This document shows, piece after piece, positions 1 to 64,000 of a stretch of DNA of 64,000 nt (positions within the stretch are counted from its first letter, which is position 1; each line of letters opens with the position of its first letter). Made by a program: the position numbers and the translations under genes. The stretch is taken from positions 1-64,000 of the forward strand of contig NZ_JAHDTH010000001.1 of NCBI RefSeq assembly GCF_018531445.1, given 5' to 3'. The DNA is from Pseudonocardia lacus (lineage in GTDB: Bacteria > Actinomycetota > Actinomycetes > Mycobacteriales > Pseudonocardiaceae). The notes under the pieces are model-generated. The model worked only from the letters and a program-made list of their open reading frames with translations, made no database searches and was not told the origin of the DNA.

Positions 1-641
1 TGCCCGTGGTCAGCGGCTCCGCCCCGGGCGCGGCGGCGCCCGGCGCCCTCGACGCGGTCGCCGCGGCCGTGCTGCCGAGCGTGGTGTCGGTCGAGGTCCG
101 CGGCGCCCGTGGGGCCGCGGGCGGCTCCGGCTTCGTGATCGACGCCGACGGGCACGTGCTCACCAACGCCCACGTCGTGGAGGGTGGGGCGGTCGTGGAG
201 GTCGTCTACGCCGACGCGCGCCGGGTGAGCGCGCGCGTCGTCGGCACCGACCCGGCGACCGACGTCGCGGTGCTGCGGGTGCCGGCCGAGGGCGCCCCTG
301 CGCCGCTGCCGCTGCGCACCTCCGCCGACCTGCGGGTGGGGGAGACCGTGCTCGCCGTCGGCTCACCGCTCGGCCTGGCCGGCACCGTCACCGCCGGGAT
401 CGTCAGCGCCGTCGACCGCGAGGCCCGACTGGGCGACGAGCGCAACCGGCAGACCGCGATCCAGACCGACGCCCCGATCAACCCGGGCAACTCGGGCGGA
501 CCGCTGATCGACGCGGCCGGGCAGGTCGTCGGGATCAACACGGCGATCGCGAGCCTCGGCTCGGGCAGCATCGGCATCGGGTTCGCCATCCCGGCCGAGC
601 GGGCCGCCGAGGTCGCCCGCCGCATCGTCGCGCAACGGTGA
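1..641 (+). CDS. Trypsin-like serine protease (HtrA/DegP type), 5' end outside window
   Basis: This is the C-terminal part of an S1C serine protease that would cleave misfolded or envelope proteins. The reading frame is open from the first base, so the true N-terminus, probably a membrane anchor, lies upstream. Counting from the GTG at position 6, the catalytic triad is visible: His56 in TNAHVV, Asp86 in TDVAVL and Ser163 in GNSGGPL. The protein ends 48 residues after the Ser with no PDZ domain, unlike E. coli DegP but like some short actinobacterial membrane proteases. It is followed 73 bases later by htpG, another protein-quality gene, on the same strand. Family assignment is firm; the N-terminal architecture and substrate are unknown. 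Confidence 0.85.
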   Translation, partial: PVVSGSAPGAAAPGALDAVAAAVLPSVVSVEVRGARGAAGGSGFVIDADGHVLTNAHVVEGGAVVEVVYADARRVSARVVGTDPATDVAVLRVPAEGAPAPLPLRTSADLRVGETVLAVGSPLGLAGTVTAGIVSAVDREARLGDERNRQTAIQTDAPINPGNSGGPLIDAAGQVVGINTAIASLGSGSIGIGFAIPAERAAEVARRIVAQR

Positions 642-662
642 GCGGCGGCCCCGAGCACGCCC

Positions 663-692
663 GCGCCGACGCGCCAATACCCTTGTCGGCGC
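663..692. promoter_or_regulatory. Inverted repeat upstream of htpG
   Basis: A perfect 8-base inverted repeat, GCGCCGAC at 663-670 and GTCGGCGC at 685-692, is separated by 14 bases. It sits between the protease stop and the htpG start. It matches neither the CIRCE (HrcA) nor the HAIR (HspR) consensus. It could be a weak terminator for the protease or an operator for htpG; the sequence does not decide. Confidence 0.35.
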
Positions 693-714
693 ACAGTCCC
701 GACCCAAGGAAAGG

Positions 715-2613
715 GTGTCGTCACCGATGTCGACGGAGACGATCGAGTTCCAGGCGCAGGCCCGCCAGCTGCTCCAGCTGATGATCCACTCGATCTACTC
801 GACGAAGGACGTGTTCCTGCGCGAGCTGATCTCGAACGCCTCGGACGCGCTCGACAAGCTCCGGCTGGCCGCGTACCAGGACAAGGACCTCGAGGTCGAC
901 ACGACCGACCTGTACATCGCGCTGGAGACCGACCCGGCCGAGCGGACGCTGACCGTCCGCGACAACGGCATCGGCATGACCCGCGAGGAGGTCGTCGACC
1001 TGATCGGCACGATCGCCAAGTCGGGCACCGCGGAGATGCTGGGCAGGCTGCAGCAGGCGCGGGAGTCCGGGGCGGCGTCGGAGCAGGCGACCGCGGAGCT
1101 GATCGGGCAGTTCGGCGTCGGCTTCTACTCCAGCTTCATGGTGGCCGACCGGGTCGTGCTGGTCACCCGCAAGGCGGGCGCCGGGTCGGGCGTGCGCTGG
1201 GAGTCCGACGGCCAGGGCACCTACACCGTCTCCGACGAGCCGGACGCGCCGCAGGGCACCGCGGTGACCCTGCACCTCAAGCCAGAGGACAGCGAGGACG
1301 CGCTGCACGACTACGCGAACCCGGCCACGGTCAGGGACATCGTCAAGCGCTACTCCGACTTCATCACCTGGCCGATCCGGATGGCGCCGCAGAGCGGCGA
1401 GGGCGACGCGGAGACCGTCAACTCGCGCAAGGCGCTGTGGGCGCGGTCGCCGAAGGACGTCTCCGAGGAGGAGTACGCCGAGTTCTACCGCCACGTCAGC
1501 CACGACTGGCGCGAGCCGCTGCAGACGATCCGGCTGTCCGCGGAGGGCACGTTCGAGTACCAGGCGCTGCTGTTCCTGCCCTCGCACGCGCCGATGGACC
1601 TGTTCATGCGCGAGTCCAGGCGCGGGGTCCAGCTCTACGTCAAGCGCGTGTTCATCATGGACGACTGCGAGGCGCTCGTCCCGGAGTACCTGCGCTTCGT
1701 CAAGGGCGTCGTGGACGCCAACGACCTCTCGCTGAACATCTCCCGGGAGATCCTGCAGCAGGACCGCCAGATCCAGCTGATCCGCAAGCGGCTGGTCAAG
1801 AAGGTGCTCTCCACGGTCCGGTCCATGATGGACGACGAGCCGGAGAAGTACGCGACGTTCTGGTCGGAGCTGGGCCGGGCGGTCAAGGAGGGCCTGCTCT
1901 CCGACCACGACAACCGCCAGGCGATCCTGGAGATCTGCTCGTTCGCCTCCACCCACGACCCGGAGAAGCCGACCACGCTGCGCGAGTACATCGGGCGGAT
2001 GCCCGAGGGCCAGGAGGCGATCTACTACGCGACCGGCGAGTCGCGCGCGGCGCTGGAGAACTCCCCGCACCTGGAGGCGTTCCGGGCCAAGGGCTACGAG
2101 GTGCTGCTGCTGACCGACCCGGTCGACGAGGTGTGGGTCGACATGGTGCCGGCCTTCGAGGACAAGGCGCTCACCTCGGTCGCGAAGGGCGAGGTCGACC
2201 TCGGCGGCGACGACGTCGACGACGACACGAAGAAGGGCTTCGAGGCCCTGCTCGGCTGGCTCGCCACCGCCCTGGAGGACGACGTCAAGGAGGTGCGGCT
2301 CTCCCACCGGCTCACGACCTCGGCGGCCTGCCTGGTCGGCGACCCCGGGGACCTCACCCCGACGCTGGAGAAGATGTACCGGGCGATGGGGCAGGAGCCC
2401 CCGAAGGTCAAGCGGATCCTGGAGCTGAACCCGGGCCACGCCCTGGTCACCGGCCTGCGCGACGCCCACGAGCAGCGCCCCGACGACGCCGGCCTGCGCG
2501 AGACGGCCCAGCTGCTGCACGGCATGGCGCTGCTGGCCGAGGGCGGCGAGCTGGCCGACCCGGCGTCGTTCGTGGCGATCCTGTCGCGGCGGTTGGAGCG
2601 GGCGCTGGGCTGA
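715..2613 (+). CDS. htpG: Molecular chaperone HtpG (Hsp90)
   Basis: HtpG is the cytosolic bacterial Hsp90, an ATP-driven dimeric chaperone acting late in folding. The 632-residue length is normal. The GHKL ATPase domain is intact: the helix with FLRELISNASDALDK near residues 35-50, DNGIGM near 83-88 for nucleotide binding, and GQFGVGFYS near 132-140 for the lid. The middle domain carries LNISREILQQ. The GTG at 715 has AAGGA four bases upstream. An ATG four codons later (727) starts closer to the usual family N-terminus and is a real alternative. It looks monocistronic, following the protease gene on the same strand. Confidence 0.97.
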   Translation: MSSPMSTETIEFQAQARQLLQLMIHSIYSTKDVFLRELISNASDALDKLRLAAYQDKDLEVDTTDLYIALETDPAERTLTVRDNGIGMTREEVVDLIGTIAKSGTAEMLGRLQQARESGAASEQATAELIGQFGVGFYSSFMVADRVVLVTRKAGAGSGVRWESDGQGTYTVSDEPDAPQGTAVTLHLKPEDSEDALHDYANPATVRDIVKRYSDFITWPIRMAPQSGEGDAETVNSRKALWARSPKDVSEEEYAEFYRHVSHDWREPLQTIRLSAEGTFEYQALLFLPSHAPMDLFMRESRRGVQLYVKRVFIMDDCEALVPEYLRFVKGVVDANDLSLNISREILQQDRQIQLIRKRLVKKVLSTVRSMMDDEPEKYATFWSELGRAVKEGLLSDHDNRQAILEICSFASTHDPEKPTTLREYIGRMPEGQEAIYYATGESRAALENSPHLEAFRAKGYEVLLLTDPVDEVWVDMVPAFEDKALTSVAKGEVDLGGDDVDDDTKKGFEALLGWLATALEDDVKEVRLSHRLTTSAACLVGDPGDLTPTLEKMYRAMGQEPPKVKRILELNPGHALVTGLRDAHEQRPDDAGLRETAQLLHGMALLAEGGELADPASFVAILSRRLERALG

Positions 2614-2735
2614 TCCGCCCGGTTCCCGGCGGCGCGGCGCCTCCCTGCGGAGTAGGCGCACAACCACCCGTGGGGGGATCCGCCGGCCCCCGGCGCGCGC
2701 GAGGATCGGGGGACTCGGGGCGGACGGAGGGCGGA

Positions 2736-3965
2736 ATGCGGGTCGTCGTGGTGGGGGCGGGTATCGCGGGGCTGACGACCGCGCTGATGCTGGACGCGGC
2801 CGGGGTCGAGTGCGAGGTGCACGAGCGCAGCGCGTCGGTCGAGGAGCTCGGCGTCGGCATCAACCTGCTGCCGCACGCGGTCGCGCCGCTGGCCGGGCTG
2901 GGCCTGCTCGACCGGCTGCGCGAGGTCGGCGTGGAGACGGGGACGCTGGTCTACGCCCACCGGCTGGGCCAGGAGATCCTGCGCCGGCCGTGCGGGCTGG
3001 CCGCGGGGGCGGCGCACCCGCAGTTCTCGATCCACCGCGGGGCGCTGGCCGGCCTGCTGCACGCGGCGGTCCGCGAGCGCCTGGGGGAGGGGGCGGTGCA
3101 CACCGGCCACCGGCTGGTCGACGTCACCCAGGGCGACGACGGCGTCACCGCCACCTTCGTCGACCCGGAGGGCCGCCCGGCCGGCACCGCCACCGGCGAC
3201 GTGCTCGTCGGGGCCGACGGCATCTGGTCGTCGGTGCGCGCGGCGCTGTACCCGGGGGAGGGCCTGCCGCGCTGGAACGGGGTGCTGATGTGGCGCGGCG
3301 CGGCCGACTGGCCGCTCTTCCGCGACGGGCGCACCGTCGTGATCGCCGGTGGCACCGCGGCCAAGCTGGTGCTCTACCCCATCGCGCCGGGCTCCGACCC
3401 CGGGCGGCGGCTGACCAACTGGGCGGTGTGCATCGCCGCGGGCCGGGCGGGCGATCCGCCGCCGCGGGTGGTCGACTGGTCGACCCCCGGCAAGCGCGCC
3501 GAGCTGGAGCCGCACCTGGCCCGCTTCGGCTGCCCCGACCTCGACCTGCCCGACCTGGTCGCGGCCACCCCGGCGCCACTGGAGTACCCGATGTGCGACC
3601 GCGACCCGCTGCCGCGCTGGTCGCACGGGCGCATCACGCTGCTGGGCGACTCGGCCCACCCGATGTACCCGATGGGCTCCAACGGCGCCGCCCAGGCGAT
3701 CCTGGACGCCGTCGTGCTGGCCCGGTGCCTGTCCTCGGGCATCGATCCGGTGGCCGCGCTGCGCAGCTACGACGACCAGCGCCGCCCCCAGGTCAACCAG
3801 GTCGTCCTGCAGAACCGCATCGGCGGACCCGAGCGGGTGATCGACGAGGTGGAGCGCCGGGCGCCGGAGGGCTTCACCCACCGCTCGGACGTCATGGACG
3901 ACGCCGAGCTGGAGAGCGTGCTCGCCGAGTACGCGCGGGCGTCGGCGGGGCCCGTTCCCCGCTGA
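2736..3965 (+). CDS. Class A FAD-dependent monooxygenase (PHBH fold)
   Basis: This 409-residue protein is a single-component flavin hydroxylase of the salicylate/p-hydroxybenzoate hydroxylase fold, which oxidises an aromatic or related substrate with NAD(P)H and O2. Visible motifs are the N-terminal dinucleotide fold GAGIAGL (residues 7-13), the DG-type motif VGADGIWSSVR in the middle, and GDSAHPMYPMGSNGA near residues 308-322, which binds the FAD pyrophosphate and ribityl chain. The segment ELGVGINLLPHA resembles flavin-dependent oxidoreductases annotated near PhzS. The ATG is preceded by GGAGGGCGGA. The neighbours are htpG and a formate transporter, so context gives no substrate. Physiological role unknown. 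Confidence 0.88.
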   Translation: MRVVVVGAGIAGLTTALMLDAAGVECEVHERSASVEELGVGINLLPHAVAPLAGLGLLDRLREVGVETGTLVYAHRLGQEILRRPCGLAAGAAHPQFSIHRGALAGLLHAAVRERLGEGAVHTGHRLVDVTQGDDGVTATFVDPEGRPAGTATGDVLVGADGIWSSVRAALYPGEGLPRWNGVLMWRGAADWPLFRDGRTVVIAGGTAAKLVLYPIAPGSDPGRRLTNWAVCIAAGRAGDPPPRVVDWSTPGKRAELEPHLARFGCPDLDLPDLVAATPAPLEYPMCDRDPLPRWSHGRITLLGDSAHPMYPMGSNGAAQAILDAVVLARCLSSGIDPVAALRSYDDQRRPQVNQVVLQNRIGGPERVIDEVERRAPEGFTHRSDVMDDAELESVLAEYARASAGPVPR

Positions 3966-4028
3966 GGGGTTTCGAGTCCGCCCGGTGGGCGACTCCGGCG
4001 TCGTCCCGCCCACGCGTCGGAGGTGCCG

Positions 4029-4871
4029 ATGACCGCCAAGAAGCCCCCCGAGATCGCCGCCGCGGCCGTCGAGAGCGGGACGGAGAAGGCCCACCTGCGG
4101 TGGGACAAGGTGCTGGTCGGCGGCTTCCTGGCCGGGGCGTACATCGCGTTCGGCGGGCTGGTCGCCATCACCGTCTCCTCCGGCCTGGACCCGCGCACCT
4201 GGGGCACGCTGCCGACGCTGTTCATGGGCGCGGCGTTCACCCTCGGGCTCGTCCTGGTGCTCATCGCGGGGTCGCACCTGCTGACCGGCAACATGCTGCT
4301 GGTGCCGATCAGCGCCATGCAGGGCAGGCTCACCGTGGGCGAGGTGGTCCGCAACCTCACCCTGGTGCTGGTCGGCAACCTGCTGGGGGCGCTGTTCGTG
4401 GCCTACTTCCTGGCCGTGCAGACCGGGGTCATCGGCGATGTGGACTCCGAGGCCGGCGCCACGGGCGCGCTGACCTACGAGCGGCTGGCCTCGATCGTGG
4501 AGGCCAAGGGCCTGCACGAGACGTCGTGGCAGATCTTCCTGCGGGCCGTGGGCTGCAACTGGCTGGTCTGCCTGGGGGTGTGGCTCTCGCTGGCCGCCGA
4601 CAGCGTGGGCAGCAAGATCCTCGGGATCTTCTTCCCGATCATGGCGTTCGTGGCGATGGGCTTCGACCACGTCGTGGCCAACATGTTCTTCCTGCCGGCC
4701 GGCATCTTCGCCGGCGTGCCCGGCCTCGGGTGGGGCGACACCCTGCACAACTGGGTGTTCGCGTTCCTGGGCAACCTGGTCGGCGCGGTCGTGTTCGTGG
4801 CGACGTCGTACTGGTACCTGTTCCTGCGAGAGGACGACGGCGGCGGGCGCGCGCCCGCCGACCGGCGCTGA
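4029..4871 (+). CDS. Formate/nitrite transporter family protein (FocA-like channel)
   Basis: A 280-residue protein of the FNT family: pentameric inner-membrane channels for formate, nitrite or related small anions. Six hydrophobic segments are visible, with family features such as AGAYIAFGG in the first helix, SHLLTGNM near residues 80-87, CNWLVCLGVW near 180 and MGFDHVVANMFFLPAG near 220-235, where the central His lies. The ATG at 4029 is chosen because GGAGG (4018-4022) sits correctly before it; the in-frame GTG at 4023 overlaps that site. It lies 89 bases upstream of a formate dehydrogenase operon on the same strand, so formate is the likely cargo. The charged tail after residue 265 is cytosolic. 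Confidence 0.93.
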   Translation: MTAKKPPEIAAAAVESGTEKAHLRWDKVLVGGFLAGAYIAFGGLVAITVSSGLDPRTWGTLPTLFMGAAFTLGLVLVLIAGSHLLTGNMLLVPISAMQGRLTVGEVVRNLTLVLVGNLLGALFVAYFLAVQTGVIGDVDSEAGATGALTYERLASIVEAKGLHETSWQIFLRAVGCNWLVCLGVWLSLAADSVGSKILGIFFPIMAFVAMGFDHVVANMFFLPAGIFAGVPGLGWGDTLHNWVFAFLGNLVGAVVFVATSYWYLFLREDDGGGRAPADRR

Positions 4872-4888
4872 TCGTCGGTCACCGGGTT

Positions 4889-4903
4889 TGGCCCGGCGGG
4901 CCA
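4889..4903 (+). terminator. Small hairpin between formate channel and dehydrogenase genes
   Basis: TGGCCC and GGGCCA form a 6-base-pair stem with a GGC loop just after the channel gene. It has no T-tract. It could attenuate transcription between channel and dehydrogenase. A palindrome TAGCGCTA (4911-4918) followed by TAGGGT, a possible -10 element, lies next to it. Confidence 0.25.
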
Positions 4904-4960
4904 TGGGAAGTAGCGCTAGGGTCCGCCTTGATCGGTCCCGGGGAAAACGGGGAGTGCGCA

Positions 4961-7900
4961 GTGGGTGTACGGCAGTGGCTGGAGAGCTGGCCGGTCTACC
5001 GGCAGCTGACCGGTCCCGACCCGTTGGGCCGGGGCGCTGCGGCGCAGTCGCCGCGGTACGCCGCGATGCGTCCGCGCACCGAGTCCGCCGACCGCGTCGC
5101 CGACTCCGTCTGCCCGTTCTGCGCGGTCGGGTGCGGCCAGCGCGTGTTCGTCCGCGACGAGAAGGTCGTGCAGATCGAGGGCGACCCCGACTCGCCGATC
5201 TCGCGCGGGCGGCTGTGCCCCAAGGGTTCGGCGAGCCTGCAGCTGGTCACCGGTCCGCAGCGCCAGGAGAAGGTCCGCTACCGGGCGCCCTACGCCACCG
5301 AGTGGACCGACCTCGACCTCGACACCGCCATGGACATGGTCGTCGACCGGGTCCTGGACGCCCGCGAGCGCGGCTGGCAGGAGCACGACGAGCACGGCAA
5401 CCGGCTGCGCCGGACGATGGGCCTGGCCAGCCTGGGCGGCGCGACGCTGGACAACGAGGAGAACTTCCTCATCAAGAAGCTGTTCACCGCGCTGGGCGCG
5501 ATCCAGATCGAGAACCAGGCCCGTATTTGACACTCCGCCACGGTTCCCGGTCTGGGGACCTCCTTCGGTCGCGGCGGCGCGACGGACTACCAGCAGGACC
5601 TGGCCAACTCCGACTGCATCATCATCATGGGCTCGAACATGGCCGAGGCCCATCCGGTGGGGTTCCAGTGGGTGGTGGAGGCGAAGGCGCGCGGCGCCCG
5701 CGTGATCCACATCGATCCGCGGTTCACCCGGACCAGCGCGCTGGCCGACACCTACGTGCCGATCCGCGCGGGTAGCGACATCGCCTTCCTCGGCGGCGTC
5801 ATCAACCACGTGCTGAGCAACGACCTGGACTTCCGCGAGTACGTGGCTGCCTATACCAACGCCTCGTTCCTGGTGCGCGAGGGCTTCCAGGACACCGAGG
5901 ACCTCGACGGGCTGTTCAGCGGCTACGACGCCGAGACCGGCACCTACGAGCGCGACTGCTGGCAGTACCAGGGCGCCGACGAGGAGCGCGAGGAGCCGGA
6001 GGGGGCCAGCCCGGACTCCCCGGCCGGCGACGACGACTCGGGGATGGACAAGGAGCGCACCTCGCCGCTGGGCCACGGCGCGTCCGGCGCCCCGCTGCGC
6101 GGGGTCTCCAACATCGCCACCGACCCCACGCTGGAGCACCCGCGGTGCGTGTTCCAGATCCTCAAGCGCCACTACGCCCGCTACACCCCGGAGATGGTGG
6201 CCCGGATCTGCGGCACCCCGCTGGAGAAGTTCCGGGCCGTGTGCGAGGCGTGGACGGCCAACTCCAACCGGGAGCGCACCTCGGCGCTGGTCTACAGCGT
6301 CGGCTGGACCCAGCACAGCGTGGGCGCGCAGTACATCCGGGCGGGCGCGATCGTGCAGTTGCTGCTGGGCAACGTCGGCCGCCCCGGCGGCGGGGTGTTC
6401 GCGCTGCGCGGGCACGCCAGCATCCAGGGCTCCACCGACGTGCCCACGCTGTTCAACCTGCTGCCCGGCTACCTGCCGATGCCGACCGCCGGCTCGCACG
6501 AGTCGCTCGACGCCTACCTCGACGACCTGCGCAGCCCGACCCAGAAGGGGTACTGGACCGGCGCCGACGCCTACCTGGTCTCGCTGCTCAAGGAGTACTT
6601 CGGCGACAACGCGACCGCGGAGAACGACTTCGGCTACGACTGGCTGCCCAAGATCGACGGCGACCACGGCACGTACCGCACGGTCATGGACATGGTCGAC
6701 GGCGGCAAGGTGTTCGGCTACTTCCTGCTCGGCCAGAACCCCGCCGTCGGCTCGGCGCACGGCAAGCTGCAGCGCCTGGGCATGGCCAACCTGGACTGGG
6801 TGGTCGTGCGCGACCTGGCGATGATCGAGAGCGCCACGTTCTGGAAGGACTCCCCGGAGATCGAGACCGGCGAGATCAGCCCGCAGACCTGCCGCACCGA
6901 GGTGTTCTTCTTCCCGGCCGCCTCGCACGTGGAGAAGGAGGGCACCTTCACCCAGACCCAGCGCATGCTGCAGTGGCGGGAGAAGGCCGTCGAGCCGACC
7001 GGCGACCAGCGCTCGGAGCTGTGGTTCTTCTACCACCTGGGGCGCAGGCTGCGGGAGCGGCTGGCCGGCTCGACCGACCCGCGCGACGAGCCCGTGCAGA
7101 AGCTGGACTGGGACTACCAGGTGCACGGGGACGAGCCCGCGGCGGAGGACGTGCTGCGCCGCATCAACGGCTACGACACCACGACCGGCGAGGCGGTGGA
7201 CTCCTACCTCGACCTCAAGGCCGACGGCAGCACCGCCTGCGGCTGCTGGATCTACAGCGGCGTCTACGCCGGGGGCGTCAACCAGGCCGCCCGGCGCAAG
7301 CCGCACGACGCTCAGGGCGCCTACGACCGCCAGTGGGGCTGGACCTGGCCGGCCAACCGGCGGGTGCTCTACAACCGCTGCTCGGCCGACCTGGAGGGCC
7401 GGCCGTGGAGCGAGCGCAAGAAGCTGGTCTGGTGGGACGCCGACGAGGGGAAGTGGACCGGCGACGACGTGCCGGACTTCCCGGCCACCACGCCGCCGGG
7501 CTACGAACCGCCGCCCGAAGCGGTCGGCCCGGAGGCGCTGCGCGGCGACGACGCGTTCATCATGCAGGCCGACGGGAAGGCGTGGCTGTTCGCGCCGCAC
7601 GGGCTGCTCGACGGCCCGATGCCCACGCACTACGAGCCGCACGAGTCGCCGGTGCCCAACATGCTCTACGGCCAGCAGGGCAACCCGACCCGCAAGGTCT
7701 ACGGCCGCACCGACAACCCGTCGAACCCGGCGCCGCCCGAACAGCACCGCGAGGTGTTCCCGTTCGTGCTGACCGCGGCGCGGCTCACCGAGCACCACAC
7801 CGCGGGCGGGATGAGCCGCCAGCTGCCCTACCTGGCCGAGCTGCAGCCGGAACTGACCGTCGAGGTGTCGCCGGAGCTGGCCAGGATCCGCGGGCTGACC

Positions 7901-8407
7901 CACCTCGGCACCGCGCACGTGGTCACCAGCCGTGCCGCCGTGCAGGCCCGGGTCATGGTCACCGACCGGATGGCTCCACTGCACATCGACGGGCAGGTCG
8001 TGCACCAGGTGTGGATGCCCTACCACTGGGGCGGCTCTGGCCTGGTCACCGGCGACGTGGTCAACGACCTGCTCGGCGTGGTCGCCGACTCCAACGTGTT
8101 CATCCAGGAGAGCAAGGTGGCCACCTGCGACGTCCGGCCGGGCCCGCGACCCCGCGGGGCGGCGCTCACCGCGATGCTGGCCGAGACCCGGGCCAGGGCC
8201 GGTGTCACCGTGGAGACCGGCACCCGCATCGCGACCGCGAGTGGCGTGCCGCACGTGGCGCACACCGACGACGACACCGACGACACCGACGACACCGACG
8301 ACACCGACGACACCGACGACACCGACGACACCGACGACTCCGACGACTCCGACACCGACGGCGACACCGACGAGACCGCCGGGAACAGCGCAGGGGAGCA
8401 GCCATGA
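4961..8407 (+). CDS. fdh: Formate dehydrogenase catalytic subunit, selenocysteine-containing (UGA at 5528-5530)
   Basis: This is the molybdopterin enzyme that oxidises formate to CO2. The frame is continuous from the GTG at 4961 (GGGGAG about 7 bases upstream) to 8407 except for one TGA at 5528-5530. That TGA falls exactly at the active-site residue of FDH-N/FDH-H, within NQARI-U-HSATVPGLGTSFGRG, so it encodes Sec190; the product is 1148 residues. The N-terminal 4Fe-4S motif is CPFCAVGC (Cys51, 54, 58) with Cys86 in LCPKG. Downstream, GSNMAEAHPVGF and the C-terminal molybdopterin-dinucleotide domain are intact. There is no twin-arginine signal, so the active site should face the cytoplasm, unlike E. 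coli FDH-N. The C-terminus is a low-complexity acidic tail. The gene overlaps the next by ATGA. Confidence 0.93.
5528..5560 (+). promoter_or_regulatory. Selenocysteine UGA codon with SECIS-like hairpin
   Basis: The in-frame TGA (5528-5530) is followed, after exactly 11 bases, by a 7-base-pair stem: GGTTCCC (5542-5548) pairs with GGGGACC (5554-5560), including one T-G pair. The loop is GGTCT (5549-5553). From memory, E. coli fdhF has the same 11-base spacing and the same GGTCT apical loop at the same distance from its UGA, which is where SelB binds. Codons on both sides of the TGA keep homology to formate dehydrogenases, which excludes a chance stop. No selA, selB, selC or selD gene is in the window. 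Confidence 0.88.
8276..8338 (+). repeat. 9-base tandem repeat coding the acidic tail of formate dehydrogenase
   Basis: Seven consecutive copies of ACCGACGAC encode (Thr-Asp-Asp)7 near the C-terminus of the catalytic subunit, followed by Ser-Asp-Asp variants up to about 8380. The repeat is in frame, so copy-number change would alter only tail length. Confidence 0.9.
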
Positions 8408-9465
8408 CCGGCAACCGGATCTCCGGACCGCTCCACGACGTCGCGGGCGAGGCCGGGCACGACGACCACCCGCCGCGGGTCGGATTCTTCACCGACACCT
8501 CGGTCTGCATCGGCTGCAAGGCCTGCGAGGTGGCCTGCAAGGAGTGGAACGCCGTCCCCGAGGACGGCCTGGACATGCTCGGCATGTCCTACGACAACAC
8601 CGGCTCGCTGGGCGCCAACTCCTGGCGCCACGTCGCGTTCATCGAGCAGCCGCGCTCGACCGGCCGGCAGGACCCGGGGTTCCTCGGGCTGCCCACCGGC
8701 CCCACCGGGACCTCGATCATGGCCGAGGCGGTCGGGCCGCGGCTGCGCGACTCCGAGCGCGGCGGCTCCGAGCTGGGCACCGGCCCGCTGGACGCCCCGA
8801 AGGCCGAGTCGGAGCACCCGGTCCAGGAGCTGGGCATGCCGGCGTTCGCCCGCCCCGGCGACGCGACCGGCGCCGAGGGGCGCACCGACTTCCGCTGGCT
8901 CATGGCCTCCGACGTGTGCAAGCACTGCACCCACGCCGGTTGCCTCGACGTCTGCCCGACCGGGGCCCTGTTCCGCACCGAGTTCGGCACCGTCGTCGTC
9001 CAGCAGGACATCTGCAACGGCTGCGGGTACTGCGTGTCCGGCTGCCCGTACGGGGTGATCGACCGCCGCCCGCACGACGGCCGCGCGCAGAAGTGCACGC
9101 TCTGCTACGACCGGCTGCACGGCGGGCTGGAACCTGCCTGCGCGAAGGCCTGCCCGACCGACTCCATCCAGTTCGGCGAGCTCGACGAGCTGCGCGAGCG
9201 GGCCGACCGCAGGCTCGCCCAGCTGCACGAGCTGGGCGTCGGCGAGGCGCGGCTCTACGGCCGCGACCCCGACGACGGGGTGGGCGGCGACGGCGCGTTC
9301 TTCCTGCTGCTCGACGAGCCCGAGGTCTACGGCCTGCCGCCGGACCCGGTGGTGCCCACCCGCGACGCGCCGTCGATGTGGCGGCGGGCGGGAGCGGCGG
9401 CCGCGGCGTTCGCGCTGGCCGGTGTGGGCGCGTTCGTCTCCGCCGCGATCGGGGCCCGCCGGTGA
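8404..9465 (+). CDS. Formate dehydrogenase iron-sulfur (beta) subunit
   Basis: A 353-residue electron-transfer subunit that carries electrons from the catalytic subunit to the membrane subunit. Four cysteine clusters of ferredoxin type are visible: CIGCKACEVAC (Cys35-45), CKHCTHAGCLDVCP, CNGCGYCVSGCP and CTLCYDRLHGGLEPACAKACP, enough for four 4Fe-4S centres as in E. coli FdnH. A hydrophobic C-terminal helix (about residues 328-350) ends in ARR and probably anchors the subunit. The start ATG overlaps the upstream stop (ATGA), so translation is coupled. The segment between the first and second cluster (about residues 60-155) is a longer insert typical of actinobacterial versions. Confidence 0.94.
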   Translation: MTGNRISGPLHDVAGEAGHDDHPPRVGFFTDTSVCIGCKACEVACKEWNAVPEDGLDMLGMSYDNTGSLGANSWRHVAFIEQPRSTGRQDPGFLGLPTGPTGTSIMAEAVGPRLRDSERGGSELGTGPLDAPKAESEHPVQELGMPAFARPGDATGAEGRTDFRWLMASDVCKHCTHAGCLDVCPTGALFRTEFGTVVVQQDICNGCGYCVSGCPYGVIDRRPHDGRAQKCTLCYDRLHGGLEPACAKACPTDSIQFGELDELRERADRRLAQLHELGVGEARLYGRDPDDGVGGDGAFFLLLDEPEVYGLPPDPVVPTRDAPSMWRRAGAAAAAFALAGVGAFVSAAIGARR

Positions 9466-10640
9466 CCGAGCGGGAGGGGACCTCGCACTCCGACACCGAG
9501 CGGGTCGGCGAGGCGGCCGCGCAGGCCGAGAACCGCGACATCGACCAGCGCGTGGCCCCGCCCGCGGAGCCGCCCGAGCAGTCCAGCGAGGAGGGCTCGA
9601 TCGGCCGCGAGGCGCAGCTGTTCCAGGGCAGCGGCCTGGGCCGGCGCCGTCGGCGCGGCGGGCGCGGGCGCGGCGAGCCCACGGTGGTGCCGGACGCCGA
9701 GTTCCGCTCGTACTACGGCCGCCCGGTGCTCAAGGCGCCGGTGTGGGAGTGGAAGATCGCGGCCTACCTCTTCGCCGGCGGGCTGGCCGCCGGCTCGTCG
9801 GTGGTGGCCGCGGGCGCCGACCTCACCGGGCGCCCCGCGCTGCGCCGGGCAGGCTGGCTCGGCTCCTTCGCCGCCCTGCTGGCCAGCCTGTACTTCCTGG
9901 TCAGCGACCTGGGCCGGCCGGAGCGGTTCCACCACATGCTGCGGGTGCTCAAGCCGACCTCGCCGATGAGCGTCGGCACCTGGATCCTCAGCGTCTTCGG
10001 TCCCGGCGTGGGTGCCGCGGCGGTGCGCGAGCTCGTGCCCCGCCGCTGGCGGCGCACCTGGCCCGCGCGCCTGCTCGACCGGCTGGCCCGCCCGCTCGGG
10101 CTCTCCGCCGCGGTCACGGCGCCCGGTGTCGCGTCCTACACCGCGGTGCTGCTGTCGCACACCGCGGTGCCGGGCTGGAACGAGGTCCGCGACGAGCTGC
10201 CGTTCGTCTTCGCCGGGTCCGCCGCGGCCAGTGGGGGCGGCTTCGGGATGCTCTGCGCCCCGGTCGAGGAGGCGGCGCCCGCCCGTGTGTTCGCCGCCGT
10301 CGGGGCGGCGGGCGAGCTGCTCGCCGCCAAGCGCATGGAGCAGCGCATGGGGCTGATCGGCGAGGTCTACCGGCACGGGAAGGTGCACCGGCTGCGGCGC
10401 GCCTCGGAGGTGCTCACGCTGGCCGGGCTGGCCGGGACGGTCCTGGTCGCCGGGCGCAGCCGGTCCGGCGCGGCCGCCTCCGGCCTGGCCCTGCTGGCCG
10501 GCAGCGCCCTGCAGCGGTTCGGGGTGTTCGAGGCCGGCATGGAGTCCACGAAGGACCCGAGGTACGTGGTGGTGCCGCAGCGCGAGCGGCTGGCGGCGCG
10601 GGAGGCCCGCGCGGCCGTCGCGCCGCCGGACCCCGGCTGA
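9462..10640 (+). CDS. nrfD: NrfD/PsrC-family membrane subunit of the formate dehydrogenase
   Basis: A 392-residue integral membrane protein of the NrfD/polysulfide reductase C family, which passes electrons to menaquinone. It replaces the cytochrome b subunit of E. coli FDH-N. The first 75 or so residues are hydrophilic, ending in a very basic stretch ([12 protein letters not shown]), and precede KAPVWEWKIAAYLFAGGLAAGS, the first helix. About eight hydrophobic segments follow, and SDLGRPERFHHMLRVLKPTSPMS is the family hallmark. No haem-ligating histidine pair is obvious, consistent with NrfD proteins. The GTG start overlaps the upstream stop (GTGA). It completes a three-gene operon. Confidence 0.9.
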   Translation: MTEREGTSHSDTERVGEAAAQAENRDIDQRVAPPAEPPEQSSEEGSIGREAQLFQGSGLGRRRRRGGRGRGEPTVVPDAEFRSYYGRPVLKAPVWEWKIAAYLFAGGLAAGSSVVAAGADLTGRPALRRAGWLGSFAALLASLYFLVSDLGRPERFHHMLRVLKPTSPMSVGTWILSVFGPGVGAAAVRELVPRRWRRTWPARLLDRLARPLGLSAAVTAPGVASYTAVLLSHTAVPGWNEVRDELPFVFAGSAAASGGGFGMLCAPVEEAAPARVFAAVGAAGELLAAKRMEQRMGLIGEVYRHGKVHRLRRASEVLTLAGLAGTVLVAGRSRSGAAASGLALLAGSALQRFGVFEAGMESTKDPRYVVVPQRERLAAREARAAVAPPDPG

Positions 10641-10727
10641 TCCCGCACTCGTCGCGCGCCTCGCCGATCGTCGCGAGCAGACCGGGCGTGACGAGGGTGC
10701 GCGGTCGGCGTCGGCGCGGACCGGGAC

Positions 10728-10895
10728 TCAGCGGGTGCCGTACTCCAGCACCTCGACGGTCGTCGCCTGTGCCTCGGGCGGCTGGCCGGCCACCGAGGCC
10801 ACGGTGAACACGCCGGCGACGCCGATGGCGATGCCGAGCGCGACCGCGGTGATGGCGCTGATCAGCAGGCTCCCCCTGGCGGGTGCGGCGTTCAT
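10728..10895 (-). CDS. DUF2613-type single-pass micro-protein
   Basis: A 55-residue protein on the minus strand, read from an ATG at 10895 with AGAGGAG about 10 bases upstream. It has a short charged N-terminus, one transmembrane helix (LLISAITAVALGIAIGVAGV), a Pro-rich turn and a C-terminus ending VEVLEYGTR. From memory, actinobacterial DUF2613 proteins share this layout and end in VEYGDR-like sequence. Function is unknown in the family. It faces the formate dehydrogenase operon (convergent) and diverges from the DUF3068 gene. Good codon bias and a proper ribosome binding site support it despite its size. Confidence 0.72.
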   Translation of the reverse strand: MNAAPARGSLLISAITAVALGIAIGVAGVFTVASVAGQPPEAQATTVEVLEYGTR

Positions 10896-11151
10896 GTCGG
10901 GTCCGCTCCTCTCGTCGGGCGCTCGGCGTCGTCGGTGCGCGCCGGGAATGCTACGGGCTCCCGGCCGCCTTTCCGCAATGGAATCCGCGGAAGAGACTCC
11001 GAATGCCGATATCGATTGCTCTGCGGTGTTCGCGGGGCGTTCCGGTCAGTGGGATGGGCTCTATTGGAGGGGACTTGCGCGCCGTAACGTGACCGGCCGG
11101 TAGGGGACGCGTCGAATAGCGGATGATCATTTCCTACGAGGGGTCGAAAGC

Positions 11152-12141
11152 ATGCGCGCACGGATGGCGGCACTGGCGCTGCTGGTGGTCGGGGCGCTCG
11201 CGGTGACGGTCGCGGTCGCGCTGCCGACGTTCCTCGCGCCCGCGCTGGTCAAGCTCCCGCTCGACCAGAAGGCCAGGTCGACGGCCATCGGCCACGACCT
11301 CACCGTCTTCTACCCCGGCGACCTCGAGGAGCGCAGCGGCGTCACCGCCACGTCGGTCCGCAACATCGCCGGCGACGCCGGTGCCCCGGAGGCCGGCGCG
11401 GACACCGCGGTGTGGACCGTGGGCAACGTGGTCACCGACAGCGAGGGGGTGCTGATCGGGGTCACCGAGATCACCGCCTGCTTCGACCGGCGCACCGGGC
11501 TCGCGGTCAACCCGTGCGCCTCCGCGCGGCTCAACGGCGACAACCGGATCACCTACGCGGGTCAGGTCTTCAGCTTTCCGTTCGGCACCGAGCAGCGCGA
11601 CTACGAATTCTTCGACCCGAACGTGAAGGCGCCGTTCCCCGCGCGATTCGTCGGCGTCGAGGAGATCGAGGGCCTCGAGGTCTACCGCTTCGAGGAGACG
11701 ATCCCGGAGACGGTCACCATGACCCGCGAGGTCCCCGGGGAACTCGCCGGCGGCGAGGAGGGCACGACCGTCACCGCCGAGGCCGTCTACAGCAACACCC
11801 GCACCCTGTGGATCGAGCCGACCGTGGGCAGCATCGTCAACGGCCAGGAGCAGATCCGCCAGGTGTTCCGCGGCCCGGACGGCGAGGAGGGCGTCACGCT
11901 GCTGGCCGGCACGCTCGACTTCACCCCGGAGGCGGTCAGCTCCAACGCCGCGCTCGCCCGCGACGGCCGCGCGCTCATCGTGCTGCTCACCGTCACGCTG
12001 CCGATCGTGCTCGGGATCGTCGGGCTGCTGCTGCTCGCCGGCGGGGTGTTCCTGCTGGTGCGGCGCCCCGCCGGAGCCGAGCCGGCCACGGCGCCGCTGA
12101 CCAGGATCGATGCCGGGCCGCGGGCCGCGCAGCGCGGCTGA
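11152..12141 (+). CDS. DUF3068 domain protein (PorA-like family)
   Basis: A 329-residue envelope protein with a signal-anchor at residues 5-28 and a second transmembrane helix near residues 280-303 followed by a short basic tail. The body between them should lie outside the membrane. The family sequence pattern includes KARSTAIGHDLTVFYP, an early Cys pair (ACFDRRTG...NPCASARL) and EEIEGLEVYRFEETIPE. DUF3068 proteins are actinobacterial and annotated as PorA-family; no activity is established for this copy. The ATG is preceded by GAGGGG. The 256-base region upstream, shared with the DUF2613 gene, has lower GC than its surroundings and probably holds both promoters. Confidence 0.85.
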   Translation: MRARMAALALLVVGALAVTVAVALPTFLAPALVKLPLDQKARSTAIGHDLTVFYPGDLEERSGVTATSVRNIAGDAGAPEAGADTAVWTVGNVVTDSEGVLIGVTEITACFDRRTGLAVNPCASARLNGDNRITYAGQVFSFPFGTEQRDYEFFDPNVKAPFPARFVGVEEIEGLEVYRFEETIPETVTMTREVPGELAGGEEGTTVTAEAVYSNTRTLWIEPTVGSIVNGQEQIRQVFRGPDGEEGVTLLAGTLDFTPEAVSSNAALARDGRALIVLLTVTLPIVLGIVGLLLLAGGVFLLVRRPAGAEPATAPLTRIDAGPRAAQRG

Positions 12142-12174
12142 TCCGGCCGGCCCGGCACAACGGCGGGAGCGGGC

Positions 12175-12975
12175 GTGATCCTCGACCGGTTCTCCGTGCG
12201 CGACCGCGTCGCGATCGTCACCGGCGCGGGTCGCGGCATCGGCGCCGCGACCGCGCTGGCGCTGGCCGAGGCCGGCGCCGACGTCGTGCTGTCGGCGCGC
12301 ACGACCGACGAGCTGGAGAAGGTGGCGGCGCGGATCGAGGCGCTGGGCCGGCGCGCCCTGGTGGTGCCGGCCGACCTGCGCCACCTCGACGCGGTCACGG
12401 CGCTGGCCGCGGCCGCCGCCGGGCGCTTCGGCCGGCTCGACGTCGTGGTCAACAACGTCGGCGGCACGTTCCCCAGGGCGCTGCTCGACACCGACGCCGC
12501 CTACCTGGAGAAGGCGTTCCACTTCAACGTCAGCACGGCCCACGAGCTCGTGCGGGCCGCGGTCCCGGTCCTGCTCGACAGCGGTGGCGGGGCCGTGGTC
12601 AACATCAGCTCGGTGATGGGGCGGGTCTCCGGGCGCGGCTACCTCGCCTACGGCACGGCCAAGGCGGCCCTGGCGCACTACACCCGGCTGGCCGCCCGCG
12701 ACCTGTCCCCGACCATCAGGGTGAACGCCGTCGCCGTCGGCTCCGTGCGCACCTCGGCGCTGGAGGCGGTGCTGTCCGACGACGCGACCCGCGAGCGGAT
12801 GGAGGCCGGCACCCCCCTCGGGGTCATCGGCGACCCCGAGGACGTCGCGGCCGCCGTGCTCTACCTCGCCTCGCCGGCCGGGCGGTACGTGACCGGCAAG
12901 GTGCTGGAGGTCGACGGCGGCCTCGACCAGCCCAACCTCGACCTCGGACTGCCCGACCTGGGCCGGGAGCGGTGA
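12175..12975 (+). CDS. Short-chain dehydrogenase/reductase (Rv0927c-like)
   Basis: A 266-residue classical SDR. The cofactor fold shows [10 protein letters not shown] (residues 16-25), NNVGG (about 90-94), the catalytic Ser in INISSVMG and the YGTAK catalytic Tyr/Lys pair near 155-159. The C-terminal LEVDGGL is typical. From memory it resembles mycobacterial Rv0927c, which also opens MILD-F. NAD(H) rather than NADP(H) use is likely from the Ala-Arg-Thr after beta-2, but this is weak. The next gene overlaps it by 4 bases (GTGA), so SDR and flavoprotein are co-translated. Given the steroid neighbourhood, a hydroxysteroid or related substrate is plausible but not shown. Confidence 0.85.
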
Positions 12976-14465
12976 CCCCGCCGGGCCGTCGGGCCCGCCC
13001 GGCCCGGCCGCGGCGCAGCGCCGACGTCGGGGCGTGGGCGGGCGAGGCCGACGTGGTGGTCGTCGGGTACGGGGTGGCCGGGGCGAGCGCGGCCGCGGAG
13101 GCCGCCGCCCAGGGCGCCGATGTCCTGGTGCTCGAACACACCGGCGGTTGGGGCGGCGCGGCCGCGATGGCGGGCGGCTTCATCTACCTCGGCGGCGGCA
13201 CCGGGCTGCAGCGCGCCTGCGGGTTCACCGACACCCCGCAGGACATGCACGCCTACCTGCTCGCGGCCATGGGCGACGGCGCCGACGCCGACAAGCTCGC
13301 GCTCTACGCCGAGCGCAGCGTGGAGCACTTCGACTGGCTGGTCGCGTGCGGGGTGCCGTTCCGCGCCGCCTTCTTCGACCGGCCCGGCTGGGAGCCGCAC
13401 GCCGACGAGGGCCTGATGTACTCCGGCGGGGAGAACGCCCACCCGTTCGCCGAGCTGGTGGCCCCTGCCCCGCGCGGGCACCTGCCGCGGATGGCCGACA
13501 AGCGCACCGGCGAGCGCGGCGGCGGCTGGATGCTGATGCGCCCCCTGGTCGACACGGCGCGGGCCCGCGGCGTGCGGGTGCGCTACGACACCCGCTTCGA
13601 GGCGCTGGTCGTCGAACCCGACGGGCGGGTCCGCGGGGTCGTGGCGCGCAACTACGGCGAGGAGGTCGCCGTCCGGGCCCGGCGGGCGGTGGTGCTGGCC
13701 ACCGGCAGCTTCGCCTACGACGACGCCATGGTGGCCCGGCACGTCCCGCTGCTGATCGGGCGCCCGGGAGCGTCGGTGGAGCAGCACGACGGCCAGGGCC
13801 TGCGCGCCGCCCAGGCGGTCGGCGCCGACGTCGCGCACCTGCACGCCTGCGAGGCGGCGCTGCTGGCCGACCCCGGGCTGATGGTGCGCGGCATCGTGGT
13901 CGACGCGCTGGGCCGCAGGGTGATCAACGAGGACACCTACCCGGGGCGGATCGGGCACGCGCTGCTCTCGCACCACGGCAGCCGGGGGTTCCTGGTCGCC
14001 GACGAGCCGGCCGTGGACGAGGCCAGGGCCCAGGGCGGACCGCTCGCGCTGCTCATCCCGCCCCGCCCGACCTGGGTCGGCGACGACGTCGGCGAACTGG
14101 AGCGCGAGGCCGGGATCCCGCCCGGTGCCCTGGCCGCCACCCTCGGGCTCTACAACTGCCACGCCGAGCGCGGCGAGGACCCGGTGCACCGCAAGGCCGC
14201 CCGCTGGGTCCGCCCGCTGCGCGCCCCGTGGGGTGTGTTCGACCTGCGCGAGCACACGGTGGGCTTCCCGCTCGGTGGCCTGCGCACCGACGTCGACGGG
14301 GCGGTCCTCGACGTCGACTCCGAGCCGATCCCCGGCCTGCGCGCCGCCGGCCGGGTCGCCGCGGGCCTGTCGGCCGGCGGCTACGCCAGCGGCATCTCCC
14401 TCGGCGAGGGCAGCTTCTTCGGCCGCCGGGCCGGGCGCGCCGCGGCCCTGGACGAGCTCAGCTGA
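12972..14465 (+). CDS. FAD-dependent oxidoreductase, fumarate reductase/KstD superfamily
   Basis: A 497-residue flavoprotein with the FAD-binding [14 protein letters not shown] near residues 31-44 and a C-terminal FAD motif [30 protein letters not shown]. It belongs to the fumarate reductase/3-ketosteroid dehydrogenase superfamily. It lacks the YPGPG segment seen in the kstD gene at 23.4-25.0 kb, so it is probably not a true 3-ketosteroid 1-dehydrogenase. Translation is coupled to the SDR upstream. Its 3' end overlaps hsaF, on the opposite strand, by 8 bases. Co-expression with an SDR beside hsa genes suggests a steroid or other lipid redox step; the substrate is unknown. Confidence 0.8.
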
Positions 14466-15498
14466 CCCGGGGAGCGGTCGAGCCGGCCAGCTGCAGGGCC
14501 ACGTCGATGATCATGTCCTCCTGGCCGCCGACCAGCCCCAGCTCCCCGCAGCGGCGCAGGATCGCGTGCGCGGGCACGCCGTAGCGCTCGGCGGCGGCCT
14601 CGGCGTGCAGCAGGAACGACGAGTAGACCCCCGCCCAGCCCTGAACGATCGCGTTGCGGTCGAGCTTCGGCCACCGGGTCAGGTAGGGACGCACCACCTC
14701 CTCGGCCGCGTGCAGCAACGCCATCACGTCGAGCCCGGTGCCGATGCCGAGGCGGTCGAAGACCGCGGCGAGCACCTCGGTGGGGGAGTTGCCCGCGCCC
14801 GCGCCCAGCGCGCACAGCGAGCCGTCGACGTAGCGCACGCCGACCTCGTGGGCGATGACCGAGTTCGCCACGCCGAAGGACAGGTTCTGGTGGCCGTGGT
14901 AGCCCACCCAGGCCTCGTCGCCGACCTCGGCGACCAGCGCCTCGAACCGGGCCCTCGCCTCGTGCATGAGCAGTGCCCCCGCCGAGTCGGTCACGTAGGG
15001 GACCTGGCAGCCGGCGTCGACCATGATCCGGGCCTGCTTGGCCAGGTCCTCCGGCGACGTGCGGTGGGCCATCATCAGGAACCCGACGGTCTCCATGCCC
15101 AGCTCGCGCGCGGCCGCGAAGTGCTGCGGGGAGACGTCGGCCTCGGTGCAGTGGGTGGCCACCCGGACCACGTCGGCGCCGGCGTCGCGGGCGCGCCGCA
15201 GGTCGTCCACGGTGCCGATGCCCGGCACCAGCAGCACCGCGATCCTGGCCCGCGCCGCCTCCTCGCGGGCCGCGGCGATCAGGGTCATCTCGTCGGTGTG
15301 CGAGAAGCCGTAGTTGAACGAGGAGCCGCCGAGCCCGTCGCCGTGGGTCACCTCGATGACCTCCACCCCGGCCCGGTCGAGCGCGCGGACGGTGTCGCGC
15401 ACCTGGGTCTCGGTGAACCGGTGGGCCATGGCGTGGCTGCCGTCGCGCAGCGTGGTGTCGACGATCCGGACGTCGTGGGCCAGCGGCGGGCGGGTCAC
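14458..15498 (-). CDS. hsaF: 4-hydroxy-2-oxovalerate/4-hydroxy-2-oxohexanoate aldolase HsaF
   Basis: HsaF cleaves 4-hydroxy-2-oxohexanoate, the small product of rings A/B, into pyruvate and propanal. The 346-residue length is normal for BphI/HsaF. Motifs of the DmpG family are clear: [17 protein letters not shown] near residues 12-28 (divalent metal and catalytic Arg), [15 protein letters not shown] for the metal-binding histidines, and [17 protein letters not shown]. It starts at a GTG overlapping the end of hsaG by 4 bases, fitting the aldolase-dehydrogenase complex that channels propanal. It is the last gene of the hsa operon and converges on the flavoprotein gene with an 8-base overlap. 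Confidence 0.95.
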
Positions 15499-16451
15499 GC
15501 CGACACCTCCCGCCCGGTCCTGACGGGTGCGTCGAGCCGGCGCGCGGCGATGAGCTCGCCGACCCGCGCGGCCGCCGCGGTCATGATGTCCAGGTTGCCG
15601 GCGTAGCGCGGCAGGTGGTCGCCGTTGCCCGCGACCTCCAGGAACACCGCGACCCGCGCGCACTGCGCACCGGTGGCGTCGCGCCAGGACGGGCGGGGAT
15701 CGTCGAACTGCGGTTCGGCGCGCAGGGTGTAGCCGGGCACGTACCGCCGGACCTCGGCGACGACCTCGTGCACCGAGCGGGAGACCGCCTCGCGGTCGGC
15801 GTCCGCGCCGATCATGCAGAACACCGTGTCGCGCATGATCATCGGTGGCTCCACCGGGTTCAGGATGATGATCGCCTTGCCCCGGTCGGCCCCGCCGACC
15901 TCGGCCACCGCCCGCCCCGTGGTGCGGGTGAACTCGTCGATGTTGGCCCGGGTGCCGGGCCCGGCGCTGCGCGAGGACACCGACGCGACGATCTCGGCGT
16001 AGGGGACCGGGGTCACCCGCGACACCGCGTGCACGACCGGGATGGTGGCCTGCCCGCCGCAGGTGATCATCGAGATGTTCGGGGCGTCGACGTGCTCGCC
16101 GAGGTTCACCGGCGGGCACACCATCGGGCCCAGGTGCGCCGGGGTGAGGTCGACGGCCTGGATGCCCGCCGCGGCGTAGCGCGGCGCGTTGGCCGCGTGC
16201 GCCTTCGCCGAGGTCGCCTCGAACACGATCCGCGGCGGCGGGTCCTGGGCCAGCAGCCAGTCCACGCCCCCGGTGCTGGTGGCGATGCCCAGCTCGCGGG
16301 CCGCCGCCAGGCCGGTGGACTCCACCACGCCGACGACGTGGCGCACGTCGATCAGGTCGCTGCGGCGCAGCTTGGCCAGCAGGTCGGTGCCGATGTGGCC
16401 CGGTCCGACGATCGCCGCGGGCAGCTTCTTCGTGGGCTTCTTGGCGGGCAT
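15495..16451 (-). CDS. hsaG: Acylating acetaldehyde/propanal dehydrogenase HsaG
   Basis: HsaG oxidises propanal to propionyl-CoA with NAD+ and CoA, receiving the aldehyde from HsaF. The 318-residue protein shows the Rossmann motif [14 protein letters not shown] (about residues 15-28), ATSAKAH, and the catalytic Cys in [14 protein letters not shown] near residue 127. The later segment [17 protein letters not shown] is also conserved in BphJ-type enzymes. The N-terminus is a Lys-rich leader (MPAKKPTKK). GAGG lies about 7 bases before the ATG. It follows an SDR gene by 23 bases; the hydratase HsaE that normally accompanies HsaG and HsaF is absent here. Confidence 0.95.
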
Positions 16452-16474
16452 GACAACCTCGCGGGCGAGAAGGG

Positions 16475-17245
16475 TCAGGCGTGGGTGCCGCCGTCGACGC
16501 GGATGCCGGTGCCGGTGATGAACCGGCCGTCGTCGGAGACGAGCATGGCCACCACCGCGGCGACCACGCCCGGGTCGGCCATGCCCTTCCCGAGCAGCGG
16601 CATCAGCCGGCCGAACAGGGTCCAGTCGACGTCGGTGGGCAGGTCGTCGGCGGTGGCGCGGGTGATCCCGCTGTCGATGCTGCCGGGTTGCAGCGCGACC
16701 GCGCGCAGCCCGCGCTTGGCGTACTCGACGGCCAGCGAGTGCGTGAACGCGTCGATCCCGCCCTTGCTGGCCGCGTAGGCCGCCATGTAGGGGTGCCCGA
16801 AGTCGGCCGAGGTGGAGCTGAAGTTGACCACCACACCCCTGGCCTCCAGCAAAGCGGGCAGCGCGGCCCTGGTCGTCAGGAACGTCCCGGTCAGGTTGAC
16901 CGCGATGATCCGCTCCCAGCTGTCGAGCGCGAAGTCGTGGGTGTGCCCGGCGCGCAGGATGCCGGCCGCGTTGACCAGCGCGTCGAGCCCGCCGAGCCGG
17001 GCGAGCACCGCCCCGGTGGTCGCGCCCACCGCGGCCTCGTCCGACACGTCGAGCCGCTCGGTGCTCAACCGCGCGCCGGTGCCCGCGACCTCGGCGAGCG
17101 CCGCGGTCTCCGTCAGCCCGGTTTCGACGACGTCGGCCCCGCAGACGGTGGCGCCCTCGTCGAGCAGGCGCAGCGCGCAGGCCCGCCCGATCCCGGACGC
17201 CGCGCCGGTGACCAGGACCCGGCGCCCGTCGAGCCTGCCGCTCAC
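16475..17245 (-). CDS. Short-chain dehydrogenase/reductase within the hsa operon
   Basis: A 256-residue classical SDR read from a GTG that overlaps the hsaC stop. Visible motifs are [10 protein letters not shown] near residues 12-21, NAAGI for the strand-4 motif, the Ser in [18 protein letters not shown] for the Tyr/Lys pair, and the C-terminal IRVDGGTHA. Asp after beta-2 (GADVVE) suggests NAD(H). It occupies the place in the operon where hsaB or hsaE would be expected. It could act on a hydroxysteroid (3- or 17-position) or on a ring-cleavage intermediate. The exact substrate cannot be read from the sequence. Confidence 0.85.
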
Positions 17246-18141
17246 ACCTCCCTGCCGGCGAAGTCCCAGCGGTGCCCCCAGTAGCTGTCGGCGGTGATCT
17301 CCTCGGCCGAGTAGTGCTCGTCGTCGACGAGGGCGCCGTCGCAGCCGACCTCCAGGTCCCAACCTCCGGGGGTGCGCACGTAGAACGACACCATCTTGTC
17401 GTTGGTGTGGCGCCCCAGCGTCGACGACAGGTGGTAGCGCTTGGCGGTCAGCCGGTCGAGCGCCCGGCCGACCTCGTCGAGCGTCTCGCACTCGACCATG
17501 ATGTGGACCAGCGCCGGCGGCTTCAGCCCGGGCGACGGCATGATCGCCAGGCTGTGGTGGCGGGGGTTGACGCCCATGAACCGCAGCCGGATCGGCCCGT
17601 ACTCCGGCGGGGCCGGCAGCCGGAACGCACCGCGGCTGCGGAAGCCGAGGGTGTCGGTGTAGAAGTCGAACGCACCGTTGATGTCGTCGACCGGGACGAC
17701 GACGTGGCCCAGGCCGAGCTCCCCCGCGACGAACCGGTTGCCGAACGGCGTGGCCAGCGGGGAGTGGTCCAGCGCGGCGCCGTGGAAGACCTCGGTGGGG
17801 GTGGAGCCGGGCGCCTCGAAGGCGAACCCGGCCTCGACGCGCCGGACGCCGGTCTCCTCCGCGGTCAGCGCCTTGGCCGCGAGCCCGGCGCCCTCGACCG
17901 CGGCCTGCACCCTGGCCAGCGCGGCCCGGTCGCCGACCTCCCAGCCGACGGCCTCGACCCGGTCCTCGTCGCCGGGCAGGATCACCAACCGCGCCGGCCG
18001 CTCGTCGATCCGCAGGTAGAGCGCCCCCTCCTCGGGGCCGTCGCCGAGCGCGAAGCCGATGACCTCGCCGGCGAACTCCTTCCAGGCGGTCATGTCGGTG
18101 GCGCGCACCCGGACGTACCCGAGTGCCCGGACGTCGCTCAT
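17242..18141 (-). CDS. hsaC: Extradiol dioxygenase HsaC (3,4-DHSA dioxygenase)
   Basis: HsaC opens the aromatised ring A of 3,4-dihydroxy-9,10-seconandrost-1,3,5(10)-triene-9,17-dione by meta cleavage using Fe(II) and O2. The 299-residue, two-domain vicinal-oxygen-chelate protein matches BphC-like enzymes. The iron ligands are expected at His146 (GLGHVVVPV), His213 (LVHIMVE) and Glu264 (WDLEVGC), with the second-sphere His196 in NPRHHSLAI. Asn/Asp-Lys in [11 protein letters not shown] is another family signature. It sits between hsaD (1-base overlap, TGATG) and an SDR (overlapping GTG). All key residues are present. Confidence 0.96.
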
Positions 18142-19043
18142 CAGGTCTCCTCCTTGGTGGCCTCGCGGCCGAGGAACTCCAGCACCACCCGCTCGAACTC
18201 GACCTGGCGCTCCTGCATGGCCCAGTGCCCGCAGCCGCCGAAGACGTGCAGCTCCGCGTCGCGGATGGCGCGCAGCGGGTGCAGCGCGGTCTCCAGCGGT
18301 GTCACCCGGTCGTCGCGGCCGTAGGTGAGCAGCGTCGGCTGCCGGATCTCGCCCAGCCGCGCCCAGACCGGCACCCCCGGCACCCGGTTCGAGCGCATCG
18401 CGGCCATGGCCGCGCGGTAGAAGTCGCGCACGAAGTCGACGCCGCCGGGCGCCGACGCCGCGCGCCAGCGCTCCTCGATGCGCTCCTCGGTGAGGAAGCG
18501 CTGGTCGCCGACCATCGCCCGCATCCAGCCGACCAGCCGCTCGCGGGTCGGGTCCTCGCAGAACTCGACCAGCAGCCGGATGCCCTCGGTGGGCTGGGGC
18601 GCCAGCAGCGGCGGCGCGATGCCGCCGGGCCCCATGAGCACGAGCCGGCGGACGCGGTCGGGGTGGGTCAGGGCGAGCTCGACGGCCACCGACCCGCCCA
18701 GCGAGTTGCCCACCACGTCCACCCGGTCGAGCCCCTCGGCGTCGAGCACCCGCAGCGCGGCCGCCGCGGAGGTCCGCATGTACGGGGTGGTCAGGTCGGG
18801 GCGGTAGCTGGCGCCGAAGCCGGGCTGGTCGGGGATGACGACGGTGCGCTCGCGGGCGAACGCCGTGACGTTCGGGCCGAAGTTGGCCCAGCCGCTCACC
18901 CCCGGCCCGGAGCCGTGCAGCAGCAGCACGCCCGGCGCGGTGCCGCTCTCCGAGCCGGCGCGGTGGTAGTGCATGCGCTCCGGCCCGTCGAGAGTGCGGC
19001 TGGTCCCTTCCCGGTCGAGGCCGGGGGCGGTGGTGGAGGTCAT
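18141..19043 (-). CDS. hsaD: Meta-cleavage product hydrolase HsaD (4,9-DSHA hydrolase)
   Basis: HsaD hydrolyses the C-C bond of the HsaC product (4,9-DSHA), giving DOHNAA (HIP) and 2-hydroxyhexa-2,4-dienoate. It is an alpha/beta hydrolase of 300 residues. The nucleophile Ser114 lies in VGNSLGGS; the Asp is in GRDDRV (244/245) and His273 in GCGHWAM. The oxyanion region LLHGSGPGVSGWANF is the MCP-hydrolase signature. It is the second gene of the operon, 14 bases after hsaA and overlapping hsaC by one base. The product HIP then enters the KstR2-type genes further along the window. Confidence 0.96.
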   Translation of the reverse strand: MTSTTAPGLDREGTSRTLDGPERMHYHRAGSESGTAPGVLLLHGSGPGVSGWANFGPNVTAFARERTVVIPDQPGFGASYRPDLTTPYMRTSAAAALRVLDAEGLDRVDVVGNSLGGSVAVELALTHPDRVRRLVLMGPGGIAPPLLAPQPTEGIRLLVEFCEDPTRERLVGWMRAMVGDQRFLTEERIEERWRAASAPGGVDFVRDFYRAAMAAMRSNRVPGVPVWARLGEIRQPTLLTYGRDDRVTPLETALHPLRAIRDAELHVFGGCGHWAMQERQVEFERVVLEFLGREATKEET

Positions 19044-19057
19044 CGGCTCTCCGGCGG

Positions 19058-20242
19058 TCAGGTGGTGATGCGCTGGTGCGGGGCGGGCTCGACGCCCATC
19101 CCGACCAACGCCGCGAGGTGGTAGGCCGGGCCGGGCACGTGGATGGCGTGGTGCAGCCCGGCGTGCGAGTCGCGCCAGAACCGCTGCATCGGCTTGTCCA
19201 GGCGCAGCGCGTTGCCGCCGGAGCGGGCGAAGATCTCGTCGCCGGCCCGCACCGCCCGCCAGGCGCTGCGCGTCTGGTTGCGCCGGATGATCGCGCGCTG
19301 CTCGAAGGTGACCGGTTTGCCCGCCTCGGCCACGTCGTAGGCCCGGGAGATGCCGTCGAGCAGCTGGGTGCGCGCCGCGGCGATCTCGGCCGCCGCTTCG
19401 CCGATGGCGTAGAGCGTGTACGGGTCCTCCTTGATCCTGGTCCCGTACACCGAGACGCGGTCGCGCTGGTAGGCGTAGTGCTCGCGCAGCAGGCCCTCGG
19501 TGATGCCGATGACCGCGGCGGTGATGCCCAGCGGGAACATCGACCAGAACGGCAGCCGGTACACCGTGTCGGTGCGCCCGGCGCGCTCGGCGGCCAGCTC
19601 GCCCTCGGCCACCTCGGCCGCGCTGATGGTGCGGTAGCCGGGGACGAACGCGCCGTCGACGACGACGTCCTTGCTGCCCGTGCCGGAAAGCCCCACAACG
19701 TTCCAGGAGTCCTCGACGATCGTGTAATCCGCGCGGGGCAGCACCACGTGCAGCACCTTCGGCGGCCGCAGCGGCTTGCCCTCCGCGTCGCCGACCGCGG
19801 CCCCCAGGAAGATCCAGTCGCAGTGGTCGGTGCCGGAGGAGAACTGCCAGTGCCCGGTGAGGAGGTAGCCGCCGTCGGTGGGCACGGCGACCCCGCTGGG
19901 CATGTACGGCGAGGCGATCCAGGTGTCCGGGTCGGTGCCCCAGACCTCCTCCTGCAGCCTGCGGTCGCACAGCGCCATCTCCCACGGGTGCAGCCCGCCG
20001 ACCCCGCACACCCAGCCGGTCGAGCCGCAGTGCGCGGCCACCGCCATGACGGCCTCGGCGAAGTCGCGCGGGTGCGCGGCGAAGCCGCCGAAGTCCTTGG
20101 GCTGCAGCAGGCGCATGACGCCCGCCTCCTTGACCACCGCGACCGAGTCGGCCGAGAGCCTGCCCAGCCGTTCGGTCTCGGCGGCGGCCGCGGCCAGGCG
20201 GGGGGCGAGTGCCTCCACCTGGTGCACGACTTCGTGCGTCAT
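19058..20242 (-). CDS. hsaA: Flavin-dependent 3-HSA hydroxylase, oxygenase subunit HsaA
   Basis: HsaA is the oxygenase of a two-component monooxygenase that hydroxylates 3-HSA at C4, preparing the catechol for HsaC. The 394-residue protein has the acyl-CoA dehydrogenase fold of group D flavin monooxygenases. Recognisable segments are LLQPKDFGGFAAHPRDF, HCGSTGWVCGV, GHWQFSSGTDHCDW, VVGLSGTGSKDVVVD and DSHAGLHHAIHVPGPAYHL. The ATG is preceded by GGGAGG. It heads the hsa operon and diverges from kshB. Its normal reductase partner HsaB, usually in the same operon, is not found in this window and must be encoded elsewhere or be replaced. Confidence 0.95.
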   Translation of the reverse strand: MTHEVVHQVEALAPRLAAAAAETERLGRLSADSVAVVKEAGVMRLLQPKDFGGFAAHPRDFAEAVMAVAAHCGSTGWVCGVGGLHPWEMALCDRRLQEEVWGTDPDTWIASPYMPSGVAVPTDGGYLLTGHWQFSSGTDHCDWIFLGAAVGDAEGKPLRPPKVLHVVLPRADYTIVEDSWNVVGLSGTGSKDVVVDGAFVPGYRTISAAEVAEGELAAERAGRTDTVYRLPFWSMFPLGITAAVIGITEGLLREHYAYQRDRVSVYGTRIKEDPYTLYAIGEAAAEIAAARTQLLDGISRAYDVAEAGKPVTFEQRAIIRRNQTRSAWRAVRAGDEIFARSGGNALRLDKPMQRFWRDSHAGLHHAIHVPGPAYHLAALVGMGVEPAPHQRITT

Positions 20243-20312
20243 CGGTGCCTCCCTGCCCGATCCGCGCTCCGGTGCGCCCGCGACGGTCCGGGCGCGGCGG
20301 GCGGCGCGACCG

Positions 20313-20400
20313 ACGTTAGGGACCCGCCGCGGGCGAACCCACCGGCGCTCCCACTGACCGGGAGGCCGGATGGCCGCGGTCGAGCGGGGCTCCCTAGCGT
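20313..20400. promoter_or_regulatory. Divergent hsaA/kshB promoter region with a shared -10-like motif
   Basis: On the kshB side, CCCTAGCGTCG contains TAGCGT (20395-20400), ending 6 bases before the GTG at 20407, so kshB mRNA is probably leaderless. On the hsaA side, the minus strand reads CCCTAACGTCG with TAACGT at 20318-20313. The two 11-base motifs differ at one position. No KstR-type palindrome is visible in the whole 164-base gap. Clear -35 hexamers were not found. Confidence 0.5.
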
Positions 20401-20406
20401 CGAGCC

Positions 20407-21483
20407 GTGACCACGACCCCCGAGCAGGCCGGTACCGCCGGTGTCCGCGGGGGCTGCCGGCTGCGGGTGCGCGAGGTCGTCGTGGAGACGGCCGACGCGC
20501 GCTCGGTCGTGCTGGAGGTGCCGCCGGAGCACGCCGAGCGCTTCCGCTACGCCCCCGGCCAGTTCCTCACGGTGCGCGTGCCCGGCAGCGGCGGGCGCAC
20601 GGCGGCCCGCTGCTACTCGCTGGCCGGCGTGCCCGGGCTCGACGAGCACCTGACCGTCACGGTCAAGCGGGTGGCCGGCGGCGCGGTGTCCAACTGGATC
20701 TGCGACAACCTGCGTCCCGGCCACGAGCTGGAGGCACTGCCGCCGGCCGGGCGCTTCACCCCGGCCTCGCTCGACGCCGACCTGCTGCTGTTCGCCGGGG
20801 GCAGCGGCATCACGCCGATCATGTCGATCGCCCGGTCGGTGCTGGAGCGCGGCTCCGGGACGGTGGTGCTCTGCTACGCCAACCGCGACGAGCAGTCGGT
20901 GATCTTCGCCGACCGGCTGCGGGAGCTGGCCGCGCGCTACCCGGGGCGGATGGTGCTGCGGCACCTGCTGGAGAGCGCGGAGGGGCTGCCCACCGTCGCC
21001 CGGCTGCGCGATCTCGCCGAGCCCCACCGCGACCGCGAGGCCGCGTTCGTCTGCGGGCCCGCCCCGTTCATGGCGGCCGTGGTCGCGGCGCTCGCCGAGG
21101 CGGGCGTGCCGGCGGACCGGGTGGTCCTGGAGCGGTACCTGTCGCTGTCGTCGGACCCGTTCGCCGAACCGGCCGAGGCCCAGGAGATCGACGCGGCCGC
21201 CGACCCCACCGCCCGCCTCGTCGTGACGATCGACGGCGGGCGCCACGAGCTGGACTGGCCGCGCTCGACCCTCCTGCTCGACCTGCTGCGCGAGGCCGGC
21301 CTGGACGCCCCCTACTCCTGCCGGGAGGGCGCGTGCAGCGCCTGCTCCTGCAGGCTGCGCTCCGGTGCGGTCGCGATGGCCCACAACGAGGTGCTGGAGC
21401 AGGAGGACCTCGACGACGGCTGGGTGCTGGCGTGCCAGTCGAGGCCGGTGTCCGACGAGGTCGAGGTGACCTACGACGACTGA
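20407..21483 (+). CDS. kshB: 3-ketosteroid 9-alpha-hydroxylase reductase KshB
   Basis: KshB transfers electrons from NADH to the Rieske oxygenase KshA (encoded at 50.8-52.0 kb), enabling 9-alpha-hydroxylation and ring B opening. The 358-residue protein has the expected order: FAD domain with RCYSLAG (about residues 71-77), NAD domain with FAGGSGITPI and CGPAPFM, then a C-terminal plant-type 2Fe-2S ferredoxin with CREGACSACSC and a final Cys in LACQSRP. Its GTG follows a TAGCGT -10-like hexamer by 6 bases and has no ribosome binding site, suggesting leaderless translation. It diverges from hsaA and overlaps the convergent CGNR regulator gene by 13 bases. Confidence 0.95.
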   Translation: MTTTPEQAGTAGVRGGCRLRVREVVVETADARSVVLEVPPEHAERFRYAPGQFLTVRVPGSGGRTAARCYSLAGVPGLDEHLTVTVKRVAGGAVSNWICDNLRPGHELEALPPAGRFTPASLDADLLLFAGGSGITPIMSIARSVLERGSGTVVLCYANRDEQSVIFADRLRELAARYPGRMVLRHLLESAEGLPTVARLRDLAEPHRDREAAFVCGPAPFMAAVVAALAEAGVPADRVVLERYLSLSSDPFAEPAEAQEIDAAADPTARLVVTIDGGRHELDWPRSTLLLDLLREAGLDAPYSCREGACSACSCRLRSGAVAMAHNEVLEQEDLDDGWVLACQSRPVSDEVEVTYDD

Positions 21484-22100
21484 GGCACGCCGCTGCGGGC
21501 GCCCCGGCGCCGCTCGGTGAGCCGCCGGGACTTCGCCCGGGTGCCGCAGTCGCCCATCGAGCACCAGCGCCGCGAGCCGTTGCGGCTGCGGTCCAGGAAC
21601 AGCCAGCCGCAGCCGCCCTCGTCGAGCGGGCACGCCTTGAGCTGGCGGACGTCCAGGGTGCGCAGCAGCGCCACCGCGGCGTGCGCGAGGCGGTCGGGGA
21701 CGACCAGCTCCGGGTCGGTGCCCACCCGCAGGCGGTCGTCGGTGCTTGCGAAGGACAGCGTCGAGCGCCCCATCGCCCGGCGCCAGTGCCCGACCAGCAC
21801 GTCGAGCGCGGCGTTCGCCCCGTCGGCGGCACCGAGCTGGGTGAGCAGCACGGCGTAGGTCGCCTCGCGGATCTCCAGGGTCGCCGCGTGGGCGCGGGCG
21901 CCGCCGTCGCCGTCCGTCCAGGCCCGGCGCACGCGCTCGGCCTCCTCGTCGTCGAGCAGCGCCCCCCGCACTGCCCACCGCGCCAGGTCGTCGGGGGTCC
22001 CGAGGTGGTCCGTGCCCACCGTTCCGCCGGGCACGCGCGGCTCGACGGTGTTCACCAGGTCGAGCGCCACGTGCCCGCCGACGACGTTCAACGGACCCAC
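21471..22100 (-). CDS. CGNR zinc-finger transcriptional regulator (ABATE domain)
   Basis: A 209-residue regulator with an N-terminal ABATE ligand-binding-like domain (GGHVALDLVNTVEPR near residues 8-22) and a C-terminal CGNR zinc finger. In the finger, CPLDEGGCGWLFLDRSRN and RRWCSMGDCGTRAKSRR supply the cysteines; the motif is CGTR rather than the usual CGNR. Start is a GTG at 22100 with a weak purine stretch before it. It diverges from an MFS exporter gene. The 100-base gap contains an inverted repeat that is a good operator candidate, so it most likely controls the exporter and itself. Its inducer is unknown. Confidence 0.85.
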   Translation of the reverse strand: MGPLNVVGGHVALDLVNTVEPRVPGGTVGTDHLGTPDDLARWAVRGALLDDEEAERVRRAWTDGDGGARAHAATLEIREATYAVLLTQLGAADGANAALDVLVGHWRRAMGRSTLSFASTDDRLRVGTDPELVVPDRLAHAAVALLRTLDVRQLKACPLDEGGCGWLFLDRSRNGSRRWCSMGDCGTRAKSRRLTERRRGARSGVPQSS

Positions 22101-22109
22101 CCCCAGAAG

Positions 22110-22138
22110 CTACCACCATGAAACCCCCATGGCGGTAG
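22110..22138. promoter_or_regulatory. Inverted repeat in the CGNR regulator/MFS intergenic region
   Basis: CTACCACCATG (22110-22120) and CATGGCGGTAG (22128-22138) form an 11-base inverted repeat with one G-T mismatch and a 7-base spacer. A related half, CTACCATC followed by AAAACGCCATC, occurs again near 22170-22190, nearer the MFS gene. The position between divergent regulator and exporter genes suggests an operator for the CGNR protein. Confidence 0.55.
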
Positions 22139-22200
22139 TGGATTGTCGGTGCTCCCCGGTAACGTCCGAGCTACCATCAAAACGCCATCAAGGGGGAAGC

Positions 22201-23412
22201 ATGTCGCTCGGTCCCGCCCGGTCGGTGATCACGCTGTTCGCGTTGGCGCTGTCCACGTTCGTCTTCGTCACCACCGAGACCCTGCCCATCGGCCTGCTGC
22301 CGCTGATGGCCTCCGACCTCGACGTCGCACAGGCCGCCGTGGGGCTGCTGGTCACCGGCTACGGCCTGGTCGTGGTGGTCGCCACGATCCCGCTCACCCG
22401 CTGGACCCGGCGCATCCGCCGGCGCCGGCTGCTGGCCGTGCTGCTCGGCGTCTCCGCGGTCGGCACGACCGTGAGCGCGCTCGCCGACGCCTACCCGCTG
22501 CTGCTGGCCTCCCGGCTGGTCGTCGCGCTCAGCCAGGCCCTGTTCTGGTCGACGGTCACCCCGACGGCGGCCGCACTGGTCCCGGCGCCTGCCCGCGGCC
22601 GCGCGCTGTCGATCCTCTACGCCGGCAGCTCGCTGGCCGCGGTCGTCGGGGTCCCGGCGGGCACGTGGCTCGGGCAGGTGGTCGACTGGCGCGCCGCGTT
22701 CCTGGCCGTGGCCGCGCTCGGCCTGGTCCCGCTGCTGGTCGTGGCCACGCTGCTGCCCGACACCGCCCGCGGTGGCGGGTCGGCCGACCGCGGGACGGAC
22801 CCGGACCGGGGCCGCTACCTCGCCCTGCTGGCCTCCACGGCGCTCGCCGTCGCGGGCGCGCTCACCGCGTTCACCTACGTCAGCCCGTTCCTGGTCGAGG
22901 TCGGCGGCTTCGCGCTCGCCGCCGTCGGGCCGCTGCTGCTCGTGCGCGGGGTCTGCGGCGTGCTCGGCGTGCTGGCCGTCGGCGCGGTCGTCGACCGGAA
23001 CCCGTGGCTGACGATGACCGCCGTGGTCGGCCTGCAGGCGGTCGCGCTCGGCGCGCAGTTCCTGCTGGGGGCGGTGCCCGTCGTCGCGGCGGCGGCCGTC
23101 GCGGTCGCCGGCCTGAGCCTGTCGGCGCTGACGGCGGTGCTGGGGGCCCGGGTGCTGGCCGTCGCCCCGGACGGCACGGACATGGCCTCCGCGGGCATGT
23201 CGACGGCGTTCAACGTCGGGATCGCCGGCGGCGCCCTGCTCGGCGCCGCGCTCCTGCCGCTCGGGGTGCGTGGCACGGCCCTGGCCGGCGCGCTGCTCAG
23301 CCTGGGCGCCCTCGCCGTGCTGCTCGCCGAGCCGCGCCTGTCCTCGGCCCGCCGCCGCGCGCGCCTCGGCGGGCCGGTCCGCGGGTACCCGGCGGTTCAG
23401 CCCACCGGTTGA
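22201..23412 (+). CDS. MFS transporter, sugar/drug efflux type
   Basis: A 403-residue major facilitator with about twelve hydrophobic segments, resembling AraJ/chloramphenicol efflux-type proteins (DHA1). The first helix region FVFVTTETLPIGLLPLMASDL is characteristic of that group, and loop 2-3 contains LTRWTRRIRRRRLL. The ATG has a purine-rich AAGGGGGAAG just upstream. It diverges from a CGNR regulator and its end overlaps the convergent kstD-like gene by 16 bases. The cargo is unknown; placement among steroid genes may reflect export of a steroid intermediate or an unrelated compound. Confidence 0.85.
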   Translation: MSLGPARSVITLFALALSTFVFVTTETLPIGLLPLMASDLDVAQAAVGLLVTGYGLVVVVATIPLTRWTRRIRRRRLLAVLLGVSAVGTTVSALADAYPLLLASRLVVALSQALFWSTVTPTAAALVPAPARGRALSILYAGSSLAAVVGVPAGTWLGQVVDWRAAFLAVAALGLVPLLVVATLLPDTARGGGSADRGTDPDRGRYLALLASTALAVAGALTAFTYVSPFLVEVGGFALAAVGPLLLVRGVCGVLGVLAVGAVVDRNPWLTMTAVVGLQAVALGAQFLLGAVPVVAAAAVAVAGLSLSALTAVLGARVLAVAPDGTDMASAGMSTAFNVGIAGGALLGAALLPLGVRGTALAGALLSLGALAVLLAEPRLSSARRRARLGGPVRGYPAVQPTG

Positions 23413-24968
23413 GTCGCCTCCCGCATGGCGGTCGCCGCCCGGTAGGCGAAGACCATGCCGGACCCGAGCGGCACCCCCGGGCCGGGGTAGACGTGCCCGG
23501 CGACCGACGCCGCGGAGTTGCCCGCCGCGTACAGCCCGGGGATGGGCCGCCCCTCGCCGTCGAGCACCCGCCCGGAGGGGTCGATGCGGGCCCCGCCCTT
23601 CGAGCCGAGGTCGCCGAGCACGATCCGGACCGCGTGCAGCGGGCCCCGCTCCAGCGGCACCAGGGCGGGGTTGGGGCCGGTGCCGGTGGCGAAGAACCGG
23701 TCGTAGTCGTCCTCGCCGCGGTGGAAGTCGGCGTCGGCGCCGGCGCGGGCGAAACCGTTGAACCGCTCGACGGTCCCCCGCAGTGCATCCGCCGGCACGC
23801 CGATCGCCGCGGCCAGCTCGTGCGCGGTGCCGGCGCTGTGCCACAGGCCCGCGGCCCGGAACCGCTCCGGGTCGGGCATCGGCTGGCAGATCCCGGGCAC
23901 GCTCGGGGTCCGCGAGTCGAACACCCACCAGAACCCGGCGTCCGGGCCGTGCCGGCGCATCCGCTCGTGCAGCAGGTGGCCCATGCGGTCGTAGGGCAGC
24001 GACTCGTTGCCGAAGCGCGCGCCGTCGGGGCCGACGAAGATGCCGCCCTGCAGGCCGAGGGTGAACGCGGCGCGCCCGTTCGGGAACAGCGTCGCCGGGC
24101 ACCACCAGGCCTCGTCGAGCAGGTCGACGGCGGCCCCGACGCCCTGCAGCGCGGCCAGCGCGTCACCGGTGTTCGACCCCGGGGCGGCGGAGGTCCAGTC
24201 CGCGCCGGGCAGGCCGTGCAGCGCCCGGCGGCGCTCGGGATCGCACTCGTAGCCGCCGGCCGCGACGAGCACACCGACCCGGGCGCCGACCGACCCCGCG
24301 CCGTCCGGCCCGACGCGCACGCCGGTGACACGTCCGTGGTCCAGGACCAATGAGTGCAGCGCCGCACCGGTGCGGATCGCGGCGTTGCCGGTGCGGTCGA
24401 GGGCGAGCAGGAGCCGCCCGACCAGCGCCTGCCCGCCGAACAGCGTGCCGCGCTTGACCGGCTGGTCGTACTGGTCGGCGGCGATCGTGGGGCGCAGCTG
24501 GTCGAGCCGGTCGCCGAGGCGGTCGCCGCGCAGGGGCAGCGGGCAGATCCCGCGCCCCATCGGCAGGCCCCGGCCGGGGGCGTCGAAGTAGTCCGGGAAG
24601 GCCAGCGCCTCGAACTCGACGTCCGGGTCGCGCTCCAGGAACTCGACGAGCTCGGGCCCGGTGCGCACGTAGGCCTCCCGCAGCTCGGCGGGGGTGCGGT
24701 CGCCGACGGTGTGGCGCAGGTACTCCAGGCCGTCCTCGACGGTGTCGGCCACGCCCGAGCGGACCAGCACGCCGTTGCCCGGCAGCCAGATCGTCGCGCC
24801 CGAGTAGGCGCTGGTGCCGCCGAGGTACCCGGTCTTCTCCACCACCAGCACCCGCAGGCCCCGCGCGGCCGCGGTGTAGGCGCCGGTCAGGGCGGCGGCC
24901 CCGGAGCCGACGACCACGACGTCGGTCTCGGTGGGCAGCGCGACGGTGTCGGCGGAACGGTCCGGCAT
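23397..24968 (-). CDS. kstD: 3-ketosteroid 1-dehydrogenase (KstD-like)
   Basis: KstD introduces the C1-C2 double bond in ring A of 3-ketosteroids, needed with KshAB for ring B opening. Read from the ATG at 24968 (GAGAGG upstream) it is 523 residues; an upstream ATG at 25013 adds 15 residues. The FAD fold VVVVGSGAAALTGAYTAA opens the protein. The C-terminus has GDLGSKGGARID, LYAAGNSAASVAGH and VYPGPGVPLGSG, where Tyr and Gly of YPGPG correspond to the catalytic proton-donor region of known KstDs. It resembles Rv3537 from memory, though GNSAASVAGH differs from the usual GNVSAPVMGH. A 3-ketosteroid 4-dehydrogenase is a less likely alternative. Confidence 0.82.
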   Translation of the reverse strand: MPDRSADTVALPTETDVVVVGSGAAALTGAYTAAARGLRVLVVEKTGYLGGTSAYSGATIWLPGNGVLVRSGVADTVEDGLEYLRHTVGDRTPAELREAYVRTGPELVEFLERDPDVEFEALAFPDYFDAPGRGLPMGRGICPLPLRGDRLGDRLDQLRPTIAADQYDQPVKRGTLFGGQALVGRLLLALDRTGNAAIRTGAALHSLVLDHGRVTGVRVGPDGAGSVGARVGVLVAAGGYECDPERRRALHGLPGADWTSAAPGSNTGDALAALQGVGAAVDLLDEAWWCPATLFPNGRAAFTLGLQGGIFVGPDGARFGNESLPYDRMGHLLHERMRRHGPDAGFWWVFDSRTPSVPGICQPMPDPERFRAAGLWHSAGTAHELAAAIGVPADALRGTVERFNGFARAGADADFHRGEDDYDRFFATGTGPNPALVPLERGPLHAVRIVLGDLGSKGGARIDPSGRVLDGEGRPIPGLYAAGNSAASVAGHVYPGPGVPLGSGMVFAYRAATAMREATQPVG

Positions 24969-25022
24969 GGGAGGCCTCTCGTCGTCCGGCCGCGCCCGGT
25001 CCGCGGGCGCCATCTGGCCGGG

Positions 25023-25028
25023 ACGCTA
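25023..25028 (-). promoter_or_regulatory. Possible -10 element upstream of kstD
   Basis: The minus strand reads GGCTAGCGTCCC, with TAGCGT at 25028-25023. It is the same hexamer as the kshB -10 and close to that of hsaA (TAACGT). It lies 10 bases upstream of the ATG at 25013 and about 55 upstream of the preferred start. No -35 is recognisable. Confidence 0.35.
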
Positions 25029-25084
25029 GCCAGCCCCGCCCGCCACCGGTACGGGCCGTTCCGCTGAGCAGGACGGGACAGCGC

Positions 25085-25837
25085 TCAGCCGAGGATCAGC
25101 GCGCGCCACCGGGCCAGGTCGTCGTCGGTGGCGCCGTGGCGGCGCAGGTACTCCGCGCTCCCGCCCTCCCCGCGCACGGCGCCCAGCACGGCCCGGATCG
25201 GCGCCTCGTCCAGCGGCGCCGACTCGCCGGTGACCGGGATGTTCGCGTACCCGCCGCGGGCCAGCATCGCCCGCCGCACCCGCACCATCCGCAGCCCGGT
25301 CGCCGCGTAGTCGGCGGCGATGTCGTCCTCGTCGACGCCGGCCGCGGCCAGCAGCAGCGCCACCGCGATCCCGGTGCGGTCCTTGCCGGCCGCGCAGTGC
25401 ACGAGCACCGGCACCCGTCCGGGCGCCACGACGAACCGCAGGATCTCGACCAGCGCGGGCCCGGCCCCGGCGAGCATCCGCCCGTAGGCCGCGGTGAAGT
25501 CGATCCCGCCGTCCGGGCGCTGCAGCGGCGCGTCGGCGCTGACCCGGGTCAGGTCGACCAGCGGCAGGTGCAGCCGCTCCACCGCCCGCCCCGCCATCCA
25601 GCCCCCCGGCTCCGGCCCCTCCTCGACCGCACGCAGGTCGACGACCGCCCGCAGCCCGGTGGCGTCGCACAGCTGGGCGGCCGCGGCGGGCGAGAGGTCT
25701 TCGAGGTGGTCGCCGCGCAGGAGTACCCCCGGTCGGACGGTGTGCTGGCCGGCGCGGAGGCCGCCGACGTCGCGGACGTTGTGGGCTCCGTCGAGGTCGA
25801 GCCACAGCGGGGGTACCGGTTCGGCGGCGGTGCTCAC
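25085..25837 (-). CDS. Protein tyrosine/serine phosphatase (PtpB-like)
   Basis: A 250-residue phosphatase of the PtpB/tyrosine phosphatase 3 family. The active-site loop HCAAGKDRTG (about residues 150-159) contains the nucleophilic Cys and the Lys-Asp-Arg that mark phosphoinositide/dual-specific members such as M. tuberculosis PtpB. The N-terminal NVRDVGGLRAG and LLRGDHLEDLSPAA are also family hallmarks. No signal peptide is seen. It lies upstream of kstD on the same strand, 71 bases before the longer kstD start, with no obvious functional link. Its substrates in a free-living actinomycete are unknown. Confidence 0.9.
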   Translation of the reverse strand: MSTAAEPVPPLWLDLDGAHNVRDVGGLRAGQHTVRPGVLLRGDHLEDLSPAAAAQLCDATGLRAVVDLRAVEEGPEPGGWMAGRAVERLHLPLVDLTRVSADAPLQRPDGGIDFTAAYGRMLAGAGPALVEILRFVVAPGRVPVLVHCAAGKDRTGIAVALLLAAAGVDEDDIAADYAATGLRMVRVRRAMLARGGYANIPVTGESAPLDEAPIRAVLGAVRGEGGSAEYLRRHGATDDDLARWRALILG

Positions 25838-25984
25838 CGGCGGACGATAACTCGGGGAGGTTGCCGCGGGGGTCTCCGGTTGGGCCGGTGTTCCAGGGGC
25901 CTCCGGCGGCTCCTACGCGGAGGGCGACCTCTGATCGAGCAGGGGGCGTGGGGAGGTTCCGGGCTTCCCGTTCGGTCCCGGGCT

Positions 25985-26215
25985 GGGCTCGGGTTCGTCT
26001 TCGCAGGGGCGGTGGGGTCTTCGCAGGTGCTGTGGACTCTGCTCAGACCATGGCGACTCTGCGAAGACGGTCCGCGGAGGTGGGGGCCGGTCCTCGCAGC
26101 GCTGGGTGGGTGGCGCAGCGTTGGGTGGGTTGTCGCAGGGCGCCGGCGGGCTGCGAGGACACCGCTGGGTCTGTGAGAACACGCCAGGGCTGCGAGGTAC
26201 GCCGGGCGGACCGGG
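25985..26215. repeat. Dispersed intergenic repeat, copy A (largest)
   Basis: This 405-base gap (25838-26242) has no supported gene. It holds at least eight short units built on (G)TC(T/C)TCGCAG or its complement CTGCGA(A/G)GAC. Two, GTCTTCGCAG at 26017-26026 and CTGCGAAGAC at 26059-26068, are perfect inverted copies. The stretch from 25997 (GTCTTCGCAGGGGCGGTG) recurs at 50491, and ACTCTGCGAAGAC recurs as ACTCTGCGAGGAC at 35305. Spacing between units is irregular, so it is not a CRISPR. Function unknown. Confidence 0.6.
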
Positions 26216-26242
26216 CCGCGGCCGGGGCGGCGGGCTAGGAGG

Positions 26243-26833
26243 TCAGTCCTCGAACGCCGCGTAGCCGTCCAGGAAGATCGAGGCGCAGTCGGCCGCGAGC
26301 TGCGAGACGGTGTAGGGCCCCTCGGCCCGGTACCACCGCACCGACAGCCACACGGCATCGCGCACGAACCGGTAGAACACCCGCGGGTCGATGTCGTCGC
26401 GGAACGTCCCGTCCGCCCGCCCCTGCTCGATCACCGTCATCCACGTCTGCTGCACCTCGGCCGCGGCCGCCTTCACGGCCTCGTACTGCGGCAGCTCGCG
26501 GATGTAGCTCATCTCGTTCTGGTAGATGAGCGTGGCGCTCGGCTCGCTTTCCGCGGTGAGCAGCGACGCGGCGATGAGCTGCTCCAGGCGTTCCCGGGGG
26601 GCCCGTTCGCCCCGCATGACCTCGCGGTAGCGGCTCAGGAGCTGGTCGAGGTAGGCGGTCACGATCTCGTTGACGATCGCGTCCTTGGACGGGAAGTGGT
26701 GGTAGAGGCTGCCGGAGAGCACTCCCACCTCGTCGGCGATCTGGCGGACCGTCGTGGAGGCCACGCCCTGCTTGGCGAACAGATCGGCGGAGCACCGCAG
26801 GATCGCCGACCGGCGGTCCCCCTGTGCTGCCAC
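26243..26833 (-). CDS. kstR2: TetR-family repressor, KstR2-like
   Basis: A 196-residue TetR repressor strongly resembling KstR2 (Rv3557c), which controls HIP (ring C/D) catabolism and responds to HIP-CoA. The helix-turn-helix has TTVRQIADEVGVLSGSLYHHFPSKDAI (about residues 27-53), near-identical to KstR2. The ligand domain includes LIYQNEMSYIRELPQYE and YRFVRDAVWLSVRWYR, also KstR2-like. Start is the GTG at 26833, with GAGGAG about 6 bases upstream; longer frames would include promoter and operator DNA. It diverges from ipdA, and two CAAGCGCTTG palindromes in the gap provide autoregulation and operon control. A second, related TetR is encoded at 38850-39440. Confidence 0.88.
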   Translation of the reverse strand: MAAQGDRRSAILRCSADLFAKQGVASTTVRQIADEVGVLSGSLYHHFPSKDAIVNEIVTAYLDQLLSRYREVMRGERAPRERLEQLIAASLLTAESEPSATLIYQNEMSYIRELPQYEAVKAAAAEVQQTWMTVIEQGRADGTFRDDIDPRVFYRFVRDAVWLSVRWYRAEGPYTVSQLAADCASIFLDGYAAFED

Positions 26834-26856
26834 GGATGCTCCTCGTCGACGGTTGC

Positions 26857-26866
26857 CAAGCGCTTG
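26857..26866. promoter_or_regulatory. KstR2-type operator, kstR2 side
   Basis: Perfect palindrome CAAGCGCTTG inside CCAAGCGCTTGCTC, 24 bases upstream of the kstR2 GTG. It matches the half-site pattern CAAG-N2-CTTG known for KstR2. A possible kstR2 -10 (TAGCCT, 26882-26877 on the minus strand) lies just upstream, so a bound repressor would block transcript initiation. Confidence 0.78.
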
Positions 26867-26921
26867 CTCGTCGCCGAGGCTACACGGGACCGTCGGGCCG
26901 GTGATCGCGCGGCGCTCCAAC

Positions 26922-26943
26922 CAAGCGCTTGCTCGTGTACAGT
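26922..26943 (+). promoter_or_regulatory. KstR2-type operator and ipdA promoter
   Basis: The palindrome CAAGCGCTTG at 26922-26931, inside ACCAAGCGCTTGCTCG, is followed by TACAGT (26938-26943), a good -10 element. The operator lies in the -10/-35 spacer. Expected initiation near 26950 would leave a leader of about 29 bases before the ipdA ATG. Confidence 0.78.
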
Positions 26944-26978
26944 CCGGCCGACGTCGTCGCGGGGGACGGGGTGGTGGC

Positions 26979-27827
26979 ATGGTCGACAAGCTCATGACCG
27001 AGGCGGACGTCGTCGCGCGGCTGAGGTCCGGGATGACGATCGGCATCGGCGGCTGGGGGTCGCGGCGCAAGCCGATGTCGTTGGTCAGGGCACTGCTGCG
27101 GTCCGACGTCAGCGACCTCACCCTGGTCACCTACGGCGGCCCGGACGCCGGGCTGCTGCTGGCCGCGGGCAAGGTGCGCCACCTGGTCTACGGCTTCGTG
27201 TCGCTGGACTCGATCCCCCTCGAACCGCACTTCCGCGCCGCCCGCGAGCGCGGCGGCGTGCGCTTCACGGAGTACGACGAGGGCATGCTGCAGTGGGGGC
27301 TGCGGGCGGCGGCCAACCGGCTGCCCTTCCTGCCGACGCGCGCCGGGCTCGCCTCGGACGTGCGCCGCTTCAACCCCGACCTGCGCACCGTGCGCTCGCC
27401 CTACGGCGACGAGGAGCTGCTGGCCATGCCGGCGCTGCGGCTCGACGCCGCGCTGGTCCACATGAACCGCGCCGACGCCGCGGGCAACGCCCAGTACCTG
27501 GGCCCCGACCCGTACTTCGACGACCTGTTCTGCCAGGCGGCGGAGCGGGCCTACGTCTCGGCCGAACGGGTCGTGCCGACCGCGGAGCTGATGGCCGGCG
27601 GTCCGCCGCAGAGCGTGCTGATCCAGCGCTGGCACACCCACGGGGTGGTGCACGCCCCGCACGGGGCGCACTTCACCTCCTGCGCGCCCGACTACGGCCG
27701 CGACGAGGCGTTCCAGAAGGCCTACGCCGACGCGGCGGGCGACCCGGCGGCGTGGGCGGCGTTCGTCGAGCGCTACCTGGCCGGCGACGAGCAGCGCTAC
27801 CAGCGCGCGGTGGGGGCGACGGCATGA
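26979..27827 (+). CDS. ipdA: COCHEA-CoA hydrolase alpha subunit IpdA
   Basis: IpdA with IpdB forms the enzyme that opens steroid ring C of COCHEA-CoA. It has the class I CoA-transferase fold but works as a hydrolase. The 282-residue protein matches Rv3551-type IpdA: SGMTIGIGGWGSRRKPMSLVRALL near residues 17-40, VYGFVSLDSIPLEPHFR, and VRFTEYDEGMLQWGL near 94-108, which includes the acidic residue (Glu98/Glu101 region) expected at the active site. It is the first gene of the KstR2-controlled operon and overlaps ipdB by ATGA, in line with an obligate heteromer. Confidence 0.95.
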   Translation: MVDKLMTEADVVARLRSGMTIGIGGWGSRRKPMSLVRALLRSDVSDLTLVTYGGPDAGLLLAAGKVRHLVYGFVSLDSIPLEPHFRAARERGGVRFTEYDEGMLQWGLRAAANRLPFLPTRAGLASDVRRFNPDLRTVRSPYGDEELLAMPALRLDAALVHMNRADAAGNAQYLGPDPYFDDLFCQAAERAYVSAERVVPTAELMAGGPPQSVLIQRWHTHGVVHAPHGAHFTSCAPDYGRDEAFQKAYADAAGDPAAWAAFVERYLAGDEQRYQRAVGATA

Positions 27828-28606
27828 CCGACGTCGTGGAGGCCGGTGCCGCCACCGCGACGCTCGCGGAGGTCTGCGCCGTCGCGTGCGCGCGGGCGTG
27901 GCGGGACGACGGGGAGATCCTGGCCAGCCCGATCACCGTGATCCCGTCCATCGGTGCCCGGTTGGCCCGCGCCACCACCGACCCCGACCTGCTGCTCACC
28001 GACGGCGAGGCGGCGCTGGCGGCGGGCGTGTGGGCGGTCGATGCCGCCCCGGACGAGCTGGAGGGCTGGCTGCCCTACCGGGCGGTGTTCGACATCTGCT
28101 GGGCCGGGCGGCGCCACGTCATGATGGGCCCGGTCCAGGTCGACCGCTTCGGCAACGCGAACCTGTCCGCGATCGGCCCGTTCGACCGGCCCACGCGCGC
28201 GCTGCTGGGCATGCGCGGTGCGCCGGGCAACACGACCAACCACGCCACCAGCTACTGGGTGCGCCGGCACAGCCCGCGGGTGTTCGTCGAGCGGGTCGAC
28301 GTCGTGTGCGGCATCGGTCACGACCGCGCCGCGCAGGCCGGGCCGACCGCGGCGGAGTTCCTCGACCTGCGCCGCGTCGTCAGCGACCTCGCGGTGCTCG
28401 ACTTCGCCGGTCCGGACGGGGCGATGCGGCTGGTCTCGACGCACCCGGGCGTGGGTGTCGACGAGGTCGTCGCGGCCACCGGGTTCGACCTCGCGCTGGC
28501 CGAGGACGTGACGACCACCCCGCTGCCCACGGCGGCGGAGCTGGCGCTGATCCGCGAGGTCATCGACCCCCGCGGGTTGCGCGAGCGCGAGGTGCGTCCC
28601 CGGTGA
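27824..28606 (+). CDS. ipdB: COCHEA-CoA hydrolase beta subunit IpdB
   Basis: A 260-residue beta subunit of the IpdAB ring C hydrolase. The segments SPITVIPSIGARLARATTDPDLLLTDGEA, GPVQVDRFGNANLSAIG and GAPGNTTNHATSYWV are typical of CoA-transferase beta chains of the IpdB subgroup. The start ATG overlaps the ipdA stop and its stop overlaps the ipdC start, so the three are translationally coupled. All expected domains are present and length is normal (about 250 in M. tuberculosis). Confidence 0.94.
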   Translation: MTDVVEAGAATATLAEVCAVACARAWRDDGEILASPITVIPSIGARLARATTDPDLLLTDGEAALAAGVWAVDAAPDELEGWLPYRAVFDICWAGRRHVMMGPVQVDRFGNANLSAIGPFDRPTRALLGMRGAPGNTTNHATSYWVRRHSPRVFVERVDVVCGIGHDRAAQAGPTAAEFLDLRRVVSDLAVLDFAGPDGAMRLVSTHPGVGVDEVVAATGFDLALAEDVTTTPLPTAAELALIREVIDPRGLREREVRPR

Positions 28607-29676
28607 GGGCCCTGCGCACCCGCCTCACCGAGCTGGTCGGGGTCCGGTACCCGATCGTGCAGACCGGGATGGGCTGGGTGTCCGGGCCGGAGCTGACCGC
28701 GGCGACGGCGAACGCGGGTGCGCTGGGCATCCTGGCCAGCGGCACGATCTCGCGCGCGGAGATGGTCGAGGGCATCCGGGCGGTGCGGGAGCGCACCGGG
28801 GCCCCGTTCGGGGTGAACCTGGTGGGCACCGCGCCGGACGTCGAGGAGCGGGCGCGGGCCCTGGTCGAGCACGGGGTGGCGGTGGCCTCGTTCGCGATGG
28901 CCCCGAAGCGGCACGTGTTCGGCCTGCTCAAGGACGCCGGGGTCGTGGTCGTCCCGTCGGTCGGGGCGCGCCGGCACGCGGAGAAGGTCGCCGCGTGGGG
29001 AGCCGACGCGGTGCTCGTGCAGGGCGGCGAGGGCGGCGGGCACACCGGGCGGGTGCCGACCAGCCTGCTGCTGCCCCAGGTCGTCGACGCCGTCGACATC
29101 CCGGTGATCGCCGCCGGCGGGTTCTTCGACGGGCGGGGCCTGGTCGCCGCCCTCGCCTACGGCGCGGACGCGGTCGCGATGGGCACCCGGTTCCTGCTCA
29201 CCTCCGACAGCACCGTCCCGCCCCGGGTCAAGCAGGCCTACCTGGACGCGGGGATGGACGGCACGGTGGTGACCGACCGGATCGACGGGGTGCCGCAGCG
29301 GGTCCTGCGCACCCCGATGGTCGAGCGGCTCATCGCGGGCGGCCGCCCGGGTCCGCGGGCGGTGGTCCGGTCGGTGCGCAGCGCAGTGCAGCTCAAGCGC
29401 GCGGTCGGCGCCAGCTGGCCCGAGGTGGTGCGCCAGGGCCTGGCCCTCCGCCGCCGGCGCGACCTGGGCTGGGCGGGCGTGCTGATGGCCGCCAACACGC
29501 CGATGATGATCCGCACGGGCATGGTCGAGGGCCGGGTCGAGGTCGGCAGCCTGGCCAGCGGGCAGGTCACCGGCCTGATCGACGAGCTGCCCTCCTGCGC
29601 CGAGCTGGTCGAGCGCATCGTGGCCGAGGCCGGCGCGACCCTGGCCCGGCTCGGTGCGACGGGCGCGACGCCATGA
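28603..29676 (+). CDS. ipdC: IpdC, FMN-dependent reductase of HIP catabolism (nitronate monooxygenase family)
   Basis: A 357-residue TIM-barrel FMN protein of the 2-nitropropane dioxygenase/nitronate monooxygenase family. IpdC (Rv3553) acts on a 5-hydroxylated CoA thioester during ring C/D breakdown. Visible features are YPIVQTGMGWVSGPELTAA near residues 15-33, VLVQGGEGGGHTGRVP for phosphate/flavin contact, PVIAAGGFFDGRGL and DAVAMGTRFLLT. The GTG start overlaps ipdB by 4 bases and the stop overlaps the ipdF start. The gene order ipdA-ipdB-ipdC is the standard actinobacterial order, supporting the call. Confidence 0.93.
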   Translation: MRALRTRLTELVGVRYPIVQTGMGWVSGPELTAATANAGALGILASGTISRAEMVEGIRAVRERTGAPFGVNLVGTAPDVEERARALVEHGVAVASFAMAPKRHVFGLLKDAGVVVVPSVGARRHAEKVAAWGADAVLVQGGEGGGHTGRVPTSLLLPQVVDAVDIPVIAAGGFFDGRGLVAALAYGADAVAMGTRFLLTSDSTVPPRVKQAYLDAGMDGTVVTDRIDGVPQRVLRTPMVERLIAGGRPGPRAVVRSVRSAVQLKRAVGASWPEVVRQGLALRRRRDLGWAGVLMAANTPMMIRTGMVEGRVEVGSLASGQVTGLIDELPSCAELVERIVAEAGATLARLGATGATP

Positions 29677-30440
29677 CCGCGCCCGCGGGCCACGGGTTGC
29701 TCACCGGCAAGACCGTGCTGGTCACCGCGGCCGCCGGCACCGGGATCGGGTCGGCCACCGCGCGGCGCTGCCTGCAGGAGGGCGCCCGGGTCGCGATCAG
29801 CGACCGGCACGAGCGCCGGCTGGCCGAGACCGCCGAGGCGCTCGCCGAGGTGACCGGGGAGGAGCCCTTCGCGGTCGCCTGCGACGTCACGATCGAGGAC
29901 CAGGTGCAGCGGATGGTCGCGGCGACCGTGGACACCTTCGGCCGGCTCGACGTCCTGGTCAACAACGCCGGGCTCGGCGGCAGCGCCAGCGTGCTGGAGA
30001 TGACCGACGAGCAGTGGTCCCGGGTGCTGGACGTGACGCTGACGGGCACGTTCCGCTGCACGCGGGCCGCGCTGCGGGTGATGGCCGAGCAGCGCTCGGG
30101 GGTGGTCGTCAACAACTCCTCGGTCGTCGGCTGGCGGGCCCAGAAGGACCAGGCCCACTACGCCGCGGCCAAGGCCGGGGTGATGGCGCTGACCCGCTGC
30201 TCCGCGCTCGACGTCGCCCACCTTGGCATCCGGGTCAACGCGGTGGCGCCGAGCATCGCCGCGCACCCGTTCCTGTCGCGGACGGCGTCGCCGGAGCTGC
30301 TCGACGAGCTCGCGGCCCGCGAGGCGTTCGGCCGCGCCGCCGAGCCGTGGGAGGTCGCCACCGTGATCGCGTTCCTGGCCAGCGACTACTCGACGTACCT
30401 GACCGGGGAGGTCGTCTCGGTCTCCAGCCAGCACCCCTGA
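29673..30440 (+). CDS. ipdF: IpdF, short-chain dehydrogenase of HIP catabolism (Rv3559c-like)
   Basis: A 255-residue SDR. From memory it matches Rv3559c (IpdF) almost end to end: GHGLLTGKTVLVTAAAGTGI near the start, ISDRHERRLAETA, the Ser in VVNNSSVVGWRAQKDQAHYA with the YAAAK catalytic pair, and the distinctive C-terminus GRAAEPWEVATVIAFLASDY ending SVSSQHP. IpdF is a dehydrogenase for a hydroxylated HIC-type CoA thioester. Note the atypical cofactor loop TAAAGTGIG instead of TGAxxGIG, shared with IpdF. It is coupled to ipdC by a 4-base overlap. Confidence 0.92.
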   Translation: MTAPAGHGLLTGKTVLVTAAAGTGIGSATARRCLQEGARVAISDRHERRLAETAEALAEVTGEEPFAVACDVTIEDQVQRMVAATVDTFGRLDVLVNNAGLGGSASVLEMTDEQWSRVLDVTLTGTFRCTRAALRVMAEQRSGVVVNNSSVVGWRAQKDQAHYAAAKAGVMALTRCSALDVAHLGIRVNAVAPSIAAHPFLSRTASPELLDELAAREAFGRAAEPWEVATVIAFLASDYSTYLTGEVVSVSSQHP

Positions 30441-30452
30441 GAGGAGACGGCC

Positions 30453-31226
30453 GTGCACGGGATCAGCACGCGGACCGGCGACAGCGGCATCGAGGGCGGC
30501 ATCGAGGGCGTCATCGAGGGCGTCGTCGAGGTGGTCATGGACGCGCCCCCGGTCAACGCCCTCACCGCGGCCGGCTGGTTCGCCCTCGCCGACGCGCTCA
30601 CCGCCGCCGGCGCGGACCCGGCCACCCGCGTCGTCGTGCTGCGCGCGGAGGGTCGCGGCTTCAACGCCGGCGTGGACATCAAGGAGTTGCAGGCCTGCCC
30701 GGACGCCTCGGCCATCATCGGGGTGAACCGGGGTTGCGCCGCCGCGTTCGCCGCGGTCTACGAGTGCCCCGTCCCGGTGATCGCGGCGGTGCACGGCTAC
30801 TGCCTGGGCGGCGGGATCGGGCTGGTCGGCAACGCGGACGTGATCGTGGCCAGCACCGACGCCACCTTCGGGCTGCCCGAGGTCGACCGGGGCGCGCTCG
30901 GCGCCGCGACCCACCTGTCGCGGCTGGTGCCCCAGCACCTCGCGCGGGCGATGGTCTACACCGCCAAGCCGGCGACGGCGGCGCAGTTGCACGCCTTCGG
31001 GTCGGTGCACAGCGTCGTCGACCGCGCGGAGCTGCGCGCGACCGCGCTCGCCCTGGCCGGGGAGATCGCGGCCAAGTCGCCGGTGATCATCCGCGCGGCC
31101 AAGGAGTCGCTCAACGGCATCGACCCGTGGGACGTGCGGCGCAGCTACCGCTACGAGCAGGGCTTCACCTTCGAGCTGAACCTCTCCGGCGTCGCCGACG
31201 AGGTCCGCGACACGTTCGGGCGGTGA
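30453..31226 (+). CDS. echA20: EchA20, ring D-opening hydrolase (crotonase fold)
   Basis: EchA20 (Rv3550) hydrolyses ring D of the HIEC-CoA intermediate. This 257-residue crotonase has PPVNALTAAGWFALADALTAAG, RAEGRGFNAGVDIKE (oxyanion hole), VHGYCLGGGIGLVGNADVIVA and FGLPEVDRGALGAATHLSR, all close to Rv3550. The C-terminal YEQGFTFELNLSGVADEVRD is a specific match. The GTG at 30453 has GAGGAG six bases upstream. The N-terminus carries a four-unit repeat (Gly-Ile-Glu-Gly type) missing from Rv3550. It lies 12 bases after ipdF. Confidence 0.93.
   Translation: MHGISTRTGDSGIEGGIEGVIEGVVEVVMDAPPVNALTAAGWFALADALTAAGADPATRVVVLRAEGRGFNAGVDIKELQACPDASAIIGVNRGCAAAFAAVYECPVPVIAAVHGYCLGGGIGLVGNADVIVASTDATFGLPEVDRGALGAATHLSRLVPQHLARAMVYTAKPATAAQLHAFGSVHSVVDRAELRATALALAGEIAAKSPVIIRAAKESLNGIDPWDVRRSYRYEQGFTFELNLSGVADEVRDTFGR
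30486..30533 (+). repeat. 12-base tandem repeat in the 5' end of echA20
   Basis: Four near-identical 12-base units (GGCATCGAGGGC, then variants beginning GTC) encode a Gly-Ile-Glu-Gly / Val-Ile-Glu-Gly / Val-Val-Glu-Val series at residues 12-27. It keeps frame and precedes the conserved crotonase core. Confidence 0.8.
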
Positions 31227-31288
31227 GCGGTGGACCCGACCTGCAACGGCACGCGACGCGGTGCCGGGAGCCCCGACGAGGAGAGCCG

Positions 31289-32152
31289 ATGACCGCCACC
31301 GAACCCGTCGTCCGGTACGAGACCGCCGGTGCCGTCGCGCTGGTCACGATGAACCGCCCGCGCTACGGCAACGCGCAGAACTCGGCGATGACCTACGCCC
31401 TCGACGAGGCCTTCTACCGGGCCGCCGAGGACGACGAGGTCCGCGCGATCGTCCTGCGCGGTGCCGGCAAGCACTTCAGCGCCGGGCACGACATCGGCAC
31501 CCCCGACCGCGACACCGACACCTCGTTCCCGCGCCGGGCCGGGCTGTGGTGGGACCACGTCGGCAAGCCCGGCGCCGAGTCCCGGCTGGCCCGCGAGTCC
31601 GAGGTCTACCTCGGCATGTGCCGGCGGTGGCGGGAGCTGCCCAAGCCGGTGATCGCCCAGGTGCACGGGGCCTGCATCGCGGGCGGGTTGATGCTGGCCT
31701 GGGTCTGCGACTTCATCGTCGCGGCCGACGACGCCTTCTTCGCCGACCCGGTGGTGCGGATGGGCATCCCCGGCGTCGAGTACTTCGCCCACCCGTGGGT
31801 GATGGGGCCGCGCCGGGCCAAGGAGTTCCTGTACCTGGGGGAGCGGATCGACGCGCAGCGGGCGCTGTCCTGGGGGATGGTCAACCACGTCGTGCCGCGC
31901 GCCGATCTGGAGGAGTACACGCTCTCGACCGCGCAGCGGATCGCCGCGATGCCCCGGCTGGGGCTGGCGCTGACCAAGAAGGCGGTCAACCAGGCCGAGG
32001 ACCTGATGGGCCAGGCGGCCGGGATGGACTCGGTGTTCGGGCTGCACCACCTCGCGCACGCGCACAACGCCGAGGTCGGCGCCGACTCGCTGGCCGGGCA
32101 GGACGCGCGCAGCATGCGCGACGCCCGGCGCGACTCCGAGGGGGGTTCCTGA
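31289..32152 (+). CDS. Enoyl-CoA hydratase/isomerase family protein
   Basis: A 287-residue crotonase placed within the ipd operon. Family motifs are VTMNRPRYGNAQN, LRGAGKHFSAGHDI (oxyanion hole), VHGACIAGGLMLAWVCDFIVA and MGIPGVEYFAHPWVMG. The long C-terminal part from LTKKAVNQAEDLMGQ onward is usual for this subgroup. The ATG has GAGGAG about 5 bases upstream. A role in HIP ring degradation is inferred from its position between echA20 and an SDR gene; it is not EchA20 itself and its exact substrate is unknown. Confidence 0.85.
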   Translation: MTATEPVVRYETAGAVALVTMNRPRYGNAQNSAMTYALDEAFYRAAEDDEVRAIVLRGAGKHFSAGHDIGTPDRDTDTSFPRRAGLWWDHVGKPGAESRLARESEVYLGMCRRWRELPKPVIAQVHGACIAGGLMLAWVCDFIVAADDAFFADPVVRMGIPGVEYFAHPWVMGPRRAKEFLYLGERIDAQRALSWGMVNHVVPRADLEEYTLSTAQRIAAMPRLGLALTKKAVNQAEDLMGQAAGMDSVFGLHHLAHAHNAEVGADSLAGQDARSMRDARRDSEGGS

Positions 32153-33015
32153 TGGGCCGGGTCGTCGTCGTCACGGGCGCCGGCCAGGGACTGGGCCGCG
32201 CGCACGCGCGCGCCTTCGCGGCCGAGGGCTACGACGTCGTGGTCAACGACGTCGGCCCGGCGGCCGAGGCCGTCGCCGCCGCGATCACCGGGGACGGCGG
32301 CTCGGCGATCGCCTCGGTCGGTGACGTGGCCGACTGGGACTACGCCGAAGCGCTCGTCGGGACGGCCGTGGAGCGCTTCGGCGACCTGCACGTCCTGGTC
32401 AACAACGCCGGGCTGGTGCGCGACCGGATGCTCGTCGGGATGAGCGAGCGGGAGTGGGACGAGGTCCTTCGGGTCGACCTCAAGGGCCACTTCTGCCCGC
32501 TGCGCCACGCCGCCGCGCACTGGCGGGCGCAGGCCAAGGCCGGCCGACCGGTCAGCGGGCGGATCATCAACACCAGCTCCGGAGCGGGCCTCATGGGCAG
32601 CGTCGGGCAGGGCAACTACTCGGCGGCCAAGGCCGGGGTGCTCGGGCTGACCTGTGTCGCGGCGGCCGAGCTCGCCCGCTACGGGGTCACCGCCAACGCG
32701 CTGGCGCCCTCGGCGCGCACCCCGATGACCGAGACCGTGTTCGCCGAGATGATGGCTCCGCGCGCGGACGGGTTCGACGCGATGGCGCCGGAGAACGTCT
32801 CCCCGCTGGTCGTGTGGCTCGGCTCGGAGGAGGCGGGCGGGGTCACCGGTCGGGTCTTCGAGGTCGAGGGCGGGCGCATCGGGCTGGCCGACGGGTGGCG
32901 CTACGGCCCGCGCCGCGAGCGGGGGCGGCGCTGGGAGGTCGCCGAGGCGGGCAAGGCGGTTCTCGATCTGATCGCCGAGGCCGAGCCGCCCACCCCGGTC
33001 TACGGGGCGGGCTGA
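32152..33015 (+). CDS. Short-chain dehydrogenase (Rv3548c-like)
   Basis: A 287-residue SDR with the cofactor motif TGAGQGLGRAHARAFAAEG near residues 8-26, NNAGLVRDRM, INTSSGAGLMG with the catalytic Ser, and YSAAKAG for the Tyr/Lys pair. The TGAGQGLGRAHA pattern is typical of the MFE-2/HSD17B4-like SDRs that oxidise 3-hydroxyacyl-CoA, which suits a beta-oxidation step on a steroid-derived CoA ester. The extended C-terminus (WRYGPRRERGRRWEV...) is also seen in Rv3548c-like proteins. It overlaps the preceding crotonase by one base (TGATG). Confidence 0.87.
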   Translation: MGRVVVVTGAGQGLGRAHARAFAAEGYDVVVNDVGPAAEAVAAAITGDGGSAIASVGDVADWDYAEALVGTAVERFGDLHVLVNNAGLVRDRMLVGMSEREWDEVLRVDLKGHFCPLRHAAAHWRAQAKAGRPVSGRIINTSSGAGLMGSVGQGNYSAAKAGVLGLTCVAAAELARYGVTANALAPSARTPMTETVFAEMMAPRADGFDAMAPENVSPLVVWLGSEEAGGVTGRVFEVEGGRIGLADGWRYGPRRERGRRWEVAEAGKAVLDLIAEAEPPTPVYGAG

Positions 33016-33016
33016 G

Positions 33017-34198
33017 GTGGACCCGCGCTTCGACGACGCCGACGAGGCCTTCCGCCGCGAGGTCGCCGGCTGGCTGGTCCGCGAGCTGGGCGGGGAGTTC
33101 GCCGAGCTGGTCGACGCGGGCGGGCCCGGCCGCGAGCACGAGCACGTCGAGGCCCGCAAGGCCTGGGAGCGCCGGCTCGGGCGCGACGGGTGGATCGGGC
33201 TCGGCTGGCCGGAGGCCGACGGCGGGCGGGGGCTGTCCTGGCAGCGCCAGGTGATCTTCCACGAGGAGTACGCCCGGGCCGGCGCGCCCGGCCGCGTCGG
33301 GCACATCGGCGAGCAGTTGCTCGGACCCACCCTGCTGATGTTCGGCACACCGGGGCAGAAGGCCCACTTCCTGCCCGGGATCCTGGACGGCACGCAGCTG
33401 TGGTGCCAGGGCTACTCCGAACCCGGCGCCGGGTCGGACCTGGCCGCGGTGTCGACCCGCGCCGAGCTGCGCGCCGACGGCTGGCACGTCGACGGGCAGA
33501 AGGTGTGGACGTCGCTGGCCACCGAGGCCGACCGGTGCTTCGTGCTGGCCCGCACCGAGCCCGGCTCCACCCGGCACCGCGGGCTGTCCTACCTGCTGGT
33601 GCCGATGCGCCAGCCCGGCGTCGACGTCCGCCCGATCGTGCAGCTCACCGGCACCTCGGAGTTCAACGAGGTGTTCTTCGACGACGCCCGCGCCCCGGCC
33701 GAGGACGTCGTCGGGGCGCCGGGGGAGGGCTGGAAGGTCGCGATGGGCACGCTCGCGGTCGAGCGCGGGGTGTCGACGTTCGGCCAGCAGATGGGCTTCG
33801 CGCGGGAGTTCGAACGGGTCCTGGCGGCGGCGCGGGCCGGCGGCGCCGCGGACGACCCGGTGATCGCCGACCGGCTGCTGGACTCCTGGATGCAGCTGCA
33901 GGTGCTGCGGCACACCGCCGTCATGACGTTGGGCGCGCCCGCCGGCAGCACCCCCGGCACCGAGGCGAACGTCGCCAAGCTGATGTGGGCGCCATGGCAC
34001 CGGCGGTTGGGCGAGCTGGCCGTCGACGTCCTCGGTGCCGCGGGCACGGTGACCGCCGGCCCCGAGGTGGACGAGCTGACCCCGGCCCAGCGGCTGTACC
34101 TGTTCACCCGCGCCGACACGATCTACGGCGGCTCGGACGAGGTGCAGCGCACCGTCATCGCCCAGCGGATGCTGGGCCTGCCCCGCGGGCCGGCCTGA
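33017..34198 (+). CDS. fadE30: Acyl-CoA dehydrogenase FadE30
   Basis: FadE30 (Rv3560c) dehydrogenates HIP-CoA, the first oxidation after FadD3. The 393-residue protein matches it throughout from memory: GGPGREHEHVEARKAWERRL, EEYARAGAPGRVGHIGEQLLGPTL, WCQGYSEPGAGSDLAAV, VWTSLATEADRCFVLART, FNEVFFDDAR and LYLFTRADTIYGGSDEVQR. The PGAGSDL segment contacts FAD. The GTG start lies immediately after the SDR stop (1-base gap). Its presence in this operon links ipd genes to fadD3 and fadA6 in the facing operon. Confidence 0.94.
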   Translation: MDPRFDDADEAFRREVAGWLVRELGGEFAELVDAGGPGREHEHVEARKAWERRLGRDGWIGLGWPEADGGRGLSWQRQVIFHEEYARAGAPGRVGHIGEQLLGPTLLMFGTPGQKAHFLPGILDGTQLWCQGYSEPGAGSDLAAVSTRAELRADGWHVDGQKVWTSLATEADRCFVLARTEPGSTRHRGLSYLLVPMRQPGVDVRPIVQLTGTSEFNEVFFDDARAPAEDVVGAPGEGWKVAMGTLAVERGVSTFGQQMGFAREFERVLAAARAGGAADDPVIADRLLDSWMQLQVLRHTAVMTLGAPAGSTPGTEANVAKLMWAPWHRRLGELAVDVLGAAGTVTAGPEVDELTPAQRLYLFTRADTIYGGSDEVQRTVIAQRMLGLPRGPA

Positions 34199-35235
34199 TG
34201 GACGCCCTGTTCGGCGACGAGCAGCGCGACCTGCAGCGCACCGTGCGCGACCTGCTGACCCGGGAGGACCCCGGCCCGGCGGTGTGGCAGCGGCTCTGCG
34301 GCGAGCTCGGGCTGACCGGGATCACCGTCGGCGAGCGGCACGGCGGGGCGGGCGCCACGACCGTCGAACTCGGGATCGTGCTGGCCGAGCTGGGCCGCGC
34401 GCTGACCCCGGTGCCGTTCCTGCAGACGGCCGTGGCGGCGACCGTCCTCGACCGCTCTGACGCGCCGCCGGCGGCCGAGGTGCTGCCGGCGCTCGTCGCG
34501 GGCGGTCTCGTCGCCGGCCTCGCGACCCCGGCCCCGCCGACCCGCTGGCCGACCGGGTCGGGCCCCGCGCTGACCGGCGTCCTCGACAACGTCGTCGACG
34601 GCCCGCACCTCGACCTGCTGCTCACCCCCGCCGTCGTCGACGGCGCGGCCGTGCTCGTCGCGGTCCGCACCGACGCGCCCGGCGTCACCCGCACGACCCT
34701 GCCCACCCTCGACCGCAGCCGCCCGCAGGCCCGGTTCGCGCTGCGGGGCGCCCCGGCCGTGGAGATCGGCGACGCGGCATCGGCCTCCCGTGCGACCGAC
34801 CTGCTGCTCGCGGCCGTCGCGGTGGAGAGCGCGGGCGCGGCGCGGTTCTGCCTCGACACCACCCTCGCCCACCTGCGGACCCGGGAGCAGTTCGGCCGCC
34901 CCCTGGGCACCTTCCAGGCGCTGCAGCACCGCTGCGCCGACCTCGCCGTGCTCGTCGAGTCCGCCTGGGCCACGGCCCGGCACGCGATGTGGGCCGCCGA
35001 CGCCGACCCCGCCGGTGCCGCCGTCTCGGCCCCGTTGGCCAAGGCCTACTGCGCGGACGCGTTCCGGACGGTGGCCGGGGAGATGATCCAGCTGCACGGG
35101 GGGATCGGCTTCACCTGGGAGCACCCGGCGCACCGGTACTTCAAGCGGGCCACGTCGACGGACCTGCTGTTCGGGGGGCGGGCCTGGGTGCGGTCGGTGG
35201 TGGCGGAGCGGGCGGGGTTGCCGGCGGTTCGGTGA
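34198..35235 (+). CDS. Acyl-CoA dehydrogenase, short type
   Basis: A 345-residue acyl-CoA dehydrogenase-fold protein that overlaps fadE30 by one base. It keeps the C-terminal flavin/substrate motif REQFGRPLGTFQALQHRCAD and QLHGGIGFTWEHPAHRYFKR near residues 230-320. The middle beta-domain is poorly conserved and contains no clear FAD-binding WITNA-like segment. Such short partners commonly form alpha2-beta2 heteromers in steroid degraders (FadE28/29, FadE31/32), so it is probably the partner of FadE30 or of another FadE. The specific mycobacterial counterpart could not be decided. Confidence 0.85.
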   Translation: MDALFGDEQRDLQRTVRDLLTREDPGPAVWQRLCGELGLTGITVGERHGGAGATTVELGIVLAELGRALTPVPFLQTAVAATVLDRSDAPPAAEVLPALVAGGLVAGLATPAPPTRWPTGSGPALTGVLDNVVDGPHLDLLLTPAVVDGAAVLVAVRTDAPGVTRTTLPTLDRSRPQARFALRGAPAVEIGDAASASRATDLLLAAVAVESAGAARFCLDTTLAHLRTREQFGRPLGTFQALQHRCADLAVLVESAWATARHAMWAADADPAGAAVSAPLAKAYCADAFRTVAGEMIQLHGGIGFTWEHPAHRYFKRATSTDLLFGGRAWVRSVVAERAGLPAVR

Positions 35236-35239
35236 GGTC

Positions 35240-35325
35240 CTCGGCCACGTCGCAGGGTTTGCGTACTCCGCGCAGGGTCCCCGGACCTTGCGAGGAGTGG
35301 GCAGACTCTGCGAGGACGCGCAGCC
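35240..35325. repeat. Dispersed intergenic repeat, copy B
   Basis: This short convergent gap between the fadE and SDR genes contains units of the same family as near 26.0 and 50.5 kb: GTCCTCGGCC, CGTCGCAGGG, CGCGCAGGGTCC, CTTGCGAGGAG and ACTCTGCGAGGAC (35305-35317). The last is the same as in the other copies apart from single-base changes. It is the shortest and most degenerate copy. Confidence 0.5.
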
Positions 35326-35329
35326 GCCG

Positions 35330-36133
35330 TCAGTCAGCGGCGTCCACCGGCGAAGCGGCCAGGTGGCGGGCCGGGAACTCGCCACCCCCGGTGACGGCGA
35401 GATCGGCGCCGCTGACGTAGCCGGCCAGCGGCGACGCCAGGTACAGGCACGCCGCGGCGACGTCGGCGGGGGAGGCCATCCGCCCGGCGGGGATGGTGCG
35501 GTCCAGGCGCGCCAGCACCGCCTCCCCGGACTCCGCCGCCGAGGCGTACCAGTCGACCATGCCCGGCGTCGCGACCTGCCCGACGGTCACGTGGTTGACC
35601 CGGACCGCGGGCGCCCACTCCAGCGCCAGCGCCCGGGTGAGCATCAGCAGCCCCGCCTTGGCCACCGAGTAGGCGGCGGTGCCGGGGCTGGGGTCGTGGG
35701 CGCTGATCGTGCCGATGTTGACGATGCAGCCGCCGCGTTCGTGCATCACCGCGTTCGCGGCCTGGGATGCGTAGAAGGCGCCGTGCAGGTTGAGGGCCAG
35801 GACGCGGTCGAAGAAGCGGGTCGACATGGTGGCCGCGGCGGCGGCCGGCGAGCCCCCGGCGTTGTTGACCAGCACGTCGAGCGCGCCGAAGGCCTCGACG
35901 GTGCCGTGCACCGCGGCGGCGGCCTGCGCGGCCTCGCGGACGTCGGCGGTGACGAACCGGGCCGTGCGCCCGTCCGCCTCGGGCAGGGTCTCCGGCCGCG
36001 AGCGCCCGCAGACCATGACGTGCGCGCCGGCGGCCAGGAAGCGCGTGGCGATGGCGCGGCCGATGCCGCGGCCGCCGCCGGTGACCAGCACCGCGCGTCC
36101 GGTGAGGTCCAGGGGGTCGGACGGGTCGGTCAC
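35330..36133 (-). CDS. Short-chain dehydrogenase at the end of the fadD3 operon
   Basis: A 267-residue SDR with TGGGRGIGRAIATRFLAAGAH near residues 18-38, NNAGGSPAAAAATM, VNIGTISAHDPSPG in the catalytic Ser region (the usual Ser is shifted; SAHDP follows), YSVAKAG for the Tyr/Lys pair and the C-terminal LAVTGGGEFPARH. It starts at a GTG overlapping the fadA6 stop by 4 bases. In M. tuberculosis similar SDRs (Rv3549c type) sit beside echA20, so a 3-hydroxyacyl-CoA or ring hydroxyl dehydrogenase role in HIP catabolism is likely; the substrate is inferred only from position. Confidence 0.83.
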   Translation of the reverse strand: MTDPSDPLDLTGRAVLVTGGGRGIGRAIATRFLAAGAHVMVCGRSRPETLPEADGRTARFVTADVREAAQAAAAVHGTVEAFGALDVLVNNAGGSPAAAAATMSTRFFDRVLALNLHGAFYASQAANAVMHERGGCIVNIGTISAHDPSPGTAAYSVAKAGLLMLTRALALEWAPAVRVNHVTVGQVATPGMVDWYASAAESGEAVLARLDRTIPAGRMASPADVAAACLYLASPLAGYVSGADLAVTGGGEFPARHLAASPVDAAD

Positions 36134-37278
36134 AGGCGCTCGATGATCGTGACGTTGGCCTGGCCGCCGCCCTCGCACATGGTCTGCAGGCCGTAGCGGC
36201 CGCCGGTGCGCTCCAGTTCGTGCAGCAGGGTCGTCATCAGGCGGGCGCCGGTGGCGCCCAGGGGGTGGCCGAGCGCGATGGCGCCGCCGTTGACGTTGAC
36301 CCGCTGCGGGTCGGCGCCCGTCTCGTCCAGCCAGGCCAGCACGACCGGCGCGAACGCCTCGTTGATCTCCACGAGGTCGATCTCGTCCAGCGCCAGCCCG
36401 GTGCGCGCCAGCGCGTGGGCGGTGGCCGGGATCGGCGCGGTGAGCATCCAGACGGGGTCGGCGCCGCGGGCGGAGAGGTGGTGGACGCGGGCGCGCGGGG
36501 TGAGGCCGTGGCGGCGCACCGCGTCCTCGGACGCGACGAGCAGGGCGGCGGCGCCGTCGGAGATCTGGCTGGACGCGGCCGCGGTGACGGTGCCGCCCTC
36601 GCGCACCGGCCGCAGCGAGCGGATCTTGTCCAGGTCGGGCTCCCGCGGGCCCTCGTCGTGCTCGACGCCGGCGACCGGCACGATCTCCCGGTCGAAGCGG
36701 CCCTCGGCGCGCGCCCGCAGGGCGCGCTCGTGCGAGGTGACGGCGAAGGCCTCCATGTCGGCCCGGGAGATGCCCCACTTCGCGGCGATCATCTCGGCCG
36801 ACCGGATCTGGTCGATCTCCTGGTCGCCGTAGCGCTCGCGCCAGCCGGTCGAGCCGGAGAACGGGTCGGCGAAGCCGAGCGGCCGGGCCAGGGTCATCGC
36901 GGAGCCGATCGGGATGGCGCTCATGCTCTGCATGCCCCCGGCGACGACGAGATCGGCGGTGCCGCTCATGACGGCCTGGGCGGCGAAGTGCACGGCCTGC
37001 TGGGAGGAGCCGCACTGGCGGTCCACCGTGACGCCGGGGACCTCTTCGGGCAGCCCGGCGGCCAGCCAGCAGGTGCGCGCAACGTCGCCGGCCTGCGGGC
37101 CGACGGTGTCGACGCAGCCGAGGACCACGTCGTCGACGGCGGCCGGGTCGATCCCGGACCGTTCGACGAGCGCGGTCAGGACGGCGGCCCCGAGGTCGGC
37201 CGGGTGCACGCCCGCCAGCCCGCCGCCGCGCCGTCCGACGGGCGACCGCACCGCCTCCACCAGGTACGCCTGCGCCAC
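36130..37278 (-). CDS. fadA6: Thiolase FadA6
   Basis: FadA6 (Rv3556c) is the thiolase of ring C/D catabolism, releasing acetyl-CoA units late in the pathway. The 382-residue protein has the nucleophilic Cys89 in VDRQCGSSQQAVHFAAQ, the NEAFAPV segment, and [20 protein letters not shown] with the catalytic His. The second active-site Cys is in TMCEGGGQANV near the C-terminus. It is in one operon with fadD3 upstream (36-base gap) and an SDR downstream (4-base overlap). All catalytic residues are present. Confidence 0.93.
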   Translation of the reverse strand: MAQAYLVEAVRSPVGRRGGGLAGVHPADLGAAVLTALVERSGIDPAAVDDVVLGCVDTVGPQAGDVARTCWLAAGLPEEVPGVTVDRQCGSSQQAVHFAAQAVMSGTADLVVAGGMQSMSAIPIGSAMTLARPLGFADPFSGSTGWRERYGDQEIDQIRSAEMIAAKWGISRADMEAFAVTSHERALRARAEGRFDREIVPVAGVEHDEGPREPDLDKIRSLRPVREGGTVTAAASSQISDGAAALLVASEDAVRRHGLTPRARVHHLSARGADPVWMLTAPIPATAHALARTGLALDEIDLVEINEAFAPVVLAWLDETGADPQRVNVNGGAIALGHPLGATGARLMTTLLHELERTGGRYGLQTMCEGGGQANVTIIERL

Positions 37279-37314
37279 TGGTCCTCCTCCGGGTCGGGTG
37301 GTCGGCCGGGAACG

Positions 37315-38853
37315 TCAGGGTGTCGCCGGGGCGCGCAGCGCGTCCTTGGCGACCTTGCCGGTGGCCCCCTTGGGCAGTTCGGGCAGCACGACGACCGAGC
37401 GCGGAACCTTGAAGTTCGCCAGCCGCTCCCGGCACCACCCGAGCAGCTCCCGCTCGGACCGCCGGCCCGCGCCGTGGCGCAGCACCACGAACGCCCGCCC
37501 GACCTCGCCGAGGCGCTCGTCGGGGACCCCGACGACGGCGGCCTCGGACACCGCGGGGTGGCGGCACAGCACCTGCTCCACCTCGGCGGGGGCGACGTTG
37601 AAGCCGCCGACGATGAACATGTCGCCCAGCCGGCCGGTGATGTGCAGGTTGCCGGCCCGGTCGAGGTGGCCGACGTCGCCGGTGTGCAGCCAGCCGTCGG
37701 CGTCGATCGCGGCGGCGGTGGCGGCGGGGTCGTCGACGTAGCCGGCCATGACGTTGTAGCCGCGGACCAGGATCTCCCCGGCGCCGTCGGCCCCGGCGAT
37801 CGGGGCGATGTCGACCTCGACGCCCTCGACCGGGCGGCCGCTGGTCGCCTCGATGACCTCGTCCGGGTCGCCGTGGCGGCACATCGTCACGACGCCGGTG
37901 GACTCGGTCAGCCCGTAGGCGGTGAGGATCTCGCGCAGGCCCAGGTCGGTGCGCATGCGGCGGATCAGCTCGGAGGGGACGGCGGTGGCCCCGGTGATGG
38001 CCAGGCGCAGCGACGACAGGTCGCGGCCGGGGCGGCTCGGGTCGTTCATCAGCGTGGCGTAGAGCGTGGGCGGGCCGGGGATGCCGCTCACCCGCTCGCG
38101 CTCGACGAGCTCCAGCACCGCCGGGGCGTCCAGGCGCCGCACCGGCAGCGCGGTGGCGCCGCGCAGCAGGCACGACAGCAGCCCGGCCAGCAGCCCGAAG
38201 CTGTGGAAGAAGGGGTTGACCAGCAGGTACCGGTCGCCGGCGCGCAGCCCGAGGTGGCCGGTGTAGGTGGTGTAGAGGCGCACCACCTGCCCGTGCGTGT
38301 GCGGCACGGCCTTGGGACGGCCGGTGGTGCCGGAGGTGAACATGACCTGCAGGAGCGTGTCCGGGGTGACCGCGTCGCGGGCCGCCGCGACGCCCGTGGT
38401 CCCGGCGGCGCGGAACGCCTCCCAGCCGTCGGGGCCGCTCCCGGCGAGGTCGACCGTCGTGCGCAGGTGCGGCAGCGGACCCGCGGCGCGCAGCTCGGCG
38501 GCGGGGTCGCGGTCGAGGAAGCCGCCCTCGACGAACAGCGCGGCCGCGCGGCTGCGCGCCAGCACGTGGTGGGCCTCCTCGCCCAGGTAGCGGGTGTTGA
38601 CCGGCACCAGGGTGAGGCCGACGTGCAGGCAGCCCAGCGCGGCCAGCGCCCAGCGCGCCGAGTTCGGCGCCCACACGGCCACCGCGTCGCCGGCGCGCAG
38701 GCCGCGCGCGAGCAGTGCCGCCGCGACGCGCTCGACCTCGTCGAGCAGCGCGGCGTAGGTCAGGCGCAGCTCGCCGTCGACGACCGCCTCCCGGTCGCGG
38801 TGGCGTTCGGCGGCGTCCCGCAGCACCTCGGGCACCGTCGCCGGTGCGGTCAT
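37315..38853 (-). CDS. fadD3: HIP-CoA ligase FadD3
   Basis: FadD3 (Rv3561) activates HIP, the two-ring acid left by HsaD, to HIP-CoA with ATP and CoA. The 512-residue adenylate-forming enzyme has the P-loop [19 protein letters not shown] near residues 165-183, the A5 motif AYGLTES, the A7 motif GWLHTGDVGHLD and the A10 lysine in PKGATGKVAKDAL. FFHSFGL and GFNVAPAEVE also fit FadD3. It overlaps the upstream TetR gene by ATGA, which is unusual: the regulator and the ligase are co-translated. HIP-CoA, its product, is the known ligand of KstR2. Confidence 0.94.
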   Translation of the reverse strand: MTAPATVPEVLRDAAERHRDREAVVDGELRLTYAALLDEVERVAAALLARGLRAGDAVAVWAPNSARWALAALGCLHVGLTLVPVNTRYLGEEAHHVLARSRAAALFVEGGFLDRDPAAELRAAGPLPHLRTTVDLAGSGPDGWEAFRAAGTTGVAAARDAVTPDTLLQVMFTSGTTGRPKAVPHTHGQVVRLYTTYTGHLGLRAGDRYLLVNPFFHSFGLLAGLLSCLLRGATALPVRRLDAPAVLELVERERVSGIPGPPTLYATLMNDPSRPGRDLSSLRLAITGATAVPSELIRRMRTDLGLREILTAYGLTESTGVVTMCRHGDPDEVIEATSGRPVEGVEVDIAPIAGADGAGEILVRGYNVMAGYVDDPAATAAAIDADGWLHTGDVGHLDRAGNLHITGRLGDMFIVGGFNVAPAEVEQVLCRHPAVSEAAVVGVPDERLGEVGRAFVVLRHGAGRRSERELLGWCRERLANFKVPRSVVVLPELPKGATGKVAKDALRAPATP

Positions 38854-39440
38854 CGCGCCCTCCTCCCCGACGTGCGCGTGGTCAGCCCGTCGAGGACCAG
38901 CGCGCTGACGGTCTCGGCGAGGTCCGCGCCCGGGCCGGGCGGCGGGCCGCAGTGGAAGAGCCCGTCGCGGATGAGGCGGTAGGCCACCGGGGCGGGGACG
39001 TCGGTGCGGAAGCTGCCGTCGGCGCGCCCGCGCTCCAGCGCGACGAGCCAGCTGCGGGTGACCTCGGCGGCGGCCGCGTCGAGCCGGTCGGCCCCGCCGA
39101 ACTGGTGGCGGCGCCTGCGCTCGCGGCGGTAGATGTCGGCGGCGTGCGGGTGGCGGGTGGTCGCCGCGACGGACGCGGCAACCAGCTGGCGGACCATCTC
39201 GCGCGGCGGCGGATCGCGGCGCAGCACGTCGCGGTAGGCGGCGAGCAGGTCGTCGAGGTAGCCGTCGACGACCTCGTCGACGATCGCGTCCTTGGACGGG
39301 AAGTGGTGGTAGAGGCTGCCGGAGAGCACGCCGACGCTGTCGGCGATCTCGCGGACGGTGGTGGCCGCGAAGCCCTTGCGGGCGAACAGCCGGGCGGCGC
39401 TGTCCAGGATCACCGCGCGGCGCTGCTGCGCGTCGGTCAC
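38850..39440 (-). CDS. TetR-family regulator, second KstR2-like paralogue
   Basis: A 196-residue TetR protein whose helix-turn-helix TTVREIADSVGVLSGSLYHHFPSKDAI is almost identical to that of the KstR2-like protein at 26243-26833. The ligand domain differs: it has IYRRERRRRHQFGGADRLD in place of the IYQNEMSYIRELPQYE region and ends ALVLDGLTTRTSGRRAR. It begins at a GTG 26 bases after the iclR stop and overlaps fadD3 by ATGA. With the same recognition helix it should bind the same CAAGCGCTTG operators, possibly with a different inducer or as a heterodimer. Which paralogue is the true KstR2 orthologue is undecided. Confidence 0.85.
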   Translation of the reverse strand: MTDAQQRRAVILDSAARLFARKGFAATTVREIADSVGVLSGSLYHHFPSKDAIVDEVVDGYLDDLLAAYRDVLRRDPPPREMVRQLVAASVAATTRHPHAADIYRRERRRRHQFGGADRLDAAAAEVTRSWLVALERGRADGSFRTDVPAPVAYRLIRDGLFHCGPPPGPGADLAETVSALVLDGLTTRTSGRRAR

Positions 39441-39466
39441 GCCGCACCCCCGCAGCGGCGGCGCAC

Positions 39467-40273
39467 TCAGGCGCCGATCGGCTGGCGGGGCGCGGCGGCC
39501 CCGTGCAGGCTGCTCGGCGGCGCGGTGCGCCCCGCGCTGAACGACGCCCAGACGGCCTGCGCGGTCGCGCGGACCGGGGCGACCAGGTGCTCCAGGTTGA
39601 CCCGGGTGATCGGACCGCAGACCGACACCGCGGCCTCGGGGGAGCCGGGCGTGCCGATCGGGGCCGCGACGCAGCCGAGCCCCCACGCGGACTCCTCGCG
39701 GTCGAAGGAGATGCCGCGGTCCTGCACGCTGACCAGCTCGGCGCGCAGCCTGCGCTCGGTGCCGATGCTGGCCGGGGTCGGGCGGGGCAGTGGCCGGCGC
39801 AGCAGCGCCTCGACGGCGGGCTCGCCGGCGTAGGCGAGCAGCACCTTGCCCACCGCGGTGCAGGTGGCCGGGGCGCGCCCGCCGATGCGGGAGGGCACAC
39901 GCAGCGAGGACCGGCCGCCGAGCTTGTCCAGGTAGACGATCTCGGGGCCGTCGAGCACGGCCAGGTGCACGGTCATCCCGGTGCTGTGCGCGAGCTCGTA
40001 GAGGTGCGCCGACGCCGCCCCACGCAGCTGGTGCTGGTAGCAGGCCAGCGTGCCGAGCTCGAGGATCCGCAGCCCGAGGTGGTAGTGCAGCTGGTCGCGG
40101 CGCAGCCAGCCGACCTTGACCAGGTGCTCGAGGATCCGGTGGGCCGACGACCGGGGCAGCCCGGTGCGCGCGACGACCTGGGCCAGCGTGAAGCCCTGCG
40201 GCTCGTCGAACGAGTCGAGGATCGTGACGATCCGGTCGATCATCGATGCCGGAGCGGGTGACGCCGTCGTCAT
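39467..40273 (-). CDS. IclR-family transcriptional regulator
   Basis: A 268-residue IclR regulator heading the fadD3 operon. The winged helix contains TLAQVVARTGLPRSSAHRILEHL near residues 28-50. The effector domain has GRAPATCTAVGKVLLAY and FDREESAWGLGCVAAPI, the usual IclR signatures. The ATG at 40273 has GGAAGGG about 8 bases upstream. A strong promoter with a KstR2-type operator lies just upstream, so this regulator is itself expected to be induced with HIP catabolism. IclR proteins are not part of the standard KstR2 regulon; its target is unknown. Confidence 0.87.
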   Translation of the reverse strand: MTTASPAPASMIDRIVTILDSFDEPQGFTLAQVVARTGLPRSSAHRILEHLVKVGWLRRDQLHYHLGLRILELGTLACYQHQLRGAASAHLYELAHSTGMTVHLAVLDGPEIVYLDKLGGRSSLRVPSRIGGRAPATCTAVGKVLLAYAGEPAVEALLRRPLPRPTPASIGTERRLRAELVSVQDRGISFDREESAWGLGCVAAPIGTPGSPEAAVSVCGPITRVNLEHLVAPVRATAQAVWASFSAGRTAPPSSLHGAAAPRQPIGA

Positions 40274-40307
40274 GGTCCGACCCTTCCGTCGGGGCGGTTC
40301 GGATCGG

Positions 40308-40348
40308 ACACTACGACCGGACCGCCACTTGGTCAAGCGCTTGGTCAA
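40308..40348 (-). promoter_or_regulatory. Promoter and KstR2-type operator of the iclR-tetR-fadD3 operon
   Basis: On the minus strand, TTGACC (40336-40331) and TAGTGT (40313-40308) are separated by exactly 17 bases, a strong sigma-70-type promoter. The palindrome CAAGCGCTTG (40334-40343) overlaps the -35 hexamer. A second TTGACC (40348-40343) flanks it, giving the extended symmetric site TTGACCAAGCGCTTGACCAA. Binding would occlude the polymerase. Confidence 0.82.
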
Positions 40349-40361
40349 GCTGGTCGGGGCG

Positions 40362-40850
40362 TCAATCGAGCCACCGGTTCAGGGTCTCCACGACGCAGGC
40401 GGGGCGGTCGCGGCCCTCGATCTCGGCGGTGACCAGGATCGTGGCCTGGACGCCGCCGTGGACGTCGGCGCAGGCGGTGATCTCGCCGCGGCCGCGGATC
40501 CGGGAGCCCGCCGGCAGCGGCGCCGGGAAGCGCACCCTGTTGGCGCCGTAGTTGATCCCCATGCCCACGTCCTCGACGGTGAGCAGCAGGGGCAGGAAGT
40601 AGTTGCACAGCGACAGCGTCAGGTAGCCGTGGGCGATGGTGGAGCCGAACGCCGAGGCGCCGGCGCGCTCCGGGTCGACGTGGATCCACTGGTGGTCGCC
40701 GGTGACCTCGGCGAACGCGTCGATGCGGCGCTGGTCGACCCGCAGCCAGTCGGTGGGGCCGAGCACCGCGCCGACGGCGGCCCGCAGCCCCGCCGAGCCG
40801 CGCACGACCAGCCGGTCTGCGCGCCCGGTCGGGGCCGGCGGGAGGGTCAC
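40362..40850 (-). CDS. MaoC-like (R)-specific enoyl-CoA hydratase (Rv0130/HtdZ-like)
   Basis: A 162-residue single hot-dog protein. The hydratase motif VTGDHQWIHVDPERAGASAFG supplies the catalytic Asp and His, followed by TIAHGYLTLSL. MGINYGANRVRFPAPLPAGSRI is also conserved. From memory it closely resembles M. tuberculosis Rv0130 (HtdZ), an (R)-hydratase. It starts at a GTG overlapping the kstR stop by 4 bases, so it is co-translated with the repressor and probably KstR-controlled. A role in steroid side-chain hydration is possible, though the dedicated hydratase ChsH1/ChsH2 is encoded across the divergent promoter. Confidence 0.88.
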   Translation of the reverse strand: MTLPPAPTGRADRLVVRGSAGLRAAVGAVLGPTDWLRVDQRRIDAFAEVTGDHQWIHVDPERAGASAFGSTIAHGYLTLSLCNYFLPLLLTVEDVGMGINYGANRVRFPAPLPAGSRIRGRGEITACADVHGGVQATILVTAEIEGRDRPACVVETLNRWLD

Positions 40851-41485
40851 CGGTCGCGCGCCGACAGCAGCAGCCGCACGGTGAGCGCGAGGCGGTTCTC
40901 CACGTCCTCGGCCGAGGCGCGGTGGGTCACCCAGGCCACCAGGTTGGACAGCCACACGTCGCCGATGACCCGGGCGATGTCCTTGTCCTCCTCGGAGGCC
41001 TCCTCGACGCCCATCGCGTGCGTGAGCATCCGCTCGGTGAGCCGACTGACCTGGCGCACCTCCTCGGCCACCGACGTGTCGGCGAACATGAAGGCGCGGG
41101 TCATGGCCTCGGTGAGGTGGGGGTCGCGCTGGAGGGCGACGGTGTTGCGGTGCAGCACGAGCAGCACGCGGTCGGCGGCGGTGTCGCCGGCGACGGGCGC
41201 GCGTTCGATGCGCTCCAGCACCCTGCCCAGCTCCAGGGCCAGGCCGGCGACCAGCAGGTGCACCTTGGAGGGGAAGTAGCGGTAGAGGGTGCCGAGCGCG
41301 ACGCCGGCCCGCTCGGCGACGGCGCGCATCTGCACCGCGTCGAAGCCGCCCTTGGTGGCCAGGGCCAGGGTCGCTTCCAGGATGCGCCTGCGGCGGTCGC
41401 GCTGGGCGGGTGACCCGGCCTCGACCTCGGCCAGCGACACGACGGGGCGCGGGTGGGCGGGGGTGCGGGGAGCTCGCTCTGCCAT
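40847..41485 (-). CDS. kstR: TetR-family repressor KstR
   Basis: KstR represses most cholesterol catabolism genes and is released by 3-oxo-cholest-4-enoyl-CoA. The 212-residue protein matches Rv3574 from memory: SPAQRDRRRRILEATLALATKGG, VQMRAVAERAGVALGTLYRYFPSKVHLLVAGL for the helix-turn-helix, LTEAMTRAFMFAD and RVIGDVWLSNLVAWVTHRAS in the ligand domain. Start is the ATG at 41485 with AGAGG upstream. It diverges from the igr operon (first gene at 41690), with one KstR-type site in the 204-base gap, and is followed by a coupled MaoC gene. Confidence 0.94.
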   Translation of the reverse strand: MAERAPRTPAHPRPVVSLAEVEAGSPAQRDRRRRILEATLALATKGGFDAVQMRAVAERAGVALGTLYRYFPSKVHLLVAGLALELGRVLERIERAPVAGDTAADRVLLVLHRNTVALQRDPHLTEAMTRAFMFADTSVAEEVRQVSRLTERMLTHAMGVEEASEEDKDIARVIGDVWLSNLVAWVTHRASAEDVENRLALTVRLLLSARDR

Positions 41486-41639
41486 GTGGGGTCCTCTGTC
41501 CGTGCTGTCCCCGATCGGAGACGAGACCACGTTGTGACGCCCTGACCGGAACCTGTTCTCCTGACCACCGGAACGGTACCTCCCCCTCGTGCCACCCGGC
41601 GATGCGACGCTTGCGGGCGATCAGCCCGGGCCCCAATAC

Positions 41640-41653
41640 TAGAACAGGTTGCA
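41640..41653. promoter_or_regulatory. KstR-type operator between kstR and the igr operon
   Basis: TAGAACAGGTTGCA matches the KstR 14-base pattern (TNNAACNNGTTNNA); the left arm is perfect and the right arm imperfect. It is 36 bases before the igr operon start and 154 from kstR. Confidence 0.75.
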
Positions 41654-41689
41654 ATTCTCGTCTCTGGTGAGTCGAAGCTGGGGGAGCGC

Positions 41690-42769
41690 GTGGACTTCGG
41701 TCTGGACGACAGCCAGCGGGAGGTGGTCCGGCTCGCCCGCGAGGTGATCGAGCCCGACGCCGACCCGCCCGCGCTGTGGAAGGCGCTGGGACGCGCGGGG
41801 CTGCTCACCCTGGCCGTGCCCGAGGAGCTGGGCGGCGCCGGGCTCGGGGTGCTGGCCGGCACGCTGGTGCTCACCGAGGTCGGCCGGCGCGCGGCCCCGG
41901 TCGCGGCGCTGGCCACCGTCGCGCTGGGCGTCCTGCCGGTCGCCCGGGCCGGCACGCCCGAGCAGCGCCGCTCGCTGCTGGGCGCGGTGGTCGAGCAGGA
42001 CGCGGTCCTCTCGGCCGCGCTGCACGAGCCGTCCACCCCGCTGACCCGCGCGCCGCGCACCCGGGCCGAGCGCGACGGCGCGGGCTGGGTGCTCACCGGC
42101 ACCAAGATCGGCGTGCCGGACGCCGCCGCGGCCCACCGGATCCTGGTGCCGGCCGAGCTGGTCGGCTCCGGCGTCGGGGTGCTGGTCGTCGATCCCGGCT
42201 CCGCCGGGGTCGAGGTCCGTCCGACGCCGTCCTCCGGCGGTCGACCCGAGTGCACCGTCGTGCTGCGCGGGGCGCGCTCCGACGACCTGCTCGGCGACGA
42301 CACCACCGGCCGCGCGCTCGCCGAGCTGCACCGCTGCGCCGTCGCGGGCGCCACCGCCGTCGGCGACGGGGTGCTCGCCGGCGCGTTGGAGCTGACCGCG
42401 GCGCACATCGGGTCGCGGGTCCAGTTCGGCCGGCCGCTGGCCGCCTTCCAGGCCGTCGCCCAGCAGGCCGCCGACGTCTACATCGCGGCGCGGACCCTGC
42501 ACCTGGCGGCGCGGGCCGCGGCGTGGCGGCTCGACGGCGCGCCCGCCTTCGACCCCGCCGCCGACACCGACCTCGACGTCGCCGCCCACTGGCTCGCCGA
42601 GCACGCCCCGCCCGCCCTGCACACCTGCCAGCACCTGCACGGCGGGCTGGGCGTGGACGCCGGCTACCCGCTGCACCGCTACTTCGGCCTCGGCCGCGAC
42701 CTGGCCCGCGCCGTGGGCGGCGTCGAGCACACCCTGGACCGGCTCGCGGCGCGGGCCGCGGCGCCCTGA
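41690..42769 (+). CDS. fadE28: Acyl-CoA dehydrogenase FadE28 (ChsE1)
   Basis: FadE28 with FadE29 forms the ChsE1-ChsE2 alpha2-beta2 dehydrogenase for the 3-carbon steroid side chain (3-OPC-CoA). This 359-residue chain shows the N-terminal helical domain and the C-terminal SRVQFGRPLAAFQAVAQQAADV and HLHGGLGVDAGYPLHRYFG motifs. The central region is short and divergent, as in ChsE1. The call rests on its place as first gene of fadE28-fadE29-chsH2-chsH1-ltp2. The GTG start has GGGGGAG upstream. It is 20 bases from fadE29. Confidence 0.9.
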   Translation: MDFGLDDSQREVVRLAREVIEPDADPPALWKALGRAGLLTLAVPEELGGAGLGVLAGTLVLTEVGRRAAPVAALATVALGVLPVARAGTPEQRRSLLGAVVEQDAVLSAALHEPSTPLTRAPRTRAERDGAGWVLTGTKIGVPDAAAAHRILVPAELVGSGVGVLVVDPGSAGVEVRPTPSSGGRPECTVVLRGARSDDLLGDDTTGRALAELHRCAVAGATAVGDGVLAGALELTAAHIGSRVQFGRPLAAFQAVAQQAADVYIAARTLHLAARAAAWRLDGAPAFDPAADTDLDVAAHWLAEHAPPALHTCQHLHGGLGVDAGYPLHRYFGLGRDLARAVGGVEHTLDRLAARAAAP

Positions 42770-42789
42770 GCTGCACCGAGGAGCACCGC

Positions 42790-43956
42790 GTGGAGATCGG
42801 TCTCACCGAGGAGCAGTCGGCCCTGCGGGCCGAGCTGCGCGACTACTTCGCCGGGCTGCTCACCCCCGAGGAGCGCCGGTTGCTGCTCACCGAGCGGTTC
42901 GGCCCGGTGTACCGCGACGTCGTGCGCCGGATGGGCGCCGACGGCCGGCTGGGCGTCGGCTGGCCCGTCGAGCACGGCGGGCGCGGCTTCGGCCCGGTCG
43001 AGCAGCAGATCTTCGTCGACGAGGCGCTGCGCGCCGACGTGCCGCTGCCGTCGGTCACGCTGCAGACCGTCGGCCCGACGTTGCAGGAGTTCGGCACCCC
43101 GGAGCAGAAGGCCCGGTTCCTGCCGGCCATCCTGGCCGGCGAGGTGCACTTCGCCATCGGCTACACCGAGCCGGAGTCGGGCACCGACCTGGCCTCGCTG
43201 CGCACGAGGGCGGAGCTGGACGGCGACACCTACGTCGTCAACGGGCAGAAGGTCTACACCACCGGCGCCCACGACGCCGACTTCATCTGGCTCGCCTGCC
43301 GCACCGGCCCCCCGCGCCACCACGGCATCTCCATCCTGATCGTCGACACCGCCGACCCCGGCTTCTCCTGGACGCCCATCCGCACCTGCGACGGCGCGCA
43401 CCACACCAACGCCACCTACTACTCCGACGTGCGGGTGCCGGTCGGGATGCGGGTGGGCGAGGAGAACGGGGGCTGGCGGCTGATCACCACCCAGCTCAAC
43501 CACGAGCGGGTGATGCTCGGCCCGGCCGGCCGGATCGCCGCCCCGCTCGACCGGGTCCGCGACTGGGCGGCCGCGCGCCGCGCGCCCGACGGCTCGCCGC
43601 TGCTGGGCGCCCCGGACGTGCGGCGGGCGCTGGCCTCCGGGTTCGCCGTTCGACGGGTCAACGAGCTGCTGAACTGGCAGGTCGCGGCGTCGGCCGCGGC
43701 CGGGCCGGTCACCGTGGCCGACGCGTCGGCGACGAAGGTGTTCGGCTCCGAGGTCACCCAGCGGGTCGGGCGCGAGCTCGCCGAGGTCGTCGGGCGCCAC
43801 GGCGACCCGGCCGACCCGGCGACCGCCGAGCTGGTCGAGTGGCTGGAGGTGCACGCCCGGCGCAACCTGGTGATCACCTTCGGCGGCGGGGTGAACGAGG
43901 TGATGCGCGAGATGATCGCGACCGCGGGTCTGGGGCTGCCGAGGGTGCCGAGGTGA
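42790..43956 (+). CDS. fadE29: Acyl-CoA dehydrogenase FadE29 (ChsE2)
   Basis: The 388-residue partner of FadE28, close to the 387 residues of Rv3543c. It keeps the flavin-contact segment IGYTEPESGTDLASLRTRA near residues 118-136 and VNGQKVYTTGAHDADFIWLA. The C-terminus has ATKVFGSEVTQRVGRELAEVVG and ITFGGGVNEVMREMIATAGLG, matching the ChsE2 group in which the catalytic base location differs from ordinary acyl-CoA dehydrogenases. Start is GTG at 42790. It overlaps chsH2 by 4 bases. Confidence 0.92.
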   Translation: MEIGLTEEQSALRAELRDYFAGLLTPEERRLLLTERFGPVYRDVVRRMGADGRLGVGWPVEHGGRGFGPVEQQIFVDEALRADVPLPSVTLQTVGPTLQEFGTPEQKARFLPAILAGEVHFAIGYTEPESGTDLASLRTRAELDGDTYVVNGQKVYTTGAHDADFIWLACRTGPPRHHGISILIVDTADPGFSWTPIRTCDGAHHTNATYYSDVRVPVGMRVGEENGGWRLITTQLNHERVMLGPAGRIAAPLDRVRDWAAARRAPDGSPLLGAPDVRRALASGFAVRRVNELLNWQVAASAAAGPVTVADASATKVFGSEVTQRVGRELAEVVGRHGDPADPATAELVEWLEVHARRNLVITFGGGVNEVMREMIATAGLGLPRVPR

Positions 43957-44873
43957 GCGCGGGCGTGGCACCGGTCGCCGATGCCGTGCAGGACCCGGCC
44001 GAGCGGATCCGGGAGGCGGCCCGCCGGCTCGTCGAGGCCGGGGACTGCGCGCCGCGCCCGGCCCGCGACCCGGTCAACGAGCCGATGATCAACAACTGGA
44101 CGGAGGCGCTCGGCGACGCCAACCCGGCCTACCCGGGGATCGCGCCGCCGGCGATGGTGCAGGTCTGGACGATGGGCGGGCTGCACGGGCAGCGCGCCGA
44201 CGACGACCCGCTCGGTGCCATGACCCGCGTGCTCGACGAGGCCGGCTACACCTCGGTGGTGGCCACCGACTGCGCCCAGACCTACGCCCGCGCGCTGCGG
44301 CCCGGGGAGCGCCTGGCGGTCCGGGCGCGGCTCACCGACGTCGCCGGGCCCAAGCGCACCGCGCTGGGCGAGGGCTGGTTCGTGACGACGGTGAGCACCT
44401 GGACCGTCGACGGCGAACCGGTCGCCGAGATGATGTTCCGGATCCTGAAGTTCCGGCCCCCGCCGCCACCGCCACCCCCGCGCCAGGTACCGCGCCCGCA
44501 GGTCAACCGCGACACCGCCTACTTCTGGGAAGGCACGGCCGTCGGAGAGCTGCGCATCCAGAAGTGCGGGGAGTGCGGGGCGTTGCGGCACCCGCCCGGT
44601 CCGATGTGCCCGCGCTGCGGGGCCACCCGGCCCGGGTACGTGGTGGCCTCGGGGCGCGGCGAGGTCTACAGCTTCGTCGTGCACCACCACCCGCCGCTGC
44701 CGGGGCGGGAGGTGCCGTTCGTGGTCGCGCTGGTCGAGCTGGAGGAGGGCGTGCGGGTGCTGGGTGAGCTGCGCGGCGCCGATCCGGGGGCCGTCCGGAT
44801 CGGGGCGCCGGTCGAGGTCGACTTCGACCGCATCGACGACGAGCTGGTGCTGCCGGCATGGCGGCCGCGGTGA
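43953..44873 (+). CDS. chsH2: ChsH2, MaoC hydratase subunit fused to DUF35
   Basis: ChsH2 (Rv3542c) pairs with ChsH1 to hydrate the unsaturated C3 side chain; its DUF35 domain then recruits Ltp2 for retro-aldol cleavage. The 306-residue protein has an N-terminal MaoC-like half (INNWTEALGDANPAYPG, ATDCAQTYARALRPGERL) and, after a Pro-rich linker (residues 172-182), a DUF35 half. The zinc ribbon CGECGALRHPPGPMCPRCG supplies four Cys, followed by an OB-fold. GTG start overlaps fadE29 and the stop overlaps chsH1. Confidence 0.94.
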   Translation: MSAGVAPVADAVQDPAERIREAARRLVEAGDCAPRPARDPVNEPMINNWTEALGDANPAYPGIAPPAMVQVWTMGGLHGQRADDDPLGAMTRVLDEAGYTSVVATDCAQTYARALRPGERLAVRARLTDVAGPKRTALGEGWFVTTVSTWTVDGEPVAEMMFRILKFRPPPPPPPPRQVPRPQVNRDTAYFWEGTAVGELRIQKCGECGALRHPPGPMCPRCGATRPGYVVASGRGEVYSFVVHHHPPLPGREVPFVVALVELEEGVRVLGELRGADPGAVRIGAPVEVDFDRIDDELVLPAWRPR

Positions 44874-45298
44874 CGCGCGCCCCCGGGGCCCCGCCCGCCG
44901 TCGGCACCGAGCTGCCCGCGCTGCGCCTGGACGTGACCGCGACGTTCGTGGTGGCGACGGCGCTGGCCACCCGCGACTTCCAGGACGTCCACCACGACCG
45001 GGTCGCCGCCGTCGCGCGCGGCTCGAAGGACATCTTCCTCAACATCCTCACCACCACGGGGCTGGTGCAGCGCTGCGTCACCGACTGGGCGGGTCCGGCG
45101 GCGGTGGTGCGCGCCGTGTCGATCCGGCTCGGGGTGCCCTGCTACGCCGGCGACGAGCTGGTGCTGGGCGGGCGGGTGGCCGCTGTCGAGGCGGCCCACG
45201 CCGGTGGACCGGAGGGCGTGGAGGTGCTCGTCGAGGTCGTCGGTCGGTGCGGTCTGGGTGACCACGTCACCGGTACCGTGAAGGTGGTGCTGCCGTGA
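44870..45298 (+). CDS. chsH1: ChsH1, MaoC-like hydratase subunit
   Basis: ChsH1 (Rv3541c) carries the catalytic hydratase residues of the ChsH1-ChsH2 enzyme. The segment ALATRDFQDVHHDRVAAV contains the catalytic Asp and His, and GSKDIFLNILTTTGLVQRCVTDWAGP is nearly identical to the mycobacterial protein. The GTG at 44870 gives 142 residues and a 4-base overlap with chsH2, as elsewhere in this operon. An ATG four codons upstream (44858) is possible but overlaps chsH2 by 16 bases. It overlaps ltp2 by 4 bases. Confidence 0.92.
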   Translation: MTRAPGAPPAVGTELPALRLDVTATFVVATALATRDFQDVHHDRVAAVARGSKDIFLNILTTTGLVQRCVTDWAGPAAVVRAVSIRLGVPCYAGDELVLGGRVAAVEAAHAGGPEGVEVLVEVVGRCGLGDHVTGTVKVVLP

Positions 45299-46467
45299 GC
45301 GCGCTGTCCGGGGCGGCGTCGGTGGTCGGGATCGGGGCCACCGAGTTCTCCAAGGACTCCGGGCGCAGCGAGCTGCAACTGGCCGCCGAGGCGGTGCGCG
45401 CCGCGCTCGACGACGCCGGCCTGCGACCGTCCGACGTCGACGGGCTCGTGACGTTCTCGATGGACGCCAACGCCGAGATCGCCGTGGCCCGCGAGCTCGG
45501 CGTGCCGCGGCTGCGGTTCTTCGGCCAGATCGGTTACGGCGGCGGGGCCGCGTGCGCGACCGTCGGGCACGCCGCCATGGCCGTCGCCACCGGCGTCGCC
45601 GACGTCGTGGTCTGCTACCGGGCGTTCAACGAGCGGTCCGGGCACCGGTTCGGGCGGGTGGCCGCGGGTGCCACGGCGGCGCCGACCTCCGGCGGCATCG
45701 ACAACGGCTGGCAGTACCCGGTGGGCCTGTCCACCCCGGCCGCGACCGTGGCCATGTTCGCCCAGCGCTACCTGCACGAGTTCGGCGCCACCAGCGAGGA
45801 CTTCGGCCGGGTCGCGGTGGCCATGCGCCGCCACGCCGCGACCAACCCGCGCGCCTGGTTCCACGGCCGGCCCATCACGCTGGCCGAGCACCAGGCCTCG
45901 CGCTGGATCGTGGAGCCGCTGCACCTGCTGGACTGCTGCCAGGAGAGCGACGGCGCGGTGGCCGTAGTCGTCACCAGTACCGCGCGCGCCCGGGACCTGC
46001 CGCACCCGCCCGCGGTGATCACCGCGGCCGCCCAGGGCAGCGGCGCCGACCAGTTCACGATGACCAGCTACTACCGCGACGACCTCACCGGCCTGCCCGA
46101 GCTGGGCCTGGTGGCCCGGCAGCTGTGGGCCCAGGCCGGGATCGGGCCGGCGGACGTGCAGGTCGGCATGCTCTACGACCACTTCACCCCGTTCGTCCTG
46201 GTCCAGCTGGAGGAGCTGGGGTTCTGCGGGCGCGGCGAGGCCCGGCACTTCCTCGCCGACGGCGGGATCGAGCTGGACGGCGCGCTGCCGGTCAACCCGC
46301 ACGGCGGGCAGCTGGGGGAGGCCTACATCCACGGGATGAACGGGCTGGCCGAGGGCGTGCGCCAGATCCGGGGCAGCGCCGTGAACCAGGTCGCCGACGT
46401 GCGGAACGTGGTCGTCACGGCCGGGACCGGCGTACCGACGAGCGGTCTGGTGCTGGCCGTCGGCTGA
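45295..46467 (+). CDS. ltp2: Ltp2, steroid side-chain retro-aldolase (thiolase fold)
   Basis: Ltp2 (Rv3540c) cleaves the hydroxylated side-chain CoA ester to androstenedione-type ketone and propionyl-CoA, acting bound to the DUF35 domain of ChsH2. It has the thiolase fold but lacks thiolase Cys chemistry. In this 390-residue copy YDHFTPF places Tyr294 and His296 where the known catalytic pair lies. GATEFSKDSGRSELQLAAEAV at the N-terminus and NPHGGQLGEAYIHGMNG near 340 are further matches. It closes the igr operon; the next gene is 372 bases downstream. Confidence 0.94.
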   Translation: MSALSGAASVVGIGATEFSKDSGRSELQLAAEAVRAALDDAGLRPSDVDGLVTFSMDANAEIAVARELGVPRLRFFGQIGYGGGAACATVGHAAMAVATGVADVVVCYRAFNERSGHRFGRVAAGATAAPTSGGIDNGWQYPVGLSTPAATVAMFAQRYLHEFGATSEDFGRVAVAMRRHAATNPRAWFHGRPITLAEHQASRWIVEPLHLLDCCQESDGAVAVVVTSTARARDLPHPPAVITAAAQGSGADQFTMTSYYRDDLTGLPELGLVARQLWAQAGIGPADVQVGMLYDHFTPFVLVQLEELGFCGRGEARHFLADGGIELDGALPVNPHGGQLGEAYIHGMNGLAEGVRQIRGSAVNQVADVRNVVVTAGTGVPTSGLVLAVG

Positions 46468-46839
46468 GGCGTGGGGCACCGGCACGGGCGACAAGCCTCA
46501 CTGGTCGATAACAGTACTGGCACTTGACGAGCGGTGATCGAGAGCGCACACTCGGTGAGTACGCATCGACGTACGAGCGAGGACGGGTAGCTCCGCTCCC
46601 AGGCCAACGCCGCGACGATCCCGTCGGCGGCCCTCCCGCCCAATCACGCACCGCAGGTCCCGCGCCACCCGAGCCGCAGTCATCGGCTCGCCGTGACGCA
46701 GCGCGGTGCGTCACGGCGCCTCCCGGAACGGGGCGGCCGGTCCGCAGGCTCCGAGCCGACCTCGATCGGCCCGCCGACCCTGCTCCGCCACGACACGGCT
46801 CTGCCATGTGCTGACACGGGTCAGCGAAGAAGGAACCCC
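46468..46839 (+). other. 372-base intergenic region upstream of the secreted repeat protein
   Basis: No gene is supported here. It has TTGACG (46524-46529), a possible -35 without a convincing -10, and an inverted repeat GTACG (46559-46563) / CGTAC (46570-46574) with a 6-base spacer. AAGAAGGAA (46827-46835) is the ribosome binding site for the next gene. No strong terminator for the igr operon was found. Confidence 0.4.
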
Positions 46840-49251
46840 ATGTTTGGAAGAATGCTGACCGCTGCCGCAGCGGCCGGCCTGGTATTCGGCTACGTCAGCA
46901 CAGCGGCGTGGTCGTCCGAACCACCACCCGAGACCGCCTCGGCCTCCCCGGTCGCGACGGTGCACGCCGAGCCCGCCACCGAGCGGGGAACCGATCCGTT
47001 CGTCCCGGTGGCCGCGACCGTGCCCGTCGAGATCTCGGTGGCGCCGGCGAGCGGAGCGGTCCCCGGAAGCGCCCCGGGCCTCTACGGCGGCACCGAGCAG
47101 AACGCCTGCGACCGCGCCGCGATGGTGGCGTTCCTCCAGGGGAACGCCGACCGCGCCACCGCGTTCGCCCACGCCGAGGGCATCGGGACGGCCGACATCG
47201 CGAGCTACGTCGCCGAACTGACCCCGGTCGCGCTCCGCGCCGACACCGCGGTGACGAACCACGGCTTCGTCGACGGCCGCGCCGCGCCGTTCCAGTCCGT
47301 GCTGCAGGCGGGCACCGCCGTGATGGTGGACCGCTTCGGCACGCCCCAGGTGCGCTGCTTCTGCGGCAACCCCCTGGCCGCACCGGCGGCCCCGGCGGCG
47401 GCGGTCACGATCACGTACTCGGGCGAGGTGTGGCCGGGTCTGTCGTCCGGGAACGTCGACGTGATCGTCCCGGCGCAGGCGCCCGTGGACGAGTTCACCA
47501 TCGTGACCGCGACGGGCGGGGCGCTCGACCGCCCGGCCGGTTCCGACGGCGAGCGGGACACGGGCTCCGACCGCGGTGACGGCACCGGCACCGGCGACGG
47601 CACCGGCAACGGCGACGGCGACGGCACCGGCGACGGCACCGGCACCGGCACCGGCACCGGCGACGGCGACGGCACCGGCACCGACGGCAACGGTGGCGGC
47701 ACCGGCAACGGTGGCGGCGGCACGGGCAACGGTGGCGGCGACGGCGGCGGCACGGGTAGTGACGGCGACGACGGGACCGGTCCCGATGACGGTGACGGTG
47801 ACGGCACCGATCCCGACGACGGAACCGATCCCGACGACGGCACGGGCCCTGGTGACGGCACGGACCCTGGCGACGGCACGGACCCTGGTGACGGCGGCAC
47901 GGACCCTGACGATGGGACCGACCCTGACGATGGGACCGACCCTGACGATGGGACCGACCCCGACGACGGGACCGACCCCGACGACGGGACCGACCCCGAC
48001 GACGGGACCGACCCCGACGACGGCACGGACCCTGACGACGGGACCGACCCTGACGACGGGACCGACCCCGATGATGGGACCGACCCCGATGATGGGACCG
48101 ACCCCGATGATGGGACCGACCCCGACGACGGCACGGACCCTGACGACGGCACGGACCCTGACGACGGCACGGACCCTGACGACGGCACCGATCCCGACGA
48201 CGGCACCGATCCCGACGACGGCACCGATCCCGACGACGGTGAGCCCGCTTACGTCGCCTGCGTGGTGAGCGAGGGAGTCACCCAGACCGCAACGACGGTG
48301 ACGGGTACCTCGGCCAACGACACCATCGACTGCACCAACGCGACCGGTGGCAAGACCATCACCGGCGGCGACGGAAACGACACGATCACCGGCACGGTCT
48401 ACGACGACAACATCAGCGGGGGCGCCGGCAACGACACCCTCACCGGTGGCCCTGGAGAGGACACCATCGACCCCGGCGAGGGCGAGGACACCGTGACGCT
48501 GTCCGACCAGACCCCGAACCCGTACCCGGGACCGCCTGCCGTGGCGGCCCGCGTCGCGGCTCCGGCCGCGGTCGAGACACCGGCGGACGTGCCTGCCGAC
48601 GCTCCGGCCGAGGCGCCCGCTCCGGCCGAGCTCTCCGCCGATGCACCGATCGACGCCCCGGCGCCGGCCGAGGCGCCGGCCGAGGCGCCGGTCGACGCAC
48701 CAGAGCCGGTCGAGACGGTCGTCGAGGACGAGGACGACCCTGCTCCCCCGACCGAGGAGCAGGTGACTGTGCCCGACGAGGACCAGGTGTCTGTTCCTGA
48801 GGAGGACCAGGTGTCTGTTCCTGAGGAGGACGAGGTGTCTGTTCCTGAGGAGGACCAGGTGTCTGTTCCTGAGGAGGAGCAGGTGACTGTGCCCGACGAG
48901 GACCAGGCGACTGTTCCTGAGGAGGACGAGGTGTCTGTCCCTGACGAGGACGATTTGACTGTTCCTGACGAGGACGAGGTGACTGTTCCTGATGAGGACC
49001 AGGTGACCGGTCCCGACGAGGACGAGGTGTCTGTTCCTGACGAGGACGAGGTGTCTGTTCCCGACGAGGACCAGGTGACCGGTCCCGACGAGGACCAGGT
49101 GACCGGTCCCGACGAGGACGAGGTGTCTGTTCCCGACGAGGACCAGGTGACCGGTCCCGACGAGGACCCGGGCACGACCCCGACCGAGGACGAGGAGACC
49201 GGACAGGTCGAGGACGAGGCGACCGACACCGCCGACGTCGACAACCCGTAG
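46840..49251 (+). CDS. Secreted, highly repetitive acidic protein with DUF6777-like and RTX segments
   Basis: An 803-residue exported protein starting at ATG 46840 with AAGAAGGAA upstream. Order: signal peptide (about 1-25, cleaved near AAWSS); a Cys-containing domain (about 80-230) with RAMVAFLQGN-like, VTNHGFVDGRAAPFQSVLQA and VRCFCGNPLA segments resembling actinobacterial DUF6777; a Gly/Asp/Thr-rich linker; nineteen DPDDGT-type repeats; an RTX-like calcium-binding stretch (GGDGNDTITG, GGAGNDTLTGG); an Ala/Pro linker; and about 18 copies of an eight-residue Glu/Asp-Val-Pro repeat. No LPXTG or C-terminal membrane helix is present. It is likely a calcium-binding surface or matrix protein. It interrupts the steroid genes; no functional link is visible. 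The first segment is quoted loosely; the true residues are AAMVAFLQGN. Confidence 0.8.
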   Translation: MFGRMLTAAAAAGLVFGYVSTAAWSSEPPPETASASPVATVHAEPATERGTDPFVPVAATVPVEISVAPASGAVPGSAPGLYGGTEQNACDRAAMVAFLQGNADRATAFAHAEGIGTADIASYVAELTPVALRADTAVTNHGFVDGRAAPFQSVLQAGTAVMVDRFGTPQVRCFCGNPLAAPAAPAAAVTITYSGEVWPGLSSGNVDVIVPAQAPVDEFTIVTATGGALDRPAGSDGERDTGSDRGDGTGTGDGTGNGDGDGTGDGTGTGTGTGDGDGTGTDGNGGGTGNGGGGTGNGGGDGGGTGSDGDDGTGPDDGDGDGTDPDDGTDPDDGTGPGDGTDPGDGTDPGDGGTDPDDGTDPDDGTDPDDGTDPDDGTDPDDGTDPDDGTDPDDGTDPDDGTDPDDGTDPDDGTDPDDGTDPDDGTDPDDGTDPDDGTDPDDGTDPDDGTDPDDGTDPDDGTDPDDGEPAYVACVVSEGVTQTATTVTGTSANDTIDCTNATGGKTITGGDGNDTITGTVYDDNISGGAGNDTLTGGPGEDTIDPGEGEDTVTLSDQTPNPYPGPPAVAARVAAPAAVETPADVPADAPAEAPAPAELSADAPIDAPAPAEAPAEAPVDAPEPVETVVEDEDDPAPPTEEQVTVPDEDQVSVPEEDQVSVPEEDEVSVPEEDQVSVPEEEQVTVPDEDQATVPEEDEVSVPDEDDLTVPDEDEVTVPDEDQVTGPDEDEVSVPDEDEVSVPDEDQVTGPDEDQVTGPDEDEVSVPDEDQVTGPDEDPGTTPTEDEETGQVEDEATDTADVDNP
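47899..48240 (+). repeat. Nineteen tandem 18-base units coding DPDDGT repeats
   Basis: The stretch is exactly 342 bases, 19 x 18, each unit a synonymous variant of ACCGACCCCGACGACGGG. Blocks of adjacent identical variants (for example three with GATGATGGG near 48070-48117) indicate recent local duplication. Confidence 0.92.
48361..48465 (+). other. RTX-like calcium-binding nonapeptide segment
   Basis: Within the repeat protein, GGDGNDTITG and GGAGNDTLTGG follow the GGXGXDXUX nonapeptide rule of RTX proteins, which fold into a parallel beta-roll with Ca2+. Only about three units are present, so it would be a short roll. Confidence 0.65.
48754..49185 (+). repeat. About 18 tandem 24-base units coding an acidic octapeptide
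   Basis: Units encode E-D-(Q/E)-V-(S/T)-(V/G)-P-(D/E), the last unit degenerate (EDPGTTPT). The charge is strongly negative, with regular Val and Pro spacing. The array is independent of the DPDDGT array and differs in length and period. Confidence 0.88.
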
Positions 49252-49301
49252 GGATCGCCGCCCGGTCCGGCGGGATCCTCGCAGGCGAACCGGGCACGCA
49301 G

Positions 49302-49334
49302 TGGCCCCGACCTCCGCGGAGGAGGTCGGGGCCA
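49302..49334 (+). terminator. Strong hairpin terminator after the repeat protein
   Basis: TGGCCCCGACCTCC (49302-49315) and GGAGGTCGGGGCCA (49321-49334) form a perfect 14-base-pair stem with a 5-base loop, 51 bases after the stop codon. There is no long T-tract, as is common in high-GC actinobacteria. Confidence 0.8.
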
Positions 49335-49464
49335 TTGCGCTGCCGCTTCGAACCGCCGCCCGGACCGACCGCGTCCCGGCGGCCGGTAGGCTGCCGGCGA
49401 TTCTCGGGTCGGCCGCATCCAGTTGAGCGCGCCACCTCCCGACCACGGACGGTGAGGCTGGGTT

Positions 49465-49959
49465 GTGACGGGTCCGCGCGGCGAGAGCTCGTCCGCCCCG
49501 ACGCTGCGCCAGCTCATCCGCTCGCGCATGGCCGAGCGCGGGTGGTCCTACGCCGATCTGGAACGCGAGTCCGGGCGGGCGCTGAGCCGCGGTCGGTGGC
49601 AGCAGTTGGGGTCGGCGGACGCGCAGCACAAGTTCCCGAACCCGGAGTCGTTGACGATCATCGCGCAGGTGCTGCAGATCGACGTCACCTCGGTCGTCCT
49701 CGCTGCCGCCCGCGCGGTCGGCCTGCCCGTGGCCGTGCAGACCAGCGAGCTGGCGAACCTGCTTCCCGCGGGCACCGAGCGGCTCTCCGCACCGATGCGC
49801 GACGCCATCCTGGGTCTGGTGCGCGCGGCCGTCGCCGAGGCGGCCGCGGATCCCGTTCGCGGCGAGGTCGGCGGGGTGACCCTGGAGTGGCCGAAGGGAT
49901 CCGCGCCGTCCCGGCAGGACCCGGACGCCCCGGCCCGCCGCGCGGAAGCCGACCTCTAG
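49465..49959 (+). CDS. Helix-turn-helix DNA-binding protein
   Basis: A 164-residue protein with an XRE-like N-terminal domain: TLRQLIRSRMAERGWSYADLERESG, then LSRGRWQQLG and NPESLTIIAQVLQIDVTSVVLAAARAVGL. The rest is a helical region and an Asp/Arg/Ala-rich tail with no recognised domain. The start is a GTG at 49465. It lies downstream of the terminator hairpin, so it has its own promoter. A small protein gene follows 206 bases later; in actinobacteria such HTH proteins often pair with ImmA/IrrE-like partners, but no HExxH is present here. Target unknown. Confidence 0.8.
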   Translation: MTGPRGESSSAPTLRQLIRSRMAERGWSYADLERESGRALSRGRWQQLGSADAQHKFPNPESLTIIAQVLQIDVTSVVLAAARAVGLPVAVQTSELANLLPAGTERLSAPMRDAILGLVRAAVAEAAADPVRGEVGGVTLEWPKGSAPSRQDPDAPARRAEADL

Positions 49960-50165
49960 TCACGACCCCTCGGCGCGGCCGACTCGATCAGGTGGTGTTC
50001 GACGCGGAGGTGGAACGTCCGCGCTGCGCGCAGCGGTACAGACGGTGTACGGCTCTCGCCCCGGTCACCGGTTCGCGCCGGCGGGGCCCTGTCGCAGAGC
50101 GCTGCACGTCGCACCGACACCGGCGACCCAGCTCCCCGCGCATCCCGATCGGAAGGAACCGCGCG

Positions 50166-50471
50166 GTGCCATCCTGGAGTCCCGTCCCCACTCCCCGGAG
50201 CGCAGCCGGCACCGACCCGACGGCCGGCGCTGACGTGCGGGCGCTCGTCGCAGGCCTGGAAGGCGCGATCGACGTCGTGGTCACCCCGATGCCGGACGTG
50301 GTCGCCCGGCTGTACAGCGGTGGGCGGGTGAAGGTGCTGTACCTGGACCGCGACAGCCCGCCCGAGGACCTCCGCTGGGCGCTGCGGGAGGTGCTCCGGG
50401 TCCTGGCGCTGGGACCCGCGGCGGCGATCGCCGCAGTCCCCGTCCCGCGACTGCGCCTGGTCCGCAACTAA
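50166..50471 (+). CDS. Small hypothetical protein downstream of the HTH gene
   Basis: A 101-residue product from the GTG at 50166, with GGAAGGAA 8 bases upstream. The conserved-looking core is DVVVTPMPDVVARLYSGG followed by VKVLYLDRDSPPEDLRWALREVLRVLALG. The frame is open further upstream, but that part is Arg/Pro-rich and looks non-coding. No domain was recognised. The LDRDSPPED...WALREVLRVLALG pattern is reminiscent of small partners of HTH proteins in actinobacteria; this is a weak impression. It has no catalytic motif. Confidence 0.55.
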   Translation: MPSWSPVPTPRSAAGTDPTAGADVRALVAGLEGAIDVVVTPMPDVVARLYSGGRVKVLYLDRDSPPEDLRWALREVLRVLALGPAAAIAAVPVPRLRLVRN

Positions 50472-50488
50472 CGCCTTGGCGGCCCCAG

Positions 50489-50565
50489 GTGTCTTCGCAG
50501 GGGCGGTGTGGTCGGCGCAGAGTCCACAGCATCTGCGAGGACTACGGGGACTCTGCGGAGACGGC
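50489..50565. repeat. Dispersed intergenic repeat, copy C
   Basis: Begins GTCTTCGCAGGGGCGGTG (50491-50508), identical over 18 bases to copy A at 25997-26014. It continues with GGCGCAGAGTCC, CTGCGAGGAC (50533-50542) and CTGCGGAGAC (50553-50562). It lies just 3' of the small protein gene and runs into the end of the zinc-ribbon gene on the other strand. Confidence 0.6.
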
Positions 50566-50808
50566 GGCGACTCCGACGAGGGGCAGGCGCCCCTGCGCGA
50601 CCGCGCGGTCGATGTCGCCGCGCAGATCGGGGCAGCCGGTGCGCGGGTCGAAGGCGGGGCAGCGGCGCTGGGCGTCGGCGGTCCACTGGATGCTGGTGTG
50701 CTCGGCGCTGGTCTTGCGAACCCGGACCGCCGCTCCACAACGGGTGCAGTCGACGGTGACCAACCCGGATTCGAGGAACTCCCGGCGATCAGCAGCGGTG
50801 CTGGTCAC
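50542..50808 (-). CDS. Small zinc-ribbon-like protein coupled to kshA
   Basis: An 88-residue protein whose GTG at 50808 overlaps the kshA stop by 4 bases, so the two are co-translated. It has a cysteine pair VDCTRCGAAVRVRK near residues 17-30 and further Cys in RRCPAF and TGCPDL, compatible with a metal site. HTSIQWTADAQ is a conserved-looking motif. I recall similar small proteins beside kshA in other actinobacteria but no established role. It may assist KshA assembly or electron transfer. The last codons run into the dispersed repeat, so the C-terminus may be recent. Confidence 0.7.
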   Translation of the reverse strand: MTSTAADRREFLESGLVTVDCTRCGAAVRVRKTSAEHTSIQWTADAQRRCPAFDPRTGCPDLRGDIDRAVAQGRLPLVGVAAVSAESP

Positions 50809-51989
50809 GGGGTCGTCGCGGCCTCGCGCCGGCGGAGGTTCTCGGCGACCTCGCGCTCCCAGGCAGCCACCGCGCGGGTCGTGTCGACCTCGAACTCGAA
50901 CCGCTCGACCATCTCCGGGGTGACGTCCTCGACGTCGACGTAGAACTGCTCGTACCAGCGGCGCAGCTGGTAGACGGGGCCGTCGCCGTCGCAGAGCAGC
51001 GGGTTGTCGATGCGGGTCTTGTTCTTCCAGATCGCCACGTCCTGCTCGAAGCCGACGCCGGTGCCCTTGGCGAACTTCGCGGCCATCGCGTCGGCGTCGG
51101 CGTCGGAGACGCCCGGTGGCTTCTTCACGATCGCGCCCCACTGCAGGACGAACGAGTCGGGGCTGACCGGGTAGTGGCAGTTGATCAGCACCGTCTCCAC
51201 GGTGTAGCCGCGCACGGTGTTCCACAGGTAGTCGATCATGTACGAGGGCCCGTAGTAGGACGCCTCGGAGCGCAGGACGCTGTCCTGGCCGGTGTAGGTG
51301 GTGCCCGAGCCGATGTCGGGCCGGCCGCGGGAGTCGAGGTACTGGGTGGCGACGTGGCCCTCGAAGACGTTGCGGAACGCCATCGGGAACGCGAAGTGCA
51401 CGTAGAAGAAGTGGGCCATGTCGACGACGTTGTCGACGATCTCCCGGCAGTTCGCGCCGTCGATGCGGATCGCGTTCCAGGTCCAGTTGCTCCACTCGTC
51501 GGAGAACGCGCCCGGGATGCGCGGGATGGACACCTCCGGCGGCGGCGGGTTGCCCTGGGGGTCGTGCCAGACGAACAGCTGGCGGTTCTCCTCCAGGGTC
51601 GTCCACGCGCGGGTCCTGGCCCGGGGCGGGACCCGCTTGGCGTAGGGGATGCCCACGCACCGGCCGGTCCCGGCCCAGCGCCAGTCGTGGAAGGGGCAGG
51701 CGAGCGCGTCGTCCTTGACGGTGCCCTGGCTGAGGTCGCCGCCCATGTGCCGGCAGTAGGCGTCCAGGACGTGCAGCGCGCCGCGCGAGTCGGCGAAGAC
51801 CACCAGCTTGGTGCCGAAGGCCTCGACGGCGTGCGGGCGGCCGTCGCGGAAGGTCTCGGCCAGCCCCAGGCAGTGCCATCCCCGGGCGAACCGGGTGGGC
51901 GCCCGCCCGACGTCGATGGTGCGCACGGCCTGGTCGGTGCCTGCGTCGGTCACTGCTTCGGACACTGGGTCGGACACTGGGTCGGACAC
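50805..51989 (-). CDS. kshA: 3-ketosteroid 9-alpha-hydroxylase oxygenase KshA
   Basis: KshA hydroxylates C9 of 3-ketosteroids, which with KstD triggers ring B opening. The 394-residue Rieske oxygenase has CRHMGGDLSQG and CPFHDW (Cys79, His81, Cys98, His101) for the 2Fe-2S cluster, and DNVVDMAHFFYVHFA with His193 and His198 for the mononuclear iron. Electrons come from KshB at 20.4 kb. The GTG at 51989 follows GGAGGA by 6 bases; the N-terminus is a 12-base repeat with further in-frame GTGs. It lies 17 bases after fadA5 and is probably driven from the KstR-controlled fadA5 promoter. Confidence 0.96.
   Translation of the reverse strand: MSDPVSDPVSEAVTDAGTDQAVRTIDVGRAPTRFARGWHCLGLAETFRDGRPHAVEAFGTKLVVFADSRGALHVLDAYCRHMGGDLSQGTVKDDALACPFHDWRWAGTGRCVGIPYAKRVPPRARTRAWTTLEENRQLFVWHDPQGNPPPPEVSIPRIPGAFSDEWSNWTWNAIRIDGANCREIVDNVVDMAHFFYVHFAFPMAFRNVFEGHVATQYLDSRGRPDIGSGTTYTGQDSVLRSEASYYGPSYMIDYLWNTVRGYTVETVLINCHYPVSPDSFVLQWGAIVKKPPGVSDADADAMAAKFAKGTGVGFEQDVAIWKNKTRIDNPLLCDGDGPVYQLRRWYEQFYVDVEDVTPEMVERFEFEVDTTRAVAAWEREVAENLRRREAATTP
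51942..51989 (-). repeat. 12-base tandem repeat at the kshA start
   Basis: Reading on the minus strand, GTGTCCGACCCA occurs twice, followed by GTGTCCGAAGCA and GTGACCGACGCA. Each unit begins with GTG in frame, giving four possible starts. Only the first has a well-placed ribosome binding site. Confidence 0.85.
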
Positions 51990-52006
51990 TGCATTCCTCC
52001 GTGGAG

Positions 52007-53173
<1,167 letters not shown>

Positions 53174-53217
53174 GCGGCCCCTCGTCCCCGGCGGTTCCGC
53201 TGGGTCGCGCGCCGTGC

Positions 53218-53241
53218 TTGACTCGGCTAGAACACGTTCCA
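53218..53241 (+). promoter_or_regulatory. cyp125 promoter region with KstR operator
   Basis: TAGAACACGTTCCA (53228-53241) is a KstR-type operator. TTGACT (53218-53223) is a good -35, but the -10 (CATTCG, 53240-53245) is weak. Unlike fadA5, a Shine-Dalgarno GGAGG (53245-53249) precedes the start. Confidence 0.75.
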
Positions 53242-53254
53242 TTCGGAGGTGCCA

Positions 53255-54490
53255 GTGACCGCTACCCGCATCCCGGACGGGTTCGACCTCACCGACCCGG
53301 ACCTCTACACCCGCGGCGTCCCGCTCGCGGAGCTGGCCGAGCTGCGCCGCACGGCGCCGGTCTGGTGGAACAGGCAGCCCCGCGGCACCGCGGGCTTCGA
53401 CGACGACGGCTTCTGGGCGGTCACCCGGCACGCCGACGTCCGGGCCGTCTCGCTGGACAGCCAGCTGTTCTCCAGCTACGAGAAGTGCGCGCTGATCCGG
53501 GTGGGGGAGGGGTCCGGCGAGGACCACCTCGACACCCAGCGGCTGATCCTGCTCAACATCGACCCGCCCCAGCACACCGCGCTGCGCGGCATCATCTCCC
53601 GCGGGTTCACCCCGCGCGCGATCAACGGGCTGCGCGATGCGCTCGCCGAGCGGGCCGAGCGCATCGTCGCCGCCGCCATCGCCGAGGGCACCGGCGACTT
53701 CGTCTACGACGTGGCCAGCGAGCTGCCCCTGCAGGCCATCGCCGAGCTGCTCGGCATCCCCCAGCACGACCGGCGCAAGATCTTCGCCTGGTCCAACCAG
53801 ATGATCTCCGGCGACGACCCGGAGAGCACCGACGACCCGCAGCTCGCGGCGGCCGAGCTGCTCGGCTACGCCATGGGCATGGCCGAGCAGCGCAAGGGCT
53901 GCCCGATGGACGACATCGTGACCAAGCTCGTGCAGGCCGACGTGGGCGGCTCCGCACTGTCGTCCGACGAGTTCGGCTTCTTCGTCCTGCTGCTGGCCGT
54001 GGCCGGCAACGAGACCACCCGCAACGCCATCACCCACGGCATGCTGGCGTTCCTGGACAACCCCGAGCAGTGGGAGCTGTTCAAGGCGCAGCGCCCGGAG
54101 ACCGCGGCCGACGAGATCGTGCGCTACTCGACCCCGGTTGTGGTGTTCCAGCGCACCGCGATGGCCGACACCGAGCTGGGCGGGCAGCGCATCCGCAAGG
54201 GCGAGCGGGTCGGGCTGTTCTACAGCTCGGCCAACTTCGACGAAGAGGTGTTCACCGACCCGCAGCGCTTCGACATCACCCGCAGCCCGAACCCCCACCT
54301 GGGCTTCGGCGGGCGCGGGGCGCACTACTGCATCGGGGCCAACCTCGCCCGCCTGGAGATCGGCCTGATCTTCAACGCCATCGCCGACCACATGCCCGAC
54401 ATCGCCCGCGCGGGCGAGCCGGTCCGGCTGCGCTCGGGCTGGCTCAACGGCATCAAGAAGTTCCCGGTCCGCTACGTCCCAGGAGTCTGA
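53255..54490 (+). CDS. cyp125: Cytochrome P450 CYP125, steroid C26 hydroxylase
   Basis: CYP125 oxidises the cholesterol side chain at C26 through alcohol and aldehyde to acid, starting side-chain degradation. The 411-residue protein has the I-helix AVAGNETTRNAITHGML, the ExxR motif in ETAADEIVR, and the haem loop FGGRGAHYCIGANLARLE with the Cys ligand. PDGFDLTDPDLYTRGVPLAELAELR and LRSGWLNGIKKFPVRY match CYP125A1 from memory. The GTG at 53255 sits 5 bases after GGAGG; the GTG at 53249 overlaps that site. It diverges from fadA5 and is followed closely by an alcohol dehydrogenase. Confidence 0.95.
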   Translation: MTATRIPDGFDLTDPDLYTRGVPLAELAELRRTAPVWWNRQPRGTAGFDDDGFWAVTRHADVRAVSLDSQLFSSYEKCALIRVGEGSGEDHLDTQRLILLNIDPPQHTALRGIISRGFTPRAINGLRDALAERAERIVAAAIAEGTGDFVYDVASELPLQAIAELLGIPQHDRRKIFAWSNQMISGDDPESTDDPQLAAAELLGYAMGMAEQRKGCPMDDIVTKLVQADVGGSALSSDEFGFFVLLLAVAGNETTRNAITHGMLAFLDNPEQWELFKAQRPETAADEIVRYSTPVVVFQRTAMADTELGGQRIRKGERVGLFYSSANFDEEVFTDPQRFDITRSPNPHLGFGGRGAHYCIGANLARLEIGLIFNAIADHMPDIARAGEPVRLRSGWLNGIKKFPVRYVPGV

Positions 54491-54496
54491 TCACCG

Positions 54497-55612
54497 ATGA
54501 GGACCCGCGCAGCAGCGTTGCTGGAGCAGCCCGGCAAGTGGCAGGTGATCGAGGTCGAGCTGGACGAGCCGCGCGAGCACGAGGTGCTCGTCCGGTTCGT
54601 CGCGGCCGGGCTCTGCCACTCCGACGACCATGCCGCCACCGGCGACATGCCGATCGGCAAGCTCCCGCTGATCGGCGGGCACGAGGGCGCCGGGGTGGTG
54701 GAGGCGGTCGGGCCCGGGGTGCGGTCGCTGGCCGTCGGCGACCACGTCGTCGCCCAGTTCGTGCCCACCTGCGGGCGCTGCCCGGCGTGCGTCTCCGGCG
54801 GCGGCAACCTCTGCGACCTGGGGATGTTCGCGCTGGCCGGCAGCATGCCCGACGGCACCTACCGGGCCCACCGCGACGGCGCCGACGTCGGGCAGATGAC
54901 GATGGTCGGCACGTTCGCCGAGCACGCCGTCGTGCCCGAGTACTCGCTCACCAAGATCGCTGAGGACATCCCGTTCCGGGTGGCCGCCCTGCTCAGCTGC
55001 GGGGTGCCCACCGGCTGGGGCTCGGCCGAGTACGCCGCCGGGGTGAAGGCGGGCGACACCGTCATCGTGATGGGCACCGGCGGCGTCGGGATCAACGCCG
55101 TGCAGGGCGCGGCCGCGCGCGGCGCCGCGCACGTCATCGCGGCCGACCCGGTGGCGTTCAAGCGCGAGAAGGCCCAGGAGATGGGCGCCACCCACGCCTT
55201 CGCCGGCATCGACGAGGCCGCCGAGTTCGCCCGCTCGGTCACCGGTGGCCAGGGTGCGCACTCGGCGATCGTCACGGTCGGCGTCACCACCGGCGAGCAC
55301 GTCGCCCAGGCCGTGAACGCGATCGGGAAGATGGGCACGGTGGTCGTCACCGGCATCGGCAACATCGCCGACGAGGGCGCGCCGATCAACTTCTGGCTGC
55401 TGTCGATGATGCAGAAGCGGATCCAGGGCGTGATCTTCGGGATGGGCACCCCGCCGCACGAGATCACCCGCCTCGCCGAGCTGTACCGGGCCGGCCGCCT
55501 CAAGCTCGACGAGCTGATCACGAACACCTACCGGCTCGACGAGGTCAACCAGGGCTACCAGGACATGCACGAGGGCCGCAACATCCGCGGCGTCGTCCTG
55601 CACGACACCTGA
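54497..55612 (+). CDS. Zinc-dependent alcohol dehydrogenase (NDMA-dependent/class III-like)
   Basis: A 371-residue medium-chain dehydrogenase. The catalytic zinc ligands are in AAGLCHSDDH and GGHEGAGVVE. The structural zinc site is CGRCPACVSGGGNLC, and the cofactor motif is GTGGVGINAVQGA. DGTYRAHRDGADVGQM and FAEHAVVPEYSLTKI place it in the NDMA-dependent alcohol dehydrogenase group, enzymes with tightly bound NAD(H) that may use mycofactocin-linked electron acceptors. It begins 6 bases after cyp125, so it probably oxidises the C26 alcohol made by the P450. That role is inferred from the operon. Confidence 0.88.
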   Translation: MRTRAAALLEQPGKWQVIEVELDEPREHEVLVRFVAAGLCHSDDHAATGDMPIGKLPLIGGHEGAGVVEAVGPGVRSLAVGDHVVAQFVPTCGRCPACVSGGGNLCDLGMFALAGSMPDGTYRAHRDGADVGQMTMVGTFAEHAVVPEYSLTKIAEDIPFRVAALLSCGVPTGWGSAEYAAGVKAGDTVIVMGTGGVGINAVQGAAARGAAHVIAADPVAFKREKAQEMGATHAFAGIDEAAEFARSVTGGQGAHSAIVTVGVTTGEHVAQAVNAIGKMGTVVVTGIGNIADEGAPINFWLLSMMQKRIQGVIFGMGTPPHEITRLAELYRAGRLKLDELITNTYRLDEVNQGYQDMHEGRNIRGVVLHDT

Positions 55613-55633
55613 CCGCCCCCGCCCCGCCCCTTT

Positions 55634-55698
55634 CCGTCGAGAACGAACTTGTCGTGAATGTGGACCGGTCCAATTCACGACAACGTCGTTCTCGACGG
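55634..55698. terminator. Long near-perfect palindrome between convergent genes
   Basis: A 65-base symmetric element: 13 base pairs (CCGTCGAGAACGA / TCGTTCTCGACGG), a 2-base mismatch, 11 base pairs (TTGTCGTGAAT / ATTCACGACAA), one bulged G, and the self-complementary TGGACCGGTCCA at the centre. It lies between convergent adh and LLM genes and can act as a bidirectional terminator. It is much longer than a usual terminator and may be a mobile or dispersed palindrome. Confidence 0.75.
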
Positions 55699-55708
55699 CA
55701 CTGGACGG

Positions 55709-56575
55709 TCAGAGGCGGGTGATGACCTCGTCGGCGAAGCGCCGGATGCTGTCGCGCTTGGCGGCGAGGGGGGCGTGGAAGCCGGTGCCGTCCAGGGCCC
55801 ACGGCATGACGATCGCGTCGGTGACGCCGATGTCGGCCTGCTGGCGGTAGCCGTCGAGGCCGAAGCGGTCGATGCACACGGCCTGGACCTCGAACGGCTC
55901 GGCGGCGCGGCCGGCCTCGGCCCGCAGCGCGTGCAGCCGCTCGACCGTGGCCCGCAGGTCGTCGAACGTGATCATCGCCGAGCTCCAGCCGTCGTGGCGG
56001 GCGGCGCGGCGCAGGCCGGGGGCGGTGTGGCCGCCGACGTAGATCGGCACGCGCGCGGTCGGGGCCGGGCTCACCTGCAGCTCGTCGAAGTCGAAGAACT
56101 CGCCGTGGTGGGCGACCATGCCCCCGCCCAGGATCAGCCGGATCACCTCGATGGCCTCGTCGGCGCGACGTCCGCGGTGGGCGTAAGGCACGCCGCACCA
56201 CTCGAACTCCTCCGGCGCCCAGCCCAGGCCCACCCCGAACCCGAACCGGTTGCCGGTGATCGTCGCGACCGAGGCCACCTGGCGGGCCAGCGGCACCGGG
56301 TAGCGGGAGCCCAGCTTGAGCACCGCGGTGTAGAAGCGGATGCGGCTGGTGACCGCGCCCATCGCGGCGGCGGCGACGAAAGGGTCGATCCACGGCGTGT
56401 CCGCGTCCCAGAACCGGCCGCCGTCGGGCGTGTAGGGGTAGCCGGCCGACACCTTCCCGGCGAAGAAGACCGAGTCGGGCAGCGCGATCGAGGCGAAGCC
56501 GCACTCCTCGGCCGTGCGGGCCAGCTCCAGCAGCTCGTCGAGCGGGCAGAGGGCGATGGTCAGGCTGAACTTCAT
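55709..56575 (-). CDS. LLM-class flavin/F420-dependent oxidoreductase
   Basis: A 288-residue luciferase-like monooxygenase-fold protein, probably using F420 rather than FMN, as most actinobacterial members do. The barrel shows ARTAEECGFASIALPDS, IRFYTAVLKLGSRYPVPLARQVASV, RFGFGVGLGWAPEEFEWCGV, RRADEAIEVIRLIL and PIYVGGHTAPGLRRAARHDGW. It overlaps the upstream thiolase-like gene by ATGA and is the last gene of a KstR-controlled minus-strand operon. It may reduce or dehydrogenate a steroid side-chain intermediate. Substrate unknown. Confidence 0.86.
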   Translation of the reverse strand: MKFSLTIALCPLDELLELARTAEECGFASIALPDSVFFAGKVSAGYPYTPDGGRFWDADTPWIDPFVAAAAMGAVTSRIRFYTAVLKLGSRYPVPLARQVASVATITGNRFGFGVGLGWAPEEFEWCGVPYAHRGRRADEAIEVIRLILGGGMVAHHGEFFDFDELQVSPAPTARVPIYVGGHTAPGLRRAARHDGWSSAMITFDDLRATVERLHALRAEAGRAAEPFEVQAVCIDRFGLDGYRQQADIGVTDAIVMPWALDGTGFHAPLAAKRDSIRRFADEVITRL

Positions 56576-57750
56576 GGCTTGTCCGCGCCCACGACCCACA
56601 TGGAGTAGAACTGCGAGCCGCCGCCGTAGGCGTGCCCGAGCGCGGTGCGCGCGCCCTCGACCTGGTGGTCGCCTGCCCGGCCCATCACCTGCATGGCCGA
56701 CTCGGCGAACCGCAGCAGGCCGGACGCGCCGATCGGGTTGGACGAGAGCACCCCGCCCGACGGGTTCACCGGCAGCCGCCCGCCGATGGCCGTCTCCCCG
56801 GCCTCGACCAGGCGCCACCCCTCGCCCTCCGCGGCGAACCCGAGGTTCTCCAGCCACATCGGCTCGAACCAGGAGAACGGCACGTAGATCTCGGCGACGT
56901 CGATCTCGGCGAGCGGGTCGGTGATGCCGGCCTGCGCCCACAGCGCGGCGGCCGCCGCCCGCCCGGCCGCCGGGTTGACCTGGTCGCGCCCGGCGAACGT
57001 GGTCGGCTCGGTGCGCATGGCGGTCGCGTGGATCCAGGCCGGGCGCTGCGCCGCGTCGCCGGCCGCCTCGTCGCCGATCACCACCGCGCAGGCGCCGTCG
57101 GAGGAGGGGCAGGTCTCGTCGTAGCGGATGGGGTCCCACAGCACGGCCGAGGCCCGCACCGACTCCACGGTGATGTCGGGCTGGTGCAGGTGGGCGTAGG
57201 GGTTGCGGGCGCCGTTGCGCCGGTCCTTCACCGCGACCATGGCGCCGATGTGCTCGGGCGCGCCAGAACGTCGGATGTAGGAGCGCACGTGCGGGGCGAA
57301 GTAGCCGCCCGCGCCCGCCCCGACCGGCATCGAGAACGGCGGCACGATCGACAGCGCCCACATCGCGTTGGACTCGGACTGCTTCTCGAACGCCACCGCC
57401 AGCACCCGCCGGTGCACGCCCGCCTGCACCAGGCTCGCCGCGACGACACCGGTCGAGCCGCCGACCGAGCCCGCCGTGTGCACCCGCAGCAGCGGCTTGC
57501 CGGTGGCGCCGATGGCGTCGGCCAGCATGAGCTCGGGCATCATCACGCCCTCGAACAGGTCCGGCGCCTTGCCGAGCACGACGGCGTCGATGTCGGCCAT
57601 GCCGACGCCGGCGTCGGCCAGCGCGCGGTCGATCGCCTCCCGGCACAGCCCGGCCATCGACACGTCGGTGCGCCGGCTGACGTGGTGGGTCTGCCCGGTG
57701 CCCAGCACCGCCGCGAGCTGCCCAGCCCCGGACGTCCCTGCCCCGGCCAT
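56572..57750 (-). CDS. ltp3: Thiolase-like lipid-transfer protein (Ltp3-like)
   Basis: A 392-residue SCP2-thiolase-fold protein resembling Rv3523 (Ltp3). The N-terminal half has GVGMADIDAVVLGKAPDLFEG and HTAGSVGGSTGVVAASLVQAG, where Gly-Ser replaces the usual catalytic Cys. The C-terminal half has EIYVPFSWFEPMWLENLGF and NPSGGVLSSNPIGASGLLRF. Loss of the nucleophilic Cys suggests an aldolase-like or scaffold role, as in Ltp2. It overlaps Ltp4 by one base (TGATG) and the LLM gene by four. Exact step unknown. Confidence 0.83.
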   Translation of the reverse strand: MAGAGTSGAGQLAAVLGTGQTHHVSRRTDVSMAGLCREAIDRALADAGVGMADIDAVVLGKAPDLFEGVMMPELMLADAIGATGKPLLRVHTAGSVGGSTGVVAASLVQAGVHRRVLAVAFEKQSESNAMWALSIVPPFSMPVGAGAGGYFAPHVRSYIRRSGAPEHIGAMVAVKDRRNGARNPYAHLHQPDITVESVRASAVLWDPIRYDETCPSSDGACAVVIGDEAAGDAAQRPAWIHATAMRTEPTTFAGRDQVNPAAGRAAAAALWAQAGITDPLAEIDVAEIYVPFSWFEPMWLENLGFAAEGEGWRLVEAGETAIGGRLPVNPSGGVLSSNPIGASGLLRFAESAMQVMGRAGDHQVEGARTALGHAYGGGSQFYSMWVVGADKP

Positions 57751-58823
57751 CAGTCGCGTCCTTCCATCACGCACACCAGGTTCTGCTGCAGCGCCGGACC
57801 GTTGGTGGCGTGCGCCAGCACCCGGTCGGCGCTGCCGTCCATCACCCGCGACGCCGCTTCGCCGATGCGGGTCAGCCCGGCGGCGAACATCGGGTTGCCG
57901 CACAGCGGCCCGCCCGACGGGTTCACGCGCGCGGAGTCGGGCAGCCCGACCTCGCGGCGCAGCAGCAGCTCCTGGGAGCTGAACGGGGCGTGCAGCTCGG
58001 CGACCTGCACGCCGTCGGTTCCGATATCGCCGCAGGCGGCGGCCGCGGCGGCCGCGGTCGACGGGCTGCGGTGCAGCTCGCGCGCCCCGAGCACGGGGGA
58101 GTCGATGCGGTGCTCCAGCCCGGTGATCCAGGCCGGGTGCTCGCACAGGTCCTCTGCCGCGCTGGCGGCCGCCAGCACCACCACGGCGGCGCCGTCGGTG
58201 ACCGGGGGGCAGTCGTGGGCGCGCAGCGGCTCGGCCACGTAGGGCTGGTCGAGCAGGGTGGCCGCGTCGACCTGGTCGCCGAGCTGGGCGTAGGGGTTGG
58301 CGATCGCATCGGCGCGGCTGCGCGCGGCCACCTCGGCCATGTCCTTCTCGCTCCACAGCCCGGCGTCCAGCCCGGCCCTGGCCTGCAGCGCCGCGACGCT
58401 GACCGCGTCGGGCCACAGCGGCGCGACCGTGTAGGGGTCGAGCTGAAGCGCCAATACCCGGCGCAGGTCGCCGGCCGAGGACTTGCCGAACCCGTACACC
58501 GCGGCCGTGCGCGCCTGCCCGGTGCGGATCTTGACCCAGGCCTCGTAGAACGCCCAGGCGGCGTCGGCCTCGACGTGCGACTCGACGATCGGCGGCACGG
58601 CGCCGATCGCGTCGACCGCGGAGACGAACGAGAACGCGCGCCCGGCCAGGTAGTCCGAGGAGCCCGAGCACCAGAAGCCGACCTCGCGCCGCGGCAGTCC
58701 GGTGGTCTCCAGCACCTCGGTGATGATCGGGACGAGCATCTCCACGCCGTTGGTGGTGCCCGTCGTCTCGGCCACCTGGGGCGCCTGCGCGAACCCCACG
58801 ACCGCGATGTCGGTGCGATTCAC
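57750..58823 (-). CDS. ltp4: Thiolase-like lipid-transfer protein (Ltp4-like)
   Basis: A 357-residue thiolase-fold protein resembling Rv3522 (Ltp4). The start is the GTG at 58823 with GAGGGAGA about 4 bases upstream. FWCSGSSDYLAGRAFSFVSAV again lacks the thiolase Cys-Gly-Ser. Later, ELHAPFSSQELLLRREVGL and NPSGGPLCGNPMFAAGLTRIG parallel the Ltp3 protein, and the two likely form a heteromer. It follows the tandem DUF35 gene by 58 bases, and DUF35 proteins are the usual docking partners of such thiolase-like enzymes. Confidence 0.83.
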   Translation of the reverse strand: MNRTDIAVVGFAQAPQVAETTGTTNGVEMLVPIITEVLETTGLPRREVGFWCSGSSDYLAGRAFSFVSAVDAIGAVPPIVESHVEADAAWAFYEAWVKIRTGQARTAAVYGFGKSSAGDLRRVLALQLDPYTVAPLWPDAVSVAALQARAGLDAGLWSEKDMAEVAARSRADAIANPYAQLGDQVDAATLLDQPYVAEPLRAHDCPPVTDGAAVVVLAAASAAEDLCEHPAWITGLEHRIDSPVLGARELHRSPSTAAAAAAACGDIGTDGVQVAELHAPFSSQELLLRREVGLPDSARVNPSGGPLCGNPMFAAGLTRIGEAASRVMDGSADRVLAHATNGPALQQNLVCVMEGRD

Positions 58824-58881
58824 TCTCCCTCGCTTCGCTCGGTCGGTGCTGTGTTGAATGGTTCGCCCGCAAGCTCGCTCA

Positions 58882-59865
58882 CTACAGGTGCTCCCGGTAG
58901 GACTCGAAGGGGGCGTCGGGTTCGCCGGTGGGCCGGAAGTGGTCGACGTTCTCCAACGAGGTGGTCCACCGCTCGCGCGGCTTCCACGCCGCCTCGACCC
59001 GCATCCCCATCCGCACCTCATCGGCAGCGCAGCCCAGCACCAGGTGCAGGAACGCGATGTCGGCCCCGTCGAGCAGCACGTACGCCGCGACGTAGGGGGG
59101 TGTGATCCGTTGCCCCAGGAAGGGCACGTTGACGATGCAGAAGGTGGTGACGATGCCGCGGTCGGGCAGTTCCACCTCCTCCTCGGTGGGCACCCCGTCG
59201 GCCGGGCAGGCGCCGCGCGGCGGCACGTAGACCTTGCCGCAGGCCGGGCAGCGCTGGCCGATGAACCGGCCCTCGGCCAGCGCGCGCAGGTAGCGGCTCT
59301 CCTGCACCGAGGCCGAGTGGCGGTAGGCCAGGTGCACCGGGGTGGTCAGCATCGTCACCGGCTCGGTGCCGGCGGGGGGCGGCGCGGCGGGTCCGCGCGG
59401 CTCGGCGCCGGGTCCGGCGGGCTCGAAGCAGGCGATGTCGCGGATCGAGCCGACCGGCTCGTCGACCCAGCGCGCCCGCACGCGCATCCCGGTGCGCATC
59501 CGGTCGGGTGAGCCGGCGTCGACGGCGTGCAGCAGCGCCGTGTCGGCGCCGTCCAGGCGCACCAGCGCCCAGCCGAACGGGTGCTGCAGCGGCTGGCCGG
59601 CGATCGGGTCGGGCATCCACGACCAGGACACGACGGTGCCCTCGTCGGCCACCCCGACCGGCTCGGACAGCGCCTCGGAGGTCACCGGGTCGAACTCCAC
59701 CGGTGGTACGTGCACCCGGCCGTCCGAGCCGCGGACGCCCTCGATCCGCCGCTCGCGCAGCGCGGTCATGAAGCGGCCGAGCACCGGACCGAGCGATCGC
59801 GTGTAGTCGAAGCCGACGTCCAGCGGCGCGGAGAGCGGGGTGTCCGGAGCGAGCGGGGTGGCCAC
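58882..59865 (-). CDS. Tandem DUF35 OB-fold protein (Rv3521-like)
   Basis: A 327-residue protein with two DUF35-type units. The N-terminal half (about 1-150) lacks zinc cysteines; the C-terminal half has a rubredoxin-like ribbon RCPACGKVYVPPRGACPADG, in which the fourth ligand position is Asp rather than Cys. The likely role is docking and acyl-CoA presentation to the adjacent Ltp4/Ltp3 thiolase-like pair, as the ChsH2 DUF35 does for Ltp2. The GTG at 59865 lies 6 bases after a -10 (TCTACT) and has no ribosome binding site, so it appears leaderless. An upstream in-frame TTG (59901) would include the operator. Confidence 0.82.
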   Translation of the reverse strand: MATPLAPDTPLSAPLDVGFDYTRSLGPVLGRFMTALRERRIEGVRGSDGRVHVPPVEFDPVTSEALSEPVGVADEGTVVSWSWMPDPIAGQPLQHPFGWALVRLDGADTALLHAVDAGSPDRMRTGMRVRARWVDEPVGSIRDIACFEPAGPGAEPRGPAAPPPAGTEPVTMLTTPVHLAYRHSASVQESRYLRALAEGRFIGQRCPACGKVYVPPRGACPADGVPTEEEVELPDRGIVTTFCIVNVPFLGQRITPPYVAAYVLLDGADIAFLHLVLGCAADEVRMGMRVEAAWKPRERWTTSLENVDHFRPTGEPDAPFESYREHL

Positions 59866-59871
59866 CGAGCA

Positions 59872-59901
59872 AGTAGAACAGGTTCTCGATCGGCTCGGCA
59901 A
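59872..59901 (-). promoter_or_regulatory. Promoter of the DUF35-ltp4-ltp3-LLM operon with KstR operator
   Basis: Minus strand: TTGCCG (59901-59896), 18-base spacer, TCTACT (59877-59872), then 6 bases to the GTG at 59865. The KstR-type site TAGAACAGGTTCTC (59874-59887) covers the -10 and spacer. A leaderless transcript is expected. Confidence 0.75.
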
Positions 59902-59940
59902 CCACCGCCAGCAACGCTGCCGCGGACCGCTGGGATCGAA

Positions 59941-59954
59941 TAGAACAGGTTCTC
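59941..59954 (+). promoter_or_regulatory. KstR-type operator upstream of the LLM gene
   Basis: TAGAACAGGTTCTC is identical to the site at 59874-59887, 67 bases away on the other side of the divergent gap. It lies 24 bases before the ATG at 59979. Core promoter hexamers are not clear on this strand. Confidence 0.8.
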
Positions 59955-59978
59955 GACCGGACTGGCAGGATGGTCGGC

Positions 59979-61037
59979 ATGCGACTGGGGCTGCAGCTGG
60001 GGTACTGGGGAGCGCGTCCGCCCGCGGGGGCCGCTGAGCTCGTGGTGGAGGCCGAGCGGGCCGGCTTCGACGCCGTGTTCACCGCCGAGTCCTGGGGCTC
60101 GGACGCGTTCACGCCGCTGGCCTGGTGGGGCGCGCGCACCGAGCGCGTGCTGCTGGGCACGTCGGTGGTTCAGCTGTCCGCGCGCACCCCCACGGCGTGC
60201 GCGATGCACGCGCTCACGCTCGACCACCTCAGCGGCGGCCGGGCCGTGCTGGGGCTGGGCGTGTCCGGGCCGCAGGTCGTCGAGGGCTGGTACGGCGCCC
60301 CGTTCGGCAAGCCGCTGGCGCGCACCCGCGAGTACGTCTCGATCGTGCGCCAGGTGCTGGCCCGGGAGGCACCGGTGCGCAACGACGGTCCGCACCACCC
60401 GCTGCCCTACACCGGGCCGGGGGCCGTCGGGCTGGGCAGGTCGCTGCGCCCCATCACCCACCCACTGCGCGCCGATCTGCCGATCTGGCTCGGTGCGGAG
60501 GGCCCGCGCAACGTCGCGCTGGCGGCCGAGATCGCCGACGGCTGGCTGGCGATCTACTGGTCACCGCGGCTGGCCGCGACCTACGAGGAGTGGCTCGCCG
60601 AGGGCTTCGCCCGCCCGGGAGCCCGTCGCACCCGCGAGGAGTTCACCGTCGCGGCGTCGTGCCAGGTGGTGATCACCGACGACCCCGCGCCGGCCGTGGC
60701 CCGGACGAAGCAGACGATGGCGCTGTACCTGGGCGGCATGGGCGCGCCGGGGATGAACTTCCACGCCGACGTCTTCGCCCGCATGGGCTACGCCGACGCG
60801 GTCGCCGAGATCGGCGCGCTGTTCCGGGAGGGTCGCAGGGACGACGCGGCCGCCGCGGTTCCCGACGAGCTCGTCGCCGACACGGCGATCATCGGTCCGG
60901 CCGGGCACGTCCGCGAGGAGGTGGCGCGCTGGGAGGCGGCCGGCGTCGGCATGCTGCTGGTCGGCTGCGCGGACGTCGAGCAGGCGCGGTTGCTGGCGAG
61001 CACGCTCGGCGCGGGACGGGCTCTTGTCACCGAGTGA
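59979..61037 (+). CDS. LLM-class F420-dependent oxidoreductase (Rv3520c-like)
   Basis: A 352-residue luciferase-like protein matching mycobacterial Rv3520c closely from memory: MRLGLQLGYWGARPP, FDAVFTAESWGSDAFTPLAWW, LSARTPTACAMHALTLDHLS, GLGVSGPQVVEGWYGAPFGK and HPLRADLPIWLGAEGPRNVA. F420 is the likely cofactor. The ATG at 59979 fits the Rv3520c N-terminus; an ATG three codons earlier (59970) is also possible. It diverges from the DUF35 operon and is under its own KstR-type site. It is probably a side-chain or ring redox enzyme; the reaction is not established. Confidence 0.88.
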   Translation: MRLGLQLGYWGARPPAGAAELVVEAERAGFDAVFTAESWGSDAFTPLAWWGARTERVLLGTSVVQLSARTPTACAMHALTLDHLSGGRAVLGLGVSGPQVVEGWYGAPFGKPLARTREYVSIVRQVLAREAPVRNDGPHHPLPYTGPGAVGLGRSLRPITHPLRADLPIWLGAEGPRNVALAAEIADGWLAIYWSPRLAATYEEWLAEGFARPGARRTREEFTVAASCQVVITDDPAPAVARTKQTMALYLGGMGAPGMNFHADVFARMGYADAVAEIGALFREGRRDDAAAAVPDELVADTAIIGPAGHVREEVARWEAAGVGMLLVGCADVEQARLLASTLGAGRALVTE

Positions 61038-61052
61038 AACACGTTCTAGTTT
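61024..61052 (+). promoter_or_regulatory. Leaderless promoter with KstR operator for the acyl-CoA synthetase
   Basis: TTGTCA (61024-61029), a 17-base spacer and TAGTTT (61047-61052) end 6 bases before the GTG at 61059. The KstR-type site GAAACACGTTCTAG (61036-61049) fills the spacer; its right arm is perfect. The -35 lies inside the end of the LLM gene. Same layout and same -10 as fadA5. Confidence 0.85.
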
Positions 61053-61058
61053 CCCGGT

Positions 61059-62594
61059 GTGACCGCGCTGGGCCTGTGGGGCATCGCCGCTGACGAACCC
61101 GACCGCACCGCCGTCGTCGACCCCGACGGGCGGTCGGTCACCTACGGCGAGCTCGCGGCGATGGCCGACCGCTACGGCCGGGGGTTGCAGGCGATGGGCC
61201 TCGGGCCCGGCGACGCCGTGGTGCTGATGCTGCCCAACGGGGTCGAGATGGTCGCGCTGCACTTCGCGGCCCAGCAGACCGGCCTTTACACGGTGGCGGT
61301 CAACTGGCACCTCGTCGGCCCGGAGGTCGCCTACATCCTCGCCGACAGCGGCGCGAAGGCGTATTTCGCGCACGAGCGCTTCGCCGACGTCGCGGTGGCC
61401 GCGGCCGAGGAGGCGGGCTTCCCGGAGCCCGGCCGCTTCGCGGTGGGTGACGTGCCCGGCTTCCGCCCGCTGGCCGACCTGGGCGCCGCCGAGCCCGCCG
61501 GCCGGCCGGACGTCCGCACCCTCGGGGCGCCGATGCTCTACACGTCGGGCACCACCGGCCGGCCCAAGGGCGTGCGCCGCCCGCTCACCGGCGCCGACCC
61601 CGACGACGCCCCCGGCACCGCGCTGTGGTTCTTCGGCATCTTCGGGCTGGCCCCGCACGACGGGCACGTGCACCTGTGCGGGTCGCCGCTCTACCACACC
61701 GCGGTGCTGAACTTCGTGACCATCTCCGTCCAGCTCGGGCACACCGCGGTGCTGATGGACCGCTGGGACCCGGCCGAGATGCTGCGCCTCGTCGAGCGCC
61801 ACCGGGTGACCCACAGCCACATGGTGCCCACCCAGTTCGTCCGGCTGCTGGCCCTGCCCGAGCGCGAGCGCACCCGCTACGACCTGTCCTCGCTGCGCAC
61901 GATGATCCACGGCGCCGCGCCGTGCCCGCAGGAGGTCAAGCGGCGCATGCTCGACTGGTGGGGGCCGGTGATCACGGAGTACTACGCGGCCACCGAAGGC
62001 GGCGGGACGACCGCCACCGCCGAGGACTGGCTGCGCAAGCCCGGGACCGTCGGGCTGCCCTGGCCCGGCTCGGTGGTCAAGGTGCTCGACGAGCGGGGCG
62101 AGGAGCTGCCGCCCGGCGAGCCCGGCCTGGTCTACCTGCGGATGGGCACCTCGACCTTCTCCTACCACCGCGACGAGGCCAAGACGCGCGCGGCCCGCGT
62201 GGGCGACCTGTTCACCCTGGGCGACGTCGGCCACCTCGACACCGACGGCTACCTGTTCCTGCACGACCGCAAGGCCGACATGATCATCGTCAACGGGGTG
62301 AACGTGTACCCGGCCGAGATCGAGGGCGAGTTGGCCGCGCACCCGAAGGTCGCCGACGTCGCGGTGTTCGGCGTGCCGCACCCGGAGCGCGGCGAGGAGA
62401 TCAAGGCCGTCGTGCAGCCCGCCGACGGGGCCGAGCCGGGCGACGCGCTCACCGCCGAGCTGCTGGAGTTCGCCGGCACCCGGCTGGCCCGGTTCAAGCT
62501 GCCGCGCAGCATCGACTACGTCGACGCGCTGCCCCGTGACCCCAACGGCAAGCTCTACAAGCGCAAGCTGCGCGAGCAGTACGTGCCGGCCTGA
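61059..62594 (+). CDS. Acyl-CoA synthetase (FadD family) of the KstR regulon
   Basis: A 511-residue adenylate-forming enzyme that would activate a sterol side-chain acid or fatty acid to its CoA ester. Motifs in order: [16 protein letters not shown] near residues 164-179 (P-loop), [10 protein letters not shown] (A5), [14 protein letters not shown] (A7), [14 protein letters not shown], and [15 protein letters not shown] with the A10 Lys. It starts at a GTG with no ribosome binding site, 6 bases after a KstR-controlled -10. KstR control favours a steroid acid substrate, as for FadD17 or FadD19; which one it corresponds to is not clear. Confidence 0.88.
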
Positions 62595-62612
62595 CGGGGT
62601 CGGATCCCCGCG

Positions 62613-63518
62613 GTGACCGGCACCCTCACGCACCTGGACCGGCTCGAGGCCGAGAGCATCGACATCCTGCGCGAGGGGGTGGCCGAGAGCGAACGCCCCG
62701 TCCTGCTGTACTCGATCGGCAAGGACAGCTCGGTGCTGCTGCACCTGGCCCGCAAGGCGTTCCACCCGTCGCCGGTGCCGATGCCGCTGCTGCACGTGGA
62801 CACCACGTGGAAGTTCCGCGAGATGATCGCCTTCCGCGACCGGACGGCCGCCGAGCTGGGCCTGGACCTGGTCGTGCACCGCAACCCCGAGTGCGTCGCG
62901 CTGGGGATCAACCCGTTCGACCACGGCTCGGCCGCGCACACCGACCTGTGGAAGACCCAGGGCCTGCGCCAGGCGCTCGACGAGCACCGCTTCGACGTGG
63001 CGTTCGGCGGCGCGCGCCGCGACGAGGAGCGCTCGCGGGCCAAGGAGCGGGTGTTCTCCTTCCGGACCGCGCAGCACCGCTGGGACCCGCGCAGCCAGCG
63101 CCCGGAGCTGTGGCGGCTCTACAACACCCGGATCGGCCCCGGGGAGGGCATCCGGGTGTTCCCGCTGTCCAACTGGACCGAGCTGGACGTGTGGCGCTAC
63201 GTCGAGCGCGAGTCGATCCCCGTGGTCCCGCTCTACTTCGCCGCGCCGCGCCCGGTCGTGGACCGCGACGGCGCGCTGATCGTGGTCGACGACGACCGCA
63301 TGCGGCTGGAGCCGGGGGAGCGGCCCCGCGTCGAGTCGGTGCGCTTCCGCACGCTGGGCTGCTACCCGCTGACCGGCGCCGTCCGCAGCACGGCCGCGAC
63401 GCTGCCCGAGGTCATCGCGGAGATGGCGGCGGCCACCAGCTCCGAGCGCGCGGGCCGGGTCATCGACCACGACCGGTCGGGATCGATGGAGCGCAAGAAG
63501 GCGGAGGGCTACTTCTGA
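62613..63518 (+). CDS. cysD: Sulfate adenylyltransferase small subunit CysD
   Basis: CysD is the catalytic subunit of ATP sulfurylase, forming adenosine 5'-phosphosulfate from ATP and sulfate with CysN GTPase help. The 301-residue protein has [19 protein letters not shown] near residues 32-50 (PP-loop), [36 protein letters not shown] and [15 protein letters not shown]. The C-terminal KKAEGYF is the usual end. It starts at a GTG 18 bases after the synthetase and overlaps cysN by one base (TGATG). This begins a sulfate assimilation locus unrelated to steroids. Confidence 0.97.
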
Positions 63519-64000
63519 TGGCCCCGGTGCCGACGGAGCCGGACCTGCTGCGCTTCCTGACCTGCGGCAGCGTCGACGACGGCAAGAGCACGCTGATCGG
63601 GCGGCTGCTCTACGAGTCGGGGCGGCTGCCCGACGACCAGCTCGCCGCGCTGGAGGCCGACTCCAAGCGCGTCGGCACCCGCGGCGGCGACCTGGACTTC
63701 GCGCTGCTGGTCGACGGGCTCACCGCAGAGCGCGAGCAGGGCATCACCATCGACGTGGCCTACCGGCACTTCGGCACCGCCCGGCGCCGGTTCGTCGTCG
63801 CCGACACGCCGGGCCACGAGCAGTACACCCGCAACACGGTCACCGGGGCCTCCACCGCCGAGGCCGCGGTGCTGCTGGTGGACGCGCGCGCCGGTGTCGT
63901 GCGCCAGACCCGCCGCCACACCCACCTGGTCGGGCTGCTCGGCATCCGGCGGGTGGCGCTGGCGGTGAACAAGCTCGACCTGGTCGACTTCGCCCGGCCC
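63518..64000 (+). CDS. cysN: Sulfate adenylyltransferase large subunit CysN (or CysNC), 3' end outside window
   Basis: The first 161 residues of the GTPase subunit of ATP sulfurylase are present; the frame runs off the window. G-domain motifs are intact: G1 GSVDDGKST near residues 17-25, the switch region [12 protein letters not shown] with the G2 Thr, G3 [11 protein letters not shown], and G4 NKLD near 151-154. Translation is coupled to cysD by TGATG. Whether the protein continues into an APS kinase (CysC) domain, as is common in actinobacteria, cannot be seen. Confidence 0.95.

Follow-up and report, generated by a model that had tools for sequence, protein, structure and literature searches.

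A conserved formate dehydrogenase gene of Pseudonocardia lacus whose in-frame TGA is likely read as selenocysteine

The formate dehydrogenase gene of Pseudonocardia lacus raises a simple question: is a gene that is split by a stop codon broken, or does it encode an intact selenoprotein? Within the 64,000 nucleotides that were analysed (hereafter the window), fdhA, the gene of the alpha subunit, extends on the forward strand from an inferred GTG start at 4961 to the TGA at 8405-8407 (4961..8407), and comprises 1148 codons if an internal TGA is read through. This single in-frame TGA, codon 190 (5528..5530, forward strand), interrupts the gene, while open reading frames and translation place both flanks in one frame and in the same protein. 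The read-through protein matches the NCBIfam model NF041513.1 formate_DH_Act, in which we take 'Act' to stand for actinobacterial, with 1893.4 bits (cut-off 1400) over residues 6-1078, and TIGR01553 with 947 bits (cut-off 814.2). Outside the NF041513 match lies an acidic tail of DDT repeats near the C-terminus, which derives from a 9-bp tandem unit in 12.2 copies (8269-8378). As in Escherichia coli FDH-N (FdnGHI, 1kqf), to which the alpha subunit can be aligned over two long segments, the selenocysteine position falls into the same column: residue 190 aligns with the X (selenocysteine) of chain 1kqf_A. Together with the codon census below, this alignment marks codon 190 as a predicted selenocysteine codon.

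To compare relatives of the enzyme, we drew on 60 genomes that belong to the same genus and order, the own genome among them; 43 of the 60 contain a formate dehydrogenase match at E 1e-100 or better. In addition, 80 of the 183 loci found were kept as named loci. The codon site was read in 132 loci, again including P. lacus. Four loci that duplicate a contig already in the set (L117, L118, L251 and L257) were left out, L186 stops short of the site, and L184 stands outside the counts as well. At this site 128 loci carry TGA, two TAG and two TGC. One might argue that a cysteine codon was misread during sequencing or mutated in a pseudogene, as the assembly is a draft of 501 contigs, a single base separates TGC from TGA, and cysteine versions do occur in 2 of the 132 loci. 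However, an accident of this kind is hard to reconcile with the same TGA in nearly all loci, nor does it agree with purifying selection downstream of the codon. There, dN/dS (Nei-Gojobori) ranges from 0.18 to 0.36 in six of six within-genus comparisons, with 0.08-0.34 upstream. Because of these downstream values, the part of fdhA behind the TGA is, as judged from substitution patterns, selected as a protein, and a pseudogene would look otherwise.

Three further observations concern the same loci. A second selenocysteine codon, suggested by 'two TGA' in many formate dehydrogenase rows, was rejected, since on oriented sequence the second TGA is the ordinary terminal stop. In Pseudonocardia humida, the part of the gene behind the TGA is shorter by 16 codons. 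Saccharomonospora sp. CUA-673 (L184) has a formate dehydrogenase with TGA and hairpin and a frame break just downstream, reflecting either sequencing error or decay.

After a spacer of 11 bases (5531-5541) the TGA is followed by a SECIS-like hairpin (5542..5560, forward strand), delineated by covariation, a synonymous-codon control and the register of E. coli fdhF. Its 7-bp stem is formed by GGTTCCC (5542-5548) and GGGGACC (5554-5560), with one G-U among the seven pairs, and encloses the loop GGTCT (5549-5553). The first-pass annotation had described this TGA, stem, loop and distance, all of which are confirmed in the sequence, and had ascribed the same spacing and loop to E. coli fdhF, which proved correct on comparison with NC_000913. 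An RGTYT loop at exactly this distance after a TGA is unique in the window if both strands are scanned. A relaxed, family-derived pattern has one exact match in the entire 8.06 Mb genome, while the reversed-pattern control has none. The folding energy of the hairpin region is not unusual: a 48-nt fold has a z-score of 0.08, and 86 of 200 shuffles fold equally well or better. Likewise, the match to the Rfam family SECIS_3 (RF01989) reaches 28.1 bits (E 2e-4), below the gathering score of 63. Therefore, the hairpin was put to a comparative test, and support for it is comparative, not energetic. Codon usage is of interest in this context: in the counted part of the rest of fdhA, GTT accounts for 0 of 70 valine codons and GGT for 3 of 93 glycine codons, and the hairpin uses both.

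The comparison was based on 66 distinct 36-mers with TGA or TAG, in which positions are counted from the U of UGA. Pair 18-30 is formed in all 66 (CG 35, UA 19, UG 9, GC 2, GU 1). It joins two third codon positions, the wobble base of a valine and that of a glycine codon, and because of this the protein does not account for the pair. When codons were replaced at random by synonyms, drawn according to the codon usage of the respective gene, it formed in 43% (sd 6, maximum 62, 1000 replicates). The loop reads GGTCT in 59, AGTCT in five and AGTTT in two sequences, so that all 66 fall into one class; the expected share of this class, itself defined from the data, is 8%. For the stem as a whole, 26 double-change cells compare with 9.7 in shuffles and a covariation score of 0.257 with 0.167; none of 500 shuffles reached either value. 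Slid versions of the stem gave up to 21 double-change cells against the 26, and the count of pairs changed on both sides was no better than in shuffles (435/500). Pairing fails in 32 of the 66 sequences at the outer pair 15-33 and in two at 17-31. From these comparisons we conclude that the hairpin core is under selection, a conclusion that does not extend to the outermost pair 15-33. In both homologues with TGC, L046 (G042) and L237 (G040:C223), the loop sequence is lost and the hairpin has decayed.

Selection at synonymous sites that keeps the hairpin is a further argument against sequencing error or a pseudogene mutation, which we thus regard as having next to no probability. It also bears on another scenario, in which translation simply ends at the UGA and each half of the gene yields a protein of its own. 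An ATG at 5627, downstream of the TGA, does open a frame of 926 amino acids, and a selenocysteine UGA would terminate translation under selenium scarcity. However, the best stretch of the molybdopterin domain PF00384 in FdhA spans residues 157-621 and would be cut at the active-site residue, while the selected hairpin would be purposeless. Separate halves are consequently very improbable as well, if marginally less so than an error or pseudogene. Although a stop codon seems to break it, the gene is very probably intact and encodes a conserved selenoprotein.

The hairpin shares with the SECIS element of E. coli fdhF at UGA-140 (NC_000913) the spacer of 11 bases, the GGUU that occupies positions 15-18 and the GGUCU of positions 22-26. 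The E. coli hairpin differs in that a single U is bulged out and the loop has four bases, whereas the stem described here comprises seven unbroken base pairs in which 18 pairs with 30. One might speculate that this is a bulge-free form of SECIS, in which an unbroken stem with pair 18-30 under selection takes the place of the bulged U, SelB would mainly read GGUCU in the loop, set at a constant distance, and the element would work after UGA or UAG alike. We put this forward tentatively and rate its chances as somewhat below even.

If UGA 190 encodes selenocysteine, the genome must carry the sel genes, as had already been reasoned from the window, and the search for them was positive. The own genome is assembled into 501 contigs with 8.06 Mb in total, at 99% completeness and 4.4% contamination. 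It contains one tRNA-Sec gene (selC) over the cut-off of 47, with 66.5 bits and the anticodon UCA, and selD with 390.5 bits (cut-off 125). Of selA only the first 115 codons are present (model positions 2-116 of 455), cut by the end of contig C275, a contig of 4149 bases on which tRNA-Sec, selD and the selA start lie together. The selB family model TIGR00475 gave nothing over its cut-off in this genome, and its top matches were rejected as selB because they represent EF-Tu, an EF-Tu paralogue and IF-2. The second EF-Tu-like protein has 392 amino acids and is encoded on contig C62 (L011), while the EF-Tu gene next after EF-G lies on a different contig. An own genome devoid of selB was nevertheless rejected, since a C-terminal piece was recovered with the SelB protein and the locus DNA of Pseudonocardia humida S2-4 (G015), the relative with the best formate dehydrogenase match. 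Residues 471-602 of the 605 of the P. humida SelB query match with 89% identity, thus 132 C-terminal residues, and the fragment occupies the extreme end of contig C494 (28574-28969 of 28971). C275 aligns to the sel locus of P. humida at 87-89%, and on that locus a single gap of about 2.4 kb separates the end of C494 from the start of C275. Because the fragments sit at contig ends around a single gap, selA and selB are most likely both present in P. lacus and merely cut by the assembly, as far as can be judged from the alignment.

The first-pass annotation had considered selenocysteine to be sparsely distributed in the phylum. Within this genus and order we found the opposite: selenocysteine is common, because a tRNA-Sec match exceeds the cut-off in 48 of the 60 genomes, a set that includes P. 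lacus. In one of the 48 (G045) the sole match is probably a tRNA-Ser according to ARAGORN, and secondary tRNA-Sec matches in G039, G040, G044 and G050 were rejected as they are tRNA-Ser by ARAGORN. Formate dehydrogenase and tRNA-Sec occur together in 40 genomes, three have the enzyme only, eight, G045 among them, the tRNA only and nine neither (Fisher p 2.3e-4, with genomes treated as unrelated). The three with the enzyme only are G042, which has a cysteine enzyme, and the incomplete G006 and G048. No selA, selB or selC match was found in the genome of G042, while G040, counted among the 40, likewise has a cysteine enzyme, yet retains tRNA-Sec and selA. Stricter filters revealed no tRNA-Sec match in G006 (72% complete, TGA-type enzyme) or in G048 (82% complete, TGA-type enzyme, selA and selB present). 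G035 and G056 complicate this picture: each has a TGA-type enzyme, a tRNA-Sec and selA, yet a selB match at E 1e-65 is missing, in G056 despite a listed completeness of 100%; either a diverged selB or an assembly gap would explain this. A tRNA-Sec without a formate dehydrogenase match at E 1e-100 occurs in G003, G005, G009, G021, G029, G044 and G046.

The two loci with TAG, L036 (G050) and L123 (a Modestobacter MAG), both keep the hairpin, and an Rfam tRNA-Sec match in G050 bears the anticodon CTA and is named tRNA-Pyl by ARAGORN. Low-level read-through of UGA is generally known, and a near-cognate tRNA might thus read codon 190 and insert tryptophan or cysteine without SelB. However, a tRNA-Sec with UCA anticodon is present in P. 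lacus, and a hairpin that is kept in both TAG loci, one of them in a genome with a CTA tRNA, fits codon-specific selenocysteine decoding and not leaky UGA. Hence we attach hardly any probability to near-cognate decoding. Selenocysteine decoding of UAG also fits what is known from Geodermatophilaceae, for which, in the accessible part of the report, a tRNA-Sec with CUA anticodon and selenocysteine-coded formate dehydrogenase are described (PMC5330540); the two TAG loci and the CTA tRNA of G050 agree with it.

Taken together, we are highly confident that fdhA encodes a predicted molybdopterin-dependent formate dehydrogenase alpha subunit, that selenocysteine is the likely reading of its UGA 190 and that the conserved hairpin likely serves as SECIS element. 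This is the enzyme that had initially been proposed for the locus, and the proposal is supported by the sel genes of the own genome, the 1kqf_A alignment, the codon census and the synonymous-site control. What the sequences show directly is how the genes are arranged, where the codon lies, that the hairpin is conserved and covaries, and that sel genes are present, two of which are incomplete; from these we infer expression of FdhA, selenocysteine insertion, metal and catalysis. If decoding follows the pathway known from bacteria, Sec-tRNA(Sec) would be the product of SelA and SelD, while SelB would bind the GGUCU hairpin and bring the charged tRNA to UGA, giving the full-length protein. Selenium might then coordinate molybdenum or tungsten at the active site.

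Such a mechanism is well supported, but it is not new, given that NCBIfam has a model specific to these enzymes (NF041513), the published Actinomycetospora case and the tRNA-Sec matches in most of the genomes compared. Like FDH1 of Actinomycetospora chiangmaiensis, as far as the accessible part of that report describes it, this is an actinobacterial membrane formate dehydrogenase with a selenocysteine alpha subunit (PMC7176365). In the same part of the report formate accumulated without selenite (ratio about 0.6) and hardly with it, and the proteome contained FdhA1, SelA, SelB and SelD at low abundance. There, selA and selB are tabulated with the FDH1 cluster, whereas in P. lacus selA, selC and selD lie on C275 and selB on C494, off the contig of the window. 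More generally, the accessible parts of two surveys list formate dehydrogenase alpha and SelD as the most widespread bacterial selenoproteins (PMC5029168) and, in 2006, Actinobacteria among three selenoprotein-rich phyla, with Symbiobacterium then included in Actinobacteria (PMC1794560). Thus, the locus adds one more conserved, ordinary selenium-dependent formate dehydrogenase to a group where such enzymes are common. The bulge-free stem with its covarying pair 18-30 is a modest extra, and two covarying synonymous wobble positions provide a clean test of RNA-level selection on a SECIS element.

The neighbouring genes lie on the same strand and complete the picture. The start of fdhB (8404..9465), for a 4Fe-4S beta subunit, overlaps the fdhA stop; its product scores 185.4 bits against TIGR01582 FDH-beta, below the cut-off of 334.7, and 87.3 bits against Pfam Fer4_11, over the cut-off. 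It is followed by the gene of an NrfD-type membrane subunit (9462..10640; PF03916, 71.4 bits, cut-off 25.8). Homologues are found in 78 and 71 of the 80 named loci, respectively, some of which end at contig ends. In E. coli FDH-N the gamma subunit is a cytochrome b and the alpha subunit bears a twin-arginine signal. In contrast, the third subunit here belongs to the NrfD family, and no twin arginine occurs within the first 60 residues of FdhA; the enzyme likely faces the cytoplasm. Electrons from formate would pass via the FeS subunit to the NrfD-type subunit.

Upstream of fdhA lies the gene of a formate/nitrite transporter of the FocA/NirC family (4023..4871), which matches PF01226 with 255.4 bits, over the cut-off, and TIGR00790 with 207.8 bits, below the cut-off of 232.3. 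A homologue is present in only one of the 80 named loci, that of P. humida (L117), and the transporter and formate dehydrogenase side by side possibly represent a recent pairing in this lineage.
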